Assembly (NCBI RefSeq): GCF_000948285.1
Contig: NZ_JYBP01000003.1
Location: 1,860,001-1,924,000, forward strand
Direction: 5' to 3'
Length of the DNA: 64,000 nt
Source: Geobacillus kaustophilus
Lineage (GTDB): Bacteria > Bacillota > Bacilli > Bacillales > Anoxybacillaceae
The notes under the pieces are model-generated. The model worked only from the letters and a program-made list of their open reading frames with translations. It was not told the DNA's origin and made no database searches. The translations under genes and the position numbers were made by a program. Each line of letters opens with the position of its first letter. Position 1 is the first letter of the stretch. Of this stretch, positions 1 to 64,000 are shown piece after piece.

Positions 1-103
1 TAATATTTATAGTTCTTATTCTTACGACTTATCGACCTAATCTTATTTCTTAGTTGCTTTTTTCCTCCATATTTTAGATATAATCTGTGTTCTAACCCTC
101 TAG

Positions 104-1353
104 GGTACTGTCAAGAATTTTGTGTAATGCAAGATAGATAGGGTATCTCTGAAATGGATTTGGAATGGATAGTGGACTGGTTTCCTCCACACAAGAGACT
201 GAATATTCAGTCTCCTGTGTGGAAAGGAAGAATCCCCCTATTTGTTTATTTACAATATATGGTTAATTGTAACGTTCTTCAAACATTCGCTGGAGGGCTT
301 CATGTGCTTCGGCAAATCCTCGTAACTTTCGGCCTGCCCATTTCTCGTTAAAATCTTGAATGGTCAAATATACGACTTTTTCAGCGGCTTCTAGACTGCT
401 CAAACTGTTCATTGGCTTTAGGCGTTTCCGAATCTCCTTGATCGTTCGTTCGATGGCATTGGTCGTGTAAATCACACTTCGAATACTGCTTGGATAGTCC
501 ATAAAGGTGAGGAGGACATCCAACTCATTTACCCACGATTGGACTTCCCTCGGATACTTGCTTGACCATTTCGATTCAAACTGTCGAAACATCTCGAGTG
601 CGATTTCTTTATTCGGAGAACGATAAATGAGTTTCAGATCCTCCGCCACTTCGAATTGGTCTTTTTTCCGAACACGGCTGAGCGTGTTACGGACTTTGTG
701 AACGACACAACGCTGCACGTCGGCTTTCGGATAAACCGCCTGAAAGGCTTCCTCCAGCCCCGGTAGTCCATCGAATACGCCAAGCAGCACTTCTTTTACG
801 CCTCTGTTGTATAGTTGTTGAAGAATCTCCTGCCATCCATAGGCGCTTTCCTGTCCTCCTACGAAGAAATCAAGAATTTCACGATACCCCTCTTCATTCA
901 CCCCTAACACCACATAAATGACTTCTTTCTCTACCGTATCGCGGCGAAGTTTCACATACAAACCGTCCAAATATAAGACCGAATAACGCTTGTGCAGTGG
1001 ACGATGGCGCCATTTTTCGATGTCTTCCTTTACGACATCGGTAATACGGCTGATCGTCGCGGGAGAATAGGCATTTCCTAGAATTCGTTCGATAAACTTG
1101 CCAATTTCCCGCGTACTCATGCCACTTTGATACATCTTGATGATCGCTTCCTCAAGCCAGCCGGTGTGTCGTTGATAAGGGGCAAACAGCTGCGTTTGAA
1201 ATTCCCCATTTCGGTCTCTTGGGACCAAAAGACCTTCAATACGACCATATTGCGTATCCAGTGTTCGTTGGTAGTAGCCGTTTCTCATATTGGATGTTTC
1301 CGCCTGTTCGATTTCGAGGAAATGTTTGATTTCTTCCCGCATAATCAGTTCTA
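104..1353 (-). mobile_element. IS256-family element, 5' part lost
   Basis: The left terminus reads GGTACTGTCAAGAATTTTGT and matches the far end of the second IS256 copy (26635, reverse strand). A perfect palindrome at about 188-220, built on GAGACTGAATATTCAGTCTC, lies behind the transposase and is shared with that copy. The other end is missing because IS630 copy 1 begins at 1354. The missing transposase N-terminus is not on the far side of that IS630, so the two sides were joined by recombination or deletion. Positions 1-103 show no gene. Confidence 0.8.
263..1353 (-). pseudogene. IS256-family transposase, N-terminally truncated
   Basis: This is a mutator/IS256-type DDE transposase. Visible motifs are VLYLDGLYVKLRRDT (first catalytic Asp), GVFDGLPGLEEAFQAVYP (second Asp) and TTNAIERTIKEIRKR (catalytic Glu region). 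It is collinear with the copy at 23685-26473, which begins MSKSIPNLDWLNQL. The first roughly 25 residues are missing here because IS630 copy 1 cuts the gene at a TA. It is probably inactive unless an internal start such as MREEIKHF is used. Confidence 0.85.
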
Positions 1354-1450
1354 TATACATGCTCATTAAAAAGTTAACCTTCGTATAACCGATGCACACT
1401 CCGGTTATCCTGTTCCTAAGGAAACCTATGGAAAAGGAGCGGGATCATTC

Positions 1451-1981
1451 ATGAAACGTCTCAACATCACCCATGATCACGGATGGACGCCACGGACGCT
1501 TCGCAAACAGGAACGGAAAATCAAAAACGCGCTTCTTCGCCAACGGGTGATGGCGGTTCGTTTGGTCATGGAAGGTTATTTGGGCAAAGAGGCGGCCTCC
1601 ATGGTCAACGTGTGCCGACAAACCGTTTCCCATTATGTGTCGCTGTTCAACGAAGGCGGTCTGGAGCTCTTGCTTCATCGGGATTTCGCCCCTGGACGGG
1701 AGCCGTTTCTCACCGAAGAACAGCAGGAAGAGATCAAACAGCTTGTGTTGACCACCACTCCCGCGGAACTGGGCTGGGACGTCGCTTCGGCCTGGAACAC
1801 CAAACTCCTGCAATCCTATGTCGAAAAGCACTTTGGTGTTTGCCTTTCCCGTGAAGCGCTGCGAAAACTCCTGCACCGTCAAGGTCTGTCATGGACTCGC
1901 CCTACGTACACGCTGGCGAAAGGGAATCCGGATGAGCAAAAGCAATTTGAAAAGCAAATGGATTTGATAAAAAAAACTTGA
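1451..1981 (+). CDS. IS630 transposase, orfA (N-terminal half)
   Basis: The N-terminal half of an IS630-type transposase, a 176-residue ORF. It holds a helix-turn-helix region (about residues 30-65, around AASMVNVCRQTVSHYV) and a second winged-helix-like domain around LSREALRKLLHRQGLSW. It ends in LIKKT at a run of eight A. orfB continues in the -1 frame, the arrangement used by IS630 relatives to make a fused transposase by slippage on A-AAA-AAA-C. A TTG start overlapping the orfA stop (TTGA) is the alternative way of reaching orfB. Confidence 0.88.
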   Translation: MKRLNITHDHGWTPRTLRKQERKIKNALLRQRVMAVRLVMEGYLGKEAASMVNVCRQTVSHYVSLFNEGGLELLLHRDFAPGREPFLTEEQQEEIKQLVLTTTPAELGWDVASAWNTKLLQSYVEKHFGVCLSREALRKLLHRQGLSWTRPTYTLAKGNPDEQKQFEKQMDLIKKT

Positions 1982-2517
1982 TCACCAAGGAGACAGAAGA
2001 TGCCGTTCTTCTGTACATCGATGAAACGCATATCCGCTCTTATCATGTCTTGCGATCCACTTGGTCCGAGGTCGGTCGTCAAAAACGTGTGCCGACATTC
2101 GGCCATCATGCCCATGTTTCGGTATTTGGCGCGGTGAACGTCCACGATGGGGACATCGTGCTTCACCAAACAGAAGCCGCCAACGCTGCGACGTTCTTGG
2201 ATTTCTTGCGCCTGCTCAAAGAGCGGCATCCCAACCGGATCATTGCGCTCGTCTTGGACAATGCCCGGATTCATCACGCTCGAATGGTGAAGGACTTTTT
2301 GCGAGAAGAAGGACAATGTTTTCATTTCCTGTATCTGCCTCCCTACTCGCCGCAGCTCAACCCGATCGAGCGTTTGTGGAAATGGCTGAAGGATACGATG
2401 ATCGCCAACGCCTTTCACAAAGACCGCCACGAGATCGTGCAAGCGGTTCAACGATTTGCTCATTACATTCAGGAACGCCCGGAGGAAGTGTTGCGGCGCT
2501 TGGGGTGTTCCGCGTAA
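1978..2517 (+). CDS. IS630 transposase, orfB (DDE catalytic half)
   Basis: The catalytic half, with the DDE triad visible as LYIDETHI (Asp), LVLDNARIHHA (Asp) and LPPYSPQLNPIERLWKWLK (Glu). It lies in the -1 frame relative to orfA and overlaps it by 4 nt. It is probably expressed as an orfA-orfB fusion by frameshift, or from the overlapping TTG. It differs from copies 2 and 3 by one visible residue (ARMVKD instead of ARMGKD). Confidence 0.88.
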   Translation: MITKETEDAVLLYIDETHIRSYHVLRSTWSEVGRQKRVPTFGHHAHVSVFGAVNVHDGDIVLHQTEAANAATFLDFLRLLKERHPNRIIALVLDNARIHHARMVKDFLREEGQCFHFLYLPPYSPQLNPIERLWKWLKDTMIANAFHKDRHEIVQAVQRFAHYIQERPEEVLRRLGCSA

Positions 2518-2551
2518 TCGAAAAGTTAACTTTTCAAGGTGCATTTATATA

Positions 2552-2616
2552 GCAATATTTCTTGTCCTACCCACATATACAACATTCCCATTCTTTGTCA
2601 ATGTATAAACACTATG
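2552..2616 (-). pseudogene. GIY-YIG nuclease toxin fragment
   Basis: The open frame reads HSVYTLTKNGNVVYVGRTRN, which fits the start of a GIY-YIG nuclease domain (the VY-T ... YVGRT pair). Such nucleases are common as Rhs C-terminal toxins. Only about 22 codons survive between IS630 copy 1 (downstream side) and IS66 copy 1 (upstream side). The toxin assignment is an inference from motif and neighbourhood. Confidence 0.55.
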
Positions 2617-4229
2617 GTAACTATTCAGCCACCTCATAAAGTGAGCTGAATATTTTTTGGTTTTCCTGTCTATGATGTGAATATTGATAGACAAGGAGGT
2701 GAATCGCATGTTGACGGTACAACAAGCTGTATTTACGGTTGAGAGTTTAATGGGCAAAGTCCAACAACAAAAACAGCTCATTCATCAACTCATTCAAGAA
2801 AATGAACATTTGCGTCAAGAAAACAAACAGCTACGCAAAGAAAATGAACAACTGAAGTATCGTGTTCAAGAGCTGGAAGCACGCACGAAAAAAAACAGCT
2901 CTAATAGCCATCTGCCCCCATCTTCCGACCGTTTTGAGAAAAAGCGTTCCTCCCGCGAGCCGTCTGGCAAAAAGCCTGGCGGACAGGAGGGACATGAGGG
3001 AACGACGCTCCGTCAAGTGGAACATCCACATCATCGTGTCGTCCATCGCGTACATACGTGTCAAGGATGCGGGTCTTCTTTGCGTGACGTAAAACCGTTC
3101 AAAGTCGATGTCCGTCAAGTGTTTGATCTGCCTCTCGTGACGATGGAAGTGACACAACATGAACGCGAAGTGAAATCATGTCCACATTGCCGATGCGTGC
3201 AACAAGCCGAGTTCCCATCACACGTCACCAATCATGTGCAATATGGTCCACGGATCACGGCGCTTGTCGTGTATTTATACAACATACAAATGATTCCATA
3301 TCAACGTTTACGTGACATGATGGAAGAGCTATATCAACATCCGATCAGCACAGGAACACTTGTCAATATGGTCAAACGAGGACGCGAAGCACTCGAACCA
3401 AACATGGACATCATCGAGGAAGCATTGCTTCAATCGGACATCTTGCATGTCGATGAAACGAGCTTGCGGATCGATGGCAAACAGGCCTGGGTTCATGTCG
3501 CCTGTACATCCGCATATACGTACTTAGCTCCTCACGCTTCTCGTGGAAAGAAAGCAACCGATGAAATCGGGATTCTTCCACGATATAAAGGAACGATGAT
3601 GCATGATGCATTCGGTACATACCCGAGATACACCGAAGCCACACATGCCCTTTGTCATGCCCATCATGTACGTGGCTTGAAAGGATTCATCGAACAAGGG
3701 CATACATGGGCAAAACGGATGACCACGTTTCTATTAAATGCCAAACAAATGGTCGAACAACATGGCGGCTTTCTTCCTGAAGAAGAAGCGAAACGTTGGG
3801 AGCGCGTGTATGATCGCATACTCGAGAAAGCCAACCATCAGTTGGAAGGGATGACACCGTTGCCGAAAAAAGCGCTCTCCTTCGTTCGGCGACTTCAAAA
3901 ACGAAAGGAAGAAGCGCTGCGCTTTTTGCGTGAAGCCCACGTTCCCTTTGACAACAACCAAGCCGAACGGGATCTTCGCATGGTCAAAGTCAAAGAGAAC
4001 ATCTCGGGTACATTTCGTCAGGAAACGTTCGCGCAGTCGTTTTGCATCGCAAGGAGCATCGTTTCCACACTCACCAAGCACGAAAAAAACGTGTGGGACT
4101 CGTTGTGTCTTCTGTTGACAGGCGAAACGATAGATCGTGTTCTTTCCGCTACGTAGGGCATTTTCTATGACAGAAATGCCCTATTTGTGCTGGGCTACTT
4201 TACACACTAGCATCGGGGTGAATAGTTAC
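2617..4229 (+). mobile_element. IS66-family (ISBst12-like) element, copy 1
   Basis: A 1613-bp element ending GTAACTATTCAGCCACC on the left and GTAACTATTCACCCCGATGC on the right (reverse strand). The single ORF and size recall ISBst12 of Geobacillus stearothermophilus. Unlike copies 2, 3 and 4, its 8-bp flanks (ACACTATG and ATTATTTC) do not match. The flanks belong to two different genes, so recombination or deletion has occurred at this copy. Confidence 0.9.
2708..4156 (+). CDS. IS66-family transposase (TnpC type), copy 1
   Basis: A 482-residue transposase. The start is the ATG with AAGGAGGTGAATCGC in front of it; a longer frame upstream has no such site. Order: an N-terminal coiled coil rich in Gln/Glu/Lys (about 15-75), a proline-rich linker, a zinc-binding region with CQGCG and CPHC pairs, then the DDE core (LHVDETSLRID, MHDAFGTYPR with CHAHH, and DNNQAERDLRM). 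A stop-proximal hairpin (AGGGCATTTTC/GAAATGCCCT) could terminate transcription. There is no tnpA or tnpB, as in the ISBst12 group. Confidence 0.92.
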   Translation: MLTVQQAVFTVESLMGKVQQQKQLIHQLIQENEHLRQENKQLRKENEQLKYRVQELEARTKKNSSNSHLPPSSDRFEKKRSSREPSGKKPGGQEGHEGTTLRQVEHPHHRVVHRVHTCQGCGSSLRDVKPFKVDVRQVFDLPLVTMEVTQHEREVKSCPHCRCVQQAEFPSHVTNHVQYGPRITALVVYLYNIQMIPYQRLRDMMEELYQHPISTGTLVNMVKRGREALEPNMDIIEEALLQSDILHVDETSLRIDGKQAWVHVACTSAYTYLAPHASRGKKATDEIGILPRYKGTMMHDAFGTYPRYTEATHALCHAHHVRGLKGFIEQGHTWAKRMTTFLLNAKQMVEQHGGFLPEEEAKRWERVYDRILEKANHQLEGMTPLPKKALSFVRRLQKRKEEALRFLREAHVPFDNNQAERDLRMVKVKENISGTFRQETFAQSFCIARSIVSTLTKHEKNVWDSLCLLLTGETIDRVLSAT

Positions 4230-4564
4230 ATTATTTCTGAAATGTTCGCTTCTAATGATGAAACAATAACACTACTTTCATTTATTCTATCAAGGTCAAG
4301 ACAGTCAACTTCCTTACCTTCAACTTTGAAATAGAACCTACATCTAATATCACCGTCAACATCTCGTGGAAGCTCTAGCCTTTTATTTATTTCCTTAATC
4401 ACTATACCTACATTTACATAATAACAATTAGAGTAATTTGATTTCTGCAATCCAAGGCAACATATTACCTCAGGGCTTTCCTTATAATAATATTTGCCTT
4501 TTTTCGAGAAACCGTTTGCTAATAAACAGTCACTAACAATCTTTTTAAACTCTTTCCTTTCCAT
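4230..4564 (-). pseudogene. DUF4304-type immunity gene, 3' end removed by IS66
   Basis: Begins MERKEFKKIVSDCLLANGFS with a GAGGAGG site 7 nt upstream. The start resembles DUF4304 proteins, with an amphipathic helix followed by GFxKKGxxYYK. About 112 codons remain before IS66 copy 1 removes the C-terminus. It starts 13 nt after the frame-corrected stop of the REase-fold toxin (4577). That is the usual toxin-immunity order, so I infer it was the cognate immunity gene. Confidence 0.6.
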
Positions 4565-4898
4565 CGCTCTACCTCCTCAATAAACTTCTAATACTGTTCT
4601 CCAGCCTTTACCATAAATTTTTTTTATAAGCTTTTAATTGTTTTAGGCCTTTTTTTATTGCTCGTGGGTTATTTGGTTTAAGTTCATATATAATTTTCTT
4701 CTCGAAATCAATAAAATCAATTCTTTTTCCACTTGGTAAACGAAATTCCTTTTCTCTTACCCCTTTAAGTACCTTATTAGCTTTATATGATTTATGCATT
4801 TGTCGTCCTAATTTTAAATTTGACTTTGTATATCATTTAGCAGCTTTCTTAACGGTTCGTTTTACTGCTTTTTTTATTAAGGATTTGGCTACTTTTTT

Positions 4899-6382
4899 GG
4901 TTCATCACCAAATTTTGTGATTTAGTGACAAAAAAGAGAAAGCACTGACGAGATCCTGGCAATAATGTTAGCGGTGAAATAAACATTAAGGAGGTCTCGT
5001 AAGTGCTTTCTATACCACTAGGATTGCCAGAATTTAAAGTGATTAAACAAGAACTTCTTTCCTATGGTTATGCGATTCATGTAGAGAAAACAGAGACACA
5101 GGAACGTTGCCCTCATTGTGGGTTTGCCACTTCCTCTGTCCACGACAGACGGACAAGAAAAGTACGGGATTTGGCGATTTTCCATCAACCGGTGTACTTG
5201 TTCATAAAGGTAAAGCGCTATCGGTGCTGGAATTGTTCTCAAGTGTTTTCCGCCTCTTTGGAATCGATTCCACCCAATCAACACTACACCAATCGATTTT
5301 GTGAGTACTTGTATGAACTTTGCGAAGGCTCCACCATTCAAGAGGTTAGCCGAAAGCACCGCATCCCATATACAACATTGGAACGCATTTATTACTCCAT
5401 CGCATCGAAAAAAGCAAAAGAGCGTCAAACAGCGATAGAAGCATCTTCTCAAGAAGGAATGGTGCTTAGTTTAGATGAAATCGCTGTAAAAAAGGGACAT
5501 CAGTATGAAACTGTATTGATGGATGCCAGAGCCGGATCGGTCATGGGAATGCATGCCGATCGCCAATGTGACTCCGCCATCAACTTGTTGAGCCAAAATA
5601 TCCTGTCGAAAGAAATGGTCCAAACGGTGATTCTTGACATGTGGGAACCTTATCATAAGGCGGTTCGCGCCCTGTTTCCATCTGCTTCGATTGTCATCGA
5701 TAAGTACCATGTGGTTCAAAAAGTGACACAAGCCTTGGATCAAGCAAGAAAGGAATTTTCTCCATTGAAAAAGGCTCGATATCTTCTCTTGAAAGGCTGT
5801 GAAAAGCTTCGTAAGGACCAACGGCTTCGATTAGACGATATCTTGGAGGAGTATCCGGCACTTTCCATTGCTTATTATCTGAAAGAGTTGTTTCGGGATT
5901 TTTACCGAACCGATGGATATCATGAAGCAAAGGAACGCTTGGAAGAATGGATTCAGTTAGCCAAACAGAGCCCTTTTGCTTCTTTTCAGAAAGCAGCCAA
6001 CACGCTTGAAAGGTGGAAGGAGCCGATTCTTTCCTACTTTTTGTGCCCATATACGAATGCCCGAATTGAGGGGACGAATCACAAGATCAAAAACATCAAA
6101 CGCCGGGCATATGGCTATCGAAATCTAGAACGGTTTCGTTTGCGTGTATTTCTGGAGTGTACAGGGAACACTACAGGCAGTCAGGCTGCTTAAGCGCTCC
6201 CTTCTTCCGCTATCGGTATGATAGTTGGTAGAATGGAACCCGTCAAGGAAAGCACTTGACTGTTTCCATTCTACCAACTTCGTGGTCTGTATGCGGAAGA
6301 AGGATCCTGACTGATGAACCTATTTCATCCAGCTAACATGTCTCTAGGATTGAGTAGAAATCACAGAAAATGGTGAAGACCC
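4899..6382 (+). mobile_element. ISL3-family element, type b
   Basis: A 1484-bp element. The ends GGTTCATCACCAAATTTTGT (left) and GGGTCTTCACCATTTTCTGT (right, reverse strand) form an imperfect inverted repeat. An 8-bp target duplication ACTTTTTT lies at 4891-4898 and 6383-6390. It sits inside the REase-type Rhs cassette. It differs from the two ISL3 type-a copies in transposase and length. Confidence 0.88.
5003..6193 (+). CDS. ISL3-family transposase (type b)
   Basis: A 396-residue transposase with the ISL3 layout: N-terminal zinc finger (CPHCG, then CWNC), a helix-turn-helix around STIQEVSRKHRIPYTTLERI, and the DDE core LSLDEIAVKKGH, VILDMWEPY, and the C-terminal NARIEGTNHKIKNIKRRAYG typical of IS204/IS1001/IS1096/IS1165 transposases. 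The initiator lies after GGAGGTCTC. The frame is intact, so the element may be active. An imperfect palindrome (GGTAGAATGGAA ... TTCCATTCTACC) lies downstream at about 6220-6280. Confidence 0.9.
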   Translation: MLSIPLGLPEFKVIKQELLSYGYAIHVEKTETQERCPHCGFATSSVHDRRTRKVRDLAIFHQPVYLFIKVKRYRCWNCSQVFSASLESIPPNQHYTNRFCEYLYELCEGSTIQEVSRKHRIPYTTLERIYYSIASKKAKERQTAIEASSQEGMVLSLDEIAVKKGHQYETVLMDARAGSVMGMHADRQCDSAINLLSQNILSKEMVQTVILDMWEPYHKAVRALFPSASIVIDKYHVVQKVTQALDQARKEFSPLKKARYLLLKGCEKLRKDQRLRLDDILEEYPALSIAYYLKELFRDFYRTDGYHEAKERLEEWIQLAKQSPFASFQKAANTLERWKEPILSYFLCPYTNARIEGTNHKIKNIKRRAYGYRNLERFRLRVFLECTGNTTGSQAA

Positions 6383-6946
6383 ACTTTTTTAGCAACAATC
6401 CTTCCACCAACGGAGACCAAGATAATTATATAAGGATTCTCTCCATCTGGGTCGGTTAACATCACCGGATTGTTGTTCGCATACGCATACCCATTCTGCG
6501 TGAGGATATCGTCCACATCCCCTAGGTCTGGGTCTAAAGATAGGAACACGCCATGCGTTGGATGATAGTACCGGGCAATTAAGTAATAGAAACCCGTTTC
6601 GTTGTCATATTGGTATCCCGCATAGCGGTATGGATTTTCATCCGCCACAGCGCCCGATTTTGACAGAAGGTTGCCCCACGCATCGTATTGGTAACGGGCC
6701 ACGATGTTTCCTTGTTCATCCGTCAGGGCGATGACATCCCCATGCGCGTTATAGTGGTAAAAATACGTCGCATTGCCTTTTTTCATGGCGAGGAGTTGCC
6801 CGTTTTCTCCGTATATATACGATCTTACCACATTTCCACTTGCGTCCGTTTCATACAGGACGTTTAAGCTGTCGCCTTAGTAATGGTAATTCGTAATGAC
6901 GTCATTCACATTCTTTTGGATGCGCCCGCTGTCTTCACTGTACAAT

Positions 6947-6984
6947 AAAAAGGTTATCCCTTAAATCACGGGATAACCTTAAAA
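6947..6984 (-). terminator. Intrinsic terminator behind Imm26 gene 1
   Basis: On the minus strand, AAGGTTATCCC, a loop, GGGATAACCTT and then T-rich sequence form a clean 11-bp stem. It follows the Imm26 stop codon at 6988 and separates that gene from the next Rhs cassette. Confidence 0.75.
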
Positions 6985-7329
6985 AGGCTAAATACATTTT
7001 TGATTTTGTTTCTCGTAGTAAGAATTAATAAGCATTTCCACTATATTATTACTACCAATCAGACCAATTGGATTTTTTATTTTTTCCCCTTCCTCTTTAG
7101 AAATAGGCTCTAATTCTGCTATTGGTGTATTCGCATCCCCTCGACTCACAAAATATTCCTTGCCATTGTAAAACACAAAATCAGGTAACTCATATTTTGC
7201 AGGGTTGAATTTCCCTTTAGACAATTTCCCAATAATTTTCCATTCTTTATTAACGATTCCATATATTCCACTGTTAATAGTATATAGAACAGAAAGTTTT
7301 TCAAATTGATTACTAAAGTTTTTTATATC

Positions 7330-8664
7330 GGTTCATCACCAAAAGATGTACTTGCACCTGCCATTAAAGTATGTTAGTCGTTTCTAACCGAACCCGTAAT
7401 GCAAAACGCTGGATATTTCTGTATCCATATCCTCGACGTTTGATCAGCTTGATCTTGTTGTTCGTTCCTTCCATTTTCCCATTCGAGTAAGGGGATAAAA
7501 TGCAAGAAACGATTTCTTCTGTTCGCTTGACGAGCGCTTTTGCAATCGCGCGCACAACCGAACAAGGACAAAACGAATACCGATGAATCCAAGACTCCAA
7601 ACGTCGTTTCGCCTGTTGCTCGTCTTTGCTTTTGGACACATAACGAAAATGTTGGAGCGATTGGTAGACCGACTTTAAGTCATCGCTTTCATTACACCAT
7701 TCTCGTACGATTTGACGTTCTTCCTCCGTCAATTTCTCTGGGCATGTGCTCAATAAACGGCAAACGTAACGAACATTTCCGTGTTTCCTGCTTCCTTTGT
7801 CTACATATTTGCGGCAACGATCTAAAGCATCCGTAAACAGCTGAATGACATGGAAATAATCGACCACGTGTGTCGCCTCTGGGCAACCCCCTTGAATGGC
7901 TTTTTTCATCGCTGGGGCTAAATCGCTTACGACATACTGAACAGAACGAGACACATGCGCCAACGCACGTCTGATGGCTTCCTCGTTCTTTCCAGCTTCG
8001 ATGGCATACCCTTCTCCCGTCTCGGCATCCATGATCGCCACTCCGTAGTCATGCCCTTTTCGAAAGGCAAATTCATCGACACAAACCGCCTTTGGTTGGA
8101 TATCATTCGATAGGAAGGAAGGGGCATGGGTATAAAACCAACGTTCCACGGTCGTGTAAGGGAGTTTGAGCATCCGAGCTACTGCCTGAATGGATGTCCC
8201 GATGCAAGATTGCGCCACCCATTGCTGAAAAGCGTCTGTTGCCACACTTGGAGGGGAGATTCCTGGATAAGACGTGCTGAACGTCATGCCACACGTACTA
8301 CAACGTCTGCGCTCGACAGGGAGTTCAATCCAAAAAATCCCGATTCGTTGAGCATAGCCATGCATCCATTGCTTCTTTTTTCCTGTCATTTTGATCGTGC
8401 GTTTCAAGCAGACAGGACATAACGGGCATTGTTCAGGTAGAGAAAGTTCGAAAATCCAACGATCTCCTTCTTTTCGCACCTTTTGAATCAAAACATCTGG
8501 TAAATCGATAAGTTCTTTGATAAACTGAGAGTACATGCGAATTTTCCTCCAATGGTTTGGTTTGGTCACCTTTACCATACAGGAAAATTCGCATTTTTTG
8601 TACCCTCTATTTTCGCTATGCACACCGATCTTAAATCATCAAGTACAACTTGTGGTGAAGAGCC
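7330..8664 (-). mobile_element. ISL3-family element, type a, copy 1
   Basis: A 1335-bp element. The ends are GGTTCATCACCAAAAGATGT (left) and GGCTCTTCACCACAAGTTGT (right, reverse strand). An 8-bp target duplication TTTATATC is present at 7322-7329 and 8665-8672, inside Imm26 gene 1. The same element and length recur at 20631-21965. Confidence 0.93.
7364..8536 (-). CDS. ISL3-family transposase (type a), copy 1
   Basis: About 390 residues from the ATG of MYSQFIKELIDLPD, preceded by TTGGAGGAAAATTCGC. An upstream in-frame Met at 8623 has no comparable site. It shows the CPVCLKR and CSTCGMTF zinc-finger pairs, VCVDEFAFRKGHDYG, VVSDLAPAMKKAI with VVDYFHVIQLF, and the terminal NGKMEGTNNKIKLIKRRGYG. 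The frame is intact. It differs from copy 2 by a few residues (SYPGI instead of SYPEI, DYGVA instead of DYAVA). Confidence 0.92.
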   Translation of the reverse strand: MYSQFIKELIDLPDVLIQKVRKEGDRWIFELSLPEQCPLCPVCLKRTIKMTGKKKQWMHGYAQRIGIFWIELPVERRRCSTCGMTFSTSYPGISPPSVATDAFQQWVAQSCIGTSIQAVARMLKLPYTTVERWFYTHAPSFLSNDIQPKAVCVDEFAFRKGHDYGVAIMDAETGEGYAIEAGKNEEAIRRALAHVSRSVQYVVSDLAPAMKKAIQGGCPEATHVVDYFHVIQLFTDALDRCRKYVDKGSRKHGNVRYVCRLLSTCPEKLTEEERQIVREWCNESDDLKSVYQSLQHFRYVSKSKDEQQAKRRLESWIHRYSFCPCSVVRAIAKALVKRTEEIVSCILSPYSNGKMEGTNNKIKLIKRRGYGYRNIQRFALRVRLETTNIL

Positions 8665-8754
8665 TTTATATCTAATATTTCATTAGTAAAGATATCGAAA
8701 TATTGTATATAGATGTCATCCTTTAATCCTTTTCCTTTTACTCACGAGTGTTGA

Positions 8755-9888
8755 TTATCCAAAATTATACATACGCCTTCCATAAATTTGGGCATACTCA
8801 AACAAAGCAGCGGCCATCCCGGATTTCCAATCGAGAGGAAGCTGCCCAGAGAAAAAACGGCGAACGAACGAAATGAAGGAAAGAGAGACGTTCGTCTGTT
8901 TTTTGGTTTGATCATACAGCCATCGCAGCAACACATACGCGATGAACGCCGCAAACAGTTGGTTGTATACCGCATTTTCCGTCGTGCCAAACAAGGTCGG
9001 GACATTCAGATATTGCTTCACCCAACGGAAAAAGACCTCAACAGTCCAACGTTGTTGGTACATGTCGGCAATGGTTTCCGCAGACGCATGGAAGAGGTTC
9101 GTCACGACCCGAATGTCGCGGCCATTCGCATCTCGAAAGATCACCACCCGGTGACGCTTGGTGGAGCGGCATTGTTTCGTCCCCAACTGGCACGTGAAGT
9201 CGGCTTGAACCGATGAGGATGTGCTGGAAAGGCGTTTCAAGCTTTTTTTCTGATGAAGTTCGATGTTGTCCTTCATCCGAATGACAAAGAGCTGATGCTG
9301 CTCCACAAATCGATCGAGGCGTTCGATTTTGAAATACGCCCGGTCTTCCACCAGCACTTGTTGAGCGTTCGTCAACTGTTCTCCCACCGGGCCATCATGA
9401 CGCAGTCCGATGGTTTCCACCACGTCTGCCGGCAACGAGGATTCCGGCGAATACGCGACGTGCAGCTTCACTCCGGCGCGTTCGCCGTGATACGGCGCCC
9501 ATGGCAGGCGGTTTTTCCCGACCGTGACGGTCGTCGAATCCACCACCCGAAGCGGTTTGGGAAACCGAAGCGAACGGCGGGTTTGGCGGTTGCACTTGGA
9601 AATGATCAACGCCAACAAGCGTTTCATGATGTCATAGGGAACTTCTTTCGCTTTCTTGGATACAGTTGAATAATGGAATCGCGGCAATCCATACAGAGGC
9701 CCCACATCGGCTCCGTGGCGAAAGCTTTTCCATTGATGCATGGCGGCCAGCAGGAAGAAGTGAATCAACTCGCGCAACGTAAAGGTTCGAGACGAATCAC
9801 GATACCCAACCGCTTCGGCAATCAGTTGAATCTCTTCATCCGAAACAAGTTTTTGCATCAAATTCGGGAGTGTGGTATGCTTGTTCAT
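8755..9888 (-). CDS. IS4-family transposase, copy 1
   Basis: 377 residues from the ATG eight bases after AGGAGG. A GTG at 9897 overlaps that site and is unlikely to be the start. Catalytic motifs: RVVDSTTVTVGK (Asp), QVLVEDRAYFK (Asp) and YQQRWTVEVFFRWVKQYL (Glu, YREK-type). The frame is complete even though IS66 copy 2 lies between the promoter-side end of the element and the gene, so the gene may lack its own upstream signals. Confidence 0.92.
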   Translation of the reverse strand: MNKHTTLPNLMQKLVSDEEIQLIAEAVGYRDSSRTFTLRELIHFFLLAAMHQWKSFRHGADVGPLYGLPRFHYSTVSKKAKEVPYDIMKRLLALIISKCNRQTRRSLRFPKPLRVVDSTTVTVGKNRLPWAPYHGERAGVKLHVAYSPESSLPADVVETIGLRHDGPVGEQLTNAQQVLVEDRAYFKIERLDRFVEQHQLFVIRMKDNIELHQKKSLKRLSSTSSSVQADFTCQLGTKQCRSTKRHRVVIFRDANGRDIRVVTNLFHASAETIADMYQQRWTVEVFFRWVKQYLNVPTLFGTTENAVYNQLFAAFIAYVLLRWLYDQTKKQTNVSLSFISFVRRFFSGQLPLDWKSGMAAALFEYAQIYGRRMYNFG

Positions 9889-9996
9889 AGAGAGCACCTC
9901 CTGGGTTTGTTTGTGTCGCTACTCACATTCTACAGGAAAGGTGCTCTTTTTTCGTAACTATTCAGCCACCTCATAAAGTGAGCTGAATATTTTTTG

Positions 9997-10144
9997 GGTT
10001 CATCACCAAAAGATGTACTTGACTTTTAAAGACAAACATGATAGCAATGTTGCTCAAAGAGATGTGTGGTATAAAAAAATGCTGTTTTGGTTTTCTTTAT
10101 CATGATCGTCTTTCTTTGTCAAGTACACTGTGTGGTGAAGATCC
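9997..10144. mobile_element. ISL3-ended miniature element (family A), copy 1
   Basis: A 148-bp element with ISL3-like ends (GGTTCATCACCAAAAGATGT and, reverse strand, GGATCTTCACCACACAGTGT). It has no coding capacity. It is flanked by the 8-bp duplication ATTTTTTG at 9989-9996 and 10145-10152 within the left end of IS66 copy 2. The interior matches the copy at 18621-18774 in the opposite orientation. It was presumably mobilised by an ISL3 transposase such as the type-a copies nearby. Confidence 0.9.
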
Positions 10145-10200
10145 ATTTTTTGGTTTTCCTGTCTATGATGTGAATATTGATAGACAAGGAGGTGAATCGC

Positions 10201-11649
10201 ATGTTGACGGTACAACAAGCTGTATTGACGGTTGAAAGCTTAATCAGCAAAGTCCAACAACAAAAACAGCTCATTCATCAACTCATTCAAGAAAATGAAC
10301 ATTTGCGTCAAGAAAACAAACAGCTACGCAAAGAAAATGAACAACTGAAGTATCGTGTTCAAGAGCTGGAAGCACGCACGAAAAAAAACAGCTCTAATAG
10401 CCATCTGCCCCCATCTTCTGACCGTTTTGAGAAAAAGCGTTCCTCTCGTGAACCGTCTGACAAAAAGCCTGGCGGACGGGAGGGACATGAGGGAACGACG
10501 CTCCGTCAAGTGGAACATCCACATCATCGTGTCGTCCATCGCGTACATACGTGTCAAGGATGCGGGTCTTCTTTGCGTGACGTAAAACCGTTCAAAGTCG
10601 ATGTCCGTCAAGTGTTTGATCTGCCTCCCGTGACGATGGAAGTGACACAACATGAACGCGAAGTGAAATCATGTCCACATTGCCGATGCGTGCAACAAGC
10701 CGAGTTCCCATCACACGTCACCAATCATGTGCAATATGGTCCACGGATCACGGCGCTTGTCGTGTATTTATACAACATACAAATGATTCCATATCAACGT
10801 TTACGTGACATGATGGAAGAGCTATATCAACATCCGATCAGCACAGGAACACTTGTCAATATGGTCAAACGAGGTCGCGAAGCACTCGAACCAAACATGG
10901 ACATCATCGAGGAAGCATTGCTTCAATCGGACATCTTGCATGTCGATGAAACGAGCTTGCGGATCGATGGCAAACAGGCCTGGGTTCATGTCGCCTGTAC
11001 ATCCGCATATACGTACTTAGCTCCTCACGCTTCTCGTGGAAAGAAAGCAACCGATGAAATCGGGATTCTTCCACGATATAAAGGAACGATGATGCATGAT
11101 GCATTCGGTACATACCCGAGATACACCGAAGCCACACATGCCCTTTGTCATGCCCATCATTTACGTGACTTGAAAGGATTCATCGAACAAGGGCATACAT
11201 GGGCAAAACGGATGACCACGTTTCTATTAAATGCCAAACAAGTGGTCGAACAACATGGTGGCTTTCTTCCTGAAGAAGAAGCGAAACGTTGGGAGCACGT
11301 GTATGATCGCATACTCGAGAAAGCCAACCATCAGTTGGAAGGGATGACACCGTTGCCGAAAAAAGCGCTCTCCTTCGTTCGGCGACTTCAAAAACGAAAG
11401 GAAGAAGCGTTGCGCTTTTTGCGTGAAGCTCACGTTCCTTTTGACAACAACCAAGCCGAACGGGATCTTCGCATGGTCAAAGTCAAAGAGAACATCTCGG
11501 GTACATTTCGTCAGGAAACGTTCGCGCAGTCGTTTTGCATCGCAAGGAGCATCGTTTCCACACTCACCAAGCACGAAAAAAACGTGTGGGACTCGTTGTG
11601 TCTTCTGTTGACAGGCGAAACGATAGATCGTGTTCTTTCCGCTACGTAG
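10201..11649 (+). CDS. IS66-family transposase, copy 2
   Basis: An intact 482-residue TnpC-type transposase, with the same start context as copy 1 (GGAGGTGAATCGC then ATG). It differs from copy 1 at scattered residues (ESLISKVQ instead of ESLMGKVQ, HHLRDLKG instead of HHVRGLKG). The miniature element inserted about 55 bp upstream may have displaced its promoter. Confidence 0.92.
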   Translation: MLTVQQAVLTVESLISKVQQQKQLIHQLIQENEHLRQENKQLRKENEQLKYRVQELEARTKKNSSNSHLPPSSDRFEKKRSSREPSDKKPGGREGHEGTTLRQVEHPHHRVVHRVHTCQGCGSSLRDVKPFKVDVRQVFDLPPVTMEVTQHEREVKSCPHCRCVQQAEFPSHVTNHVQYGPRITALVVYLYNIQMIPYQRLRDMMEELYQHPISTGTLVNMVKRGREALEPNMDIIEEALLQSDILHVDETSLRIDGKQAWVHVACTSAYTYLAPHASRGKKATDEIGILPRYKGTMMHDAFGTYPRYTEATHALCHAHHLRDLKGFIEQGHTWAKRMTTFLLNAKQVVEQHGGFLPEEEAKRWEHVYDRILEKANHQLEGMTPLPKKALSFVRRLQKRKEEALRFLREAHVPFDNNQAERDLRMVKVKENISGTFRQETFAQSFCIARSIVSTLTKHEKNVWDSLCLLLTGETIDRVLSAT

Positions 11650-12163
11650 GGCATTTTCTATGACAGAAATGCCCTATTTGTGCTGGGCTACTTTACACAC
11701 TAGCATCGGGGTGAATAGTTACCTTTTTTCTATACCCTTTGGATTTTATTGGATAATCAACACGCCTGCCTTTTACTACTAAACCATAAGCATATTTTTC
11801 AATTTCTTTAAGCGGGATTGCGAATACAATACCTGGTTCAATATTAGGCGTCTTTCTTTTCTTTTTCAATTTAAAATTTACATCGACGATTTCCATTTCC
11901 CCTAATTGTTCATTAATATTTGAATCAAGTTGTAAAGCCTTCAAAATTAATGCTTCTAATTCAGCTACCGTTGGCATTCTTTCTAAATCTTCTTGATAAA
12001 TTTTTTTGATTTCTAAGAGCGTATCACTGAACAAATCGATTGCATCATCACTTAAAACAACTGTTTCCTTGTTCCTTATGCTTTCCCAAAATGACATTGT
12101 ATCACCAACCATACCATCTTATTACTACTTTTTCTTGAGTCAATAGCTTATCTAAATTGTTAT

Positions 12164-12200
12164 AAAAAAGACGACACTGCTATAAAGCAAGCAGGTCGCC
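12164..12200 (-). terminator. Terminator behind DUF4304 gene 1
   Basis: On the minus strand, GGCGACCTGCTTGC, a loop and GCAGTGTCGTC are followed by TTTTTTAT. It lies 11 nt after the DUF4304 stop and before Imm26 gene 1. The same hairpin is conserved at 20492-20529 behind the paralogue. Confidence 0.65.
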
Positions 12201-12210
12201 TAGATTGGTT

Positions 12211-12627
12211 CTATCGTACTGTTTGCTTTTGCTTTATTTTTTCAAACCAATTTTCTGCAATATCCAAATATGGTAAAACATTCTTAGCTATTCGAATAAA
12301 TTCTGCTTCCTCTAAATTTTCGTTTTCGTTATCGAATTTAAACCAATCCTTATCTCCATTTTTATTATTCATTATTCTAAAACGATTGTTTAAGTGAAAA
12401 GCGTTCATCTTTTGAAATGGTCGAACGATACCATCAACTACCACGTTTTCTTCCTCATTAACCCTTGCTACTCCAGCTTCTATTATAAATCCTCCTCCCC
12501 ATTTATCAAATTGAAACGATAGCAAATAACCTAACTGACCTTCTTGCTTCCTAAAATGAGGAAAAGCCCCTTTAAATCCCCTGTTTCTTAATTCTGGGAC
12601 TACTATTTTCTTTAAAGCACCGACCAT
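12211..12627 (-). CDS. DUF4304-like immunity protein 1
   Basis: 138 residues from ATG at 12627 (MVGALKKIVVPELRNRGFKG). The fold signature GFKGAFPHFRK ... YLLSFQFDKWGGGFIIEAGV fits DUF4304, often found among Rhs/CDI immunity genes. The paralogue at 22320 starts seven codons earlier at an ATG behind AAAGGGGG. Here that codon is ATA, so the ancestral start is lost and translation would depend on the weak AAGGAT before the internal ATG. The assignment as immunity is by family and context. Confidence 0.65.
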   Translation of the reverse strand: MVGALKKIVVPELRNRGFKGAFPHFRKQEGQLGYLLSFQFDKWGGGFIIEAGVARVNEEENVVVDGIVRPFQKMNAFHLNNRFRIMNNKNGDKDWFKFDNENENLEEAEFIRIAKNVLPYLDIAENWFEKIKQKQTVR

Positions 12628-12808
12628 TTTATCCTTATTAGATAATATAAAGATCCCCCCTTTACTTGTTAAATTTGAAATAATTTAATACAGTACGTGC
12701 CATTAAAGCAAAATAGGATTCAAGCTGGGTGTCTGAATTCTGTTTTGTCTACAACAGTCTGATACTCAAACCATCTTAACTGATTTTGAGTCTATATGAC
12801 ATAAGTAA

Positions 12809-13235
12809 CTATGAGCAGTATTTAAAAATATCTAGATGGTGCCGCAGTTGGTCAAGCATATACGGTAATGTAGAAATGTGTATATGCAGACTGCTACTAA
12901 AAAAATCCTCGCTGTGTAAATCCTTAAACTGAACCTGAACAATTCCTCCTCCACTATTGTAGATTTGCACTACAACATTTAGTTCCTTAGATTCTGAATG
13001 AAAAACTGCTTTACCTTCTTGTTCTCTGTATATTTTCTTTAAACTTTCATAGAAATGAAAGATATCATGATTGTCAAAATGAAAGTGAACCGTTTCAGCT
13101 ATAAAGCCACTCTTTTAGCTTTACTTTTCCTGTAAAGTAGCATCCACCAAAAAACGGATCCCCTTCATTTTCAAAGTCCGTGATAATTAGCTCTAGGCTT
13201 CGATCTGCGTCTTCCTCACATACAAATACTTTCAT
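12809..13235 (-). pseudogene. WapI-like immunity gene, frameshifted
   Basis: Starts MKVFVCEEDADRSLELIITD behind GAAAGGATG. It reads to KLKEWLYS-stop, but a one-base shift near 13100-13115 opens the rest (ETVHFHFDNHDIFHFYESL ... GKAVFHSESKELNVVVQIY). The layout of a short beta domain, an FxxFYxxL helix and GxAxF resembles WapI-type immunity proteins. It lies just downstream of a remnant Rhs tip (13266-13430), which is the position of a cognate immunity gene. Confidence 0.5.
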
Positions 13236-13265
13236 GCTTTGCATCCTTTCTACCAGTTATATTGG

Positions 13266-13430
13266 TTACTTATATGGCTCATAGTGGAAATGACGTACCC
13301 GTTTGGTTCTCTTATTATATACAACTGTTAACTGATATTCTTTATACTTGTAATTTCCGGAACTCACATATTTCCTTGCTCATCCGTTAGGGCGATGACA
13401 TCTCCATGTGTATTATAGTGGTAAAAGTAC
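13266..13430 (-). pseudogene. Remnant Rhs core plus toxin tail
   Basis: About 20 codons of Rhs core (YFYHYNTHGDVIALTDEQGN) are joined directly to a foreign tail ending TKRVRHFHYEPYK-stop. The remaining core, the DPDG boundary and most of the toxin have been deleted. The tail is probably the last 30 residues of the toxin whose immunity gene follows. Confidence 0.55.
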
Positions 13431-13465
13431 CTATATCTTAATTTTCAGGAAATTCTTTTATGCAT

Positions 13466-13505
13466 TTTCAAAGGGCTGCCTATATAGATGTGACAGCCCA
13501 TTTTG
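13466..13505 (-). terminator. Terminator behind the 13530-13958 gene
   Basis: On the minus strand, AAAATGGGCTG, a loop, CAGCCC and then TTTGAAAA. It lies about 25 nt downstream of the immunity gene stop. Confidence 0.5.
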
Positions 13506-13529
13506 CAATATTAATCAATCAAAAATTTT

Positions 13530-13958
13530 TTAACTTTGCACTTTAACTGGATAATCTACTAGAAACTCCTCTCCATTGATCACTATACTTTTAGCTTCAA
13601 TAAATAATAGTGCCTCCCAAAACTCAAGTACAAAGTTAGCTGAAGAAAAGTATTCACCAACCCAAATTTCTTTTGACGAACTCATATGAATTTTACCTAT
13701 ACCATTCTTATAATAATCAATTGAAGTTAGCTCAATGTAATCTCCATCTTCTGGATCAACTGGGTTCAAGCGGGAATCTCCAGAGTTTTCTACGAAATAA
13801 AAAGAGGAAACACCTTTGAACACAATCTTATAATATTTCTCATTATCAACTACTTTCACATTTAGACTAATCGTATGAGATAAAATATCAATATGAAAAC
13901 TTTTGACTACGGTAGCCCACATTTCATTTAATAAAGCAACTAATTTTTTTTGATTCAT
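13530..13958 (-). CDS. Immunity protein (YxiG-like), cognate of the 13968 toxin
   Basis: 142 residues from ATG at 13958 (MNQKKLVALLNEMWATVVKS), preceded by AGGTGAGTGATTAGT. An in-frame GTG at 13967 lies inside that site. Conserved-looking blocks are ISLNVKVVDNEKYYKIVFKG, SSFYFVENSGD and YIELTSIDYYKNGIGKI, reminiscent of Bacillus YxiG-type proteins encoded beside wapA. It starts 9 nt after the toxin stop, so it is very likely co-transcribed with it. The function as immunity is inferred from position. Confidence 0.65.
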   Translation of the reverse strand: MNQKKLVALLNEMWATVVKSFHIDILSHTISLNVKVVDNEKYYKIVFKGVSSFYFVENSGDSRLNPVDPEDGDYIELTSIDYYKNGIGKIHMSSSKEIWVGEYFSSANFVLEFWEALLFIEAKSIVINGEEFLVDYPVKVQS

Positions 13959-13967
13959 ACTAATCAC

Positions 13968-14564
13968 TCACCTAATCTCTCCTCTGTATTTATTAATCAT
14001 TCTCACAATTTGTTTATAGGATCTTCTCGATACATTAATATGTGTGAGCTCCCGACGATTAGACCATTCACCATCTAACGTCAAAGAGCCGCGTCCATCT
14101 TTACTTATTCTAAAGTACGGTTTATTACGTATTCCGCCTTTATTCATAACTCTTACAACTAGGGGTTTTTTACCGTCTGGAATAGTTACCTTCCATCCAT
14201 CGCCTTTAGTTCTTCCTAAAGTTCCCCCAAATTTTTTTGACACTTTTTTCGCCAGCCTATAAGTTCTTGAAAACTTACCTAATTTATAGGCACCATAAGC
14301 GATTTTCACACCTTTGAATGCAACACCGCCAACAATCCCTACACCTACAGCAATTGCCGCAGCCTTCCATCCACCTTTTTTAAATGCCTTATATCCATCA
14401 TAAACCGCAAACCCCGCATTGATGGCCAGCCAGACCCAATGCCCATCTGGATCCACCAACATCACTGGATTGTTGTTCGCGTACGTATATCCGTTTTGTG
14501 TAAGGATATCATCCGCATCCCCTGGGTCTCTATCATCTATGATACAGACGACACTCCTATAATT
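13968..14564 (-). pseudogene. Orphan Rhs C-terminal toxin tip
   Basis: Rhs core remnant DPGDADDILTQNGYTYANNN, then NPVMLVDPDGHW (core boundary), a hydrophobic glycine-rich stretch (AVGVGIVGGVAFKGVKIAYG), then a basic domain ending RSYKQIVRMINKYRGEIR. I do not recognise the toxin family. Candidate active-site residues are the Arg/His positions in VVRVMNKGGIRNKPYF and RRELTHINVS. The 5' side is cut by a miniature element (14567-14806), so only about 20 codons of core remain and there is no start. It could matter only as a donor of a new tip for the full-length wapA. Confidence 0.65.
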
Positions 14565-14566
14565 TA

Positions 14567-14806
14567 TATAGATGCAATTTAAAGCTTTAACATTTATAGC
14601 TTTTACCGGTCATTGGATCGACTGTCGGGTGACCGAACAACGCCCGCTGCACAGACCCATACATGGGTCTGTGCAGCGGGGCGTTGTTCGGTCTTCCGTC
14701 ACGCTAAGGCGTGACGGAGGCAAGCCTGTGGCTTGCCTTCGACAGTCAAAAATGGACAAGCCGCTTTTCCGTCAAGGATATGTTAAACGCTTTCGTTGCA
14801 TCTATA
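14567..14806. mobile_element. IS630-ended miniature element with cloverleaf palindromes (family C), copy 1
   Basis: A 240-bp element with ends TATAGATGCAA on both sides and TA flanks, similar to the ends of the IS630 elements here. It has no ORF of note. The interior 14619-14747 has a closing stem (CGACTGTCG/CGACAGTC) around three hairpins at 14631-14693 (stem about 28-30 bp), 14696-14717 and 14719-14737. A diverged copy lies at 28799-29023 in opposite orientation. No gene is seen between this element and 14957. Confidence 0.85.
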
Positions 14807-14956
14807 TAGCATGTGGTACTCTTATACCAACAAAATAAACTGTCCTCTACTTAGATTGTTATACATCCTATAAATTTCCATTTGGTTAAAATCTTTTGCC
14901 TTTTACAAAGGACTTCTTAATAAATCGCCATTATTTGACACAAAACAGCGCTCGAA

Positions 14957-15436
14957 TTAATTGTTAATTGTGTTTGACCCTGAAATGCTTATATTTAAAA
15001 CTCTCGCAAAATCTTTAATTACTGTTTCAATTTCCTTTTTTATTTCTAAAGGCGGTAAATTGATTATATATCCCTTTTTTGATGAAAAAAACGGTTTGTT
15101 GACATTCCAAATATGGATATTTTCTATTAAATACCCATCTTCTTCATTACCAATTAATTTTCCACTTGAATCTTTAATAGCTAAACAAACAAAAGAATAG
15201 TAATTTGTTTCAAAGCATTGACCTTTTTCCATACCATGCTCCTCAATACCTTTCAAAGCATCAACTTCATTAATTCGTTCTAATTTAATATCTAAAATAT
15301 AGCCATTTTGGACAAAAAATTGCTGATACTGGTTAAGTATATCCACGATTATTTCTTCAATTTGTTCTTCTAGTTCGAAAACTCTCGTTTTTGATAATTC
15401 ATCCAGTTTGACGGCCTTAAACTTTTTTTTCTTCAT
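14957..15436 (-). CDS. Putative immunity protein for the HHGxHWQ toxin
   Basis: 159 residues (MKKKKFKAVKLDELSKTRVF...), with TAGGAGGAATTAGAG before the ATG. It is acidic overall with a helical start and an alpha/beta body (YYSFVCLAIKDSSGKLIGNE). I do not recognise the family. It follows the toxin stop at 15495 by 58 nt, with a strong hairpin between them, which is the standard place for an immunity gene. Confidence 0.6.
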   Translation of the reverse strand: MKKKKFKAVKLDELSKTRVFELEEQIEEIIVDILNQYQQFFVQNGYILDIKLERINEVDALKGIEEHGMEKGQCFETNYYSFVCLAIKDSSGKLIGNEEDGYLIENIHIWNVNKPFFSSKKGYIINLPPLEIKKEIETVIKDFARVLNISISGSNTINN

Positions 15437-15455
15437 CTCTAATTCCTCCTAATAT

Positions 15456-15485
15456 AAAGGTGGAACTTAACAGAGTTCCACCTTT
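15456..15485 (-). terminator. Hairpin between toxin and immunity genes
   Basis: The stem AAAGGTGGAACT/AGTTCCACCTTT (12 bp), followed by TATATT on the minus strand, lies between the toxin stop (15495) and the immunity start (15436). It could terminate toxin transcription, attenuate read-through or stabilise the immunity mRNA. Confidence 0.6.
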
Positions 15486-16245
15486 ATTTATAAGTTATCC
15501 CTTAATACGTTTACCATACCATGTCCAACGTTTAGTTCCTTTACTACTTCTTCTAAATTTCCCCTGATAATAGCTCCACCTATTTAACTGCCAATGATAA
15601 CCATGACCGTTATGAGGGGGATGAAATTCGAATGATTTATATGTGTATCCTATACCCTTACGAGTTCTCCATTTAACACCATAATACTCTCCTATTTTTC
15701 CAACTTTAATAATTCTTCCACCTCTTGCGGCCCAATAAGCTATTTTTCCAGCTCCACCAATAGCGACACTGGTTATTGCTCCTCTTATGGCACTCTTCCC
15801 TAGTCCTTTCCAAAATCTTTTGGATCGGTAATTTTTTCTATTTTCCCATGCATATATGCCTGCATCAATAACTGCACCACTAAGAGCAGCAGCAGCCCAC
15901 CATGCAAATTTTCCATCAGGATCTACCATCTTGACAGGATTGTTGTTCGCATACGCATACCCATTCTGCGTGAGGATATCGTCCGCATCCCCCGGATCTG
16001 GATCCAAGGAAAGGAACACGCCATGCTCTGGGTGGTAGTATCGGGAAATTAAGTAATAAAGACCCGTTTCTTGGTCATATTGGTATCCCGCATATCGGTA
16101 TGGGTTTTCATCCGCCAAGGCACCGGATTGAGAGAGAATATTCCCCCATGCATCATATTGATAACGGGCTACGATGTTTCCTTGCGCATCCGTTAGGGCG
16201 ATGACATCGCCATGGGCGTTATAGTGGTAAAAATATGTCGCATTG

Positions 16246-17494
16246 CACGAGTGTTGATTATCCAAAATTATACATACGCCTTCCATAAATTTGGGCATAC
16301 TCAAACAAAGCAGCGGCCATCCCGGATTTCCAATCGAGAGGAAGCTGCCCAGAGAAAAAACGGCGAACGAACGAAATGAAGGAAAGAGAGACGTTCGTCT
16401 GTTTTTTGGTTTGATCATACAGCCATCGCAGCAACACATACGCGATGAACGCCGCAAACAGTTGGTTGTATACCGCATTTTCCGTCGTGCCAAACAAGGT
16501 CGGGACATTCAGATATTGCTTCACCCAACGGAAAAAGACCTCAACAGTCCAACGTTGTTGGTACATGTCGGCAATGGTTTCCGCAGACGCATGGAAGAGG
16601 TTCGTCACGACCCGAATGTCGCGGCCATTCGCATCTCGAAAGATCACCACCCGGTGACGCTTGGTGGAGCGGCATTGTTTCGTCCCCAACTGGCACGTGA
16701 AGTCGGCTTGAACCGATGAGGATGTGCTGGAAAGGCGTTTCAAGCTTTTTTTCTGATGAAGTTCGATGTTGTCCTTCATCCGAATGACAAAGAGCTGATG
16801 CTGCTCCACAAATCGATCGAGGCGTTCGATTTTGAAATACGCCCGGTCTTCCACCAGCACTTGTTGAGCGTTCGTCAACTGTTCTCCCACCGGGCCATCA
16901 TGACGCAGTCCGATGGTTTCCACCACGTCTGCCGGCAACGAGGATTCCGGCGAATACGCGACGTGCAGCTTCACTCCGGCGCGTTCGCCGTGATACGGCG
17001 CCCATGGCAGGCGGTTTTTCCCGACCGTGACGGTCGTCGAATCCACCACCCGAAGCGGTTTGGGAAACCGAAGCGAACGGCGGGTTTGGCGGTTGCACTT
17101 GGAAATGATCAACGCCAACAAGCGTTTCATGATGTCATAGGGAACTTCTTTCGCTTTCTTGGATACAGTTGAATAATGGAATCGCGGCAATCCATACAGA
17201 GGCCCCACATCGGCTCCGTGGCGAAAGCTTTTCCATTGATGCATGGCGGCCAGCAGGAAGAAGTGAATCAACTCGCGCAACGTAAAGGTTCGAGACGAAT
17301 CACGATACCCAACCGCTTCGGCAATCAGTTGAATCTCTTCATCCGAAACAAGTTTTTGCATCAAATTCGGGAGTGTGGTATGCTTGTTCATAGAGAGCAC
17401 CTCCTGGGTTTGTTTGTGTCGCTACTCACATTCTACAGGAAAGGTGCTCTTTTTTCTATACCCTTTGGATTTTATTGGATAATCAACACGCCTG
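16246..17494 (-). mobile_element. IS4-family element, copy 2
   Basis: 1249 bp with ends CACGAGTGTTGATTATCCAA and CAGGCGTGTTGATTATCCAA. The 9-bp duplication GTCGCATTG lies at 16237-16245 and 17495-17503, inside the Rhs core. In the stretches I compared it shows no difference from copy 1, suggesting recent transposition. Confidence 0.94.
16258..17391 (-). CDS. IS4-family transposase, copy 2
   Basis: 377 residues, the same protein as the copy at 8755-9888, with ATG 17391 eight bases after AGGAGG. This copy keeps an uninterrupted element around it, so it is the more likely functional source of the transposase. Confidence 0.93.
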   Translation of the reverse strand: MNKHTTLPNLMQKLVSDEEIQLIAEAVGYRDSSRTFTLRELIHFFLLAAMHQWKSFRHGADVGPLYGLPRFHYSTVSKKAKEVPYDIMKRLLALIISKCNRQTRRSLRFPKPLRVVDSTTVTVGKNRLPWAPYHGERAGVKLHVAYSPESSLPADVVETIGLRHDGPVGEQLTNAQQVLVEDRAYFKIERLDRFVEQHQLFVIRMKDNIELHQKKSLKRLSSTSSSVQADFTCQLGTKQCRSTKRHRVVIFRDANGRDIRVVTNLFHASAETIADMYQQRWTVEVFFRWVKQYLNVPTLFGTTENAVYNQLFAAFIAYVLLRWLYDQTKKQTNVSLSFISFVRRFFSGQLPLDWKSGMAAALFEYAQIYGRRMYNFG

Positions 17495-18431
17495 GTCGCA
17501 TTGCCTTTTTTCATCGCAAGGAGCTGCCCGTTTTCTCCGTATATATACGATCTTACCACATTTCCGCTTGCATCGGTTTCATACAGAACGTTCAGGCTGT
17601 CGCCTTGGTAATGGTAGTTCGTCACGACGCCATTGACATTCTTTTGGATGCGCCGGCCGTCTTCATCATATTTGTACGTCACAAAAGGAGTGCTTTCACC
17701 TTTTCTTGTAATCGAGACGAGCTGGTCGGCTGCGTTCCATTCATATTGATACTGACCGTCTTCCAATCGGTTGCCGTTCGCATCGTACGTGATTGTTTCG
17801 TCACCGAAACGAACCAACTGATTCGCCGCATTATAATCAGCCGTGGTCGTCGTCGACTGCCCATCCTTGGTTTTCACGATTTGCTTCCGGTTTCCGAATC
17901 CGTCATAGGCATACTCGATTTTCGTGCCATCTGGAAGCTGCTCTTCCACTAATTGGTCTAGGGCATCGTAACGGTAGACGGTCGTTTCCCCCGTTGGGGA
18001 TTCCACTTTCGTCCGGTTGCCGTTTTCATCGTAACGGTATGTTTCCGATAAAATTTCTTTTCCGTCCGCCGTACCGATCGAAACGCTTTCCACTAAGCCG
18101 CGGTCATCATACGTAAAGGTCGAACCGGCCCCATTTCCTGTCGTGAAGGTGCGAACGTTTCCTCTCTCGTCATAGTCAAAGCGGTACGTATACGTTCCAT
18201 CTTGGACGACCGTATTTTGATCCAATGCATTATATTGGTAATGGATCGTTTGGCTAAAGGACCCATGAGAGAACATGAACTGCTGCAATTTATCCGATGT
18301 GGTTGGGTACAGCCATTTTTGCAGCCCGCCACGGTCCGACAGTTCCACCAGCCGATTCGCTTTATCAAATGTTCTTGTTTTGGTCGTACCGTCTTTTAAA
18401 TATTGTACAGAAAGTTTGTTTCCGTTTTTAT

Positions 18432-18574
18432 GGCTCTTCACCAAAAGTTGTGCTTGATTTTTTATAACACGCTCTACTGACGCTTGTGAGGAAGAATCAG
18501 CAAATCAATGATTTTTGCACATTCTTGTTCAAGAAAGCGTATCACTTGTCAAGTACATGTTGTGGTGATGAACC
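18432..18574. mobile_element. ISL3-ended miniature element, family B
   Basis: 143 bp with ends GGCTCTTCACCAAAAGTTGT and, reverse strand, GGTTCATCACCACAACATGT, the ISL3 type-a end motif. The interior is unlike family A. The flanks GTTTTTAT and ATATTAAT do not match, so a deletion has removed the DNA on one side, including the 5' part of the adjoining Rhs gene. Confidence 0.75.
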
Positions 18575-18620
18575 ATATTAATACAATTGACAACAATATA
18601 TTCCAATATATATATTATTA

Positions 18621-18774
18621 GGCTCTTCACCACAAACTGTATTTGACAAATAAAGACGATCATGATAGAGAAAATCAAAACAGCATTTTTTCCTTTTAAT
18701 ACCATACGTCTCTTTGAGCAACATTGCTATCATGTTTGTCTTTAAAAGTCAAGCACATCTTTTGGTGATGAACC
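18621..18774. mobile_element. ISL3-ended miniature element (family A), copy 2
   Basis: 154 bp with ISL3-like ends (GGCTCTTCACCACAAACTGT and, reverse strand, GGTTCATCACCAAAAGATGT). The exact 8-bp duplication TATTATTA lies at 18613-18620 and 18775-18782. The interior matches copy 1 in reverse orientation. Confidence 0.9.
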
Positions 18775-18841
18775 TATTATTATATGGTGAATTAATTAAT
18801 TTCACAGCAAAAGACTTGCAAATTTGAGAGGAGTAGAAAAG

Positions 18842-18889
18842 ATGTTTAAATGGAGAAAGAGAAAATTAGTTTTGTTAAGCGCATTATTA
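18842..18889 (+). pseudogene. 5' end of a secreted-protein gene, cut by IS630
   Basis: An ATG behind GAGAGGAGTAGAAAAG opens MFKWRKRKLVLLSALL, a typical positively charged n-region followed by a hydrophobic core. IS630 copy 2 interrupts it at a TA after 16 codons. The remainder is not on the other side, which is Imm26 gene 2 on the opposite strand. The gene identity is unknown. Confidence 0.45.
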
Positions 18890-18986
18890 TATACATGCTC
18901 ATTAAAAAGTTAACCTTCGTATAACCGATGCACACTCCAGTTATCCTGTTCCTAAGGAAACCTATGGAAAAGGAGCGGGATCATTC

Positions 18987-19517
18987 ATGAAACGTCTCAA
19001 CATCACCCATGATCACGGATGGACGCCACGGACGCTTCGCAAACAGGAACGGAAAATCAAAAACGCGCTTCTTCGCCAACGGGTGATGGCGGTTCGTTTG
19101 GTCATGGAAGGTTATTTGGGCAAAGAGGCGGCCTCCATGGTCAACGTGTGCCGACAAACCGTTTCCCATTATGTGTCGCTGTTCAACGAAGGCGGTCTGG
19201 AGCTCTTGCTTCATCGGGATTTCGCCCCTGGACGGGAGCCGTTTCTCACCGAAGAACAGCAGGAAGAGATCAAACAGCTTGTGTTGACCACCACTCCCGC
19301 GGAACTGGGCTGGGACGTCGCTTCGGCCTGGAACACCAAACTCCTGCAATCCTATGTCGAAAAGCACTTTGGTGTTTGCCTTTCCCGTGAAGCGCTGCGA
19401 AAACTCCTGCACCGTCAAGGTCTGTCATGGACTCGCCCTACGTACACGCTGGCGAAAGGGAATCCGGATGAGCAAAAGCAATTTGAAAAGCAAATGGATT
19501 TGATAAAAAAAACTTGA
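18987..19517 (+). CDS. IS630 transposase orfA, copy 2
   Basis: A 176-residue DNA-binding half with the same sequence as copy 1 as far as I compared it. It starts 8 nt after GGAGCGGGATC and ends at the A8 slippage site. Confidence 0.9.
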   Translation: MKRLNITHDHGWTPRTLRKQERKIKNALLRQRVMAVRLVMEGYLGKEAASMVNVCRQTVSHYVSLFNEGGLELLLHRDFAPGREPFLTEEQQEEIKQLVLTTTPAELGWDVASAWNTKLLQSYVEKHFGVCLSREALRKLLHRQGLSWTRPTYTLAKGNPDEQKQFEKQMDLIKKT

Positions 19518-20053
19518 TCACCAAGGAGACAGAAGATGCCGTTCTTCTGTACATCGATGAAACGCATATCCGCTCTTATCATGTCTTGCGATCCACTTGG
19601 TCCGAGGTCGGTCGTCAAAAACGTGTGCCGACATTCGGCCATCATGCCCATGTTTCGGTATTTGGCGCGGTGAACGTCCACGATGGGGACATCGTGCTTC
19701 ACCAAACAGAAGCCGCCAACGCCGCGACGTTCTTGGATTTCTTGCGCCTGCTCAAAGAGCGGCATCCCAACCGGATCATTGCGCTCGTCTTGGACAATGC
19801 CCGGATTCATCACGCTCGAATGGGGAAGGACTTTTTGCGAGAAGAAGGACAATGTTTTCATTTCCTGTATCTGCCTCCCTACTCGCCGCAGCTCAACCCG
19901 ATCGAGCGTTTGTGGAAATGGCTGAAGGATACGATGATCGCCAACGCCTTTCACAAAGACCGCCACGAGATCGTGCAAGCGGTTCAACGATTTGCTCATT
20001 ACATTCAGGAACGCCCGGAGGAAGTGTTGCGGCGCTTGGGGTGTTCCGCGTAA
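19514..20053 (+). CDS. IS630 transposase orfB, copy 2
   Basis: A 179-residue catalytic half with YIDETHI, LDNARIHHA and NPIERLWKWLK. It lies in the -1 frame to orfA. It carries ARMGKDFL as in copy 3. Confidence 0.9.
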   Translation: MITKETEDAVLLYIDETHIRSYHVLRSTWSEVGRQKRVPTFGHHAHVSVFGAVNVHDGDIVLHQTEAANAATFLDFLRLLKERHPNRIIALVLDNARIHHARMGKDFLREEGQCFHFLYLPPYSPQLNPIERLWKWLKDTMIANAFHKDRHEIVQAVQRFAHYIQERPEEVLRRLGCSA

Positions 20054-20085
20054 TCGAAAAGTTAACTTTTCAAGGTGCATTTATA

Positions 20086-20438
20086 TAGATGTCATCCTTT
20101 AATCCTTTTCCTTTTACTACTAAACCATAAGTATATTTTTCAATTTCTTTAAGCGGGATTGCGAATACAATACCTGATTCAATATTAGGCGTCTTTCTTT
20201 TCTTTTTCAATTTAAAATTTACATCGACGATTTCCATTTCCCCTAATTGTTCATTAATATTTGAATCAAGTTGTAAAGCCTCCAAGATTAATGCTTCCAA
20301 TTCAGCTACCGTTGGTTTTCTTTCTAAATCTTCTTCATAAATTTTTTTGATTTCTAAGAGCGTATCACTTAACAAATCGATCGCATCATCACTTAAAACA
20401 ACTCTTTCCTTGTTCTTTACGCTTTTCCAGAGTGACAT
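20086..20438 (-). pseudogene. Imm26-like immunity gene 2, 3' half missing
   Basis: Starts MSLWKSVKNKERVVLSDDAI at 20438 and is closely similar to Imm26 gene 1 (IESGIVFAIPLKEIEKYTYGLVVKGKGLKDDIYI). IS630 copy 2 interrupts it at a TA and the remaining roughly 125 codons are absent. Its intact sequence across the IS4 insertion point of gene 1 confirms how gene 1 should read. It lies downstream of DUF4304 gene 2, in the same order as the paralogous pair. Confidence 0.78.
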
Positions 20439-20491
20439 AGTATCACCTTATTACTACTTTTTCTTACGCCAATAGCTTACCTAAATTGTTA

Positions 20492-20529
20492 TAAAAAAGA
20501 CGACACTGCTATAAAGCAAGCAGGTCGCC
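20492..20529 (-). terminator. Terminator behind DUF4304 gene 2
   Basis: The same hairpin and T-run as at 12164-12200 (GGCGACCTGC ... GCAGTGTCGTC then TTTTTTAT). Its conservation shows that the DUF4304-terminator-Imm26 unit was duplicated as a block. Confidence 0.62.
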
Positions 20530-20630
20530 TAGATTGGTTCTATCGTACTGTTTGCTTTTGCTTTATTTTTTCAAACCAATTTTCTGCAACATCTAAATAT
20601 GGTAAAACATTCTTAGCTATTCGAATAAAT

Positions 20631-21965
20631 GGTTCATCACCAAAAGATGTACTTGCACCTGCCATTAAAGTATGTTAGTCGTTTCTAACCGAACCCGTAA
20701 TGCAAAACGCTGGATATTTCTGTATCCATATCCTCGACGTTTGATCAGCTTGATCTTGTTGTTCGTTCCTTCCATTTTCCCATTCGAGTAAGGGGATAAA
20801 ATGCAAGAAACGATTTCTTCTGTTCGCTTGACGAGCGCTTTTGCAATCGCGCGCACAACCGAACAAGGACAAAACGAATACCGATGAATCCAAGACTCCA
20901 AACGTCGTTTCGCCTGTTGCTCGTCTTTGCTTTTGGACACATAACGAAAATGTTGGAGCGATTGGTAGACCGACTTTAAGTCATCGCTTTCATTACACCA
21001 TTCTCGTACGATTTGACGTTCTTCCTCCGTCAATTTCTCTGGGCATGTGCTCAATAAACGGCAAACGTAACGAACATTTCCGTGTTTCCTGCTTCCTTTG
21101 TCTACATATTTGCGGCAACGATCTAAAGCATCCGTAAACAGCTGAATGACATGGAAATAATCGACCACGTGTGTCGCCTCTGGGCAACCCCCTTGAATGG
21201 CTTTTTTCATCGCTGGGGCTAAATCGCTTACGACATACTGAACAGAACGAGACACATGCGCCAACGCACGTCTGATGGCTTCCTCGTTCTTTCCAGCTTC
21301 GATGGCATACCCTTCTCCCGTCTCGGCATCCATGATCGCCACTGCGTAGTCATGCCCTTTTCGAAAGGCAAATTCATCGACACAAACCGCCTTTGGTTGG
21401 ATATCATTCGATAGGAAGGAAGGGGCATGGGTATAAAACCAACGTTCCACGGTCGTGTAAGGGAGTTTGAGCATCCGAGCTACTGCCTGAATGGATGTCC
21501 CGATGCAAGATTGCGCCACCCATTGCTGAAAAGCGTCTGTTGCCACACTTGGAGGGGAGATTTCTGGATAAGACGTGCTGAACGTCATGCCACACGTACT
21601 ACAACGTCTGCGCTCGACAGGGAGTTCAATCCAAAAAATCCCGATTCGTTGAGCATAGCCATGCATCCATTGCTTCTTTTTTCCTGTCATTTTGATCGTG
21701 CGTTTCAAGCAGACAGGACATAATGGGCATTGTTCAGGTAGAGAAAGTTCGAAAATCCAACGATCTCCTTCTTTTCGCACCTTTTGAATCAAAACATCTG
21801 GTAAATCGATAAGTTCTTTGATAAACTGAGAGTACATGCGAATTTTCCTCCAATGGTTTGGTTTGGTCACCTTTACCATACAGGAAAATTCGCATTTTTT
21901 GTACCCTCTATTTTCGCTATGCACACCGATCTTAAATCATCAAGTACAACTTGTGGTGAAGAGCC
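20631..21965 (-). mobile_element. ISL3-family element, type a, copy 2
   Basis: 1335 bp, identical in length to copy 1, with the 8-bp duplication GAATAAAT at 20623-20630 and 21966-21973. The insertion lies in DUF4304 gene 2. Confidence 0.94.
20665..21837 (-). CDS. ISL3-family transposase (type a), copy 2
   Basis: A 390-residue intact transposase, start MYSQFIKELIDLPD behind TTGGAGGAAAATTCGC. It keeps the zinc-finger Cys pairs and the C-terminal GTNNKIKLIKRRGYG block, and shows only isolated differences from copy 1. Confidence 0.93.
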   Translation of the reverse strand: MYSQFIKELIDLPDVLIQKVRKEGDRWIFELSLPEQCPLCPVCLKRTIKMTGKKKQWMHGYAQRIGIFWIELPVERRRCSTCGMTFSTSYPEISPPSVATDAFQQWVAQSCIGTSIQAVARMLKLPYTTVERWFYTHAPSFLSNDIQPKAVCVDEFAFRKGHDYAVAIMDAETGEGYAIEAGKNEEAIRRALAHVSRSVQYVVSDLAPAMKKAIQGGCPEATHVVDYFHVIQLFTDALDRCRKYVDKGSRKHGNVRYVCRLLSTCPEKLTEEERQIVREWCNESDDLKSVYQSLQHFRYVSKSKDEQQAKRRLESWIHRYSFCPCSVVRAIAKALVKRTEEIVSCILSPYSNGKMEGTNNKIKLIKRRGYGYRNIQRFALRVRLETTNIL

Positions 21966-22454
21966 GAATAAATTCTGTTTCCTCTAAATTTTGGTTTTCG
22001 TTATCAAATTTAAACCAATCCTTATCTCCATTTTTATTATTCATTATTCTAAAACGATTGTTTAAGTGAAAAGCTTTCATCTTTTGAAATGGTCGAACTA
22101 TACCATCAACTATCACGTTTCCTTCCCCATTAACCCTTGCTACTCCAACTTCTATTATAAATCCTCCTCCCCATTTATCAAATTGAAACGATAGCAGATA
22201 ACCTAACTGACCTTCTTGCTTCCTAAAATGAGGAAAAGACCCTTTAAATCCCCTGTTTCTTAATTCTGGGACAACTATTTTCTTTAAAGCACTGACCATT
22301 TTATCCTTATTAGATAACATAAAGATCCCCCTTTACTCATTAAAAGCTTTCACGATGTATACTATATAAATTCAGTTTGAAATTCCGACATGTTTAACCA
22401 ATGCCTATTCTTGTCTATACTGCTCCTAAACAGATGAATCAAAGGAGCGGATGA

Positions 22455-23018
22455 ATGATGAAGAAAAAAGGATTACAAATTACGAACAATCATGGTTGGA
22501 CCATCGAACGTCTTCAAGAACAGGAACGCCGAATGAAAAATGCGAACATGGCGAAACGAATAGCGGTGATTCGTCTCATTATGCAAGGCTACTTAGGAAT
22601 CCAAGTCGCTGAGCTTTTGAACATCCATCGTGAAACCGTTTCGATTTATGTTCAAAAGTTTAATCAAGGTGGTATGGATGCGCTATTCAAACGCCATTAT
22701 GCTCCCGGTAGAAAGCCGTATCTGTCTCCAGACGAAGAACGCGAATTAAGAAAGATGTTGGAAGAAAGCACCCCTGCCGATGAAGGATATGGCATCGAAA
22801 CCAGCTGGAATACACGAATCATTCAACATGTATTAGAAGAGAAATTTTCTGTCACCATGTCTCGCGGTGGGATTTGTGATATGCTCCATCGATGGGGATT
22901 TCGCTATACACGCCCTACGTATACCCTCAAACGGGCGAATCCTCAAAAACAAAAAGAGTTTCAACAGGAAATAGAACTCATAAAAAAACTTGTTCGACAA
23001 CACAGTCATAATCTATGA
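22455..23018 (+). CDS. IS630-type transposase orfA (type b)
   Basis: 187 residues, MMKKKGLQITNNHGWTIERL, with a helix-turn-helix around VAELLNIHRETVSIYVQKF and the sequence GGICDMLHRWGFRYTRPTYT. It runs past an A7 stretch (ATAAAAAAAC) before stopping. The catalytic half is in the +1 frame, not -1 as in the other IS630 copies, so production of a full transposase would need slippage of a different size or the gene may be broken. Confidence 0.82.
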   Translation: MMKKKGLQITNNHGWTIERLQEQERRMKNANMAKRIAVIRLIMQGYLGIQVAELLNIHRETVSIYVQKFNQGGMDALFKRHYAPGRKPYLSPDEERELRKMLEESTPADEGYGIETSWNTRIIQHVLEEKFSVTMSRGGICDMLHRWGFRYTRPTYTLKRANPQKQKEFQQEIELIKKLVRQHSHNL

Positions 23019-23529
23019 AGATGAGAGTCATATTCGCGATTACCAAGCTCTTCGTACCACATGGAGTGTCAAAGGGCGTCAAAAACAAATCCCTACGTAT
23101 GGACACCACGCAACGGTTAGCTTATTAGGTGGTGTGAATATCGAAACGGGTGAATTTCTCTGTATGGAAACGGACCAATGTAACGCACAGGCTTTTCTGC
23201 AGTTTCTTCAATACATATTAAACCAATATCCAAACAAACATGTCGTTATGATCTTGGATAACGCAAAAATTCATCATGCCAAAGTTCTTCAGCCTTTTTT
23301 ACAGGAGCGTGAAGAGCAGTTAACTTTTGTATTCTTACCCCCTTATTCGCCGAATTTAAATTTAGTTGAACGAATTTGGGGCTGGCTGAAAGAAAGTGTC
23401 ATTGCCAATCGGTTCCATCCCACTCGAAAGGAGTTGAGAGAATCGATTGTTTCGTTTTTGGAGTACCTTTCTGAATTTCCAGAAAGAGTGCTCCAGCGCA
23501 TCGGACAGGTGGTTATGTCGGAAAATTAA
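22990..23529 (+). CDS. IS630-type transposase orfB (type b)
   Basis: 179 residues with IIYEDESHIRDY (Asp), MILDNAKIHHAK (Asp) and PPYSPNLNLVERIWGWLKES (Glu). It opens with a TTG just after the A7 run and overlaps orfA by 29 nt. Confidence 0.82.
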   Translation: MFDNTVIIYEDESHIRDYQALRTTWSVKGRQKQIPTYGHHATVSLLGGVNIETGEFLCMETDQCNAQAFLQFLQYILNQYPNKHVVMILDNAKIHHAKVLQPFLQEREEQLTFVFLPPYSPNLNLVERIWGWLKESVIANRFHPTRKELRESIVSFLEYLSEFPERVLQRIGQVVMSEN

Positions 23530-23760
23530 TCTGAATCTATATAGTACAACGTTATTTAATTAAACAGTACTCTAAATCCCGATGATGTATAAAATTTTGT
23601 GTCAAGCATTTGGCTAGACCAAAAGAAAAAGGTAGGGTATTCTCTGATTTGGCCAAAAATCTTAGAGAAAGGAGAACCCTACCTATGTCTAAAAGTATAC
23701 CGAATTTAGACTGGCTCAATCAACTGGAAAACGCCATTCGTCAGTTTGTAAAGGAAAAAT

Positions 23761-25374
23761 GTAACTATTCAGCCACCTCATAAAGTGAGCTGAATATTTT
23801 TTGGTTTTCCTGTCTATGATGTGAATATTGATAGACAAGGAGGTGAATCGCATGTTGACGGTACAACAAGCTGTATTGACGGTTGAAAGCTTAATCAGCA
23901 AAGTCCAACAACAAAAACAGCTCATTCATCAACTCATTCAAGAAAATGAACATTTGCGTCAAGAAAACAAACAGCTACGCAAAGAAAATGAACAACTGAA
24001 GTATCGTGTTCAAGAGCTGGAAGCACGCACGAAAAAAAAACAGCTCTAATAGCCATCTGCCCCCATCTTCTGACCGTTTTGAGAAAAAGCGTTCCTCTCG
24101 TGAACCGTCTGACAAAAAGCCTGGCGGACAGGAGGGACATGAGGGAACGACGCTCCGTCAAGTGGAACATCCACATCATCGTGTCGTCCATCGCGTACAT
24201 ACGTGTCAAGGATGCGGGTCTTCTTTGCGTGACGTAAAACCGTTCAAAGTCGATGTCCGTCAAGTGTTTGATCTGCCTCCCGTGACGATGGAAGTGACAC
24301 AACATGAACGCGAAGTGAAATCATGTCCACATTGCCGATGCGTGCAACAAGCCGAGTTCCCATCACACGTCACCAATCATGTGCAATATGGTCCACGGAT
24401 CACGGCGCTTGTCGTGTATTTATACAACATACAAATGATTCCATATCAACGTTTACGTGACATGATGGAAGAGCTATATCAACATCCGATCAGCACAGGA
24501 ACACTTGTCAATATGGTCAAACGAGGTCGCGAAGCACTCGAACCAAACATGGACATCATCGAGGAAGCATTGCTTCAATCGGACATCTTGCATGTCGATG
24601 AAACGAGCTTGCGGATCGATGGCAAACAGGCCTGGGTTCATGTCGCCTGTACATCCGCATATACGTACTTAGCTCCTCACGCTTCTCGTGGAAAGAAAGC
24701 AACCGATGAAATCGGGATTCTTCCACGATATAAAGGAACGATGATGCATGATGCATTCGGTACATACCCGAGATACACCGAAGCCACACATGCCCTTTGT
24801 CATGCCCATCATTTACGTGACTTGAAAGGATTCATCGAACAAGGGCATACATGGGCAAAACGGATGACCACGTTTCTATTAAATGCCAAACAAGTGGTCG
24901 AACAACATGGTGGCTTTCTTCCTGAAGAAGAAGCGAAACGTTGGGAGCACGTGTATGATCGCATACTCGAGAAAGCCAACCATCAGTTGGAAGGGATGAC
25001 ACCGTTGCCGAAAAAAGCGCTCTCCTTCGTTCGGCGACTTCAAAAACGAAAGGAAGAAGCGTTGCGCTTTTTGCGTGAAGCTCACGTTCCTTTTGACAAC
25101 AACCAAGCCGAACGGGATCTTCGCATGGTCAAAGTCAAAGAGAACATCTCGGGTACATTTCGTCAGGAAACGTTCGCGCAGTCGTTTTGCATCGCAAGGA
25201 GCATCGTTTCCACACTCACCAAGCACGAAAAAAACGTGTGGGACTCGTTGTGTCTTCTGTTGACAGGCGAAACGATAGATCGTGTTCTTTCCGCTACGTA
25301 GGGCATTTTCTATGACAGAAATGCCCTATTTGTGCTGGGCTACTTTACACACTAGCATCGGGGTGAATAGTTAC
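23761..25374 (+). mobile_element. IS66-family element, copy 3
   Basis: 1614 bp, one base longer than copies 1 and 4 because of an extra A at about 24030-24039. The target duplication GGAAAAAT lies at 23753-23760 and 25375-25382, inside the IS256 transposase gene. Confidence 0.94.
23852..25301 (+). pseudogene. IS66-family transposase copy 3, frameshifted
   Basis: The A8 run of the other copies (coding TKKNSSN) is A9 here, so the frame closes at 24049 after the coiled coil. The remaining 1.25 kb is open in another frame from 24006. Everything else matches copy 2. Transcriptional slippage on the A9 run could still give some full-length protein. Confidence 0.85.
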
Positions 25375-26643
25375 GGAAAAATTAGAGTTGATCATGAAGG
25401 AAGAAATTCAGAGTTTCCTCGAAATTGAACAGAAGGGAACGTCGAATAGAAGAAACGGCTATTACCATCGAAACCTAGATACGCAGTATGGTCGTATTGA
25501 AGGCCTTTCTGTCCCAAGAGACCGAAACGGGGAATTTCAAACGCAGTTGTTCCCCCCTTACCAACGCCATACCGGCTGGCTCGAGGAAGCCGTCATCAAG
25601 ATGTATCAAAGTGGGATGAGTACGCGTGAAATTGGCAAGTTTATCGAACGAATTTTAGGAAATGCCTACTCACCAACAACGATTAGTCATATCACGGATG
25701 TGGTAAAGGAAGACATTGCGAAATGGCACACACGTCCTCTACAAAAGCGATATTCGGTCTTATATTTGGATGGGGTGTACGTGAAACTTCGTCGAGATAC
25801 GGTAGAAAAAGAGGTCATTTATGTCGTGTTAGGTGTAAACGAAGAAGGGTATCGTGAAATTCTCGACTTCTTCGTAGGAGGACAAGAAAGTGCCTATGGG
25901 TGGCAAGAGATCCTCCACAATCTCTACAAGAGAGGATTACAGGAAGTACTTCTTGGTGTATTCGATGGCCTTCCGGGACTGGAGGAAGCCTTTAAAGCCG
26001 TTTATCCGAAAGCCGATGTGCAGCGCTGTGTCGTTCACAAAGTACATAATACCTTAAATCGTGTTCGGAAAAAAGATCAATTTGAAGTGGCAGAGGATCT
26101 CAAACTGATTTATCGCGCACCGAATAAGGAGATGGCGTTACAGATGTTTCAACAGTTTGAGTCGAAATGGTCCAGCAAGTATCCGAGAGAAGTCCAATCT
26201 TGGGCCAATGAGTTGGATGTCCTCCTTACATTTATGGATTATCCAAGCAGTATTCGAAGTGTGATTTACACGACCAATGCCATTGAACGAACGATCAAAG
26301 AGATTCGGAAACGTCTAAAGCCGATGAACAGTTTGAGTAGTTTAGAAGCCGCTGAAAAAGTCGTGTATTTGACCATCCAAGATTTTAATGAGAAATGGGC
26401 AGGGCGAAAGTGGCGAGGATTTGCCGAAGCACATGAAGCCCTTCAACGAATGTTTGAAGAACGTTATAATTAACCAAATAATGTAAATCAATGAGATAAG
26501 GGGGATTCTCTCTTTCCACACAGGAGACTGAATATTCAGTCTCCTGTGTGGAGGAAACCAGTCTTCCCCTCTATTCTAAATCTATTTCAGAGATACCCTA
26601 TCTATCTTACATTACACAAAATTCTTGACGGTACCGGGTTAAG

Positions 26644-26889
26644 TTAAGGGATAAATATAACCAATAAAACCATGAATATAACTATACCCAAAATAAAAGA
26701 AAGTAATTTAATCCACCATTTCTCCTCAAACTTTATATAAATTAATCCTGTTATTATGACAAAAAGCCATTTAGGGATATTAATAGAGAAAGTCTTAAAA
26801 AACTTAATTTCATACAATAAAATTACTGTTACGAACGCTATTACACCTACTAAAGAAGAAATTAATATTATTCGTGAAAATCTTTTCAT
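26644..26889 (-). CDS. Small membrane protein, putative immunity protein
   Basis: 81 residues from ATG 26889 (MKRFSRIILISSLVGVIAFV), with AAAGAGG upstream. It has three hydrophobic segments (about 6-26, 38-52 and 60-80) and few charges. It follows the Rhs tip ending at 26989 by 100 nt. Membrane immunity proteins usually answer membrane-acting toxins, which fits the hydrophobic tip. The family is not recognised. Confidence 0.55.
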   Translation of the reverse strand: MKRFSRIILISSLVGVIAFVTVILLYEIKFFKTFSINIPKWLFVIITGLIYIKFEEKWWIKLLSFILGIVIFMVLLVIFIP

Positions 26890-27323
26890 ATTGGGAACCT
26901 CTTTGTGATAGTATATTTTTTTTATGTTGCTTTTATATAGACCGTTGTATCCCAAATACCTCATAGACTTTCATGTTACTTTGGGAATTCAGCGCTTCTT
27001 TAGACGTGGATATTTCAGATATGCCTTACCTGCATTCCAAATGAAAACCCAAGCATCTGCCAAACCGACTATTGGAATTCCTACTCTTATCCCCATTCTC
27101 ACAGCTGCTTTTAAAGCTGTCTTTCTTGCTTCTCGCAACAACCTCTGGGTGGCAACACGTGACAAGGTCCGAGAAGCCTTTCCACTTTCTAATATATAAA
27201 CTACTTGATATGTTAAAGCCGTTGTATATACATGCTCATTAAAAAGTTAACCTTCGTATAACCGATGCACACTCCGGTTATCCTGTTCCTAAGGAAACCT
27301 ATGGAAAAGGAGCGGGATCATTC

Positions 27324-27854
27324 ATGAAACGTCTCAACATCACCCATGATCACGGATGGACGCCACGGACGCTTCGCAAACAGGAACGGAAAATCAAAAA
27401 CGCGCTTCTTCGCCAACGGGTGATGGCGGTTCGTTTGGTCATGGAAGGTTATTTGGGCAAAGAGGCGGCCTCCATGGTCAACGTGTGCCGACAAACCGTT
27501 TCCCATTATGTGTCGCTGTTCAATGAAGGCGGTCTGGAGCTCTTGCTTCATCGGGATTTCGCCCCTGGACGGGAGCCGTTTCTCACCGAAGAACAGCAGG
27601 AAGAGATCAAACAGCTTGTGTTGACCACCACTCCCGCGGAACTGGGCTGGGACGTCGCTTCGGCCTGGAACACCAAACTCCTGCAATCCTATGTCGAAAA
27701 GCACTTTGGTGTTTGCCTTTCCCGTGAAGCGCTGCGAAAACTCCTGCACCGTCAAGGTCTGTCATGGACTCGCCCTACGTACACGCTGGCGAAAGGGAAT
27801 CCGGATGAGCAAAAGCAATTTGAAAAGCAAATGGATTTGATAAAAAAAACTTGA
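27324..27854 (+). CDS. IS630 transposase orfA, copy 3
   Basis: 176 residues, the same protein sequence as copies 1 and 2 (a silent C/T change is visible at 27523). It ends at the A8 slippage site. Confidence 0.9.
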   Translation: MKRLNITHDHGWTPRTLRKQERKIKNALLRQRVMAVRLVMEGYLGKEAASMVNVCRQTVSHYVSLFNEGGLELLLHRDFAPGREPFLTEEQQEEIKQLVLTTTPAELGWDVASAWNTKLLQSYVEKHFGVCLSREALRKLLHRQGLSWTRPTYTLAKGNPDEQKQFEKQMDLIKKT

Positions 27855-28390
27855 TCACCAAGGAGACAGAAGATGCCGTTCTTCTGTACATCGATGAAAC
27901 GCATATCCGCTCTTATCATGTCTTGCGATCCACTTGGTCCGAGGTCGGTCGTCAAAAACGTGTGCCGACATTCGGCCATCATGCCCATGTTTCGGTATTT
28001 GGCGCGGTGAACGTCCACGATGGGGACATCGTGCTTCACCAAACAGAAGCCGCCAACGCTGCGACGTTCTTGGATTTCTTGCGCCTGCTCAAAGAGCGGC
28101 ATCCCAACCGGATCATTGCGCTCGTCTTGGACAATGCCCGGATTCATCACGCTCGAATGGGGAAGGACTTTTTGCGAGAAGAAGGACAATGTTTTCATTT
28201 CCTGTATCTGCCTCCCTACTCGCCGCAGCTCAACCCGATCGAGCGTTTGTGGAAATGGCTGAAGGATACGATGATCGCCAACGCCTTTCACAAAGACCGC
28301 CACGAGATCGTGCAAGCGGTTCAACGATTTGCTCATTACATTCAGGAACGCCCGGAGGAAGTGTTGCGGCGCTTGGGGTGTTCCGCGTAA
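27851..28390 (+). CDS. IS630 transposase orfB, copy 3
   Basis: A 179-residue DDE half in the -1 frame, matching copy 2. The element is complete, so this pair may be functional. Confidence 0.9.
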   Translation: MITKETEDAVLLYIDETHIRSYHVLRSTWSEVGRQKRVPTFGHHAHVSVFGAVNVHDGDIVLHQTEAANAATFLDFLRLLKERHPNRIIALVLDNARIHHARMGKDFLREEGQCFHFLYLPPYSPQLNPIERLWKWLKDTMIANAFHKDRHEIVQAVQRFAHYIQERPEEVLRRLGCSA

Positions 28391-28798
28391 TCGAAAAGTT
28401 AACTTTTCAAGGTGCATTTATATAGATGCCGCCGCAAATATAGATGTAAGTTTTTCAGCCAAAGCTCCTGCATTTTCCATTCCCACATATTGACCAATCC
28501 AAGCTTGAAATCCTTTTTTAAGAGCGTAGCGAACTCGTTGTGAAAACCTTCCATCCGGGTCAACATATTTCACAGGATTATTATTCGCATACACATATCC
28601 ATTTTGCGTGATGATATCATCCGCATTACCTGGATCTGGATCCAAGGAAAGGAACACGCCATGCTCTGGATGATAGTACCGGGCAATTAAGTAATAGAGA
28701 CCCGTTTCGTTGTCATATTGGTATCCTGCGTATCGATATGGGTTTTCGTCCTCTAAGTCGCCAGATTGGGAAAGAATGTTCCCCCATGCATCGTATTA

Positions 28799-29023
28799 TA
28801 TAGATGCAACGAAGAAGTTTAACATATCCTTGACGGAAAAGCGATTTGTCCATTTTCGACTGTCGAAGGCAAGCCACAGGCTTGCCCCGTCGCGCCAAAG
28901 CATGACGGAGGACCGAACGACCACCTGCTTCACAGGCCCATATATGGGTCTGGAAGCGGCGTTGTTCGGTCGCCCGACAGTCGATAAAAGCTGCAAATGG
29001 TAAAACTTCAAATTGCATCTATA
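28799..29023. mobile_element. Cloverleaf miniature element (family C), copy 2
   Basis: 225 bp with TATAGATGCAA ends and TA flanks, in the opposite orientation to copy 1. The closing stem CGACTGTCG/CGACAGTCG (28857-28865 and 28975-28983) is perfect. The GGCAAGCC/GGCTTGCC hairpin is kept, and the long hairpin has accumulated mismatches. It is inserted in the Rhs core. Confidence 0.83.
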
Positions 29024-29073
29024 TAGTAACGGTCCACGATGTTTTCTTGTTGCTCATTTAGAATGTGAATCAT

Positions 29074-29988
29074 CTATTTCTTTCGTTTCAATTTCTTTAT
29101 TGTGATGTGGATATCGTCTAACAGTGCGCTTTCACTTAGCCATTTCCAAAATTTCCTTTTTGTTAAATGCTTTTTTTCCTCAACAATTCTTTCAAGTCTT
29201 GATGCATCATCAGTATTTCCATATCTACCTATTGCAAGTATGGCATGATTCTTTAGTGTTGTATTAAAATCACCCGTTAAAATTTCAAAGAACTTATTTA
29301 CTACATCTCTAGTAACTTTGTTCTTAGGAAATTTTTCCGCGAAAGCAAGTAGAGTAACGGCACTAAAAACACGCTCAAACTCCTCACTAAAGAGATCTTC
29401 TATTATAACTTTTGATGCTTCTGGATGATCAAATGAATGATAAATAGCCTCTGCTAATGCTTTATGAGAATAACGGGAATCTGGTTTTCTGTACTCCTTA
29501 ATTATTTCTTCTAATCCACATATTATTTGTAATTTTGCTACCTTGATTTGTTCCAGTACCTCTTTGTTATCCGTCTTGATTTTGTCTAATTCTCTTATAT
29601 CATTGTAATCGCCAATTGTTCCTATCATAGCTATATCTGCGATTAAATCCGTGCCACTTTTTTTAGATAAATTGTGAATTTTTCTTTTTAATTGAGTTTC
29701 TTTACCCTCTAAAAAATCCAATACACTTTCTGCATAAGCTTTAACAAAAAATATCTCTGTCTCATCTTCAAGAATAGCTTTCAGAAAAGGGATTACACTA
29801 CTGTCATTTAATAATTTCAATGTTTCTAATATCCCAATCTTACCATTAGGATCTACTTTATAAAAGTATTTTTGTAAGATAGTAATTATGTCCCTTCCCA
29901 TCTTAGCTAAATCTTGAGCAACTATATCTATATTATGCTCATTAAAATTATTAACTAAATTTCTAACCGTCTCCTCATATTGATTCAT
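29074..29988 (-). CDS. HEAT-repeat-like immunity protein
   Basis: 304 residues from ATG 29988 (MNQYEETVRNLVNNFNEHNI), with AGGGGTGAAAAAT before it. It is all-helical with repeated segments such as LNDSSVIPFLKAILEDETE, AVTLLAFAEKFPKNKVTRDV and NHAILAIGRYGNTDDASRLE, typical of HEAT-like repeat proteins. It sits 61 nt downstream of the REase-type toxin stop (30050), so it is most likely that toxin's immunity protein, binding it through the helical solenoid. Confidence 0.72.
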   Translation of the reverse strand: MNQYEETVRNLVNNFNEHNIDIVAQDLAKMGRDIITILQKYFYKVDPNGKIGILETLKLLNDSSVIPFLKAILEDETEIFFVKAYAESVLDFLEGKETQLKRKIHNLSKKSGTDLIADIAMIGTIGDYNDIRELDKIKTDNKEVLEQIKVAKLQIICGLEEIIKEYRKPDSRYSHKALAEAIYHSFDHPEASKVIIEDLFSEEFERVFSAVTLLAFAEKFPKNKVTRDVVNKFFEILTGDFNTTLKNHAILAIGRYGNTDDASRLERIVEEKKHLTKRKFWKWLSESALLDDIHITIKKLKRKK

Positions 29989-30013
29989 ATTTTTCACCCC
30001 TAAAACTATCAAA

Positions 30014-30041
30014 GAGAGACACACTCTAAGTGTGTGTCCCA
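30014..30041 (-). terminator. Hairpin between toxin and immunity genes
   Basis: On the minus strand, GGGACACACACT, TAG and AGTGTGTCTCTC form a stem of about 11 bp, followed by a short T-rich stretch. The position, between toxin stop and immunity ribosome-binding site, parallels the hairpin at 15456-15485. Confidence 0.5.
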
Positions 30042-30049
30042 AAATATCT

Positions 30050-33000
30050 TTAATAACTTGCCTTAATTATAATCCATGCGCCGGCTTTCTTATAATTCTT
30101 GAGTTGCCTTTTTACATAGCTTCTTTTCCAAGAACCTTTTGGTTTTAATTCAACGACAACCCTTCCTCTAAAAAATTGAAGGTCTGGACGTTTTTTAGTA
30201 CCTCTTAATGGTTTATCATATTTGCCTCCAGGAACAACTCTTTTCATAGCTTTTGTCCATGCTTGGTGCGCGGCTCTCCCTCTAACATATGCAGGACCCT
30301 TAGTAATATTGTAAATATTTCTTGCAACTTTAGATGCACGATAAGCACCTGAGCCTATTCCACCGATAGCACCTAAACCAGCTCCTATTGCAACAGACCC
30401 CCACAACTTCCAACCTTTGAGACCTCTACTTTTTGCAGACTTATACGACGATACTCCTCCGATTAACGCTCCTGCTGCCAACCATACCCAATGCCCATCC
30501 GGATCCACCAACATCACCGGATTGTTGTTCGCGTACGTATAGCCGTTTTGTGTGAGGATATCGTCCGCATCCCCTGGGTCTGGATCCAAAGAAAGGAACA
30601 CGCCATGCGTTGGATGATAGTACCGGGCAATCAGGTAATAAAGACCCGTTTCTTGGTCATATTGGTATCCCGCATATCGGTATGGGTTTTCGTCCGCCAA
30701 TGCGCCGGATTGGGATAGAATGTTCCCCCACGCATCGTATTGGTAACGGGCTACGATGTTTCCTTGCGCATCCGTTAGGGCGATGACATCGCCATGGGCG
30801 TTATAGTGGTAGAAGTACGTGGCACCACCTTTTTTCATCGCCAACAGCTGACCGTTTTCTCCGTATATATACGATTTTACCACATTTCCACTCGCATCGG
30901 TTTCATACAGAACGTTGAGGCTGTCCCCTTGGTAATGGTAGTTCGTCACGACGCCATTGACATTCTTTTGGATGCGCCGGCCGTCTTCATCATATTTGTA
31001 CGTCACAAAAGGAGTGCTTTCACCTTTTCTTGTAATCGAGACGAGCTGGTCGGCTGCGTTCCATTCATATTGATACTGACCGTCTTCCAATCGGTTGCCG
31101 TTCGCATCGTACGTGATTGTTTCGTCACCGAAACGAACCAACTGATTCGCCGCATTATAATCAGCCGTGGTCGTCGTCGACTGCCCATCCTTGGTTTTCA
31201 CGATTTGCTTCCGGTTTCCGAATCCGTCATAGGCATACTCGATTTTCGTGCCATCTGGAAGCTGCTCTTCCACTAATTGGTCTAGGGCATCGTAACGGTA
31301 GACGGTCGTTTCCCCCGTTGGGGATTCCACTTTCGTCCGGTTGCCGTTTTCATCGTAACGGTATGTTTCCGATAAAATTTCTTTTCCGTCCGCCGTACCG
31401 ACCGAAACGCTTTCCACTAAGCCACGGTCATCATACGTAAAGGTCGAACCAGCTCCATTTCCTGTCGTGAAGGTGCGAACGTTTCCTCTCTCGTCATAGT
31501 CAAAGCGGTACGTATACGTTCCATCTTGGACGGCCGTATTTTGATCCAAGGCATTGTATTGGTATGTGACTGTTTGGCTAAACGATCCATGGGAGAACAT
31601 AAACTGTTGTAATTTATCCGATGTCGTCGGATAGGTCCACTTTTGTAATCCTCCGCGGTCGGATTGTTCAATGACACGATTCGCGGAATCAAATTTTCTT
31701 GTCTTGGTCGTACCGTCTTTTAAATATTGTACAGAAAGTTCGTTTCCGTTTTTGTCGTAACTAAATTCGTAATACGGGACGTTGTTGTAGGAAACAGTTT
31801 TGACTCTTTCGGCCCCGTCATACGTCCATTGAATCGTGTTTCCTTTCGGCAAGACGGTTTTAATTTTATTGCCGTTCGCGTCATATTCATTTGTTGTCAC
31901 ATCATTGAGCGGACCAACCGTTTTAATGAGTTTTCCAGTCTTATCATAAGAATAACTAAATCCTTGTGACTGACCGCCACTAGTTTGAATGACTTTGGAA
32001 GTCATGTTGCCGTTCAAGTCATAATCATAGTTGACGGACGTTCCATTCGCCAATAGGAGCTGTTTTAAACGATTTGATGCGTCATACTTGTACTCTTTCT
32101 TATTTCCTTTCTTATCGTATTCGCTTAACAGATTTCCTACGGCATCATAATTCTTTTTCGCCACATAGCCTTCTTCATCCACTTCTTCCGTGACATAATT
32201 TCCGCTTGCATCATACTTGTTTTTCGTCACCACGTTTCCTTCCATTAAACGGATCGCGTCAAACCATACCGTTCCCGTGTAATTGCCACGGAAGACAGCG
32301 GATATGTCGATTTTATCCATTGGCTTGGAAGGTTGAATCGAAACGGCGGCACGGTTCCAATCTTGATTGCCAGTAGGGAAATCGGCGGTATACGTTTGGG
32401 TCGTTCCATCCACAAAGTATACTTTAGCCGTAATGGAATAATCGCTTGCGCTCACGGTTCCGTTGGCTTTGACATCCTGCGCTTTGGAAAGACCGGTGAG
32501 TGTCAGGCGAATCGGTGTATCACTTGAAGTTTGCCCTACGATCACCGTCTGTTTATATTCACTAGCCGACTGCGTGGTACTTGTTCTCGATACTTTGAGA
32601 GAGTAAGCCCCATCAAACGATTCTGCATTATCTACGCTTCCGCCTGTTCCGCTCCAGTTCGTGACGGTTCCTTCAAAGCTGCTATTTACAACTGGGTTGT
32701 AGCTGGAAGAAACCTGCGCTTCCTCTAATTGAACATTATCAAACCACGCTTCTCCGGAAGCATCTGGAGACTTATGATCGACCTCTAAATAGACGCGAAT
32801 TTTGGCTGCATTCGAAGGAGTGGTAAACGTGACTTGCCGCTCTGTCCAAGGTCTTGTGCCTGTAAGTTGGCTATAACGATGATCCGCCCAAGAAATCGTT
32901 TGATTTTGACTATTCATGAATTGAACATTGAAAAAGGCATTGGCTTTCGTTAAATTCGTTTTGATCTTCCCGCTTAACGTATACGTGGTATTCGGTTTCA

Positions 33001-33728
33001 CTGTGATTTCTTGGGTAGCCGCTACATAACCAAGTTCCGTGCCTGGCGAAGTAGAGTCAGCGACGATTTTTAACGTTTTTCTCCCTGTCAATCCATTATA
33101 GACATTCGTGTCTTCCAGTAATTGCCCAGAATCATAATGACTGAGCAGATTCCAAGCGGTGATTCCTTGTTCAAAGCCACTATTAGAGAGTAAATTCGTG
33201 GCACTGCCTAATGTATCGCTTTCTTCAATGATATTCCCATAGGCATCGTACTTCGATACAGAAGACGTTTTTCCCGATTGATCGGTTTCAGATACAGGAT
33301 TTAAGCCATCATAGGCAATCGTGGTTGTATCGCCTTCCGTATCTGTCATGGAGATGACATCATTATTTTTGTTATACTCGTATGTTTCCGTACCATAACT
33401 ATCTTTCGCCGTTAACACATTCCCCTTGGCGTCATACGTATATGATTCAGTAGGATTCGCTGCATTTTGATCATTCGGATCCCGTGATTCTACTAGATTA
33501 TTTCCCTCATAAACATAGCTTGTCGTAATGTTTAAGCCATCTACGTCTTCGATAATTTGAATTGGGTTCGCTGCTTCATTAAATTTATACTGAATTTTAC
33601 GGCCATTCGGTTGCGTTACGACAAGTTGTCGTTTTGTTTGGTCATAGTTCATCGTATAGATGCGGTTTTCAGGATCAATCGCTTGGCTTAGCCTGTCGCC
33701 ATGATAAATGAACTGATTAACGACCGGT
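30050..33728 (-). pseudogene. Large orphan Rhs core with REase-fold toxin tip
   Basis: An open frame of more than 1200 codons that starts inside the Rhs core (VVNQFIYHGDRLSQAIDPEN) with no signal peptide or start of its own. It holds YD repeats, two jelly-roll-like binding modules (NLLSNSGFEQGITAWNLLSH and NPVVNSSFEGTVTNWSGTGG), more YD repeats and the boundary NNPVMLVDPDGHW. The tip has a transmembrane-like segment, then KRPDLQFFRGRVVVELKPKG, a PD-(D/E)xK nuclease signature. The core is nearly identical to wapA over long stretches. The 5' border at 33728 is abrupt (GACCGGT then foreign DNA). Confidence 0.8.
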
Positions 33729-33730
33729 AA

Positions 33731-34153
33731 ATGGAAGAAATATCGAAAGAGTTCCCGAAAACAGAACGTACCTTTTATCAGTATGCGTTCAAAGCGCTCA
33801 AGAAAGTCATGAAGGAAGGCGAAAAGATTTATTCATTTAATGTTGCCGATCCGAAACTAACAAAAACAGGATTTATTGTTGTGGGTGAACACAACCTTTA
33901 TTTCGTTGCGATGAAAGGCGGATTGTTCGGTGGAGCGGAAGCGGAAGTAGTTAAGTACAAGGACATCAAGAGTGTGGACTTCGATATTATCCCAAGCCCA
34001 ATTGCTCTCATGAATACAGGTATTATTTACTTAGAAATGAAAGGATTGTTCGGAAGCAAAAAACGCACTATCCGAAATATCCCGGACTATAATATTGATT
34101 CAATAGTCAAAGCGATTCGTGATCGGATCAGTGAGCATAGCGTGAAGGCTTAA
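33731..34153 (+). CDS. Bacterial PH-domain protein, probably 5'-truncated
   Basis: 140 residues (MEEISKEFPKTERTFYQYAF...). The middle (VADPKLTKTGFIVVGEHNLY ... YKDIKSVDFDI ... TIRNIPDYNIDSIVKAI) fits bacterial pleckstrin-homology domains of the YvbH/bPH kind. The ATG follows the Rhs border by 2 nt and has no ribosome-binding site, so the gene has most likely lost its 5' end and promoter when the Rhs fragment was joined. It reads opposite to the toxin genes. Confidence 0.65.
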   Translation: MEEISKEFPKTERTFYQYAFKALKKVMKEGEKIYSFNVADPKLTKTGFIVVGEHNLYFVAMKGGLFGGAEAEVVKYKDIKSVDFDIIPSPIALMNTGIIYLEMKGLFGSKKRTIRNIPDYNIDSIVKAIRDRISEHSVKA

Positions 34154-34223
34154 AAAGAGCTTACTCAAAGCGATTAATAAAAATACAAAATAACAGTATT
34201 CGATTTGCAAATATTTGTTTATA

Positions 34224-34253
34224 TTGAAAAGAAACAATTAATTGAATTATGAT
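34224..34253 (+). promoter_or_regulatory. Candidate sigma-A promoter
   Basis: TTGAAA, an 18-nt spacer and TATGAT, 40 nt upstream of the ATG at 34294, with GAGGGAGG as ribosome-binding site. It is supported by motif only. Confidence 0.4.
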
Positions 34254-34293
34254 ATATTACAAAAAAGGTAAATTATAGAGGGAGGTTTTTATT

Positions 34294-34567
34294 ATGAAAC
34301 AATTAATCGTTGCTTTTCTATCTTTAGGACTAATTCTTGGTTTTTCTTTTGATTCTTTCAACAAACAATGCAGAGGCAGCATCGAAGGTTAAAACGTATA
34401 AAAACTGTTCAGCTTTAAACAAGGATTATCCAGGCGGCGTCGCTCGCTCTTCTTCTGTCAAAAACAAAGGAGGTAAAACCAAATACAAGCCTTATGTTTC
34501 AAAGGCACTCTATGATGCTAATAAAAAGTTGGATCAAGATAAAGACTTCATCGCTTGTGAACGATAA
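34294..34567 (+). pseudogene. Secreted Excalibur-domain protein, frameshifted in signal peptide
   Basis: The ATG at 34294 with a good ribosome-binding site opens MKQLIVAFLSLGLILG, the start of a signal peptide, but this frame stops at about codon 34. The frame shifted by one base, open from 34337, continues VFLLILSTNNAEAASKVKTY (rest of the signal peptide with an AEA cleavage site). It then gives an Excalibur domain (YKNCSALNKDYPGGVARSSS ... LDQDKDFIACER). Excalibur domains carry a DxDxDGxxCE calcium-binding loop. Here it reads DQDKDFIACE, so the Gly is replaced. A single indel near 34330 explains the split. Confidence 0.68.
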
Positions 34568-36006
34568 GCATTCGTTTTCTAGTGCATCATCAAATACTTA
34601 TTGCAAAGACCTTACATATAAAAAGCCCTTCTCGAATGAGAAGGGCTCAGACTGTTGACAAAATGGTTATAAGACAGTTGTCTTATAACCATTTTGTTCC
34701 ATTTTTAAGGTTGTTTTTCTTGATGAACGAACCAAAATAGATGCATACTCGAATACATACAGAAAGGAGAGGCCCTTTCTCCACAAGTAGTTCGCCAATT
34801 TCTTTAAATTCATGGCAGCACAAACAAGCATCGCCTGCATCTGGTTTCTTTCCAATCCTCGGTAATTCGTCCAGCGCAGACCATGCTTCTCTTTTAAATC
34901 TGCAAAATTCCGTTCAATCGTCTGTTTCCTTAATTCATACAACTCGCGATGTTCTGGTACATATCGTAAATGTTCGGCTTCTTCGTAATACTCTTGCCAA
35001 ACATGGCGTGTCACGACTTTCGTATGATTTTTGCTTGCTGTACACTTTTGAAGGGATGGACATCCCTGACAGATGGATGGATCTGATTTATACTCCCGAT
35101 AGCCTTCCCGATTCGTTGTTGAATAAGATAACACTTGGTGATTGGGACAAAGGTAACAGTCAAAATGTTCGTCATATGCAAATTCAGATTTTCGGAAGAA
35201 CCCATCTTTCGTCTTTGGACGAGTATATGGCCAAATCGGATGGATCTCTTGTTCTAATAGGTATTTCGCAATCGCTGGCGTTTTATATCCGGCATCGATG
35301 CACACATCTGTTGGGCATCCTTTGATTTCTTGCTTCACTCGCTCAAACAGTTCAAAAAACGCTTGGCTATCATGAACATTGGCGGCAGTGACATACGTGT
35401 GTAATATCCAACCATGTCGGTCACAAGCGGTGTGATAAGAGTAAGCAAATACCCGTTCACGTTCATTTTTCACAAACATCCCACTGTCTGGATCTGTTTT
35501 ACTGACTTTGATTTCTCGTTTTTTTTTATCATTTTCTGGCGGTAGTGGGGATTTCCCATGAGCGATGCGATCTCGCTCAATTTCTTTTTCTAATTCATCT
35601 TGATAAGCTTTCGCTTCCACTTCTGCCATTTCTGTTGTGAATTTTCTTTTGTTCGCACTCGCCTTCACATGAGTAGAATCGACAAATACGACACTTGGAT
35701 CCACAAGCCCGTGTTGAAAGGCTTCTTCCAAGATTCTTGAAAAAATCTTTTGAAAAACATCGGTTCCCGCAAAACGTCGCGTGTAGTTTTTACTTGGTGT
35801 CGAATGATGGGGCACAGGATCATGCAGACTCAATCCCAAAAACCAACGATAAGCCACATTTGTTCGAATCTGTTCTACGGTTTCACGCATCGAACGAATC
35901 CCAAAGATGTAACGAATCAAATACATTTTGAACAGCACAACGGGATCAAGACTTGGTCGTCCATGGTTAGGAGAATACAAATCCTTGACCATATCGTAGA
36001 TAAAGG

Positions 36007-37619
36007 GTAACTATTCAGCCACCTCATAAAGTGAGCTGAATATTTTTTGGTTTTCCTGTCTATGATGTGAATATTGATAGACAAGGAGGTGAATCGCATG
36101 TTGACGGTACAACAAGCTGTATTGACGGTTGAAAGCTTAATCAGCAAAGTCCAACAACAAAAACAGCTCATTCATCAACTCATTCAAGAAAATGAACATT
36201 TGCGTCAAGAAAACAAACAGCTACGCAAAGAAAATGAACAACTGAAGTATCGCGTTCAAGAGCTGGAAGCACGCACGAAAAAAAACAGCTCTAATAGCCA
36301 TCTGCCCCCATCTTCTGACCGTTTTGAGAAAAAGCGTTCCTCCCGCGAGCCGTCTGGCAAAAAGCCTGGCGGACGGGAGGGACATGAGGGAACGACGCTC
36401 CGTCAAGTGGAACATCCACATCATCGTGTCGTCCATCGCGTAGATACGTGTCAAGGATGCGGGTCTTCTTTGCGTGACGTAAAACCGTTCAAAGTCGATG
36501 TCCGTCAAGTGTTTGATCTGCCTCTCGTGACGATGGAAGTGACACAACATGAACGCGAAGTGAAATCATGTCCACATTGCCGATGCGTGCAACAAGCCGA
36601 GTTCCCATCACACGTCACCAATCATGTGCAATATGGTCCACGGATCACGGCGCTTGTCGTGTATTTATACAACATACAAATGATTCCATATCAACGTTTA
36701 CGTGACATGATGGAAGAGCTATATCAACATCCGATCAGCACAGGAACACTTGTCAATATGGTCAAACGAGGTCGCGAAGCACTCGAACCAAACATGGACA
36801 TCATCGAGGAAGCATTGCTTCAATCGGACATCTTGCATGTCGATGAAACGAGCTTGCGGATCGATGGCAAACAGGCCTGGGTTCATGTCGCCTGTACATC
36901 CGCATATACGTACTTAGCTCCTCACGCTTCTCGTGGAAAGAAAGCAACCGATGAAATCGGGATTCTTCCACGATATAAAGGAACGATGATGCATGATGCA
37001 TTCGGTACATACCCGAGATACACCGAAGCCACACATGCCCTTTGTCATGCCCATCATTTACGTGGCTTGAAAGGATTCATCGAACAAGGGCATACATGGG
37101 CAAAACGGATGACCACGTTTCTATTAAATGCCAAACAAGTGGTCGAACAACATGGTGGCTTTCTTCCTGAAGAAGAAGCGAAACGTTGGGAGCACGTGTA
37201 TGATCGCATACTCGAGAAAGCCAACCATCAGTTGGAAGGGATGACACCGTTGCCGAAAAAAGCGCTCTCCTTCGTTCGGCGACTTCAAAAACGAAAGGAA
37301 GAAGTGCTGCGCTTTTTGCGTGAAGCTCACGTTCCTTTTGACAACAACCAAGCCGAACGGGATCTTCGCATGGTCAAAGTCAAAGAGAACATCTCGGGTA
37401 CATTTCGTCAGGAAACGTTCGCGCAGTCGTTTTGCATCGCAAGGAGCATCGTTTCCACACTCACCAAGCACGAAAAAAACGTGTGGGACTCGTTGTGTCT
37501 TCTGTTGACAGGCGAAACGATAGATCGTGTTCTTTCCGCTACGTAGGGCATTTTCTATGACAGAAATGCCCTATTTGTGCTGGGCTACTTTACACACTAG
37601 CATCGAGGTGAATAGTTAC
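36007..37619 (+). mobile_element. IS66-family element, copy 4
   Basis: 1613 bp with the 8-bp duplication GATAAAGG at 35999-36006 and 37620-37627, inside the IS1182 transposase gene. The right end has one base change (CATCGAGG) relative to the other copies. Confidence 0.94.
36098..37546 (+). CDS. IS66-family transposase, copy 4
   Basis: An intact 482-residue TnpC-type transposase with the same start context as the other copies. Small differences (HRVDTCQG, HHLRGLKG, RKEEVLRF) distinguish it. The element is complete, so it may be active. Confidence 0.92.
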   Translation: MLTVQQAVLTVESLISKVQQQKQLIHQLIQENEHLRQENKQLRKENEQLKYRVQELEARTKKNSSNSHLPPSSDRFEKKRSSREPSGKKPGGREGHEGTTLRQVEHPHHRVVHRVDTCQGCGSSLRDVKPFKVDVRQVFDLPLVTMEVTQHEREVKSCPHCRCVQQAEFPSHVTNHVQYGPRITALVVYLYNIQMIPYQRLRDMMEELYQHPISTGTLVNMVKRGREALEPNMDIIEEALLQSDILHVDETSLRIDGKQAWVHVACTSAYTYLAPHASRGKKATDEIGILPRYKGTMMHDAFGTYPRYTEATHALCHAHHLRGLKGFIEQGHTWAKRMTTFLLNAKQVVEQHGGFLPEEEAKRWEHVYDRILEKANHQLEGMTPLPKKALSFVRRLQKRKEEVLRFLREAHVPFDNNQAERDLRMVKVKENISGTFRQETFAQSFCIARSIVSTLTKHEKNVWDSLCLLLTGETIDRVLSAT

Positions 37620-37925
37620 GATAAAGGAGAAGTCAATGGCTTTTTCTAGTTTACGAACAAGGTGGTCTTCAGGAACAAGATCATCAATTTTTACCGTTGT
37701 TTCGATATGTCTCCGATCTTCTTGGTAACGTTGAAGCATCTTATTCCACTCCTTCAAGATACCCTTATACCTATATATTAAAACAGCTTGTCGACTTTGT
37801 CGACAAGCTGGGGCTTTTTGCGTATACCTCTATTAAACATTTGTACTTCCAAAGTATGCAGAGCATCTTCAGAAACACTGTATACAGGCATTTTTATCAT
37901 CATATGAGATATGAATGTTCGATAT

Positions 37926-38159
37926 TTAAAAAATACCGGTAATTTGAATTTGAGATACAATGTCTTTTAATTTTTCTTCACCAATCAACGCATTATTTAT
38001 AAAATCACTTACATTTGTATATTCTTGATGATTTAAATTATAGTACTTTGTAAGGCAAATGCCTACTTGAGTATTAGTTATTGAATAACGTTCACCCTTA
38101 TAGATAAATTCTATATCATGTCCAATCTCTATAAGCTCTATTAATTTTTCTAAACTCAT
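37926..38159 (-). CDS. Immunity protein for the WapA toxin tip
   Basis: 77 residues (MSLEKLIELIEIGHDIEFIY...), small and mildly acidic. A two-helix start is followed by short strands around KGERYSITNTQVGICLTKYY. It starts 11 nt after the wapA stop, so translation is probably coupled. Small proteins with a similar IELIExGHDIEFxYKG start occur behind Bacillus Rhs genes as I recall. The role as cognate immunity is inferred from position. Confidence 0.65.
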   Translation of the reverse strand: MSLEKLIELIEIGHDIEFIYKGERYSITNTQVGICLTKYYNLNHQEYTNVSDFINNALIGEEKLKDIVSQIQITGIF

Positions 38160-38170
38160 ATTTTATCTTC

Positions 38171-41100
38171 CTACTTTCTTCTACCTTTATTCATTGGTTC
38201 TGCTTTCCCTCTTTTAGGTTTTTTCCCATCCCATTTCCATTTATGTCGATGTGGTCCCCAAGGATGATGTTTCGGATTTCCGTGATCGCTATAGTCCATG
38301 TCTTTTTTCGCTCTTCCCGCACTATCATAATATCTTCGTTGTATAACTTTTCCTTTCTCATCCCTTAAAGTTAAGCTTCCTTTTCTAGGGCCTGTTAGAG
38401 GTAAAGAACCTTTACTAGTCAAACTTTTTACTTTCTTTCCTAAATACCACGCTCCATAGGCCCCGACAACAGCAGCAGTACCAATTAACATTACTTGTCC
38501 AACACCAGGAACAAAATAAAGCCCTACAGCATACGCAAACTTCCCATCCGGATCCACCAACATCACCGGATTGTTATTCGCATACGCATACCCATTCTGC
38601 GTGAGAATATCATCTGTATCCCCTGGATCTGGATCCAAGGAAAGGAACACGCCATGCTCTGGATGATAGTACCGGGCAATTAAGTAATAGAGACCCGTTT
38701 CGTTGTCATATTGGTACCCCGCATATCGGTATGGGTTTTCGTCCGCTAAGTCGCCAGATTGGGAAAGAATATTTCCCCATGCATCGTATTGATAACGGGC
38801 AACGATATTTCCTTGCTCATCCGTCAGGGCGATGACATCTCCATGCGCGTTATAGTGGTAAAAATATGTCGCATTGCCTTTTTTCATGGCAAGAAGCTGA
38901 CCGTTTTCTCCATATATATACGATTTTACCACATTTCCACTCGCATCGGTTTCGTATAGAACATTTAAGCTATCGCCTTGGTAATGGTAGTTCGTCACGA
39001 CGCCATTGACGTTCTTTTGGATGCGTCGGCCGTCTTCATCATATTTGTACGTCACAAAAGGAGTGCTTTCACCTTTTCTTGTAATCGAGACGAGCTGGTC
39101 GGCTGCGTTCCATTCATATTGATACTGACCGTCTTCCAATCGGTTGCCGTTCGCATCGTACGTGATTGTTTCGTCACCGAAACGAACCAACTGATTCGCC
39201 GCATTATAATCAGCCGTGGTCGTCGTCGACTGCCCATCCTTGGTTTTCACGATTTGCTTCCGGTTTCCGAATCCGTCATAGGCATACTCGATTTTCGTGC
39301 CATCTGGAAGCTGCTCTTCCACTAATTGGTCTAGGGCATCGTAACGGTAGACGGTCGTTTCCCCCGTTGGGGATTCCACTTTCGTCCGGTTGCCGTTTTC
39401 ATCGTAACGGTATGTTTCCGATAAAATTTCTTTTCCGTCCGCCGTACCGATCGAAACGCTTTCCACTAAGCCGCGGTCATCATACGTAAAGGTCGAACCG
39501 GCCCCATTTCCTGTCGTGAAGGTGCGAACGTTTCCTCTCTCGTCATAGTCAAAGCGGTACGTATACGTTCCATCTTGGACGACCGTATTTTGATCCAATG
39601 CATTATATTGGTAATGGATCGTTTGGCTAAAGGACCCATGAGAGAACATGAACTGCTGCAATTTATCCGATGTGGTTGGGTACAGCCATTTTTGCAGCCC
39701 GCCACGGTCCGACAGTTCCACCAGCCGATTCGCTTTATCAAATGTTCTTGTTTTGGTCGTACCGTCTTTTAAATATTGTACAGAAAGTTTGTTTCCGTTT
39801 TTGTCGTAACTAAATTCGTAATACGGAACGTTGTTGTAAGAAATTGTTTTGACCCGTTCCGTTCCGTCATACGTCCATTGAATCGTGTTTCCTTTCGGCA
39901 AAACCGTTTTGATTTTATTTCCATTGGCATCATATTCATTCGTTGTCACATCATTCAACGGACCGACGGTTTTCATGAGTTTACCGGTCGCATCATAAGA
40001 ATAGGCAAATGTTTGAGACTGGCCGTCGCTGGTTCGAATGACTTTTGAAGTCATATTGCCATTCAAGTCATAATCGTAGTTGACGGAAGTACCGTTCGCT
40101 AACAACAGCTGTTTTAAGCGATCCGATAAATCATACGTGTACTCTTTCTTGTTTCCTTTCTTATCGTACTCGCTTAACAGGTTTCCTACGGCATCATAAT
40201 TCTTTTTCGCCACATAACCTTCTTCATCCACTTCTTCCGTGACATAATTTCCGCTGGCATCATACTTGTTTTTCGTCACCACGTTTCCTTCCATTAAACG
40301 GATCGCGTCAAACCATACCGTTCCCGTGTAATTGCCACGGAAGACAGCGGATATGTCGATTTTATCCATTGGCTTGGAAGGTTGAATCGAAACGGCGGCA
40401 CGGTTCCAATCTTGATTGCCAGTAGGGAAATCGGCGGTATACGTTTGGGTCGTTCCATCCACAAAGTATACTTTAGCCGTAATGGAATAATCGCTTGCGC
40501 TCACGGTTCCGTTGGCTTTGACATCCTGCGCTTTGGAAAGACCGGTGAGTGTCAGGCGAATCGGTGTATCACTTGAAGTTTGCCCTACGATCACCGTCTG
40601 TTTATATTCACTAGCCGACTGCGTGGTACTTGTTCTCGATACTTTGAGAGAGTAAGCCCCATCAAACGATTCTGCATTATCTACGCTTCCGCCTGTTCCG
40701 CTCCAGTTCGTGACGGTTCCTTCAAAGCTGCTATTTACAACTGGGTTGTAGCTGGAAGAAACCTGCGCTTCCTCTAATTGAACATTATCAAACCACGCTT
40801 CTCCGGAAGCATCTGGAGACTTATGATCGACCTCTAAATAGACGCGAATTTTGGCTGCATTCGAAGGAGTGGTAAACGTGACTTGCCGCTCTGTCCAAGG
40901 TCTTGTGCCTGTAAGTTGGCTATAACGATGATCCGCCCAAGAAATCGTTTGATTTTGACTATTCATGAATTGAACATTGAAAAAGGCATTGGCTTTCGTT
41001 AAATTCGTTTTGATCTTCCCGCTTAACGTATACGTGGTATTCGGTTTCACTGTGATTTCTTGGGTAGCCGCTACATAACCAAGTTCCGTGCCTGGCGAAG

Positions 41101-42284
41101 TAGAGTCAGCGACGATTTTTAACGTTTTTCTCCCTGTCAATCCATTATAGACATTCGTGTCTTCCAGTAATTGCCCAGAATCATAATGACTGAGCAGATT
41201 CCAAGCGGTGATTCCTTGTTCAAAGCCACTATTAGAGAGTAAATTCGTGGCACTGCCTAATGTATCACTTTCCTCAATAATGTTCCCATAGGAATCATAC
41301 TTCGATACCGAAGACGTTTTTCCCGATTGATCGGTTTCAGATACAGGATTTAAGCCATCATAGGCAATCGTGGTTGTATCGCCTTCCGTATCTGTCATGG
41401 AGATGACATCATTATTTTTGTTATACTCGTATGTTTCCGTACCATAACTATCTTTCGCCGTTAACACATTCCCCTTGGCGTCATACGTATATGATTCAGT
41501 AGGATTCGCTGCATTTTGATCATTCGGATCCCGTGATTCTACTAGATTATTTCCCTCATAAACATAGCTTGTCGTAATGTTTAAGCCATCTACGTCCTCA
41601 ATGATTTGAATAGGATTCGCTGCTTCATTAAAGGTATACTGAATTTTACGGCCATTCGGTTGCGTTACGACGAGTTGTCGTTTTGTTTGGTCATAGTTCA
41701 TCGTATAGATGCGGTTTTCAGGATCAATCGCTTGGCTTAGCCTGTCGCCATGATAAATGAACTGATTAACGACCGGTTTTGCTTCCGTATGTGTCGGTTC
41801 CAATACTTTCTCTAACCGACCAAGTTCATTATATTGGTATCTCGTTACTTCCCCGCCCGTCTGGGTTACTTTTGTTAACAAGTCGTTGTTATACTCATAC
41901 GTGATTGTCCGATTCATTGGGGCGGTAATTTTCTGGATTCTGCCGCTTGCGTTGTACTCCATACTCAGTTTTCTGCCCGACGCATCGGTAATCGACACTA
42001 GCTTTCCGTTAGAATAACTGTAGGTAGTGGCATTCCCATGTCCATCCACGATTTTCGTTAACTTGCCGTCACTTTTTTGAAAGTGGATTTTCGTTTGATC
42101 TTTTGTCGTCAGTATATATTCATCGGTTGTTTCGCTTAACTCCAAGTAAACACCTGTCGGGGCTTTATACGTGCCGTCGGATAATTTCGTGAATATATGG
42201 AGCGTGCCATCTTCATCCGTGAACCTTGCCTCGTTTCCTTGAACCACGATATTCATTTCCGCATCGCTATGCCATCCTTTTCCG
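38171..42284 (-). pseudogene. wapA: wapA-like Rhs toxin gene, 3' part
   Basis: Continues the gene whose 5' part is at 43906-46717, starting GKGWHSDAEMNIVVQGNEAR. The Rhs core has many YD repeats (YSYSNGKLVSITDASGRKLS, YEYNNDLLTKVTQTGG), two jelly-roll-like modules mid-way, and the terminal ARYYHPEHGVFLSLDPDPGD ... NNPVMLVDPDGKF boundary. The tip has a hydrophobic segment (VGLYFVPGVGQVMLIGTAAV) and a basic His-rich end, YYDSAGRAKKDMDYSDHGNP then HHPWGPHRHKWKWDG, resembling the type-24 group of polymorphic toxins (tentative). Joined to the 5' part minus one CGGAAAAG it gives 2305 codons, close to Bacillus subtilis WapA (2334). Confidence 0.85.
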
Positions 42285-43831
42285 TGAAAATCCCCACCAC
42301 TTGGTGAGTGCGGTATACGCTCCTGATCCGTGCGGGTATACTGAAAATGGCCAAAAAAGGCAATAGGAAAGCAGAGGTGCCCGATTTTAGGCATCTCGTA
42401 TAACCTGTCTGCCTTTTGGCTAGACTAAATAAGTTGTGGTTGGCGGAACGGCTCTTTGCGGGAGATCATGCAAAAGATGATCACCAACATCCGCCGAGCA
42501 ATGGCGATGAGGGCTTTTTTCTTCCCGCACCGGGCCGCCAACGACCAAAACTTTCGGGACAAGGGATGCGTCTTAGATCGAGCTGCTGACCATGCCGCCT
42601 CGCATAACGCCGATCGGAGATGGGGATTGCCTTTTGTCGTGCGCGTGCTCTTTCGCTTTCCGGCGCTTTCATGGTTGCCGGGGGACAAACCCGTCCATGA
42701 AGCCGCCCGTTCCGGCGTTTCAAAGACGCTCATGTCGGTTCCCATCTCCGCGATGATGACGGCGGCGGTTTGTTTTTTCACTCCGGGCATGGTCATCAGC
42801 AATTCGACTTCCTCACGATACGGCTCGAGCAGGCGGTCGATGTGCTGGTCGACTTCTTCGATGAACCGCTCCAATTCCTCAACGTGTTTCCACAAGAGGC
42901 GAAGGAGACGGAGCTCGTGTTCGGTCAAGGTGCCCAGCAGCGAATCGTACACCGCTTGCTTTTTCTTTTTGAGCCTTCCGCGCAGGCATTGATCCAGCTC
43001 GTCCTTGTCCACGTATCCCTTCTCCAGCAGCCGGGCAAGGATGTCTTTTCCGGAAACGCCGAAGAGATCGGAGAGGACCGAGCCGAGTTTGACATTGGAA
43101 GACTCGAGCACTTTTTGAATCCGGTTTTTCTCCGAACTCAACTGTCCGACCCACTTTTTGCGGAGGCGGGTAAAATCCCGCAATTCGCGAATATCCGCGG
43201 GGGGGACGAAACTTTTTTCAACGAGTCCATGGCGGAGCAGCTTGGCGATCCACTCGGCGTCAGAGACATCGGTTTTTCTTCCCGGGACATTTTTGATCCG
43301 TTGCGGATTGGCCAGTGTCAAGTCGACATAGCCCTCGAGGAAGGCGAAGACCGGTTTCCAATACACGCCGGTGGATTCCATGGCGACATGGGTGACGCCA
43401 TGTTCTTCGAGCCACTCCAGCAGGTCGCCAAGTCCCTTCGAGAACGTGGAGAAGGTTTGAATGTCCTTTTGAATGTGTCCATCTTCTTCCCATAGCGCAC
43501 AGGCGACGATGGTTTCGGCATGAACATCCAATCCTGCGCAGCGAGGATAGATGACATCCATGATGAAAATCCTCCTGTTCGATGATCGAGTGCGCAAACA
43601 GCGAATCCACGGGAGAAATGCGGCAGTTTTCCGTTCGTCGTCACCTTTCCTCCGCATCGGGAAAGGGCGGACAATGGGTGGTGCACCCAGTGGATTCGAA
43701 CGCTTTTCCGTACAGGGTCCAAGCCACCATTAAGTATAACGTCCTATTGAACTGTTTGCGCCTACTCTTCATTATGGGAAGAAAAGGGGGATTTTCATGC
43801 CCGGGTGGAGGGCAAAACGTTGCCCATGGAA
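42285..43831 (-). mobile_element. IS110-family insertion within a repeat unit in wapA
   Basis: The insertion is bounded on both sides by CGGAAAAG (minus strand; 42277-42284 and 43832-43839). Its borders TGAAAAT and GGGCAAAACGTTGCCCATGG also bound the adjacent 66-bp unit at 43840-43905. IS110 elements normally make no target duplication, so the IS probably inserted into a small repeat that was already in wapA. The exact IS ends are not certain. Confidence 0.6.
42425..43561 (-). CDS. IS110-family transposase (DEDD type)
   Basis: 378 residues from the ATG in ATCATGGATGTC, with AGGAGG upstream; an upstream in-frame Met at 43657 has no such site. N-terminal RuvC-like DEDD domain: CAGLDVHAETIVACALW, THVAMESTGVYWKPVFAFLE and GRKTDVSDAEWIAKLLRHGL. 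C-terminal transposase_20 domain: LLMTMPGVKKQTAAVIIAEM and RAASWTGLSPGNHESAGKRK. The frame is complete. Confidence 0.93.
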   Translation of the reverse strand: MDVIYPRCAGLDVHAETIVACALWEEDGHIQKDIQTFSTFSKGLGDLLEWLEEHGVTHVAMESTGVYWKPVFAFLEGYVDLTLANPQRIKNVPGRKTDVSDAEWIAKLLRHGLVEKSFVPPADIRELRDFTRLRKKWVGQLSSEKNRIQKVLESSNVKLGSVLSDLFGVSGKDILARLLEKGYVDKDELDQCLRGRLKKKKQAVYDSLLGTLTEHELRLLRLLWKHVEELERFIEEVDQHIDRLLEPYREEVELLMTMPGVKKQTAAVIIAEMGTDMSVFETPERAASWTGLSPGNHESAGKRKSTRTTKGNPHLRSALCEAAWSAARSKTHPLSRKFWSLAARCGKKKALIAIARRMLVIIFCMISRKEPFRQPQLI

Positions 43832-43913
43832 CTTTTCCGTGAAAATGCGTGTGCCTCCAAGGGTGATTTTCATGCTGGGTGGAGGGCAAAACGTTGCCCA
43901 TGGAACTTTTCCG
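43832..43913. repeat. Repeat unit X bounded by CGGAAAAG
   Basis: A 66-bp unit (43840-43905) with CGGAAAAG on each side (plus strand CTTTTCCG at 43832-43839 and 43906-43913). Its right half (GGGCAAAACGTTGCCC palindrome) is repeated at about 43790-43831 next to the IS110 insertion, giving a 74-bp period. A related sequence (CATGCTTGGTGGTGAGCG ... TTGCTCATG) occurs at about 47101-47133. Confidence 0.65.
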
Positions 43914-46717
43914 AACAATCCAACTGATGTGGATAAACTATTGTAGGTTCTCGTAATTCCAAGCTCCGGTCCTCTTCCGGAAATCGAAACATCGTCTTCG
44001 TCTATAATCAGATTACCGGTAGCGGCATTCACGCTGCCATACGGAACATCAATGATGGACCAGTACTCTTCTTTTCCTAAATACTCATTCGCCTCCGGAA
44101 TTTTCACCGTCAATGCATTGCTGGAAAATACCGTTTCCCCATCCGCATTGTATGCGCTGAGTCGGAACCAGTAACTGGTGCTTGTAGCGTATTTTGTCCC
44201 CATTTTCGCATACATTGGGGAAGGATCTTTCGGAAGTTCCAATCCTTGTCCATCATGATGCAACGTTAAGGTACTAGAGTTCCCTTGTTGGATTTCCTCC
44301 GGAGTTGGCCAAATTCCTTTGTTTTGTGTCGTCCAATGGTCCACGTCTCCTACATCAAATGCTTCATAGTAAAGTCCATTGAAAATCCACACTTTATACC
44401 CTGTCGCTCCAGGAATCTTATCCCAGTTTAACATGACATAGCCAGAGTTGCTCCCCGATTGATTGCTGTAAGCAAATCCGGAAGGCGCTGATGGCACTGG
44501 CAAATCTGGAATACGAGGCATATACGCATCCGAAAAGACGGTTTCCCCTTGAGAGTTATAGGCACTTACTCGAATCCAGTAGTTGGTAGCCGTTGCGTAT
44601 TTTGTTCCTGCATTGGCATAGACCGGGGACGGGTCAACAGCTAATTCTGTGCCAAGACCATCGTTTAAATGCAACTTATATCTACCAGCACTAATTTCCG
44701 TGGAGGTTGGCCAATACTTTTTGTTTTTCGTTGTCCAAGAAGTGACGTTCCCGACATCTAACGATTCATAGTAGGAACCGTTAAAAATCCAAATTTTATA
44801 CCCCGTCGCTCCACTCACAGGATTCCATTTGAAATCGATATATCCTGTTCCGTTTCCGTTCGTGTAACTTACCCCTGTCGGAGCGGATGGTTTCGCCAAA
44901 TTCGGAATGGTTGGCATGTAGGCACCTGACATGGCGCTTTCGCCTTGAGGGAAAATGGCGCTGACTCGGAACCAGTAGTTCTTGCTATTCGGATAGCTTC
45001 CGCCTGAATTTCGATAGACCGGGGAAGGATCGACAGGAAGCTCCGTCCCTAACTGATCTTGGTGCAAGTCGTATCTTCCAGCACTAATTTCAGAAGGGGT
45101 CGGCCAGATTTTTTTCCCTTTTGTACTCCAAGAAGTGACATTTCCTACATCAAACGCTTCATACGATTTCCCGTTATAAATCCAAACTTTATAACCCGTA
45201 GCACCAGGAACCGGATCCCATGATAAATTGACATATCCTGTGCCATCCCCATTACTGAAGGCCGTTCCTGTCGGCGTATTTGGAACTGGTATCGTATACG
45301 TAACAGACAAATATGGTTTATAACTGCTATTCGTAGTGGAGACAACCTTTTTCCAATACGTTTGTCCATTGCCATTCGTATGAAGTTTCCATCCGTAATT
45401 TGTCTTTGTCCCGGATGCCCATTCTTTTACCGTATTCGTTACATCAAATTGCGCCCATTGGTCTCTTGCGACATCAACCTTGCCAATGTTGGTGGAGGAA
45501 GGTTGATTATTCCACGTTAACGTGCTCGCGGACCATGGACCGTTGACAACATCTAGCCATAGACCTGTTGGTGTTGTTGCATAATACGAATGGGTGACAT
45601 ATACATTGAATGTGGCACTCGTCACATTCATATTTTTGATGCTCGATAGATCTTGATTCAAAAAGCCATAGCAAGTGCCTGTTGTTCCATCATAATACCC
45701 CACCTTTAAAACGTATTGTCCCTGCGCCGAATCCCACTTACTTGATGAGGAACTATAGTTGGTTGTCGGATAGGCGCTCATCACAAATGCATCGGTAGAC
45801 ACATTAATGGAAGTACTCGGATCAATATAAACAGGGTATACACGTTTAGGATCCTTCAGCCACTCCGGGTCGGCTTTGACCGTTAAAATATATCCTTGAT
45901 CATCCTGTTGTAATTCATACGTTACATTCTCTGAGCGTTGCACTTCACCAGAGCGTTCATCGACATTCGAATCCACCATAAACGGCTTTGGCAGTTCAAA
46001 AACCTTTTCATTTTCTTTATTTGTAAATAAAATGGAGCCATCGTCTTGAATGTCTGCATGTAAATCCGTTTTCAGACGGAATTTGAAAATATGATAGCCA
46101 GTAAAAGAATGAAGAACCAAATCTTCTTTCGTTGACTCGTTAAATGTGATATGTTGCAAGTCTATACTCGGAAAAATGTTTTTATGAAGAATTTTGTTGT
46201 CTTTTTTCGTATAGGTGGCGGTAACATCCTTCGCTTTTATCGGTTGTGCGTTATTGCCTGCCGCCTCTAAAATAGAATAGGAAATCGAATATCCATTGTA
46301 ATGGAACGTGGCGTATTCTCCATCGACCATCTTTTTATAAAAGTTTGTCTCCAAAATGGTATTCTCTGTTTCAACGTAATTCGTATTATTGGTGCTATCC
46401 GTTAGGCTAGAAGATACTTCCTCAAATAGTTTTTGTCCCTTTTTCTTCACATGAATAGGCTCAAAGTAAATCTTCTTGGTAAACGTGCCATCGCCGTTGT
46501 CGTACACCTTGGTGTTGGCAGTTCGCCACTCCACGATTTCCCCTGGCTTGAGATGACGTTTCGGGGCTTCCGGCACCTTTGGCGGCCCCTCTTTTGGCGC
46601 CACACGGTCAACCCCTGATCGGATCGTTTCGGCAAGTCCCTTTGTCGGGACGCTTGACATCATCAAAGCCCATACGATCATCCAAACCAACCATCGTCGC
46701 AAACGAATGTTTCTCAT
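43906..46717 (-). pseudogene. wapA: wapA-like Rhs toxin gene, 5' part
   Basis: The start is the ATG at 46717 (MRNIRLRRWLVWMIVWALMM), behind GGGGAAGGAGAGC; the frame extends upstream without a better start. Signal peptide 1-29, then a low-similarity region. A DNRLRE-like domain spans about 305-475 (AFVMSAYPTTNYSSSSSKWD). Three fibronectin-III-like repeats follow, about 478-610, 625-745 and 755-885, each with GYKVWI or GYKIWI. A short Rhs-entry motif comes next (GSVNAATGNLIIDEDDVSIS). The order matches Bacillus WapA, a secreted wall-associated protein that delivers its tip to neighbouring cells. The frame is broken after GLFGK by repeat X and IS110, so the secreted product would lack core and toxin. 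Confidence 0.86.
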
Positions 46718-47265
46718 ATGCTCTCCTTCCCCATTTCTGTCGCTTTTATTAAAAATTGTATCTTTCCCCCTCCCTGCCATCCATCGTTTTCGACAGACAA
46801 AGTTCGACATGGGTTTTCATTTTCTCCAGAAGCTTGTGTGAGTAAAATATTTGTGGGTGAAATGGAGAAAGAATCCTAGACGAAAATTGCAAATGTTTGC
46901 TTGTTATGATGATCGTGACCACTAAGCGAAATGCTGTAAATGATCATTTTATTTGAACGCCAAGCTATCCGTTTTTCTGTGGGGCTGACCCAAAAGCGTC
47001 ATTCCTCTCAAACGAAATACAACATATTGCGCATGATTCATTTTATTTCGTGGCGATATATGGTGATGAGCAAGGGTGTCCCGATTCTTTTGGGACACCC
47101 CCATGCTTGGTGGTGAGCGAAACTTGCTCATGAATGTTTTTGATGATTTTTTTCAGAAAGCCCACGAAATGTTGACGACATTAGGCGCTGTCACACTCCG
47201 TTTTTCCCCCATGGAATGAAGCTGATGACGAGTGAGGCATCTCCCCGCTTGATCCATGTCCATGA
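46718..47265. other. Intergenic region between wapA and pyrE
   Basis: No convincing gene. It contains a perfect hairpin GGGTGTCCC/GGGACACCC (about 47064-47092), next to a repeat-X-like sequence. A segment at about 46980-47040 (GGGGCTGACCCAAAAGCGTC) looks like the end of a degraded insertion sequence. It forms the border between the toxin island and the pyr operon. Confidence 0.5.
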
Positions 47266-47297
47266 CTAAAGCGCGGACCGTTTCGTGGTCCACGCTT
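47266..47297 (-). terminator. Candidate pyr operon terminator
   Basis: On the minus strand, GCGTGGACC, a loop and GGTCCGCGC followed by TTTAG, 15 nt after the pyrE stop. The T-run is short, so termination strength is uncertain. Confidence 0.5.
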
Positions 47298-47311
47298 CTC
47301 TTTCCCTGCTT

Positions 47312-47931
47312 TTAGCCCCCCCACTCCTCCGGATTCTCCCGCCATTTTCGCAATGTCGCCAGATCATGTTCGCTGACGGCGCCAAGGCGGACGGCCGTTT
47401 CGATGAGCGTGTTGTAGTCGGTGAGGGTGTAGGCAGGCAAATTCGCTTCGGCAAACGCCTGTTTCGCTTTTTCGAGCCCATACGTGAAAATGGCGGCGAC
47501 GCCAAGCACGTCGCAGCCGGCCTCTTTCAAGGCGCGGACGGCCGTAAGCGAGCTGCCTCCCGTCGAGATCAAATCTTCGATGACGACAACGCGCTGGCCC
47601 GGTTCGGCTTTTCCTTCGATTTGTTTCCCCTTGCCGTGCGCTTTTGCTTGGCTGCGGACGTAACACATCGGCAGATCAAGCCGTTCGCTCACCCAGGCGG
47701 CGTGCGGGATGCCGGCGGTCGCTGTGCCGGCGATGAGGTCCGCTTCGCGGAAATGGGTGCGGATGAGCTCGGCGAGGCCGTCGGCGATCGTGCGGCGCAC
47801 GTCGGGGTAAGCGAGCGTCAGGCGGTTGTCGCAATAAATGGGCGATTTCAAGCCCGAGGACCATGTAAACGGTTCGTTCGGCTGCAGGGCGACCGCCCCG
47901 ATTTCAAGCAATTTGGCGGCGATGTCGTGTT

Positions 47932-47935
<4 letters not shown>
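47312..47935 (-). CDS. pyrE: Orotate phosphoribosyltransferase
   Basis: 207 residues. It transfers the phosphoribosyl group of PRPP to orotate, giving OMP. The PRPP loop [14 protein letters not shown] is at about 115-130, and the substrate region has [11 protein letters not shown]. The ATG overlaps the pyrF stop (ATGA) and has GGAGGAGAGAGA before it. It is the last gene of the operon, followed by a hairpin. Confidence 0.96.
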
Positions 47936-50330
<2,395 letters not shown>

Positions 50331-50334
<4 letters not shown>

Positions 50335-53300
50335 GAGCGCACCAGTCCTTCCGTCATCGCCGTTGTCGAGAACGTCATCGATTCGAGCACTTGCAGCATC
50401 GCCCGGGCCGTATCGAGCGACGTCAAGCACGGGATGCCGTTTTCGACCGCTTCGCGGCGGATGCGGAAGCCGTCGCTTTCCGGCTGCTTCCCTTTCGTCA
50501 GCGTGTTGATGACGACTTGCGCCTTCCCTTGGCGGATGACATCCAAAATGTTCGGCGATGCCGAGTGGATTTTATTGACAACCGTCACCGGAATGCCGGC
50601 GGCTTTCAACGTTTCCGCCGTGCCGTTCGTCGCCAACAGCTGGTAGCCGATGTCGGCAAAGCGGCGGGCCAGCTCGACCGCTTCTTCTTTATCTTTATCA
50701 GCCACCGTCAACATCACCGCACCGTGCGGCTGGATATGGATGCCCGAGGCGACAAGCCCCTTATAGAGCGCTTTTTCAAACGTCAGGTCCTTGCCGATCA
50801 CTTCGCCGGTCGACTTCATTTCCGGGCCGAGCGAAATGTCGACGTTGCGCAATTTCGCAAACGAGAACACCGGCACTTTCACGTACACGCCAGGGCGCAC
50901 CGGGCAGACGCCCGTCTCATAGCCCATCTCGGCGAGCTTCGTCCCTAAAATGGCTTTCGTGGCGAGATTCGCCATCGGCACGCCGGTGATTTTGCTTAAA
51001 AACGGCACCGTGCGGCTTGAGCGCGGGTTCACTTCCAAGACGTAGACGTCGCTTCCCGAGACGACAAACTGAATGTTCAACAGTCCGACGATGCGCAGCC
51101 CGCGCGCCACCCGGATCGTGTAATCCGCGATCTTGTCGATCACTTCCGCGCTTAATGTCTGGGGCGGGTAGACGGCGATCGAGTCGCCGGAATGGACGCC
51201 GGCCCGTTCGATATGTTCCATGATCCCGGGGATGACAACCGTCTCGCCGTCAGCGATGGCGTCGACTTCGACTTCCTTGCCGGTGATGTAGCGGTCGACA
51301 AGCACCGGGTGCTGCGGATTGACGCGCACGGCGTGTTCCATGTAATGAAGCAGCTCGCCGCGATTGTACACAATTTCCATCGCCCGGCCGCCGAGCACGT
51401 ACGAAGGGCGGACGAGCACCGGATAGCCGATCTCCTCAGCGATGGCGGCCGCTTCTTCGACCGAAACGGCCGTTTTGCCGGCTGGCTTCGGAATGCCGAG
51501 CTCCGAGAGCGCCTGTTCAAATTTGTCGCGGTCTTCGGCGCGGTCCAAATCTTCAAGCGTCGTCCCAAGCAGGCGGACGCCGCGCGCCTCAAGCTCCGCC
51601 GCCAAGTTGATGGCCGTTTGCCCGCCGAACTGAACGATGACGCCGACGGGTTGCTCGAGATCGATGACATGCATCACATCTTCGGCGGTCAACGGTTCGA
51701 AATACAGTTTGTCCGACGTGCTGAAGTCGGTCGAGACCGTTTCCGGGTTGTTGTTGATGATGATCGCCTCATAGCCGGCCTGCTTAATGGCCCAGACGCA
51801 ATGGACGGTCGCGTAGTCAAATTCGATCCCTTGGCCGATGCGGATCGGGCCGGAGCCAAGAACGACCACGCTCGGTTTCTTCGTGACGATTGATTCGTTT
51901 TCTTCTTCGTACGTGCTATAGTAGTATGGCGTTTCCGACGTGAATTCGGCCGCACACGTATCGACCATTTTGTACACCGGCATGATGCCTTGTTGGCGGC
52001 GCAGCGCGTAAATATCGCGCTCCGTTTGCCCCCATAGCGCCGCCACGGCCGCATCCGAGAACCCAAGCGCTTTCGCTTTCGTTAACACGTCAAGGTCGCC
52101 CGGGTGGTTTTTCAAGACCGTTTCCATCTCAATAATGTTTTGAATCTTATGCAGGAAAAAGCGGTCGATTTGGCTCCATTCATGCAGCGTCTCAACCGTC
52201 ACCCCGCGGCGGAGCGCCTCGGCGATGTAAAAGAGCCGTTCATCGCCCGCCTTGCGGATCCGTTTTTCCATCACGTCGTCGTCGGCGGCGCTCGCTTCTT
52301 TCAATTCGAGATGGTGGAGGCCAATTTCGAGCGAACGAACGGCTTTTAACAGCGATTCTTCGAACGTCCGGCCGATCGCCATCACTTCGCCGGTCGCTTT
52401 CATTTGCGTGCCAAGGCGGCGGTTCGCCGATTCAAATTTGTCAAACGGAAAGCGCGGAATTTTCGTCACGACATAATCGAGCGCCGGCTCGAAGCAGGCG
52501 TACGTTTTCCCGGTGACCGGGTTGATCATTTCGTCAAGCGTCAGCCCGACAGCGATTTTCGCCGCCAGTTTCGCGATCGGATACCCCGTCGCTTTTGACG
52601 CCAGCGCCGATGAGCGGCTGACGCGCGGGTTCACTTCAATGACGTAATAGCGGAAGCTGTCCGGGTCAAGCGCGAGCTGGACGTTGCAGCCGCCTTCGAT
52701 GCCAAGCGCGCGGATGATTTTCAAGGATGCGTTGCGCAACAGCTGGTATTCGCGGTCGCTTAACGTCTGGCTCGGGGCGACGACGATCGAGTCACCCGTA
52801 TGAATGCCGACCGGGTCGATGTTTTCCATGTTGCAGACGACGATGGCGTTGTCGTTGGCGTCGCGCATCACTTCGTATTCAATCTCCTTGTAGCCGGCGA
52901 TGCTCCGCTCAAGCAGGCATTGGTGCACCGGGCTCATCTTCAAGCCGGTCGAGACGATTTCAATCAATTCTTCTTCGTTCGTGCAAATGCCGCCGCCCGT
53001 GCCGCCGAGCGTGAACGCCGGGCGGACGATGACCGGATAGCCGATTTGTTCGACAAATGCGTATGCCTCTTCCAAGCTGTGAATAATCGCGCTTTCCGGC
53101 ACCGGCTCGCCAAGCTCGTTCATGAGGGCGCGGAACTGTTCGCGGTCTTCCGCTTTTTCGATCGCTTCAAGCTTCGTGCCGAGAATTTCGACGCCGCACT
53201 CGTCCAACACGCCCGCTTTCGCCAGTTCCACCGCCAAGTTGAGGCCGGTCTGGCCGCCAAGCGTCGGCAAAATCGCGTCCGGCCGCTCTTTGCGGATAAT

Positions 53301-53528
53301 GCGGGCGACAAAGTCGAGCGTCAGCGGCTCCATATACACTTTATCGGCGATTTCCGTATCGGTCATGATCGTCGCCGGATTCGAGTTCACAAGAATGACT
53401 TTGTATCCTTCTTCTTTTAGAGCGAGGCACGCTTGCGTCCCCGCGTAGTCGAACTCGGCCGCCTGGCCGATGACGATCGGCCCCGAGCCGATGACTAAAA
53501 TCGTTTCAATGTCGCGGCGTTTAGGCAT
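50331..53528 (-). CDS. carB: Carbamoyl-phosphate synthase large subunit (pyrimidine-type)
   Basis: 1065 residues, also called pyrAB in Bacillus. It makes carbamoyl phosphate from bicarbonate, ATP and the ammonia delivered by CarA. The start [20 protein letters not shown] lies 8 nt inside the carA end; the open frame extends upstream but only in the shadow of carA. Two homologous halves each have an ATP-grasp domain ([13 protein letters not shown] and [14 protein letters not shown]), and the C-terminus has an MGS-like regulatory domain ([20 protein letters not shown]). Confidence 0.96.
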
Positions 53529-54615
53529 GGATGACTTCCCCTTTCTTGTTGAACTCGCGGATGAGCGCCAAAAACTCGTCAAACAGCGGATTTGCATCTT
53601 CCGGCCCCGGTGAGGCTTCCGGATGGTATTGCACCGTAAACGCTGGGACATCGCGATGGCGAAGCCCTTCCACGGTGCCGTCATTCAAAGCGACATGCGT
53701 CACCTCAAGGCGGGTGCCGGAAAGCGATTCATGGGTGACCGTATAGCCGTGGTTTTGCGACGTAATGGCGACTTTGCCGGTGCGCAAATCTTTCACCGGA
53801 TGGTTCGAGCCGCGATGGCCGAATTTCATTTTCTCCGTATTCGCGCCGCACGCCAAGGCGAACAGCTGATGGCCGAGGCAGATGCCAAAGAGCGGCACTT
53901 TGCCAAGGATTCCCCGGATCATCTCGATCGCTTCCGGCACGTCTTTCGGGTCGCCGGGTCCATTTGAGAGCATGACTCCGTCCGGATGCCAGCTGAGCAC
54001 GTCTTCGGCGGTGGCGTTGTACGGCAAGACGATGACATCACAATTTCGCTTGTTCAATTCGCGCAAAATCCCATGTTTCATCCCGAAATCAATCAACACG
54101 ATGCGCTCGCCGCGCCCCGGGCTCGGGTAGGCGCTTTTCGTCGAGACGCGCCGCACTTGGTCGCGCGGCCACTCCATCGCCCGCAGCTTGGCCGCCGCTT
54201 CCGCCGGATCGACATTTAGCCCACAGATCATCCCTTTTAACGTTCCGTGCTGGCGAATGATGCGCGTCAATTTGCGCGTATCGATGCCGGAAAGGCCCGG
54301 AATGTCTTTTTCTTTCAAATACTCATCCAACGTCAGCTCCCCGCGCCAGTTGGACGGCGTCACGCACGCTTCTTTGACGATGAATCCGTGCACATACGGG
54401 CGAATCGCCTCAAAGTCGTCGCGGTTGATGCCGTAGTTGCCGATCAACGGATACGTCATCGTCACGATTTGCCCGCAATACGACGGGTCAGTCAAAATTT
54501 CTTGGTAGCCGGTCATGCCGGTGTTAAAGACGACTTCCCCGGTCGTCTCTTTCAAGCTGCCAAACGCGTCCCCGACAAAAAACGAACCATCTTCCAAAAT
54601 AAGCTGCCGTTTCAT
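53521..54615 (-). CDS. carA: Carbamoyl-phosphate synthase small subunit
   Basis: 364 residues, also called pyrAA. It is the glutaminase subunit supplying ammonia to CarB. The N-terminal half is the CPSase small-chain domain ([20 protein letters not shown]). The C-terminal class I amidotransferase has the nucleophile in [13 protein letters not shown] and the His/Glu pair in [13 protein letters not shown]. One base separates it from pyrC. Confidence 0.96.
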
Positions 54616-54616
54616 G

Positions 54617-56954
<2,338 letters not shown>

Positions 56955-58253
56955 TTAGGCGACATGGTCGCTGCTGTTTTCTTCAAATAGGTTTTCCGCC
57001 GCTTGCGGACGCCCCGGCAACATCAAGTTGAGGAGGACGCCGACAATCGCGGAGAGCGCCATCCCGGTGATTTGGAAGCTCTCGCTGATTTTCAGCACGG
57101 CGCCGCCGATGCCGATGACCAAGATGACCGAGGCGATGACTAAATTGCGCGTCTGGCCGAAATCGACGCGGCTGTCGATCAACATGCGCAGTCCGGACGA
57201 GGCGATGATGCCAAACAGCAAGATCGACACACCGCCCATGACCGGCGTCGGAATCGAGCTGATCAGCGCCGTGATTTTGCCGACGAAGCCGAAAGCGATG
57301 GCGATCACCGCCGCGCCGGCCAGCACGTAGACACTGTAGACGCGGGTGATCGCTAGCACGCCGATGTTTTCCCCGTACGTCGTTTTCGGCGGGCCGCCGA
57401 GCAAGGCGGAAATCATCGTCGCCGTTCCGTCCCCTAAAATCGAGCGATGCAATCCCGGCTTTTGAATAAGGTCGCGGCCGACGACTTTGCTTAACACAAG
57501 CTGGTGGCCGATATGCTCCGACAAGGTGACGATGGCGATCGGAACCATGAGCATGACGATCTCCCACGTGACGCGCACCGGATAGTCGGCAAACGGGATG
57601 AGGAAATCCGGCCATTCCAACCATTTCGCCGCCGCCACTTTTGACAAGTCAACCAATCCGACGGCCAGCGCGTAGAGGTAACCGACCACGATGCCGACAA
57701 GCACCGGAATGAGGCTCAACATGCCGCGCGCCAATACCGAGCAGACGATCGTGGCGGCGAGCGTCACGAGCGCCACTGAGAAATGGAGCAGGCTGTATTT
57801 GCCGTCCGGGCCGTTCATCGCCATCCCGACCGCCGTGCCGGCTAGGCCGAGGCCGATGACGATGATGACCGGGCCGACCACAACCGGGGGCAGCAGCTTC
57901 ATCACCCAGCGGTAGCCCGCTTTTTTAATGATGAGGGCGACAACCCCGTACACCAACCCCGCAAGAAAGCTGCCGATCATCGCCGCTCCCGGGCCGCCAG
58001 CCGTTTTCGCCGCGATGATCGGCGCAATGTAGGCGAACGACGAACCAAGATACGCCGGCACTTGCCATTTCGTAATGATCAAAAACGCAAGCGTTCCAAG
58101 CCCGCTTGTGAGCAAGGCGATTGACGGGTCCAACCCGACTAAGTACGGCACTAAAATCGTCGCGCCAAACATGGCGAATAAATGCTGAAGGCTTAATGTG
58201 ATCCATTGCCCAACGGTCGGGCGGTCTTGAATGTCCAACACCGGTTTGTTCAT
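56955..58253 (-). CDS. pyrP: Uracil permease (NCS2 family)
   Basis: 432 residues, an inner-membrane uracil:proton symporter with about 12-14 membrane segments. The N-terminus LSLQHLFAMFGATILVPYLV and the central motifs (IVTLSEHIGHQLVLSKVVGR, LLGGPPKTTYGENIGVLAIT) are those of the UraA/PyrP group. It lies between two PyrR attenuators, so it is regulated with the biosynthetic genes. Confidence 0.95.
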   Translation of the reverse strand: MNKPVLDIQDRPTVGQWITLSLQHLFAMFGATILVPYLVGLDPSIALLTSGLGTLAFLIITKWQVPAYLGSSFAYIAPIIAAKTAGGPGAAMIGSFLAGLVYGVVALIIKKAGYRWVMKLLPPVVVGPVIIVIGLGLAGTAVGMAMNGPDGKYSLLHFSVALVTLAATIVCSVLARGMLSLIPVLVGIVVGYLYALAVGLVDLSKVAAAKWLEWPDFLIPFADYPVRVTWEIVMLMVPIAIVTLSEHIGHQLVLSKVVGRDLIQKPGLHRSILGDGTATMISALLGGPPKTTYGENIGVLAITRVYSVYVLAGAAVIAIAFGFVGKITALISSIPTPVMGGVSILLFGIIASSGLRMLIDSRVDFGQTRNLVIASVILVIGIGGAVLKISESFQITGMALSAIVGVLLNLMLPGRPQAAENLFEENSSDHVA

Positions 58254-58408
58254 CTTTCGTCACTCCTTTGATCAAATGAGCGAACTTACTGTCTAGTGTG
58301 CACAAAAAACCCTCTTTGCCCATGAAGGCGCAAAGAGGGTGCAGAAACAGCCGAAACGATTCCGCCCCTTTTGCAGCCTCACGGGACTGCGCTTAAAAGG
58401 GTGCTTCG
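58254..58408 (-). promoter_or_regulatory. PyrR-dependent attenuator before pyrP
   Basis: The binding motif AGTCCCGTGAGGCT lies at 58375-58388. The terminator ACCCTCTTTGCGCC ... GGGCAAAGAGGGT with a T-run lies at 58303-58340. It sits in the pyrR-pyrP gap and controls read-through from pyrR. Confidence 0.88.
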
Positions 58409-59114
<706 letters not shown>

Positions 59115-59143
59115 ATTGTAAAGCGAGCGGCTCCGTTTGTCAA
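59115..59143 (-). promoter_or_regulatory. pyr operon promoter (sigma-A type)
   Basis: TTGACA (59138-59143 complement), a 17-nt spacer and TACAAT (59115-59120 complement). It overlaps the last bases of the upstream pseudouridine synthase gene. It is close to consensus and correctly placed for the pyrR leader. Confidence 0.85.
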
Positions 59144-60054
59144 TCGTTTTTTCGCAGCCAGTCAAGCAATTCGGCAAACTCCGGCGGCAACGGTGCTTCA
59201 AATTCCAAATACTCGCCGGTGCGCGGATGATGGAATCCAAGAACGCCGGCGTGCAGCGCCTGGCCATCAATCGGGAGCGTCTTTTTCGGCCCGTATTGCG
59301 GATCCCCGGCAAGAGGGTAGCCGATGTATTTCATATGGACGCGAATTTGGTGCGTCCGTCCCGTTTCAAGCTGGCATTCGACATACGTATAGCGGCGGAA
59401 CCGCTCGAGCACGCGGAAATGGGTGACGGCTTCCTTGCCGTTTTCCTCAGTGACGGCCATTTTCTTTCGATCGCGTTTGTCCCGGCCGATCGGCGCGTCG
59501 ATCGTGCCGTAATCGTGCGGAATGACGCCGTGGACGATCGCCTTGTAGCGGCGCGTCACCGTTTTGTGGACGAGCTGCTCGACGAGCGAGCGATGGGCGG
59601 CGTCGTTTTTCGCCACCATGAGCAATCCGGACGTATCTTTGTCGATCCGATGGACGATGCCCGGGCGAAGCACGCCGTTAATGCCCGAGAGGTCGCGGCA
59701 ATGGGCGAGAAGCGCGTTCACGAGCGTGCCGCGCATATGCCCCGGCGCCGGATGGACGACCATGCCGCGCGGTTTGTTGACGACAAGAACGTCTTCATCT
59801 TCGTAATAAATGTCCAACGGAATCGGCTCCGGCTCCACCTCGAGCGGCTCCGGCTCCGGGGGCGAAACGGCGACGGCGTCGCCCGCTTCGCATTTGTAGT
59901 TCGCTTTCACCGTATGGCCGTTCACGGTCACAAGCCCGTTTTTGATCCATTGCTGCACTTGCGAACGCGACCATTCGTCATGGAGTGCCGCGATCACTTT
60001 ATCGATCCGTTCGCCGTCATATTCGTCTTCGATGTGAAACGTGATCGTGTCCAT
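59140..60054 (-). CDS. RluD-family 23S rRNA pseudouridine synthase
   Basis: 304 residues. An N-terminal S4 RNA-binding domain (RIDKVIAALHDEWSRSQVQQ ... VNGHTVKANYKC) is followed by the RluA/RluD catalytic domain with the Asp motif GIVHRIDKDTSGLLMVAKND. It corresponds to the ylyB gene next to lspA and pyrR in Bacillus subtilis. The ATG directly abuts the lspA stop, so the two genes are co-transcribed. Confidence 0.93.
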   Translation of the reverse strand: MDTITFHIEDEYDGERIDKVIAALHDEWSRSQVQQWIKNGLVTVNGHTVKANYKCEAGDAVAVSPPEPEPLEVEPEPIPLDIYYEDEDVLVVNKPRGMVVHPAPGHMRGTLVNALLAHCRDLSGINGVLRPGIVHRIDKDTSGLLMVAKNDAAHRSLVEQLVHKTVTRRYKAIVHGVIPHDYGTIDAPIGRDKRDRKKMAVTEENGKEAVTHFRVLERFRRYTYVECQLETGRTHQIRVHMKYIGYPLAGDPQYGPKKTLPIDGQALHAGVLGFHHPRTGEYLEFEAPLPPEFAELLDWLRKND

Positions 60055-60519
60055 CTACTCATTCCCTTTCTCTGGTGTTGCGAAAAAAAACATATGGACA
60101 AACAGCAAGATGACGCCGACCGTCAGCGCCGAATCGGCGACATTGAACACCGGAAAACTGTATGTGCCGATGTACGCGTGGATGAAATCGACCACTTCCT
60201 TGCGAAAGACGCGGTCGAGAAAATTCCCAATCGCCCCGCCGAGCATCAGCCCAAGCCCCACGCCCGCCAGGCGTTCGGAAGGCTTCAGGCGGCGGATATA
60301 GATGATGATCGCAGCCACAACGACAACGGTAATCAAATAAAAAAGCCAAAACTGCCCTTGGAGCATGCCCCACGCCGCTCCGCGATTGCGGTGCGACGTA
60401 ATGTAGAGCGCATTTTCAATGATACGAATGCTTTCCCCAAGCCGCATATAGCGGACGACAAGCCATTTTGTCCATTGATCGAGGATGACGACCGCCGCCG
60501 CAATCCAATAGTATGCCAC
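60055..60519 (-). CDS. lspA: Lipoprotein signal peptidase (signal peptidase II)
   Basis: 154 residues from GTG 60519 ([20 protein letters not shown]), with GGGGG about 8-10 nt upstream; an ATG 27 nt earlier has a weaker site. It has four membrane segments. The catalytic aspartates are in [19 protein letters not shown] and [16 protein letters not shown]. It removes signal peptides from prolipoproteins. Confidence 0.94.
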
Positions 60520-60815
60520 CGTGCCAAGTCCCCCTGTCCTTCTCATTCATTCTTTTTGCATTGTAGCATAATTCGCCATGGCAAACAAATGAAGTGGCAA
60601 AAAGGAGTCAGTCAAGACTTTATGGAGAGCTTTTTTCGATTTTTCGATTTTTTACGGCGGCCATCTCAATTAGCCATGATAAAAAGGAGAAACGACTTCC
60701 CACTTCCTGACCATGGAAGCGGCAAGAGGAGTGTGCGGCCGGGTGCACTAAACGAACGGACATCGTTCCATAGAAGCTCCCCATTCCCACATTCAGCCGA
60801 TGGCTTCCAATTCGT
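60520..60815. other. Intergenic region between lspA and the ABC module
   Basis: About 270 bp with no supportable gene. The long plus-strand frame here (59137-60915) is an antisense shadow of lspA and the pseudouridine synthase gene. I see no clear terminator or promoter. Confidence 0.5.
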
Positions 60816-61448
60816 TTACCAAAACTCCCGTCCAATCAAAATGGCGGCGATCACAATGCCCGCCCCCAGCCACATCATGGGGAGAAGGAGGGACAGCGAA
60901 TCGGCCGGCGCTTGAAACAAAAACAGATGCGGCCACGGCATGAACGTTCCTTGCGTCACGACTTCCATAAAGGTATAGACCGAGATGACCGACAAGGCGA
61001 CATCCAGGCTGCCAAAGACGCCTAACAAGGCAAGCCCAATCAACTGGTAAAACGAAAACAGCAGAAACAGGTGCACCAACACGGGTGCGGTGAGAAACAT
61101 CGTTCCATGAATCCATATGACCGCCGCAACAAGAAGAACGATGCATCCCCCATGCAAAACAGCATAGCGAACCAAGTCGAAGACGACCGCTTTCCGGTAA
61201 TGCCATAACAGCGCTTCTTTCGCCCCTTCGTCGTACAAATGGCGGTACAAAAAGACGAGATGCCATCCGGCGATCGGCACGGCCATGCCTTGGATGACGG
61301 TGTACGGCAAAAACGGTTCGTCGGAGCGGGCGGACAAGATCCCCATCAACCCGACGCACAGCCCGTAGACGAGAAACGGAAACCAGTACAATCGGCCGAG
61401 CAAGCGGCGGTCAAAGGAAAAATGATGGGCGATCGTTTTTTTATCCAT
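60816..61448 (-). CDS. Membrane protein of an ABC transporter module
   Basis: 210 residues with about six hydrophobic segments (FPFLVYGLCVGLMGILSARS, VIQGMAVPIAGWHLVFLYRH, LHGGCIVLLVAAVIWIHGTM, VHLFLLFSFYQLIGLALLGV and a terminal LPMMWLGAGIVIAAILIG). The start overlaps the ATPase gene by 8 nt, so it is the third gene of one transcription unit. It probably helps form the membrane part of the exporter. The family is not recognised. Confidence 0.65.
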   Translation of the reverse strand: MDKKTIAHHFSFDRRLLGRLYWFPFLVYGLCVGLMGILSARSDEPFLPYTVIQGMAVPIAGWHLVFLYRHLYDEGAKEALLWHYRKAVVFDLVRYAVLHGGCIVLLVAAVIWIHGTMFLTAPVLVHLFLLFSFYQLIGLALLGVFGSLDVALSVISVYTFMEVVTQGTFMPWPHLFLFQAPADSLSLLLPMMWLGAGIVIAAILIGREFW

Positions 61449-62304
61449 GCGCTTCCGCCTCTTTCAACAACGCCAAATATCCGTCCATCAGCCGCGGGGC
61501 GACAGGCCGGCCGATGGGTTCTTCGGACAAGACGCGCACGACGACGTGGGAAGGCTCTTCGCTCATTTGGACGACTTCGTTGGCGGCCATGACCGAGTCA
61601 AGCTCCTCAAATGGCACGTCCAACTCATACGTATAAGGAGCCGCTTTTTGCTTGAGCTCGTCCGGGCTGCCTTCAAACAGCACCATGCCGCGGTCCAACA
61701 CCCCGATTTTCGTGCACAAAAATTCAATGTCCTCGACAAGGTGCGAAGAGATGACGATCGTATGATCGTGCCCCAGCCGCTTCAACAAATTGCGAAACCG
61801 CACGCGCTCGCGGATGTCAAGCCCGGCCGTCGGCTCATCAAACAGGAGGATGGACGGCTCCCGAAGCAGCAGCATGGCAATGCCCACCCGCCGCATGCCG
61901 CCGGACAGCTCGCGCATTTTTTTGTTGATGTGCGAAGACAAGTTGACTTGTTCGATGACCTTCTCGATTTTGGATCGGCAGGCGGCGGGATGTTCACCTT
62001 GCAAGACGGCGAGATGCTCAAGCACTTCATACATCGTCAGCTCCGGGTACATCATAAACTCTTGCGGCAAATAGCCGATCTCGTTCACCCGCTTCACCCT
62101 CGTGCCGGTGCTGATCGGCTCGTCTCCGAGCGACACCCGTCCGGCATTGAACTCCAACAGTCCGGCCACAATGCGCATCAACGTCGTCTTGCCGGCGCCG
62201 TTTGGCCCCAGCAAGCCGTACACGCCGGAGAGGGAGAGAGAGACATCGGATAAAATCGGCTTCTTTTTCACGATTTTCGTCAATCCTTCAATGACGACCG
62301 CCAA
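61441..62304 (-). CDS. ABC transporter ATP-binding protein
   Basis: 287 residues. Walker A GLLGPNGAGKTTLMRI, Q-loop GYLPQEFMMYPELT, signature RELSGGMRRVGIAML, Walker B ILLFDEPTAGLD and switch VISSHLVEDIE. The C-terminal extension resembles drug or peptide exporters of the ABC-2 type. It overlaps the preceding gene by 17 nt. The substrate is unknown. Confidence 0.92.
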   Translation of the reverse strand: MAVVIEGLTKIVKKKPILSDVSLSLSGVYGLLGPNGAGKTTLMRIVAGLLEFNAGRVSLGDEPISTGTRVKRVNEIGYLPQEFMMYPELTMYEVLEHLAVLQGEHPAACRSKIEKVIEQVNLSSHINKKMRELSGGMRRVGIAMLLLREPSILLFDEPTAGLDIRERVRFRNLLKRLGHDHTIVISSHLVEDIEFLCTKIGVLDRGMVLFEGSPDELKQKAAPYTYELDVPFEELDSVMAANEVVQMSEEPSHVVVRVLSEEPIGRPVAPRLMDGYLALLKEAEAHG

Positions 62305-64000
62305 CGCCGTTCACCTCCTGCATCATCTCAAAGATGCGGTCCCATGTCCAACCGTCGTCCATGTTCGCATACCATGTCCGCAAACATTGTTGTTTTTGGT
62401 CGACATCCAGCGGCTGAAACGCTTGATAAATGGCTTCAATTTGCTTCTTGACGGATGACGGCTGCGACTCGAACCACTCGCTTTTGGAGCTCCAGTCGAT
62501 CACCAAAAGGCCTTGTTTTTGCATCAGCCAGCGGGTGGCCAGCGAAATCCACTCGTTGTACATGATCCGCGATCCTTTCGGCGGTACGGAAAGCCGAAGT
62601 ATTTTTTCGTAAAAATTTTGTTCCATAATATATTGATCGATCCCATATAAGTCATCTGTGTTATATACAAGATGATCGTTTGCGAGAAACGAGGACAGTC
62701 CGAAACTAGAGAAGACAATCTTGTTCGGCAACGATGAAACCGCCGTTGATGCGATTTGTTGTACATGACGGAATGTTTTTTCCATCTGGCGGATGACCGT
62801 CGGCGCCCGTTCCGCCATATGCGGCCAATCGGCCGGGTAGGTGATCTCATATCCTTGATCGACGAGTTGATGCCCTTGCCCTTTGATCAAGGTGACCGCT
62901 TGCGCCTTCCCTTGGTAACCCTTTCCACGCTTTGGCACATTGCAAAACAGCACATCGCCGTCCACGTTTAAGGTAAAGGTGTACGTTTCATTCGGAAAGA
63001 ATTGATCGGTGAACGCCCCATCCCAAACTGTCATCCCCGCCACCCGATATTCATGAGTCCGATACATGTGCGAAGCCCTCCTTTTCGGATACCACGCCCG
63101 ATCCGCCAACAGGACGATGCGGCCGTTGGTGTACGGAATGAGCGCCGTATCGACGATCTCATAGGAAAAGGTGAGCGTCGAGGTGCGTTTCGGCAGCCAC
63201 ACGGTCACGAGATCGCCGTTTCTCGTAAACTTGACGGGCTGATGGTCCGCTTCAATCGAGTGGAGCGGATACAAATGGTACAGTTGAAACGTGGGCCGGT
63301 TTGTTTCCAACTGGGACAAGGCCACGCGCACGACCGCACGCGATCCATGCAAGGAAAGGTCATACGACTGGATACGGTAGCGCAAATCGGCTTTCGTCTC
63401 TTGTTTCATCTGGCGGTATTCCTCGAGTTCGGTCGTCTGATCGGCCCGAGTGAACGCCTTGGTGTTCGTTTGCAAGGAGTGGTAGGCGGTTAGGACGATC
63501 AGAAACGGGAAGACGAGAAATGCTTTCAAGACGGCGTTTCGCTCCTTTCTCGTCTGCGTAAAGCGGATCGACGACAACAACGCCAACCCGACAAGGGAAA
63601 GAAACCACGCGGCCCATTTCCATTCCCCGCCGCGGTCGACCTCAAACCCGATGTAGGAATCATACGCTCGTTGAATCGCGTGTTTTCCGATAAACAGCAG
63701 CGACGCCCAGTCGCGGGCATGAACAGTTTCGGACAGATCGATGAACAGCTCCGTCGTCATCGGTCCGGTCAGGATCCACACAAGCAAAATAGCGAAAAAA
63801 CTGACCTTTTTCGTTTCCAACAGCAGTGCGATGATGACGCCGTACAGGACGGTGAGCACGAGCGGTCCAAACTGATAGACGGCGAGAAACCGAAGCAGCG
63901 ACAAATACAGATCCGAAGGCTCCACCCCAACGAAGAGATACACGAGTGAAAAAACGCCGCAGCTCATCATCAGCATGATCCCTTGGCACAGCGCATGAAC
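62288..64000 (-). CDS. ABC-type permease with M1-peptidase-like ectodomain, partial
   Basis: At least 570 codons; the frame is still open at the window edge (VHALCQGIMLMMS), so the 5' end is missing. Membrane segments lie in the first 190 residues (VSFFAILLVWILTGPMTTEL, WKWAAWFLSLVGLALLSSIR, AFLVFPFLIVLTAYHSLQTN). A long beta-rich extracellular part follows, ending with MYNEWISLATRWLMQKQGLL. The layout resembles ABC-2 permeases fused to an M1-aminopeptidase-like domain, but no HExxH zinc motif is visible, so any peptidase is probably inactive. Its ATPase partner overlaps downstream. Confidence 0.7.
   Translation of the reverse strand, partial: VHALCQGIMLMMSCGVFSLVYLFVGVEPSDLYLSLLRFLAVYQFGPLVLTVLYGVIIALLLETKKVSFFAILLVWILTGPMTTELFIDLSETVHARDWASLLFIGKHAIQRAYDSYIGFEVDRGGEWKWAAWFLSLVGLALLSSIRFTQTRKERNAVLKAFLVFPFLIVLTAYHSLQTNTKAFTRADQTTELEEYRQMKQETKADLRYRIQSYDLSLHGSRAVVRVALSQLETNRPTFQLYHLYPLHSIEADHQPVKFTRNGDLVTVWLPKRTSTLTFSYEIVDTALIPYTNGRIVLLADRAWYPKRRASHMYRTHEYRVAGMTVWDGAFTDQFFPNETYTFTLNVDGDVLFCNVPKRGKGYQGKAQAVTLIKGQGHQLVDQGYEITYPADWPHMAERAPTVIRQMEKTFRHVQQIASTAVSSLPNKIVFSSFGLSSFLANDHLVYNTDDLYGIDQYIMEQNFYEKILRLSVPPKGSRIMYNEWISLATRWLMQKQGLLVIDWSSKSEWFESQPSSVKKQIEAIYQAFQPLDVDQKQQCLRTWYANMDDGWTWDRIFEMMQEVNGVGGRH

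Follow-up and report, generated by a model that had tools for sequence, protein, structure and literature searches.

An Imm26-like gene of Geobacillus kaustophilus interrupted by four mobile elements, with an inner loaded element also present at a second site

The window, a 64-kb stretch of the Geobacillus kaustophilus chromosome, contains an Imm26-like gene interrupted by four mobile elements, namely an ISL3 element, an IS4 element, an IS66 element, and a MITE. Specifically, the ISL3 and IS4 elements are adjacent in the gene, IS66 lies within IS4, and the 148-bp, ISL3-ended MITE lies within IS66 (Table 1). The surroundings are a partly broken WapA/Rhs toxin-immunity array, and the DUF4304 gene next to the broken gene is 98% identical to its counterpart in the relative G005, where the gene order is the same. 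The 5' piece of the Imm26-like gene is an open frame with 92% identity to the uninterrupted G005 gene. When the flanks are rejoined in silico, the pieces join exactly, and the 732-nt open frame originally claimed for excision of all four elements is recovered from the ATG at 12097 as 243 codons plus a stop; from the alternative ATG at 12112, the frame has 248 codons. Within the broken pieces themselves, there are neither stops nor frameshifts, which suggests that the breakage is recent.

Table 1. Features of the interrupted Imm26-like locus and of the second Imm26-like copy (positions in the window; TSD, exact duplication bordering an element).
Feature	Position	Strand	Details
Imm26-like gene, 3' piece	6988..7329	-	includes stop codon; 98.5% identity to G005
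ISL3-family element	7330-8664	-	1335 bp; TSD TTTATATC at 7322-7329 and 8665-8672
ISL3 transposase ORF	7364-8623	-	419 aa, intact; PF01610 E=1e-53; NF033550 255.6 bits (cut-off 180)
Imm26-like gene, middle piece	8673..8742	-	between IS4 and ISL3; 91% identity to four uninterrupted relatives
IS4-family element	8743-11768	-	3026 bp loaded, 1249 bp unloaded; TSD CCTTTTACT at 8734-8742 and 11769-11777
IS4 transposase ORF	8755-9897	-	380 aa, intact; NF033592 E=2.5e-66, 224.1 bits (cut-off 115)
IS66-family element	9954-11722	+	1769 bp loaded, 1613 bp unloaded; TSD CTTTTTTC at 9946-9953 and 11723-11730
MITE, ISL3-type ends	9997-10144	+	148 bp; TSD ATTTTTTG at 9989-9996 and 10145-10152
IS66 transposase ORF	10177-11649	+	490 aa, intact; NF033517 E=1.6e-103, 346.7 bits (cut-off 180)
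Imm26-like gene, 5' piece	11778..12112	-	ATG 12097, alternative ATG 12112; ends at one IS4 duplication copy
DUF4304 gene	12211..12627	-	intact; directly upstream of the broken gene; PF14137 E=3.1e-28
Second Imm26-like copy, truncated	20089..20438	-	continuous across the IS4 site; cut off by an IS630-family element

In the assembled sequence, each element is bordered by its own exact 8- or 9-bp TSD, in line with the four exact duplications of the original prediction, and the inverted-repeat ends match at 22 (ISL3), 23 (IS4), 19 (IS66), and 21 (MITE) of 30 positions. Two random positions of the region are identical with a probability of 3.0e-5 for 8-mers and 9.4e-6 for 9-mers; these values, together with the exact TSDs at other copies in the genome, rule out a chance origin of the duplications. 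Exact TSDs of 9 bp are found at 12 of the 13 places with IS4 (the 13th, 79% identical, has no resolvable ends), and exact TSDs border 12 of 16 scored IS66 copies and 7 of 10 scored ISL3 copies, with at least 16 and at least 10 copies, respectively, in the genome; the lists for ISL3, IS66, and the MITE, drawn from 40 scored first-look candidates, are lower bounds, unlike that of IS4. These other copies also define, and thus fix, the ends of the elements in the immunity gene. The ISL3 element combines a DDE transposase, an 8-bp TSD, and matching terminal repeats; the IS4 element has an IS4 transposase and a TSD of constant 9-bp length at independent copies; and the IS66 element has an 8-bp TSD and an IS66 transposase of the tnpC type that also matches PF03050 and zf-IS66. 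A search of the latter element for accessory tnpA and tnpB genes gave a single sense ORF with a length of 80 aa or more, which places it in the IS66 family yet outside the three-gene subgroup (tnpA, tnpB, tnpC); it is likely to be a member of the single-gene ISBst12 subgroup. Since all three IS have kept intact ends and an intact transposase frame, each outer IS may remain mobile together with its load. IS66 sits in the 5' leader of IS4, and the MITE in the 5' leader of IS66; leaders may be favoured as landing places because a host IS hit there retains both ends and its transposase gene.

The original prediction stated that alignment of the three pieces to different genes in relatives would speak against it. 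In four relatives, they align contiguously to one gene that is uninterrupted at both insertion sites, namely in G005 (95.2% identity over 775 nt), G002 (91.6% over 747 nt), Aeribacillus composti (92.2% over 774 nt, 1 gap), and Anoxybacillus rupiensis (86.7% over 768 nt, 3 gaps), which rules out an origin from different genes. Element ends, duplications, and uninterrupted orthologues therefore agree on one Imm26-like gene holding four elements at three levels of nesting. The proposed Imm26 identity is borne out by the intact orthologues, whose proteins all (4/4) match Pfam Imm26 (PF15428) above the cut-off (48.3-58.8 bits against 23.3), while the 3' piece alone scores 18 bits (E=0.0036), below the same cut-off of 23.3, and a Pfam scan of the 5' piece alone gave no match. 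The intact orthologues are under purifying selection, with a dN/dS of 0.10-0.17 in six of six pairs; the 5' piece of the broken gene has higher values, 0.17-0.38 against the four relatives and 0.6 against the truncated paralogue, and the constraint on this copy may thus have weakened, before or after breakage. The truncated paralogue, in which an uninterrupted start had been pointed out at about 20086-20438, is indeed intact across the IS4 site; it is 92% identical to the broken gene over 410 aligned positions including 12 gaps, carries CCTTTTACT once, at 20110, and borders an IS630 element whose transposase matches NF033545.

The interrupted gene is probably one that protects cells from the toxin of a neighbour. 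In A. composti, the Imm26 gene lies four bases from a WapA gene, the tip of which weakly resembles GIY-YIG (E=0.034, below cut-off); PMC3482391 pairs Imm26 (PF15428) with Tox-URI1. The orthologues resemble the Imm26 proteins of polymorphic toxin systems in matching Imm26 and, in one case, in directly following a WapA gene, whereas the window gene is broken, and a search of 14 genus genomes with the one toxin tip from the other genus found no closely related cognate toxin. The sole relative of the WapA tip found in these genomes (49% over 69 residues, with an internal stop) is located near a different Imm26 gene. With this single A. composti tip as the reference, the broken gene would be an orphan Imm26-type immunity gene, and with no close cognate toxin remaining, its loss would have been tolerated.

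For the four element families, the window is the densest 64 kb found on the chromosome, with 11 of 61 copies (the copy lists being lower bounds), while the maximum in 2000 uniform simulations was 9 copies per 64 kb, a post hoc comparison in which nested elements are counted separately. The high IS density may reflect weak selection in a dispensable and repetitive array. Very probably, an orphan Imm26-type gene in the WapA/Rhs array was broken by ordinary transposition, with IS66 and the MITE nested in IS4. Specifically, ISL3 (8-bp TSD) and IS4 (9-bp TSD) would each have inserted into the coding sequence, in either order, IS66 would have entered the short 5' leader of IS4, the non-autonomous MITE would have entered the short 5' leader of IS66, and the MITE-loaded IS66 probably has moved as one unit.

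A second site, 1.24 Mb away (G000:C3:624683-626451), holds an identical MITE-loaded IS66 (1769/1769 bp the same) flanked by a different TSD, GAACAGTT. The genome also has a near-identical segment (L119) in which this site is empty, with a single target octamer, and it is likewise empty in the relatives G003 and G013; the identity of the two copies and the empty site indicate that the loaded IS66 probably jumped as a unit. The earlier claim that nesting fixes the order of three insertions thus holds in that each inner element entered its outer element once the latter existed, but it does not extend to the order of arrival at this locus. For the MITE, the claim was overstated because the MITE may have been aboard before IS66 reached IS4, given the identical loaded element elsewhere with its own TSD; insertion of the MITE last and in place is not required. 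As loaded elements can move, nesting dates an inner element relative to the existence of the outer one and not to its arrival at a given address, which corrects a common inference. On balance, the evidence leans towards IS66::MITE being a working compound element, in which a non-autonomous, ISL3-type MITE became cargo of the autonomous IS66 by insertion into the short leader that separates its terminal repeat from its transposase gene and has since been spread by the IS66 transposase, and the MITE would be moved by two unrelated transposases. If loaded transposition is true, MITEs gain a second route of spread via unrelated IS families.

Two loaded IS66 identical throughout could also be produced by homologous recombination (gene conversion) that spreads the MITE among IS66 copies instead of loaded transposition, for which the at least 15 full-length IS66 copies of the genome, with 0-22 pairwise differences, provide the substrate. 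With the MITE removed, the loaded elements differ by one base from the nearest unloaded copies of equal length (L037, L038), and this base, a G, is common to four of the more distant unloaded copies (L040, L043, L044, L046), so that some exchange between IS66 copies is possible. Nevertheless, conversion is an unlikely source of the second loaded copy, as it requires the prior insertion of an unloaded IS66 at a site that is empty, with its single octamer, in L119, G003, and G013, whereas loaded transposition is one event. The probable movement of IS66 and the MITE as a unit also raises the question of IS4, whose intact ends and transposase frame would allow it to have reached the immunity gene already loaded with both, as a single 3-kb composite insertion. 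Such an arrival is quite unlikely, since the other resolved IS4 copies are all unloaded (11/11, 1249 bp), the IS4/IS66 junction occurs once, in the window only (one of 14 genus genomes), and no second loaded IS4 was found. For the same reasons, the insertion of IS4 before IS66 at the immunity gene is the simplest reading; it stays short of proof because a loaded IS4 could move by cut and paste. The unloaded sequence of the window IS4 is identical to 9 of the 11 other copies and one SNP from the remaining two. A 601-bp junction query from the broken gene matched seven plasmid records, none over more than 80% of its length, and the best places listed are 46-47 bp at the right end of IS4.

Every part of the structure is a multi-copy repeat, which could in principle have led the assembler to misjoin repeat copies, but an artefact is extremely improbable: every one of the elements is bordered by a separate exact TSD, the sequences flanking the structure on either side correspond to those of uninterrupted orthologues, and the assembly consists of 3 contigs with 100% completeness.

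The methods of PMC4072520 already deal with nested IS insertions as a known situation, and the locus shares with nested IS of other IS-rich bacterial genomes the presence of IS within IS; compared with these, it has three levels in one gene, four exact TSDs, three intact transposase frames, and a loaded inner element that is also found at a second site. In PMC8024623, the active IS of Geobacillus kaustophilus HTA426 are ISGka1-5, with direct repeats of 4-9 bp, Table 4 includes the IS4, IS66 (ISBst12 group), and ISL3 families, ISGka3 (IS4) yields 9-bp repeats, and a search of the main text for "mite" gave no hit. HTA426 belongs to the same genus; the elements described here are known from sequence alone. 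Among the literature matches listed, titles and abstract starts contain no description of this case. The parts all belong to familiar classes and moved by standard transposition; the layering is unusually clear, and the carriage of an ISL3-type MITE within IS66 is of modest added interest. The locus provides a clean natural record of IS pile-up in dispensable genes, with empty sites for both the gene and the second loaded IS66.

The first 25 bases of the MITE are those of the ISL3 left end, and the element has no transposase gene and folds as one long hairpin (z = -3.8, as DNA). The genome contains at least 20 MITE loci, and 16 of the 20 scored have an exact 8-bp TSD, two being the loaded IS66. 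The element is thus short, lacks a transposase, and has autonomous-type ends and the same TSD length, as an ISL3-ended MITE does; the common ends and TSD length suggest that it may be mobilised by the ISL3 transposase. A search for an autonomous parent gave six candidate places with partial matches only. The MITE as a promoter source for the IS66 transposase is without support, since the one promoter-like site in 9900-10260 is on the opposite strand and equals the shuffle mean of 1.0.

MITEs within repeats were surveyed at 55 loci, 20 from the genome of the window and 35 picked from a longer list in six other genomes. Other MITEs sharing both flanks were rejected as repeat riders: L011, L093, and L095 are orthologous sites in different genomes, L077/L088 and L078/L084 reflect a duplicated stretch in G011, and the L012/L027 pair is an artefact because L027 also includes the L012 MITE, its own MITE having been left out of that scoring. 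One-sided flank matches are also present, several of them to ISL3 ends. Lastly, one IS630 copy of this genome holds a second MITE of the family in its leader, and the leader cases seen number three (IS66 in IS4, MITE in IS66, and MITE in IS630) against one coding case with a deletion.

The Imm26-like gene is a single interrupted gene: its three pieces lie contiguous and insert-free in two other genomes of the genus (G005 and G002) and in two related species, Aeribacillus composti and Anoxybacillus rupiensis. Specifically, the 3' piece is present in 3 of 14 genus genomes, the window's own included, and the joined flanks align at 95.2% over 775 nt in G005 and at 91.6% over 747 nt in G002. Public genomes searched with the 5' piece returned four loci: insert-free genes in Aeribacillus composti (92.2% identity, 1 gap position) and Anoxybacillus rupiensis (86.7%, 3 gap positions), and partial matches in Anoxybacillus thermarum and Anoxybacillus tengchongensis. 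The four target duplications (TSDs) and four end pairs that had been described are all present in the sequence of this 3.68-Mb, three-contig genome, and scripted excision of the inserts reproduced in silico the 732-nt open frame (243 codons plus stop) with zero internal stops. All four intact orthologue proteins pass the Pfam cut-off for Imm26, the 3' piece of the broken gene scores below it, and a Pfam scan of the 5' piece gave no match. Among the four intact orthologues dN/dS is 0.10-0.17 in all six pairs and, therefore, the gene family is maintained; against G005 the values are 0.35, 0.03 (23 codons), and 0.15 for the 5', middle, and 3' pieces, and the 5' piece reaches 0.6 against its truncated paralogue. 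The window's copy has as yet neither stops nor frameshifts, and its breakage is probably recent.

The mechanism is standard transposition by known families. The ISL3, IS4, and IS66 transposases each score above the curated NCBIfam cut-off with intact reading frames. IS4 is present in the genome in 12 near-identical copies and a further one of 79% identity; there are at least 15 full copies of IS66 and an interrupted one, at least 10 near-complete ISL3 copies, and at least 23 near-full-length copies of the miniature element (MITE), the last three counts being lower bounds because 40 of 62 (ISL3), 102 (IS66), and 85 (MITE) first-look candidates were scored. The left end of ISL3 is identical to the first 25 bases of the MITE, which folds into a single long hairpin (z -3.8) and has an 8-bp TSD, exact in 16 of 20 loci. 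MITE-related matches occur in all 14 genus genomes, in several of which the terminal repeat alone matches. In G011, another genome of the genus, one MITE (L090) joins the left flank of locus L079 to the right flank of L080 with no TSD, and looks like a rearrangement through recombination between MITE copies.

Coordinates of the compared features (G000, the window's own genome; C3, its contig)
Feature	Position	Remark
Duplicated region, loaded place	G000:C3:622500-628500	carries MITE-loaded IS66
Duplicated region, empty place	1928794-1931893 (L119)	without IS66
Second MITE-loaded IS66	G000:C3:624683-626451	TSD GAACAGTT
IS66 copy broken within its gene	G000:C3:2171597-2174709 (L050)	
Toxin-tip relative, IS4 copy, and Imm26-family gene	G000:C3:1857500-1860400 (L121)	spans window's left edge
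IS4 copy in Rhs/WapA gene	window 16247-17495	TSD GTCGCATTG
ISL3 copy in second DUF4304 gene	window 20631-21965	TSD GAATAAAT
IS630	window 18905-20088	ends second Imm26 copy
TATATA in second Imm26 copy	window 20070-20100	
TATATA in Anoxybacillus thermarum orthologue	L029 3166-3230	

The noteworthy feature is that the MITE-loaded IS66 is present at two sites. The original prediction, right in its observation and essentially right in its reading, erred in holding the insertion order to be fixed by the nesting; the nesting stands, and the fixed order is unsafe, since all 1769 bp of the window's loaded IS66, MITE included, recur at a second site under a different TSD. A counterpart of the region around this second copy lies 6 kb beyond the window's right edge, at chromosome position 1930294; the two places, ~1.3 Mb apart, align in stretches of 1610 and 1511 bp (99.8-99.9% identity), probably through a recent duplication. 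At position 1930294 the IS66 site is empty, with the octamer in single copy, and it is empty in two further genomes of the genus (G003 and G013). The simplest account is a single entry of the MITE into an IS66, followed by a jump of the loaded element. The MITE/IS66 junction occurs in 1 of 41 family genomes, the window's own, twice. Without its MITE, the window's IS66 is one base off each of the two nearest unloaded copies of equal length; the differing G is found in four more distant unloaded copies, so it does not single out the two loaded elements. The IS4/IS66 junction occurs once, in 1 of 14 genus genomes, so the IS66 probably entered the window's IS4 in place, and it is unlikely that the IS4 reached the gene already carrying it.

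By ORF and boundary coordinates, the IS66 occupies positions 1204-1211 of the IS4 (1249 bp), within the leader of 94 bp on the 5' side of the transposase gene, and the MITE occupies positions 36-43 of the IS66 (1613 bp), within the leader of 67 bp on the 5' side of the transposase frame. An IS630 copy (L027) likewise has a MITE of this family in its leader. A contrary case is the IS66 copy broken within its gene, with ~500 bp missing; the leader position is a suggestive pattern in small numbers. A preference for AT-rich leaders as targets would render selection unnecessary, and the TSDs seen are for the most part AT-rich. In the broken IS66 copy, the missing part is replaced by a stretch that contains an oppositely oriented relative of IS66 type at 64% identity.

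URI and GIY-YIG nucleases share the same fold. In Aeribacillus composti, the Imm26 gene lies 4 bases from a WapA gene with a GIY-YIG-like tip, a weak match below cut-off. This arrangement agrees with PMC3482391, in which Imm26 is paired with the URI nuclease Tox-URI1. Of the 14 genus genomes, one has a relative of this tip (49% identity over 69 residues), namely the window's own, where the GIY-YIG-like Rhs tip has an internal stop and lies near an open Imm26-family gene other than the broken one, with an IS4 copy between. The broken gene thus resembles an orphan immunity gene, and losing it, we infer, would cost little.

From ORF translations, the window holds a WapA/Rhs array beside pyrimidine genes; its Rhs frames are partly fragments and partly long and open, and one Rhs/WapA gene of the array is split by an IS4 copy. 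In a post hoc test that counted nested elements singly and used lower-bound copy lists, 10 of 61 listed copies of the four families fall in the window vs 1.09 expected, 11 fall in the 64 kb from 1858556, and 2000 runs of uniform placement gave a maximum of 9 in any 64 kb. The ISL3 copy that splits a second DUF4304 gene differs from the one at 7330 at 3 positions. The second Imm26 copy ends at an IS630 with unrelated sequence on its far side, so the 3' half of this gene copy was lost via deletion or rearrangement and not by a simple IS630 insertion. This copy and the Anoxybacillus thermarum orthologue each have an IS630-type element in the same TATATA; the two elements differ from one another and point in opposite directions, and the site is possibly an IS630 hot spot that the gene shares across two genera.
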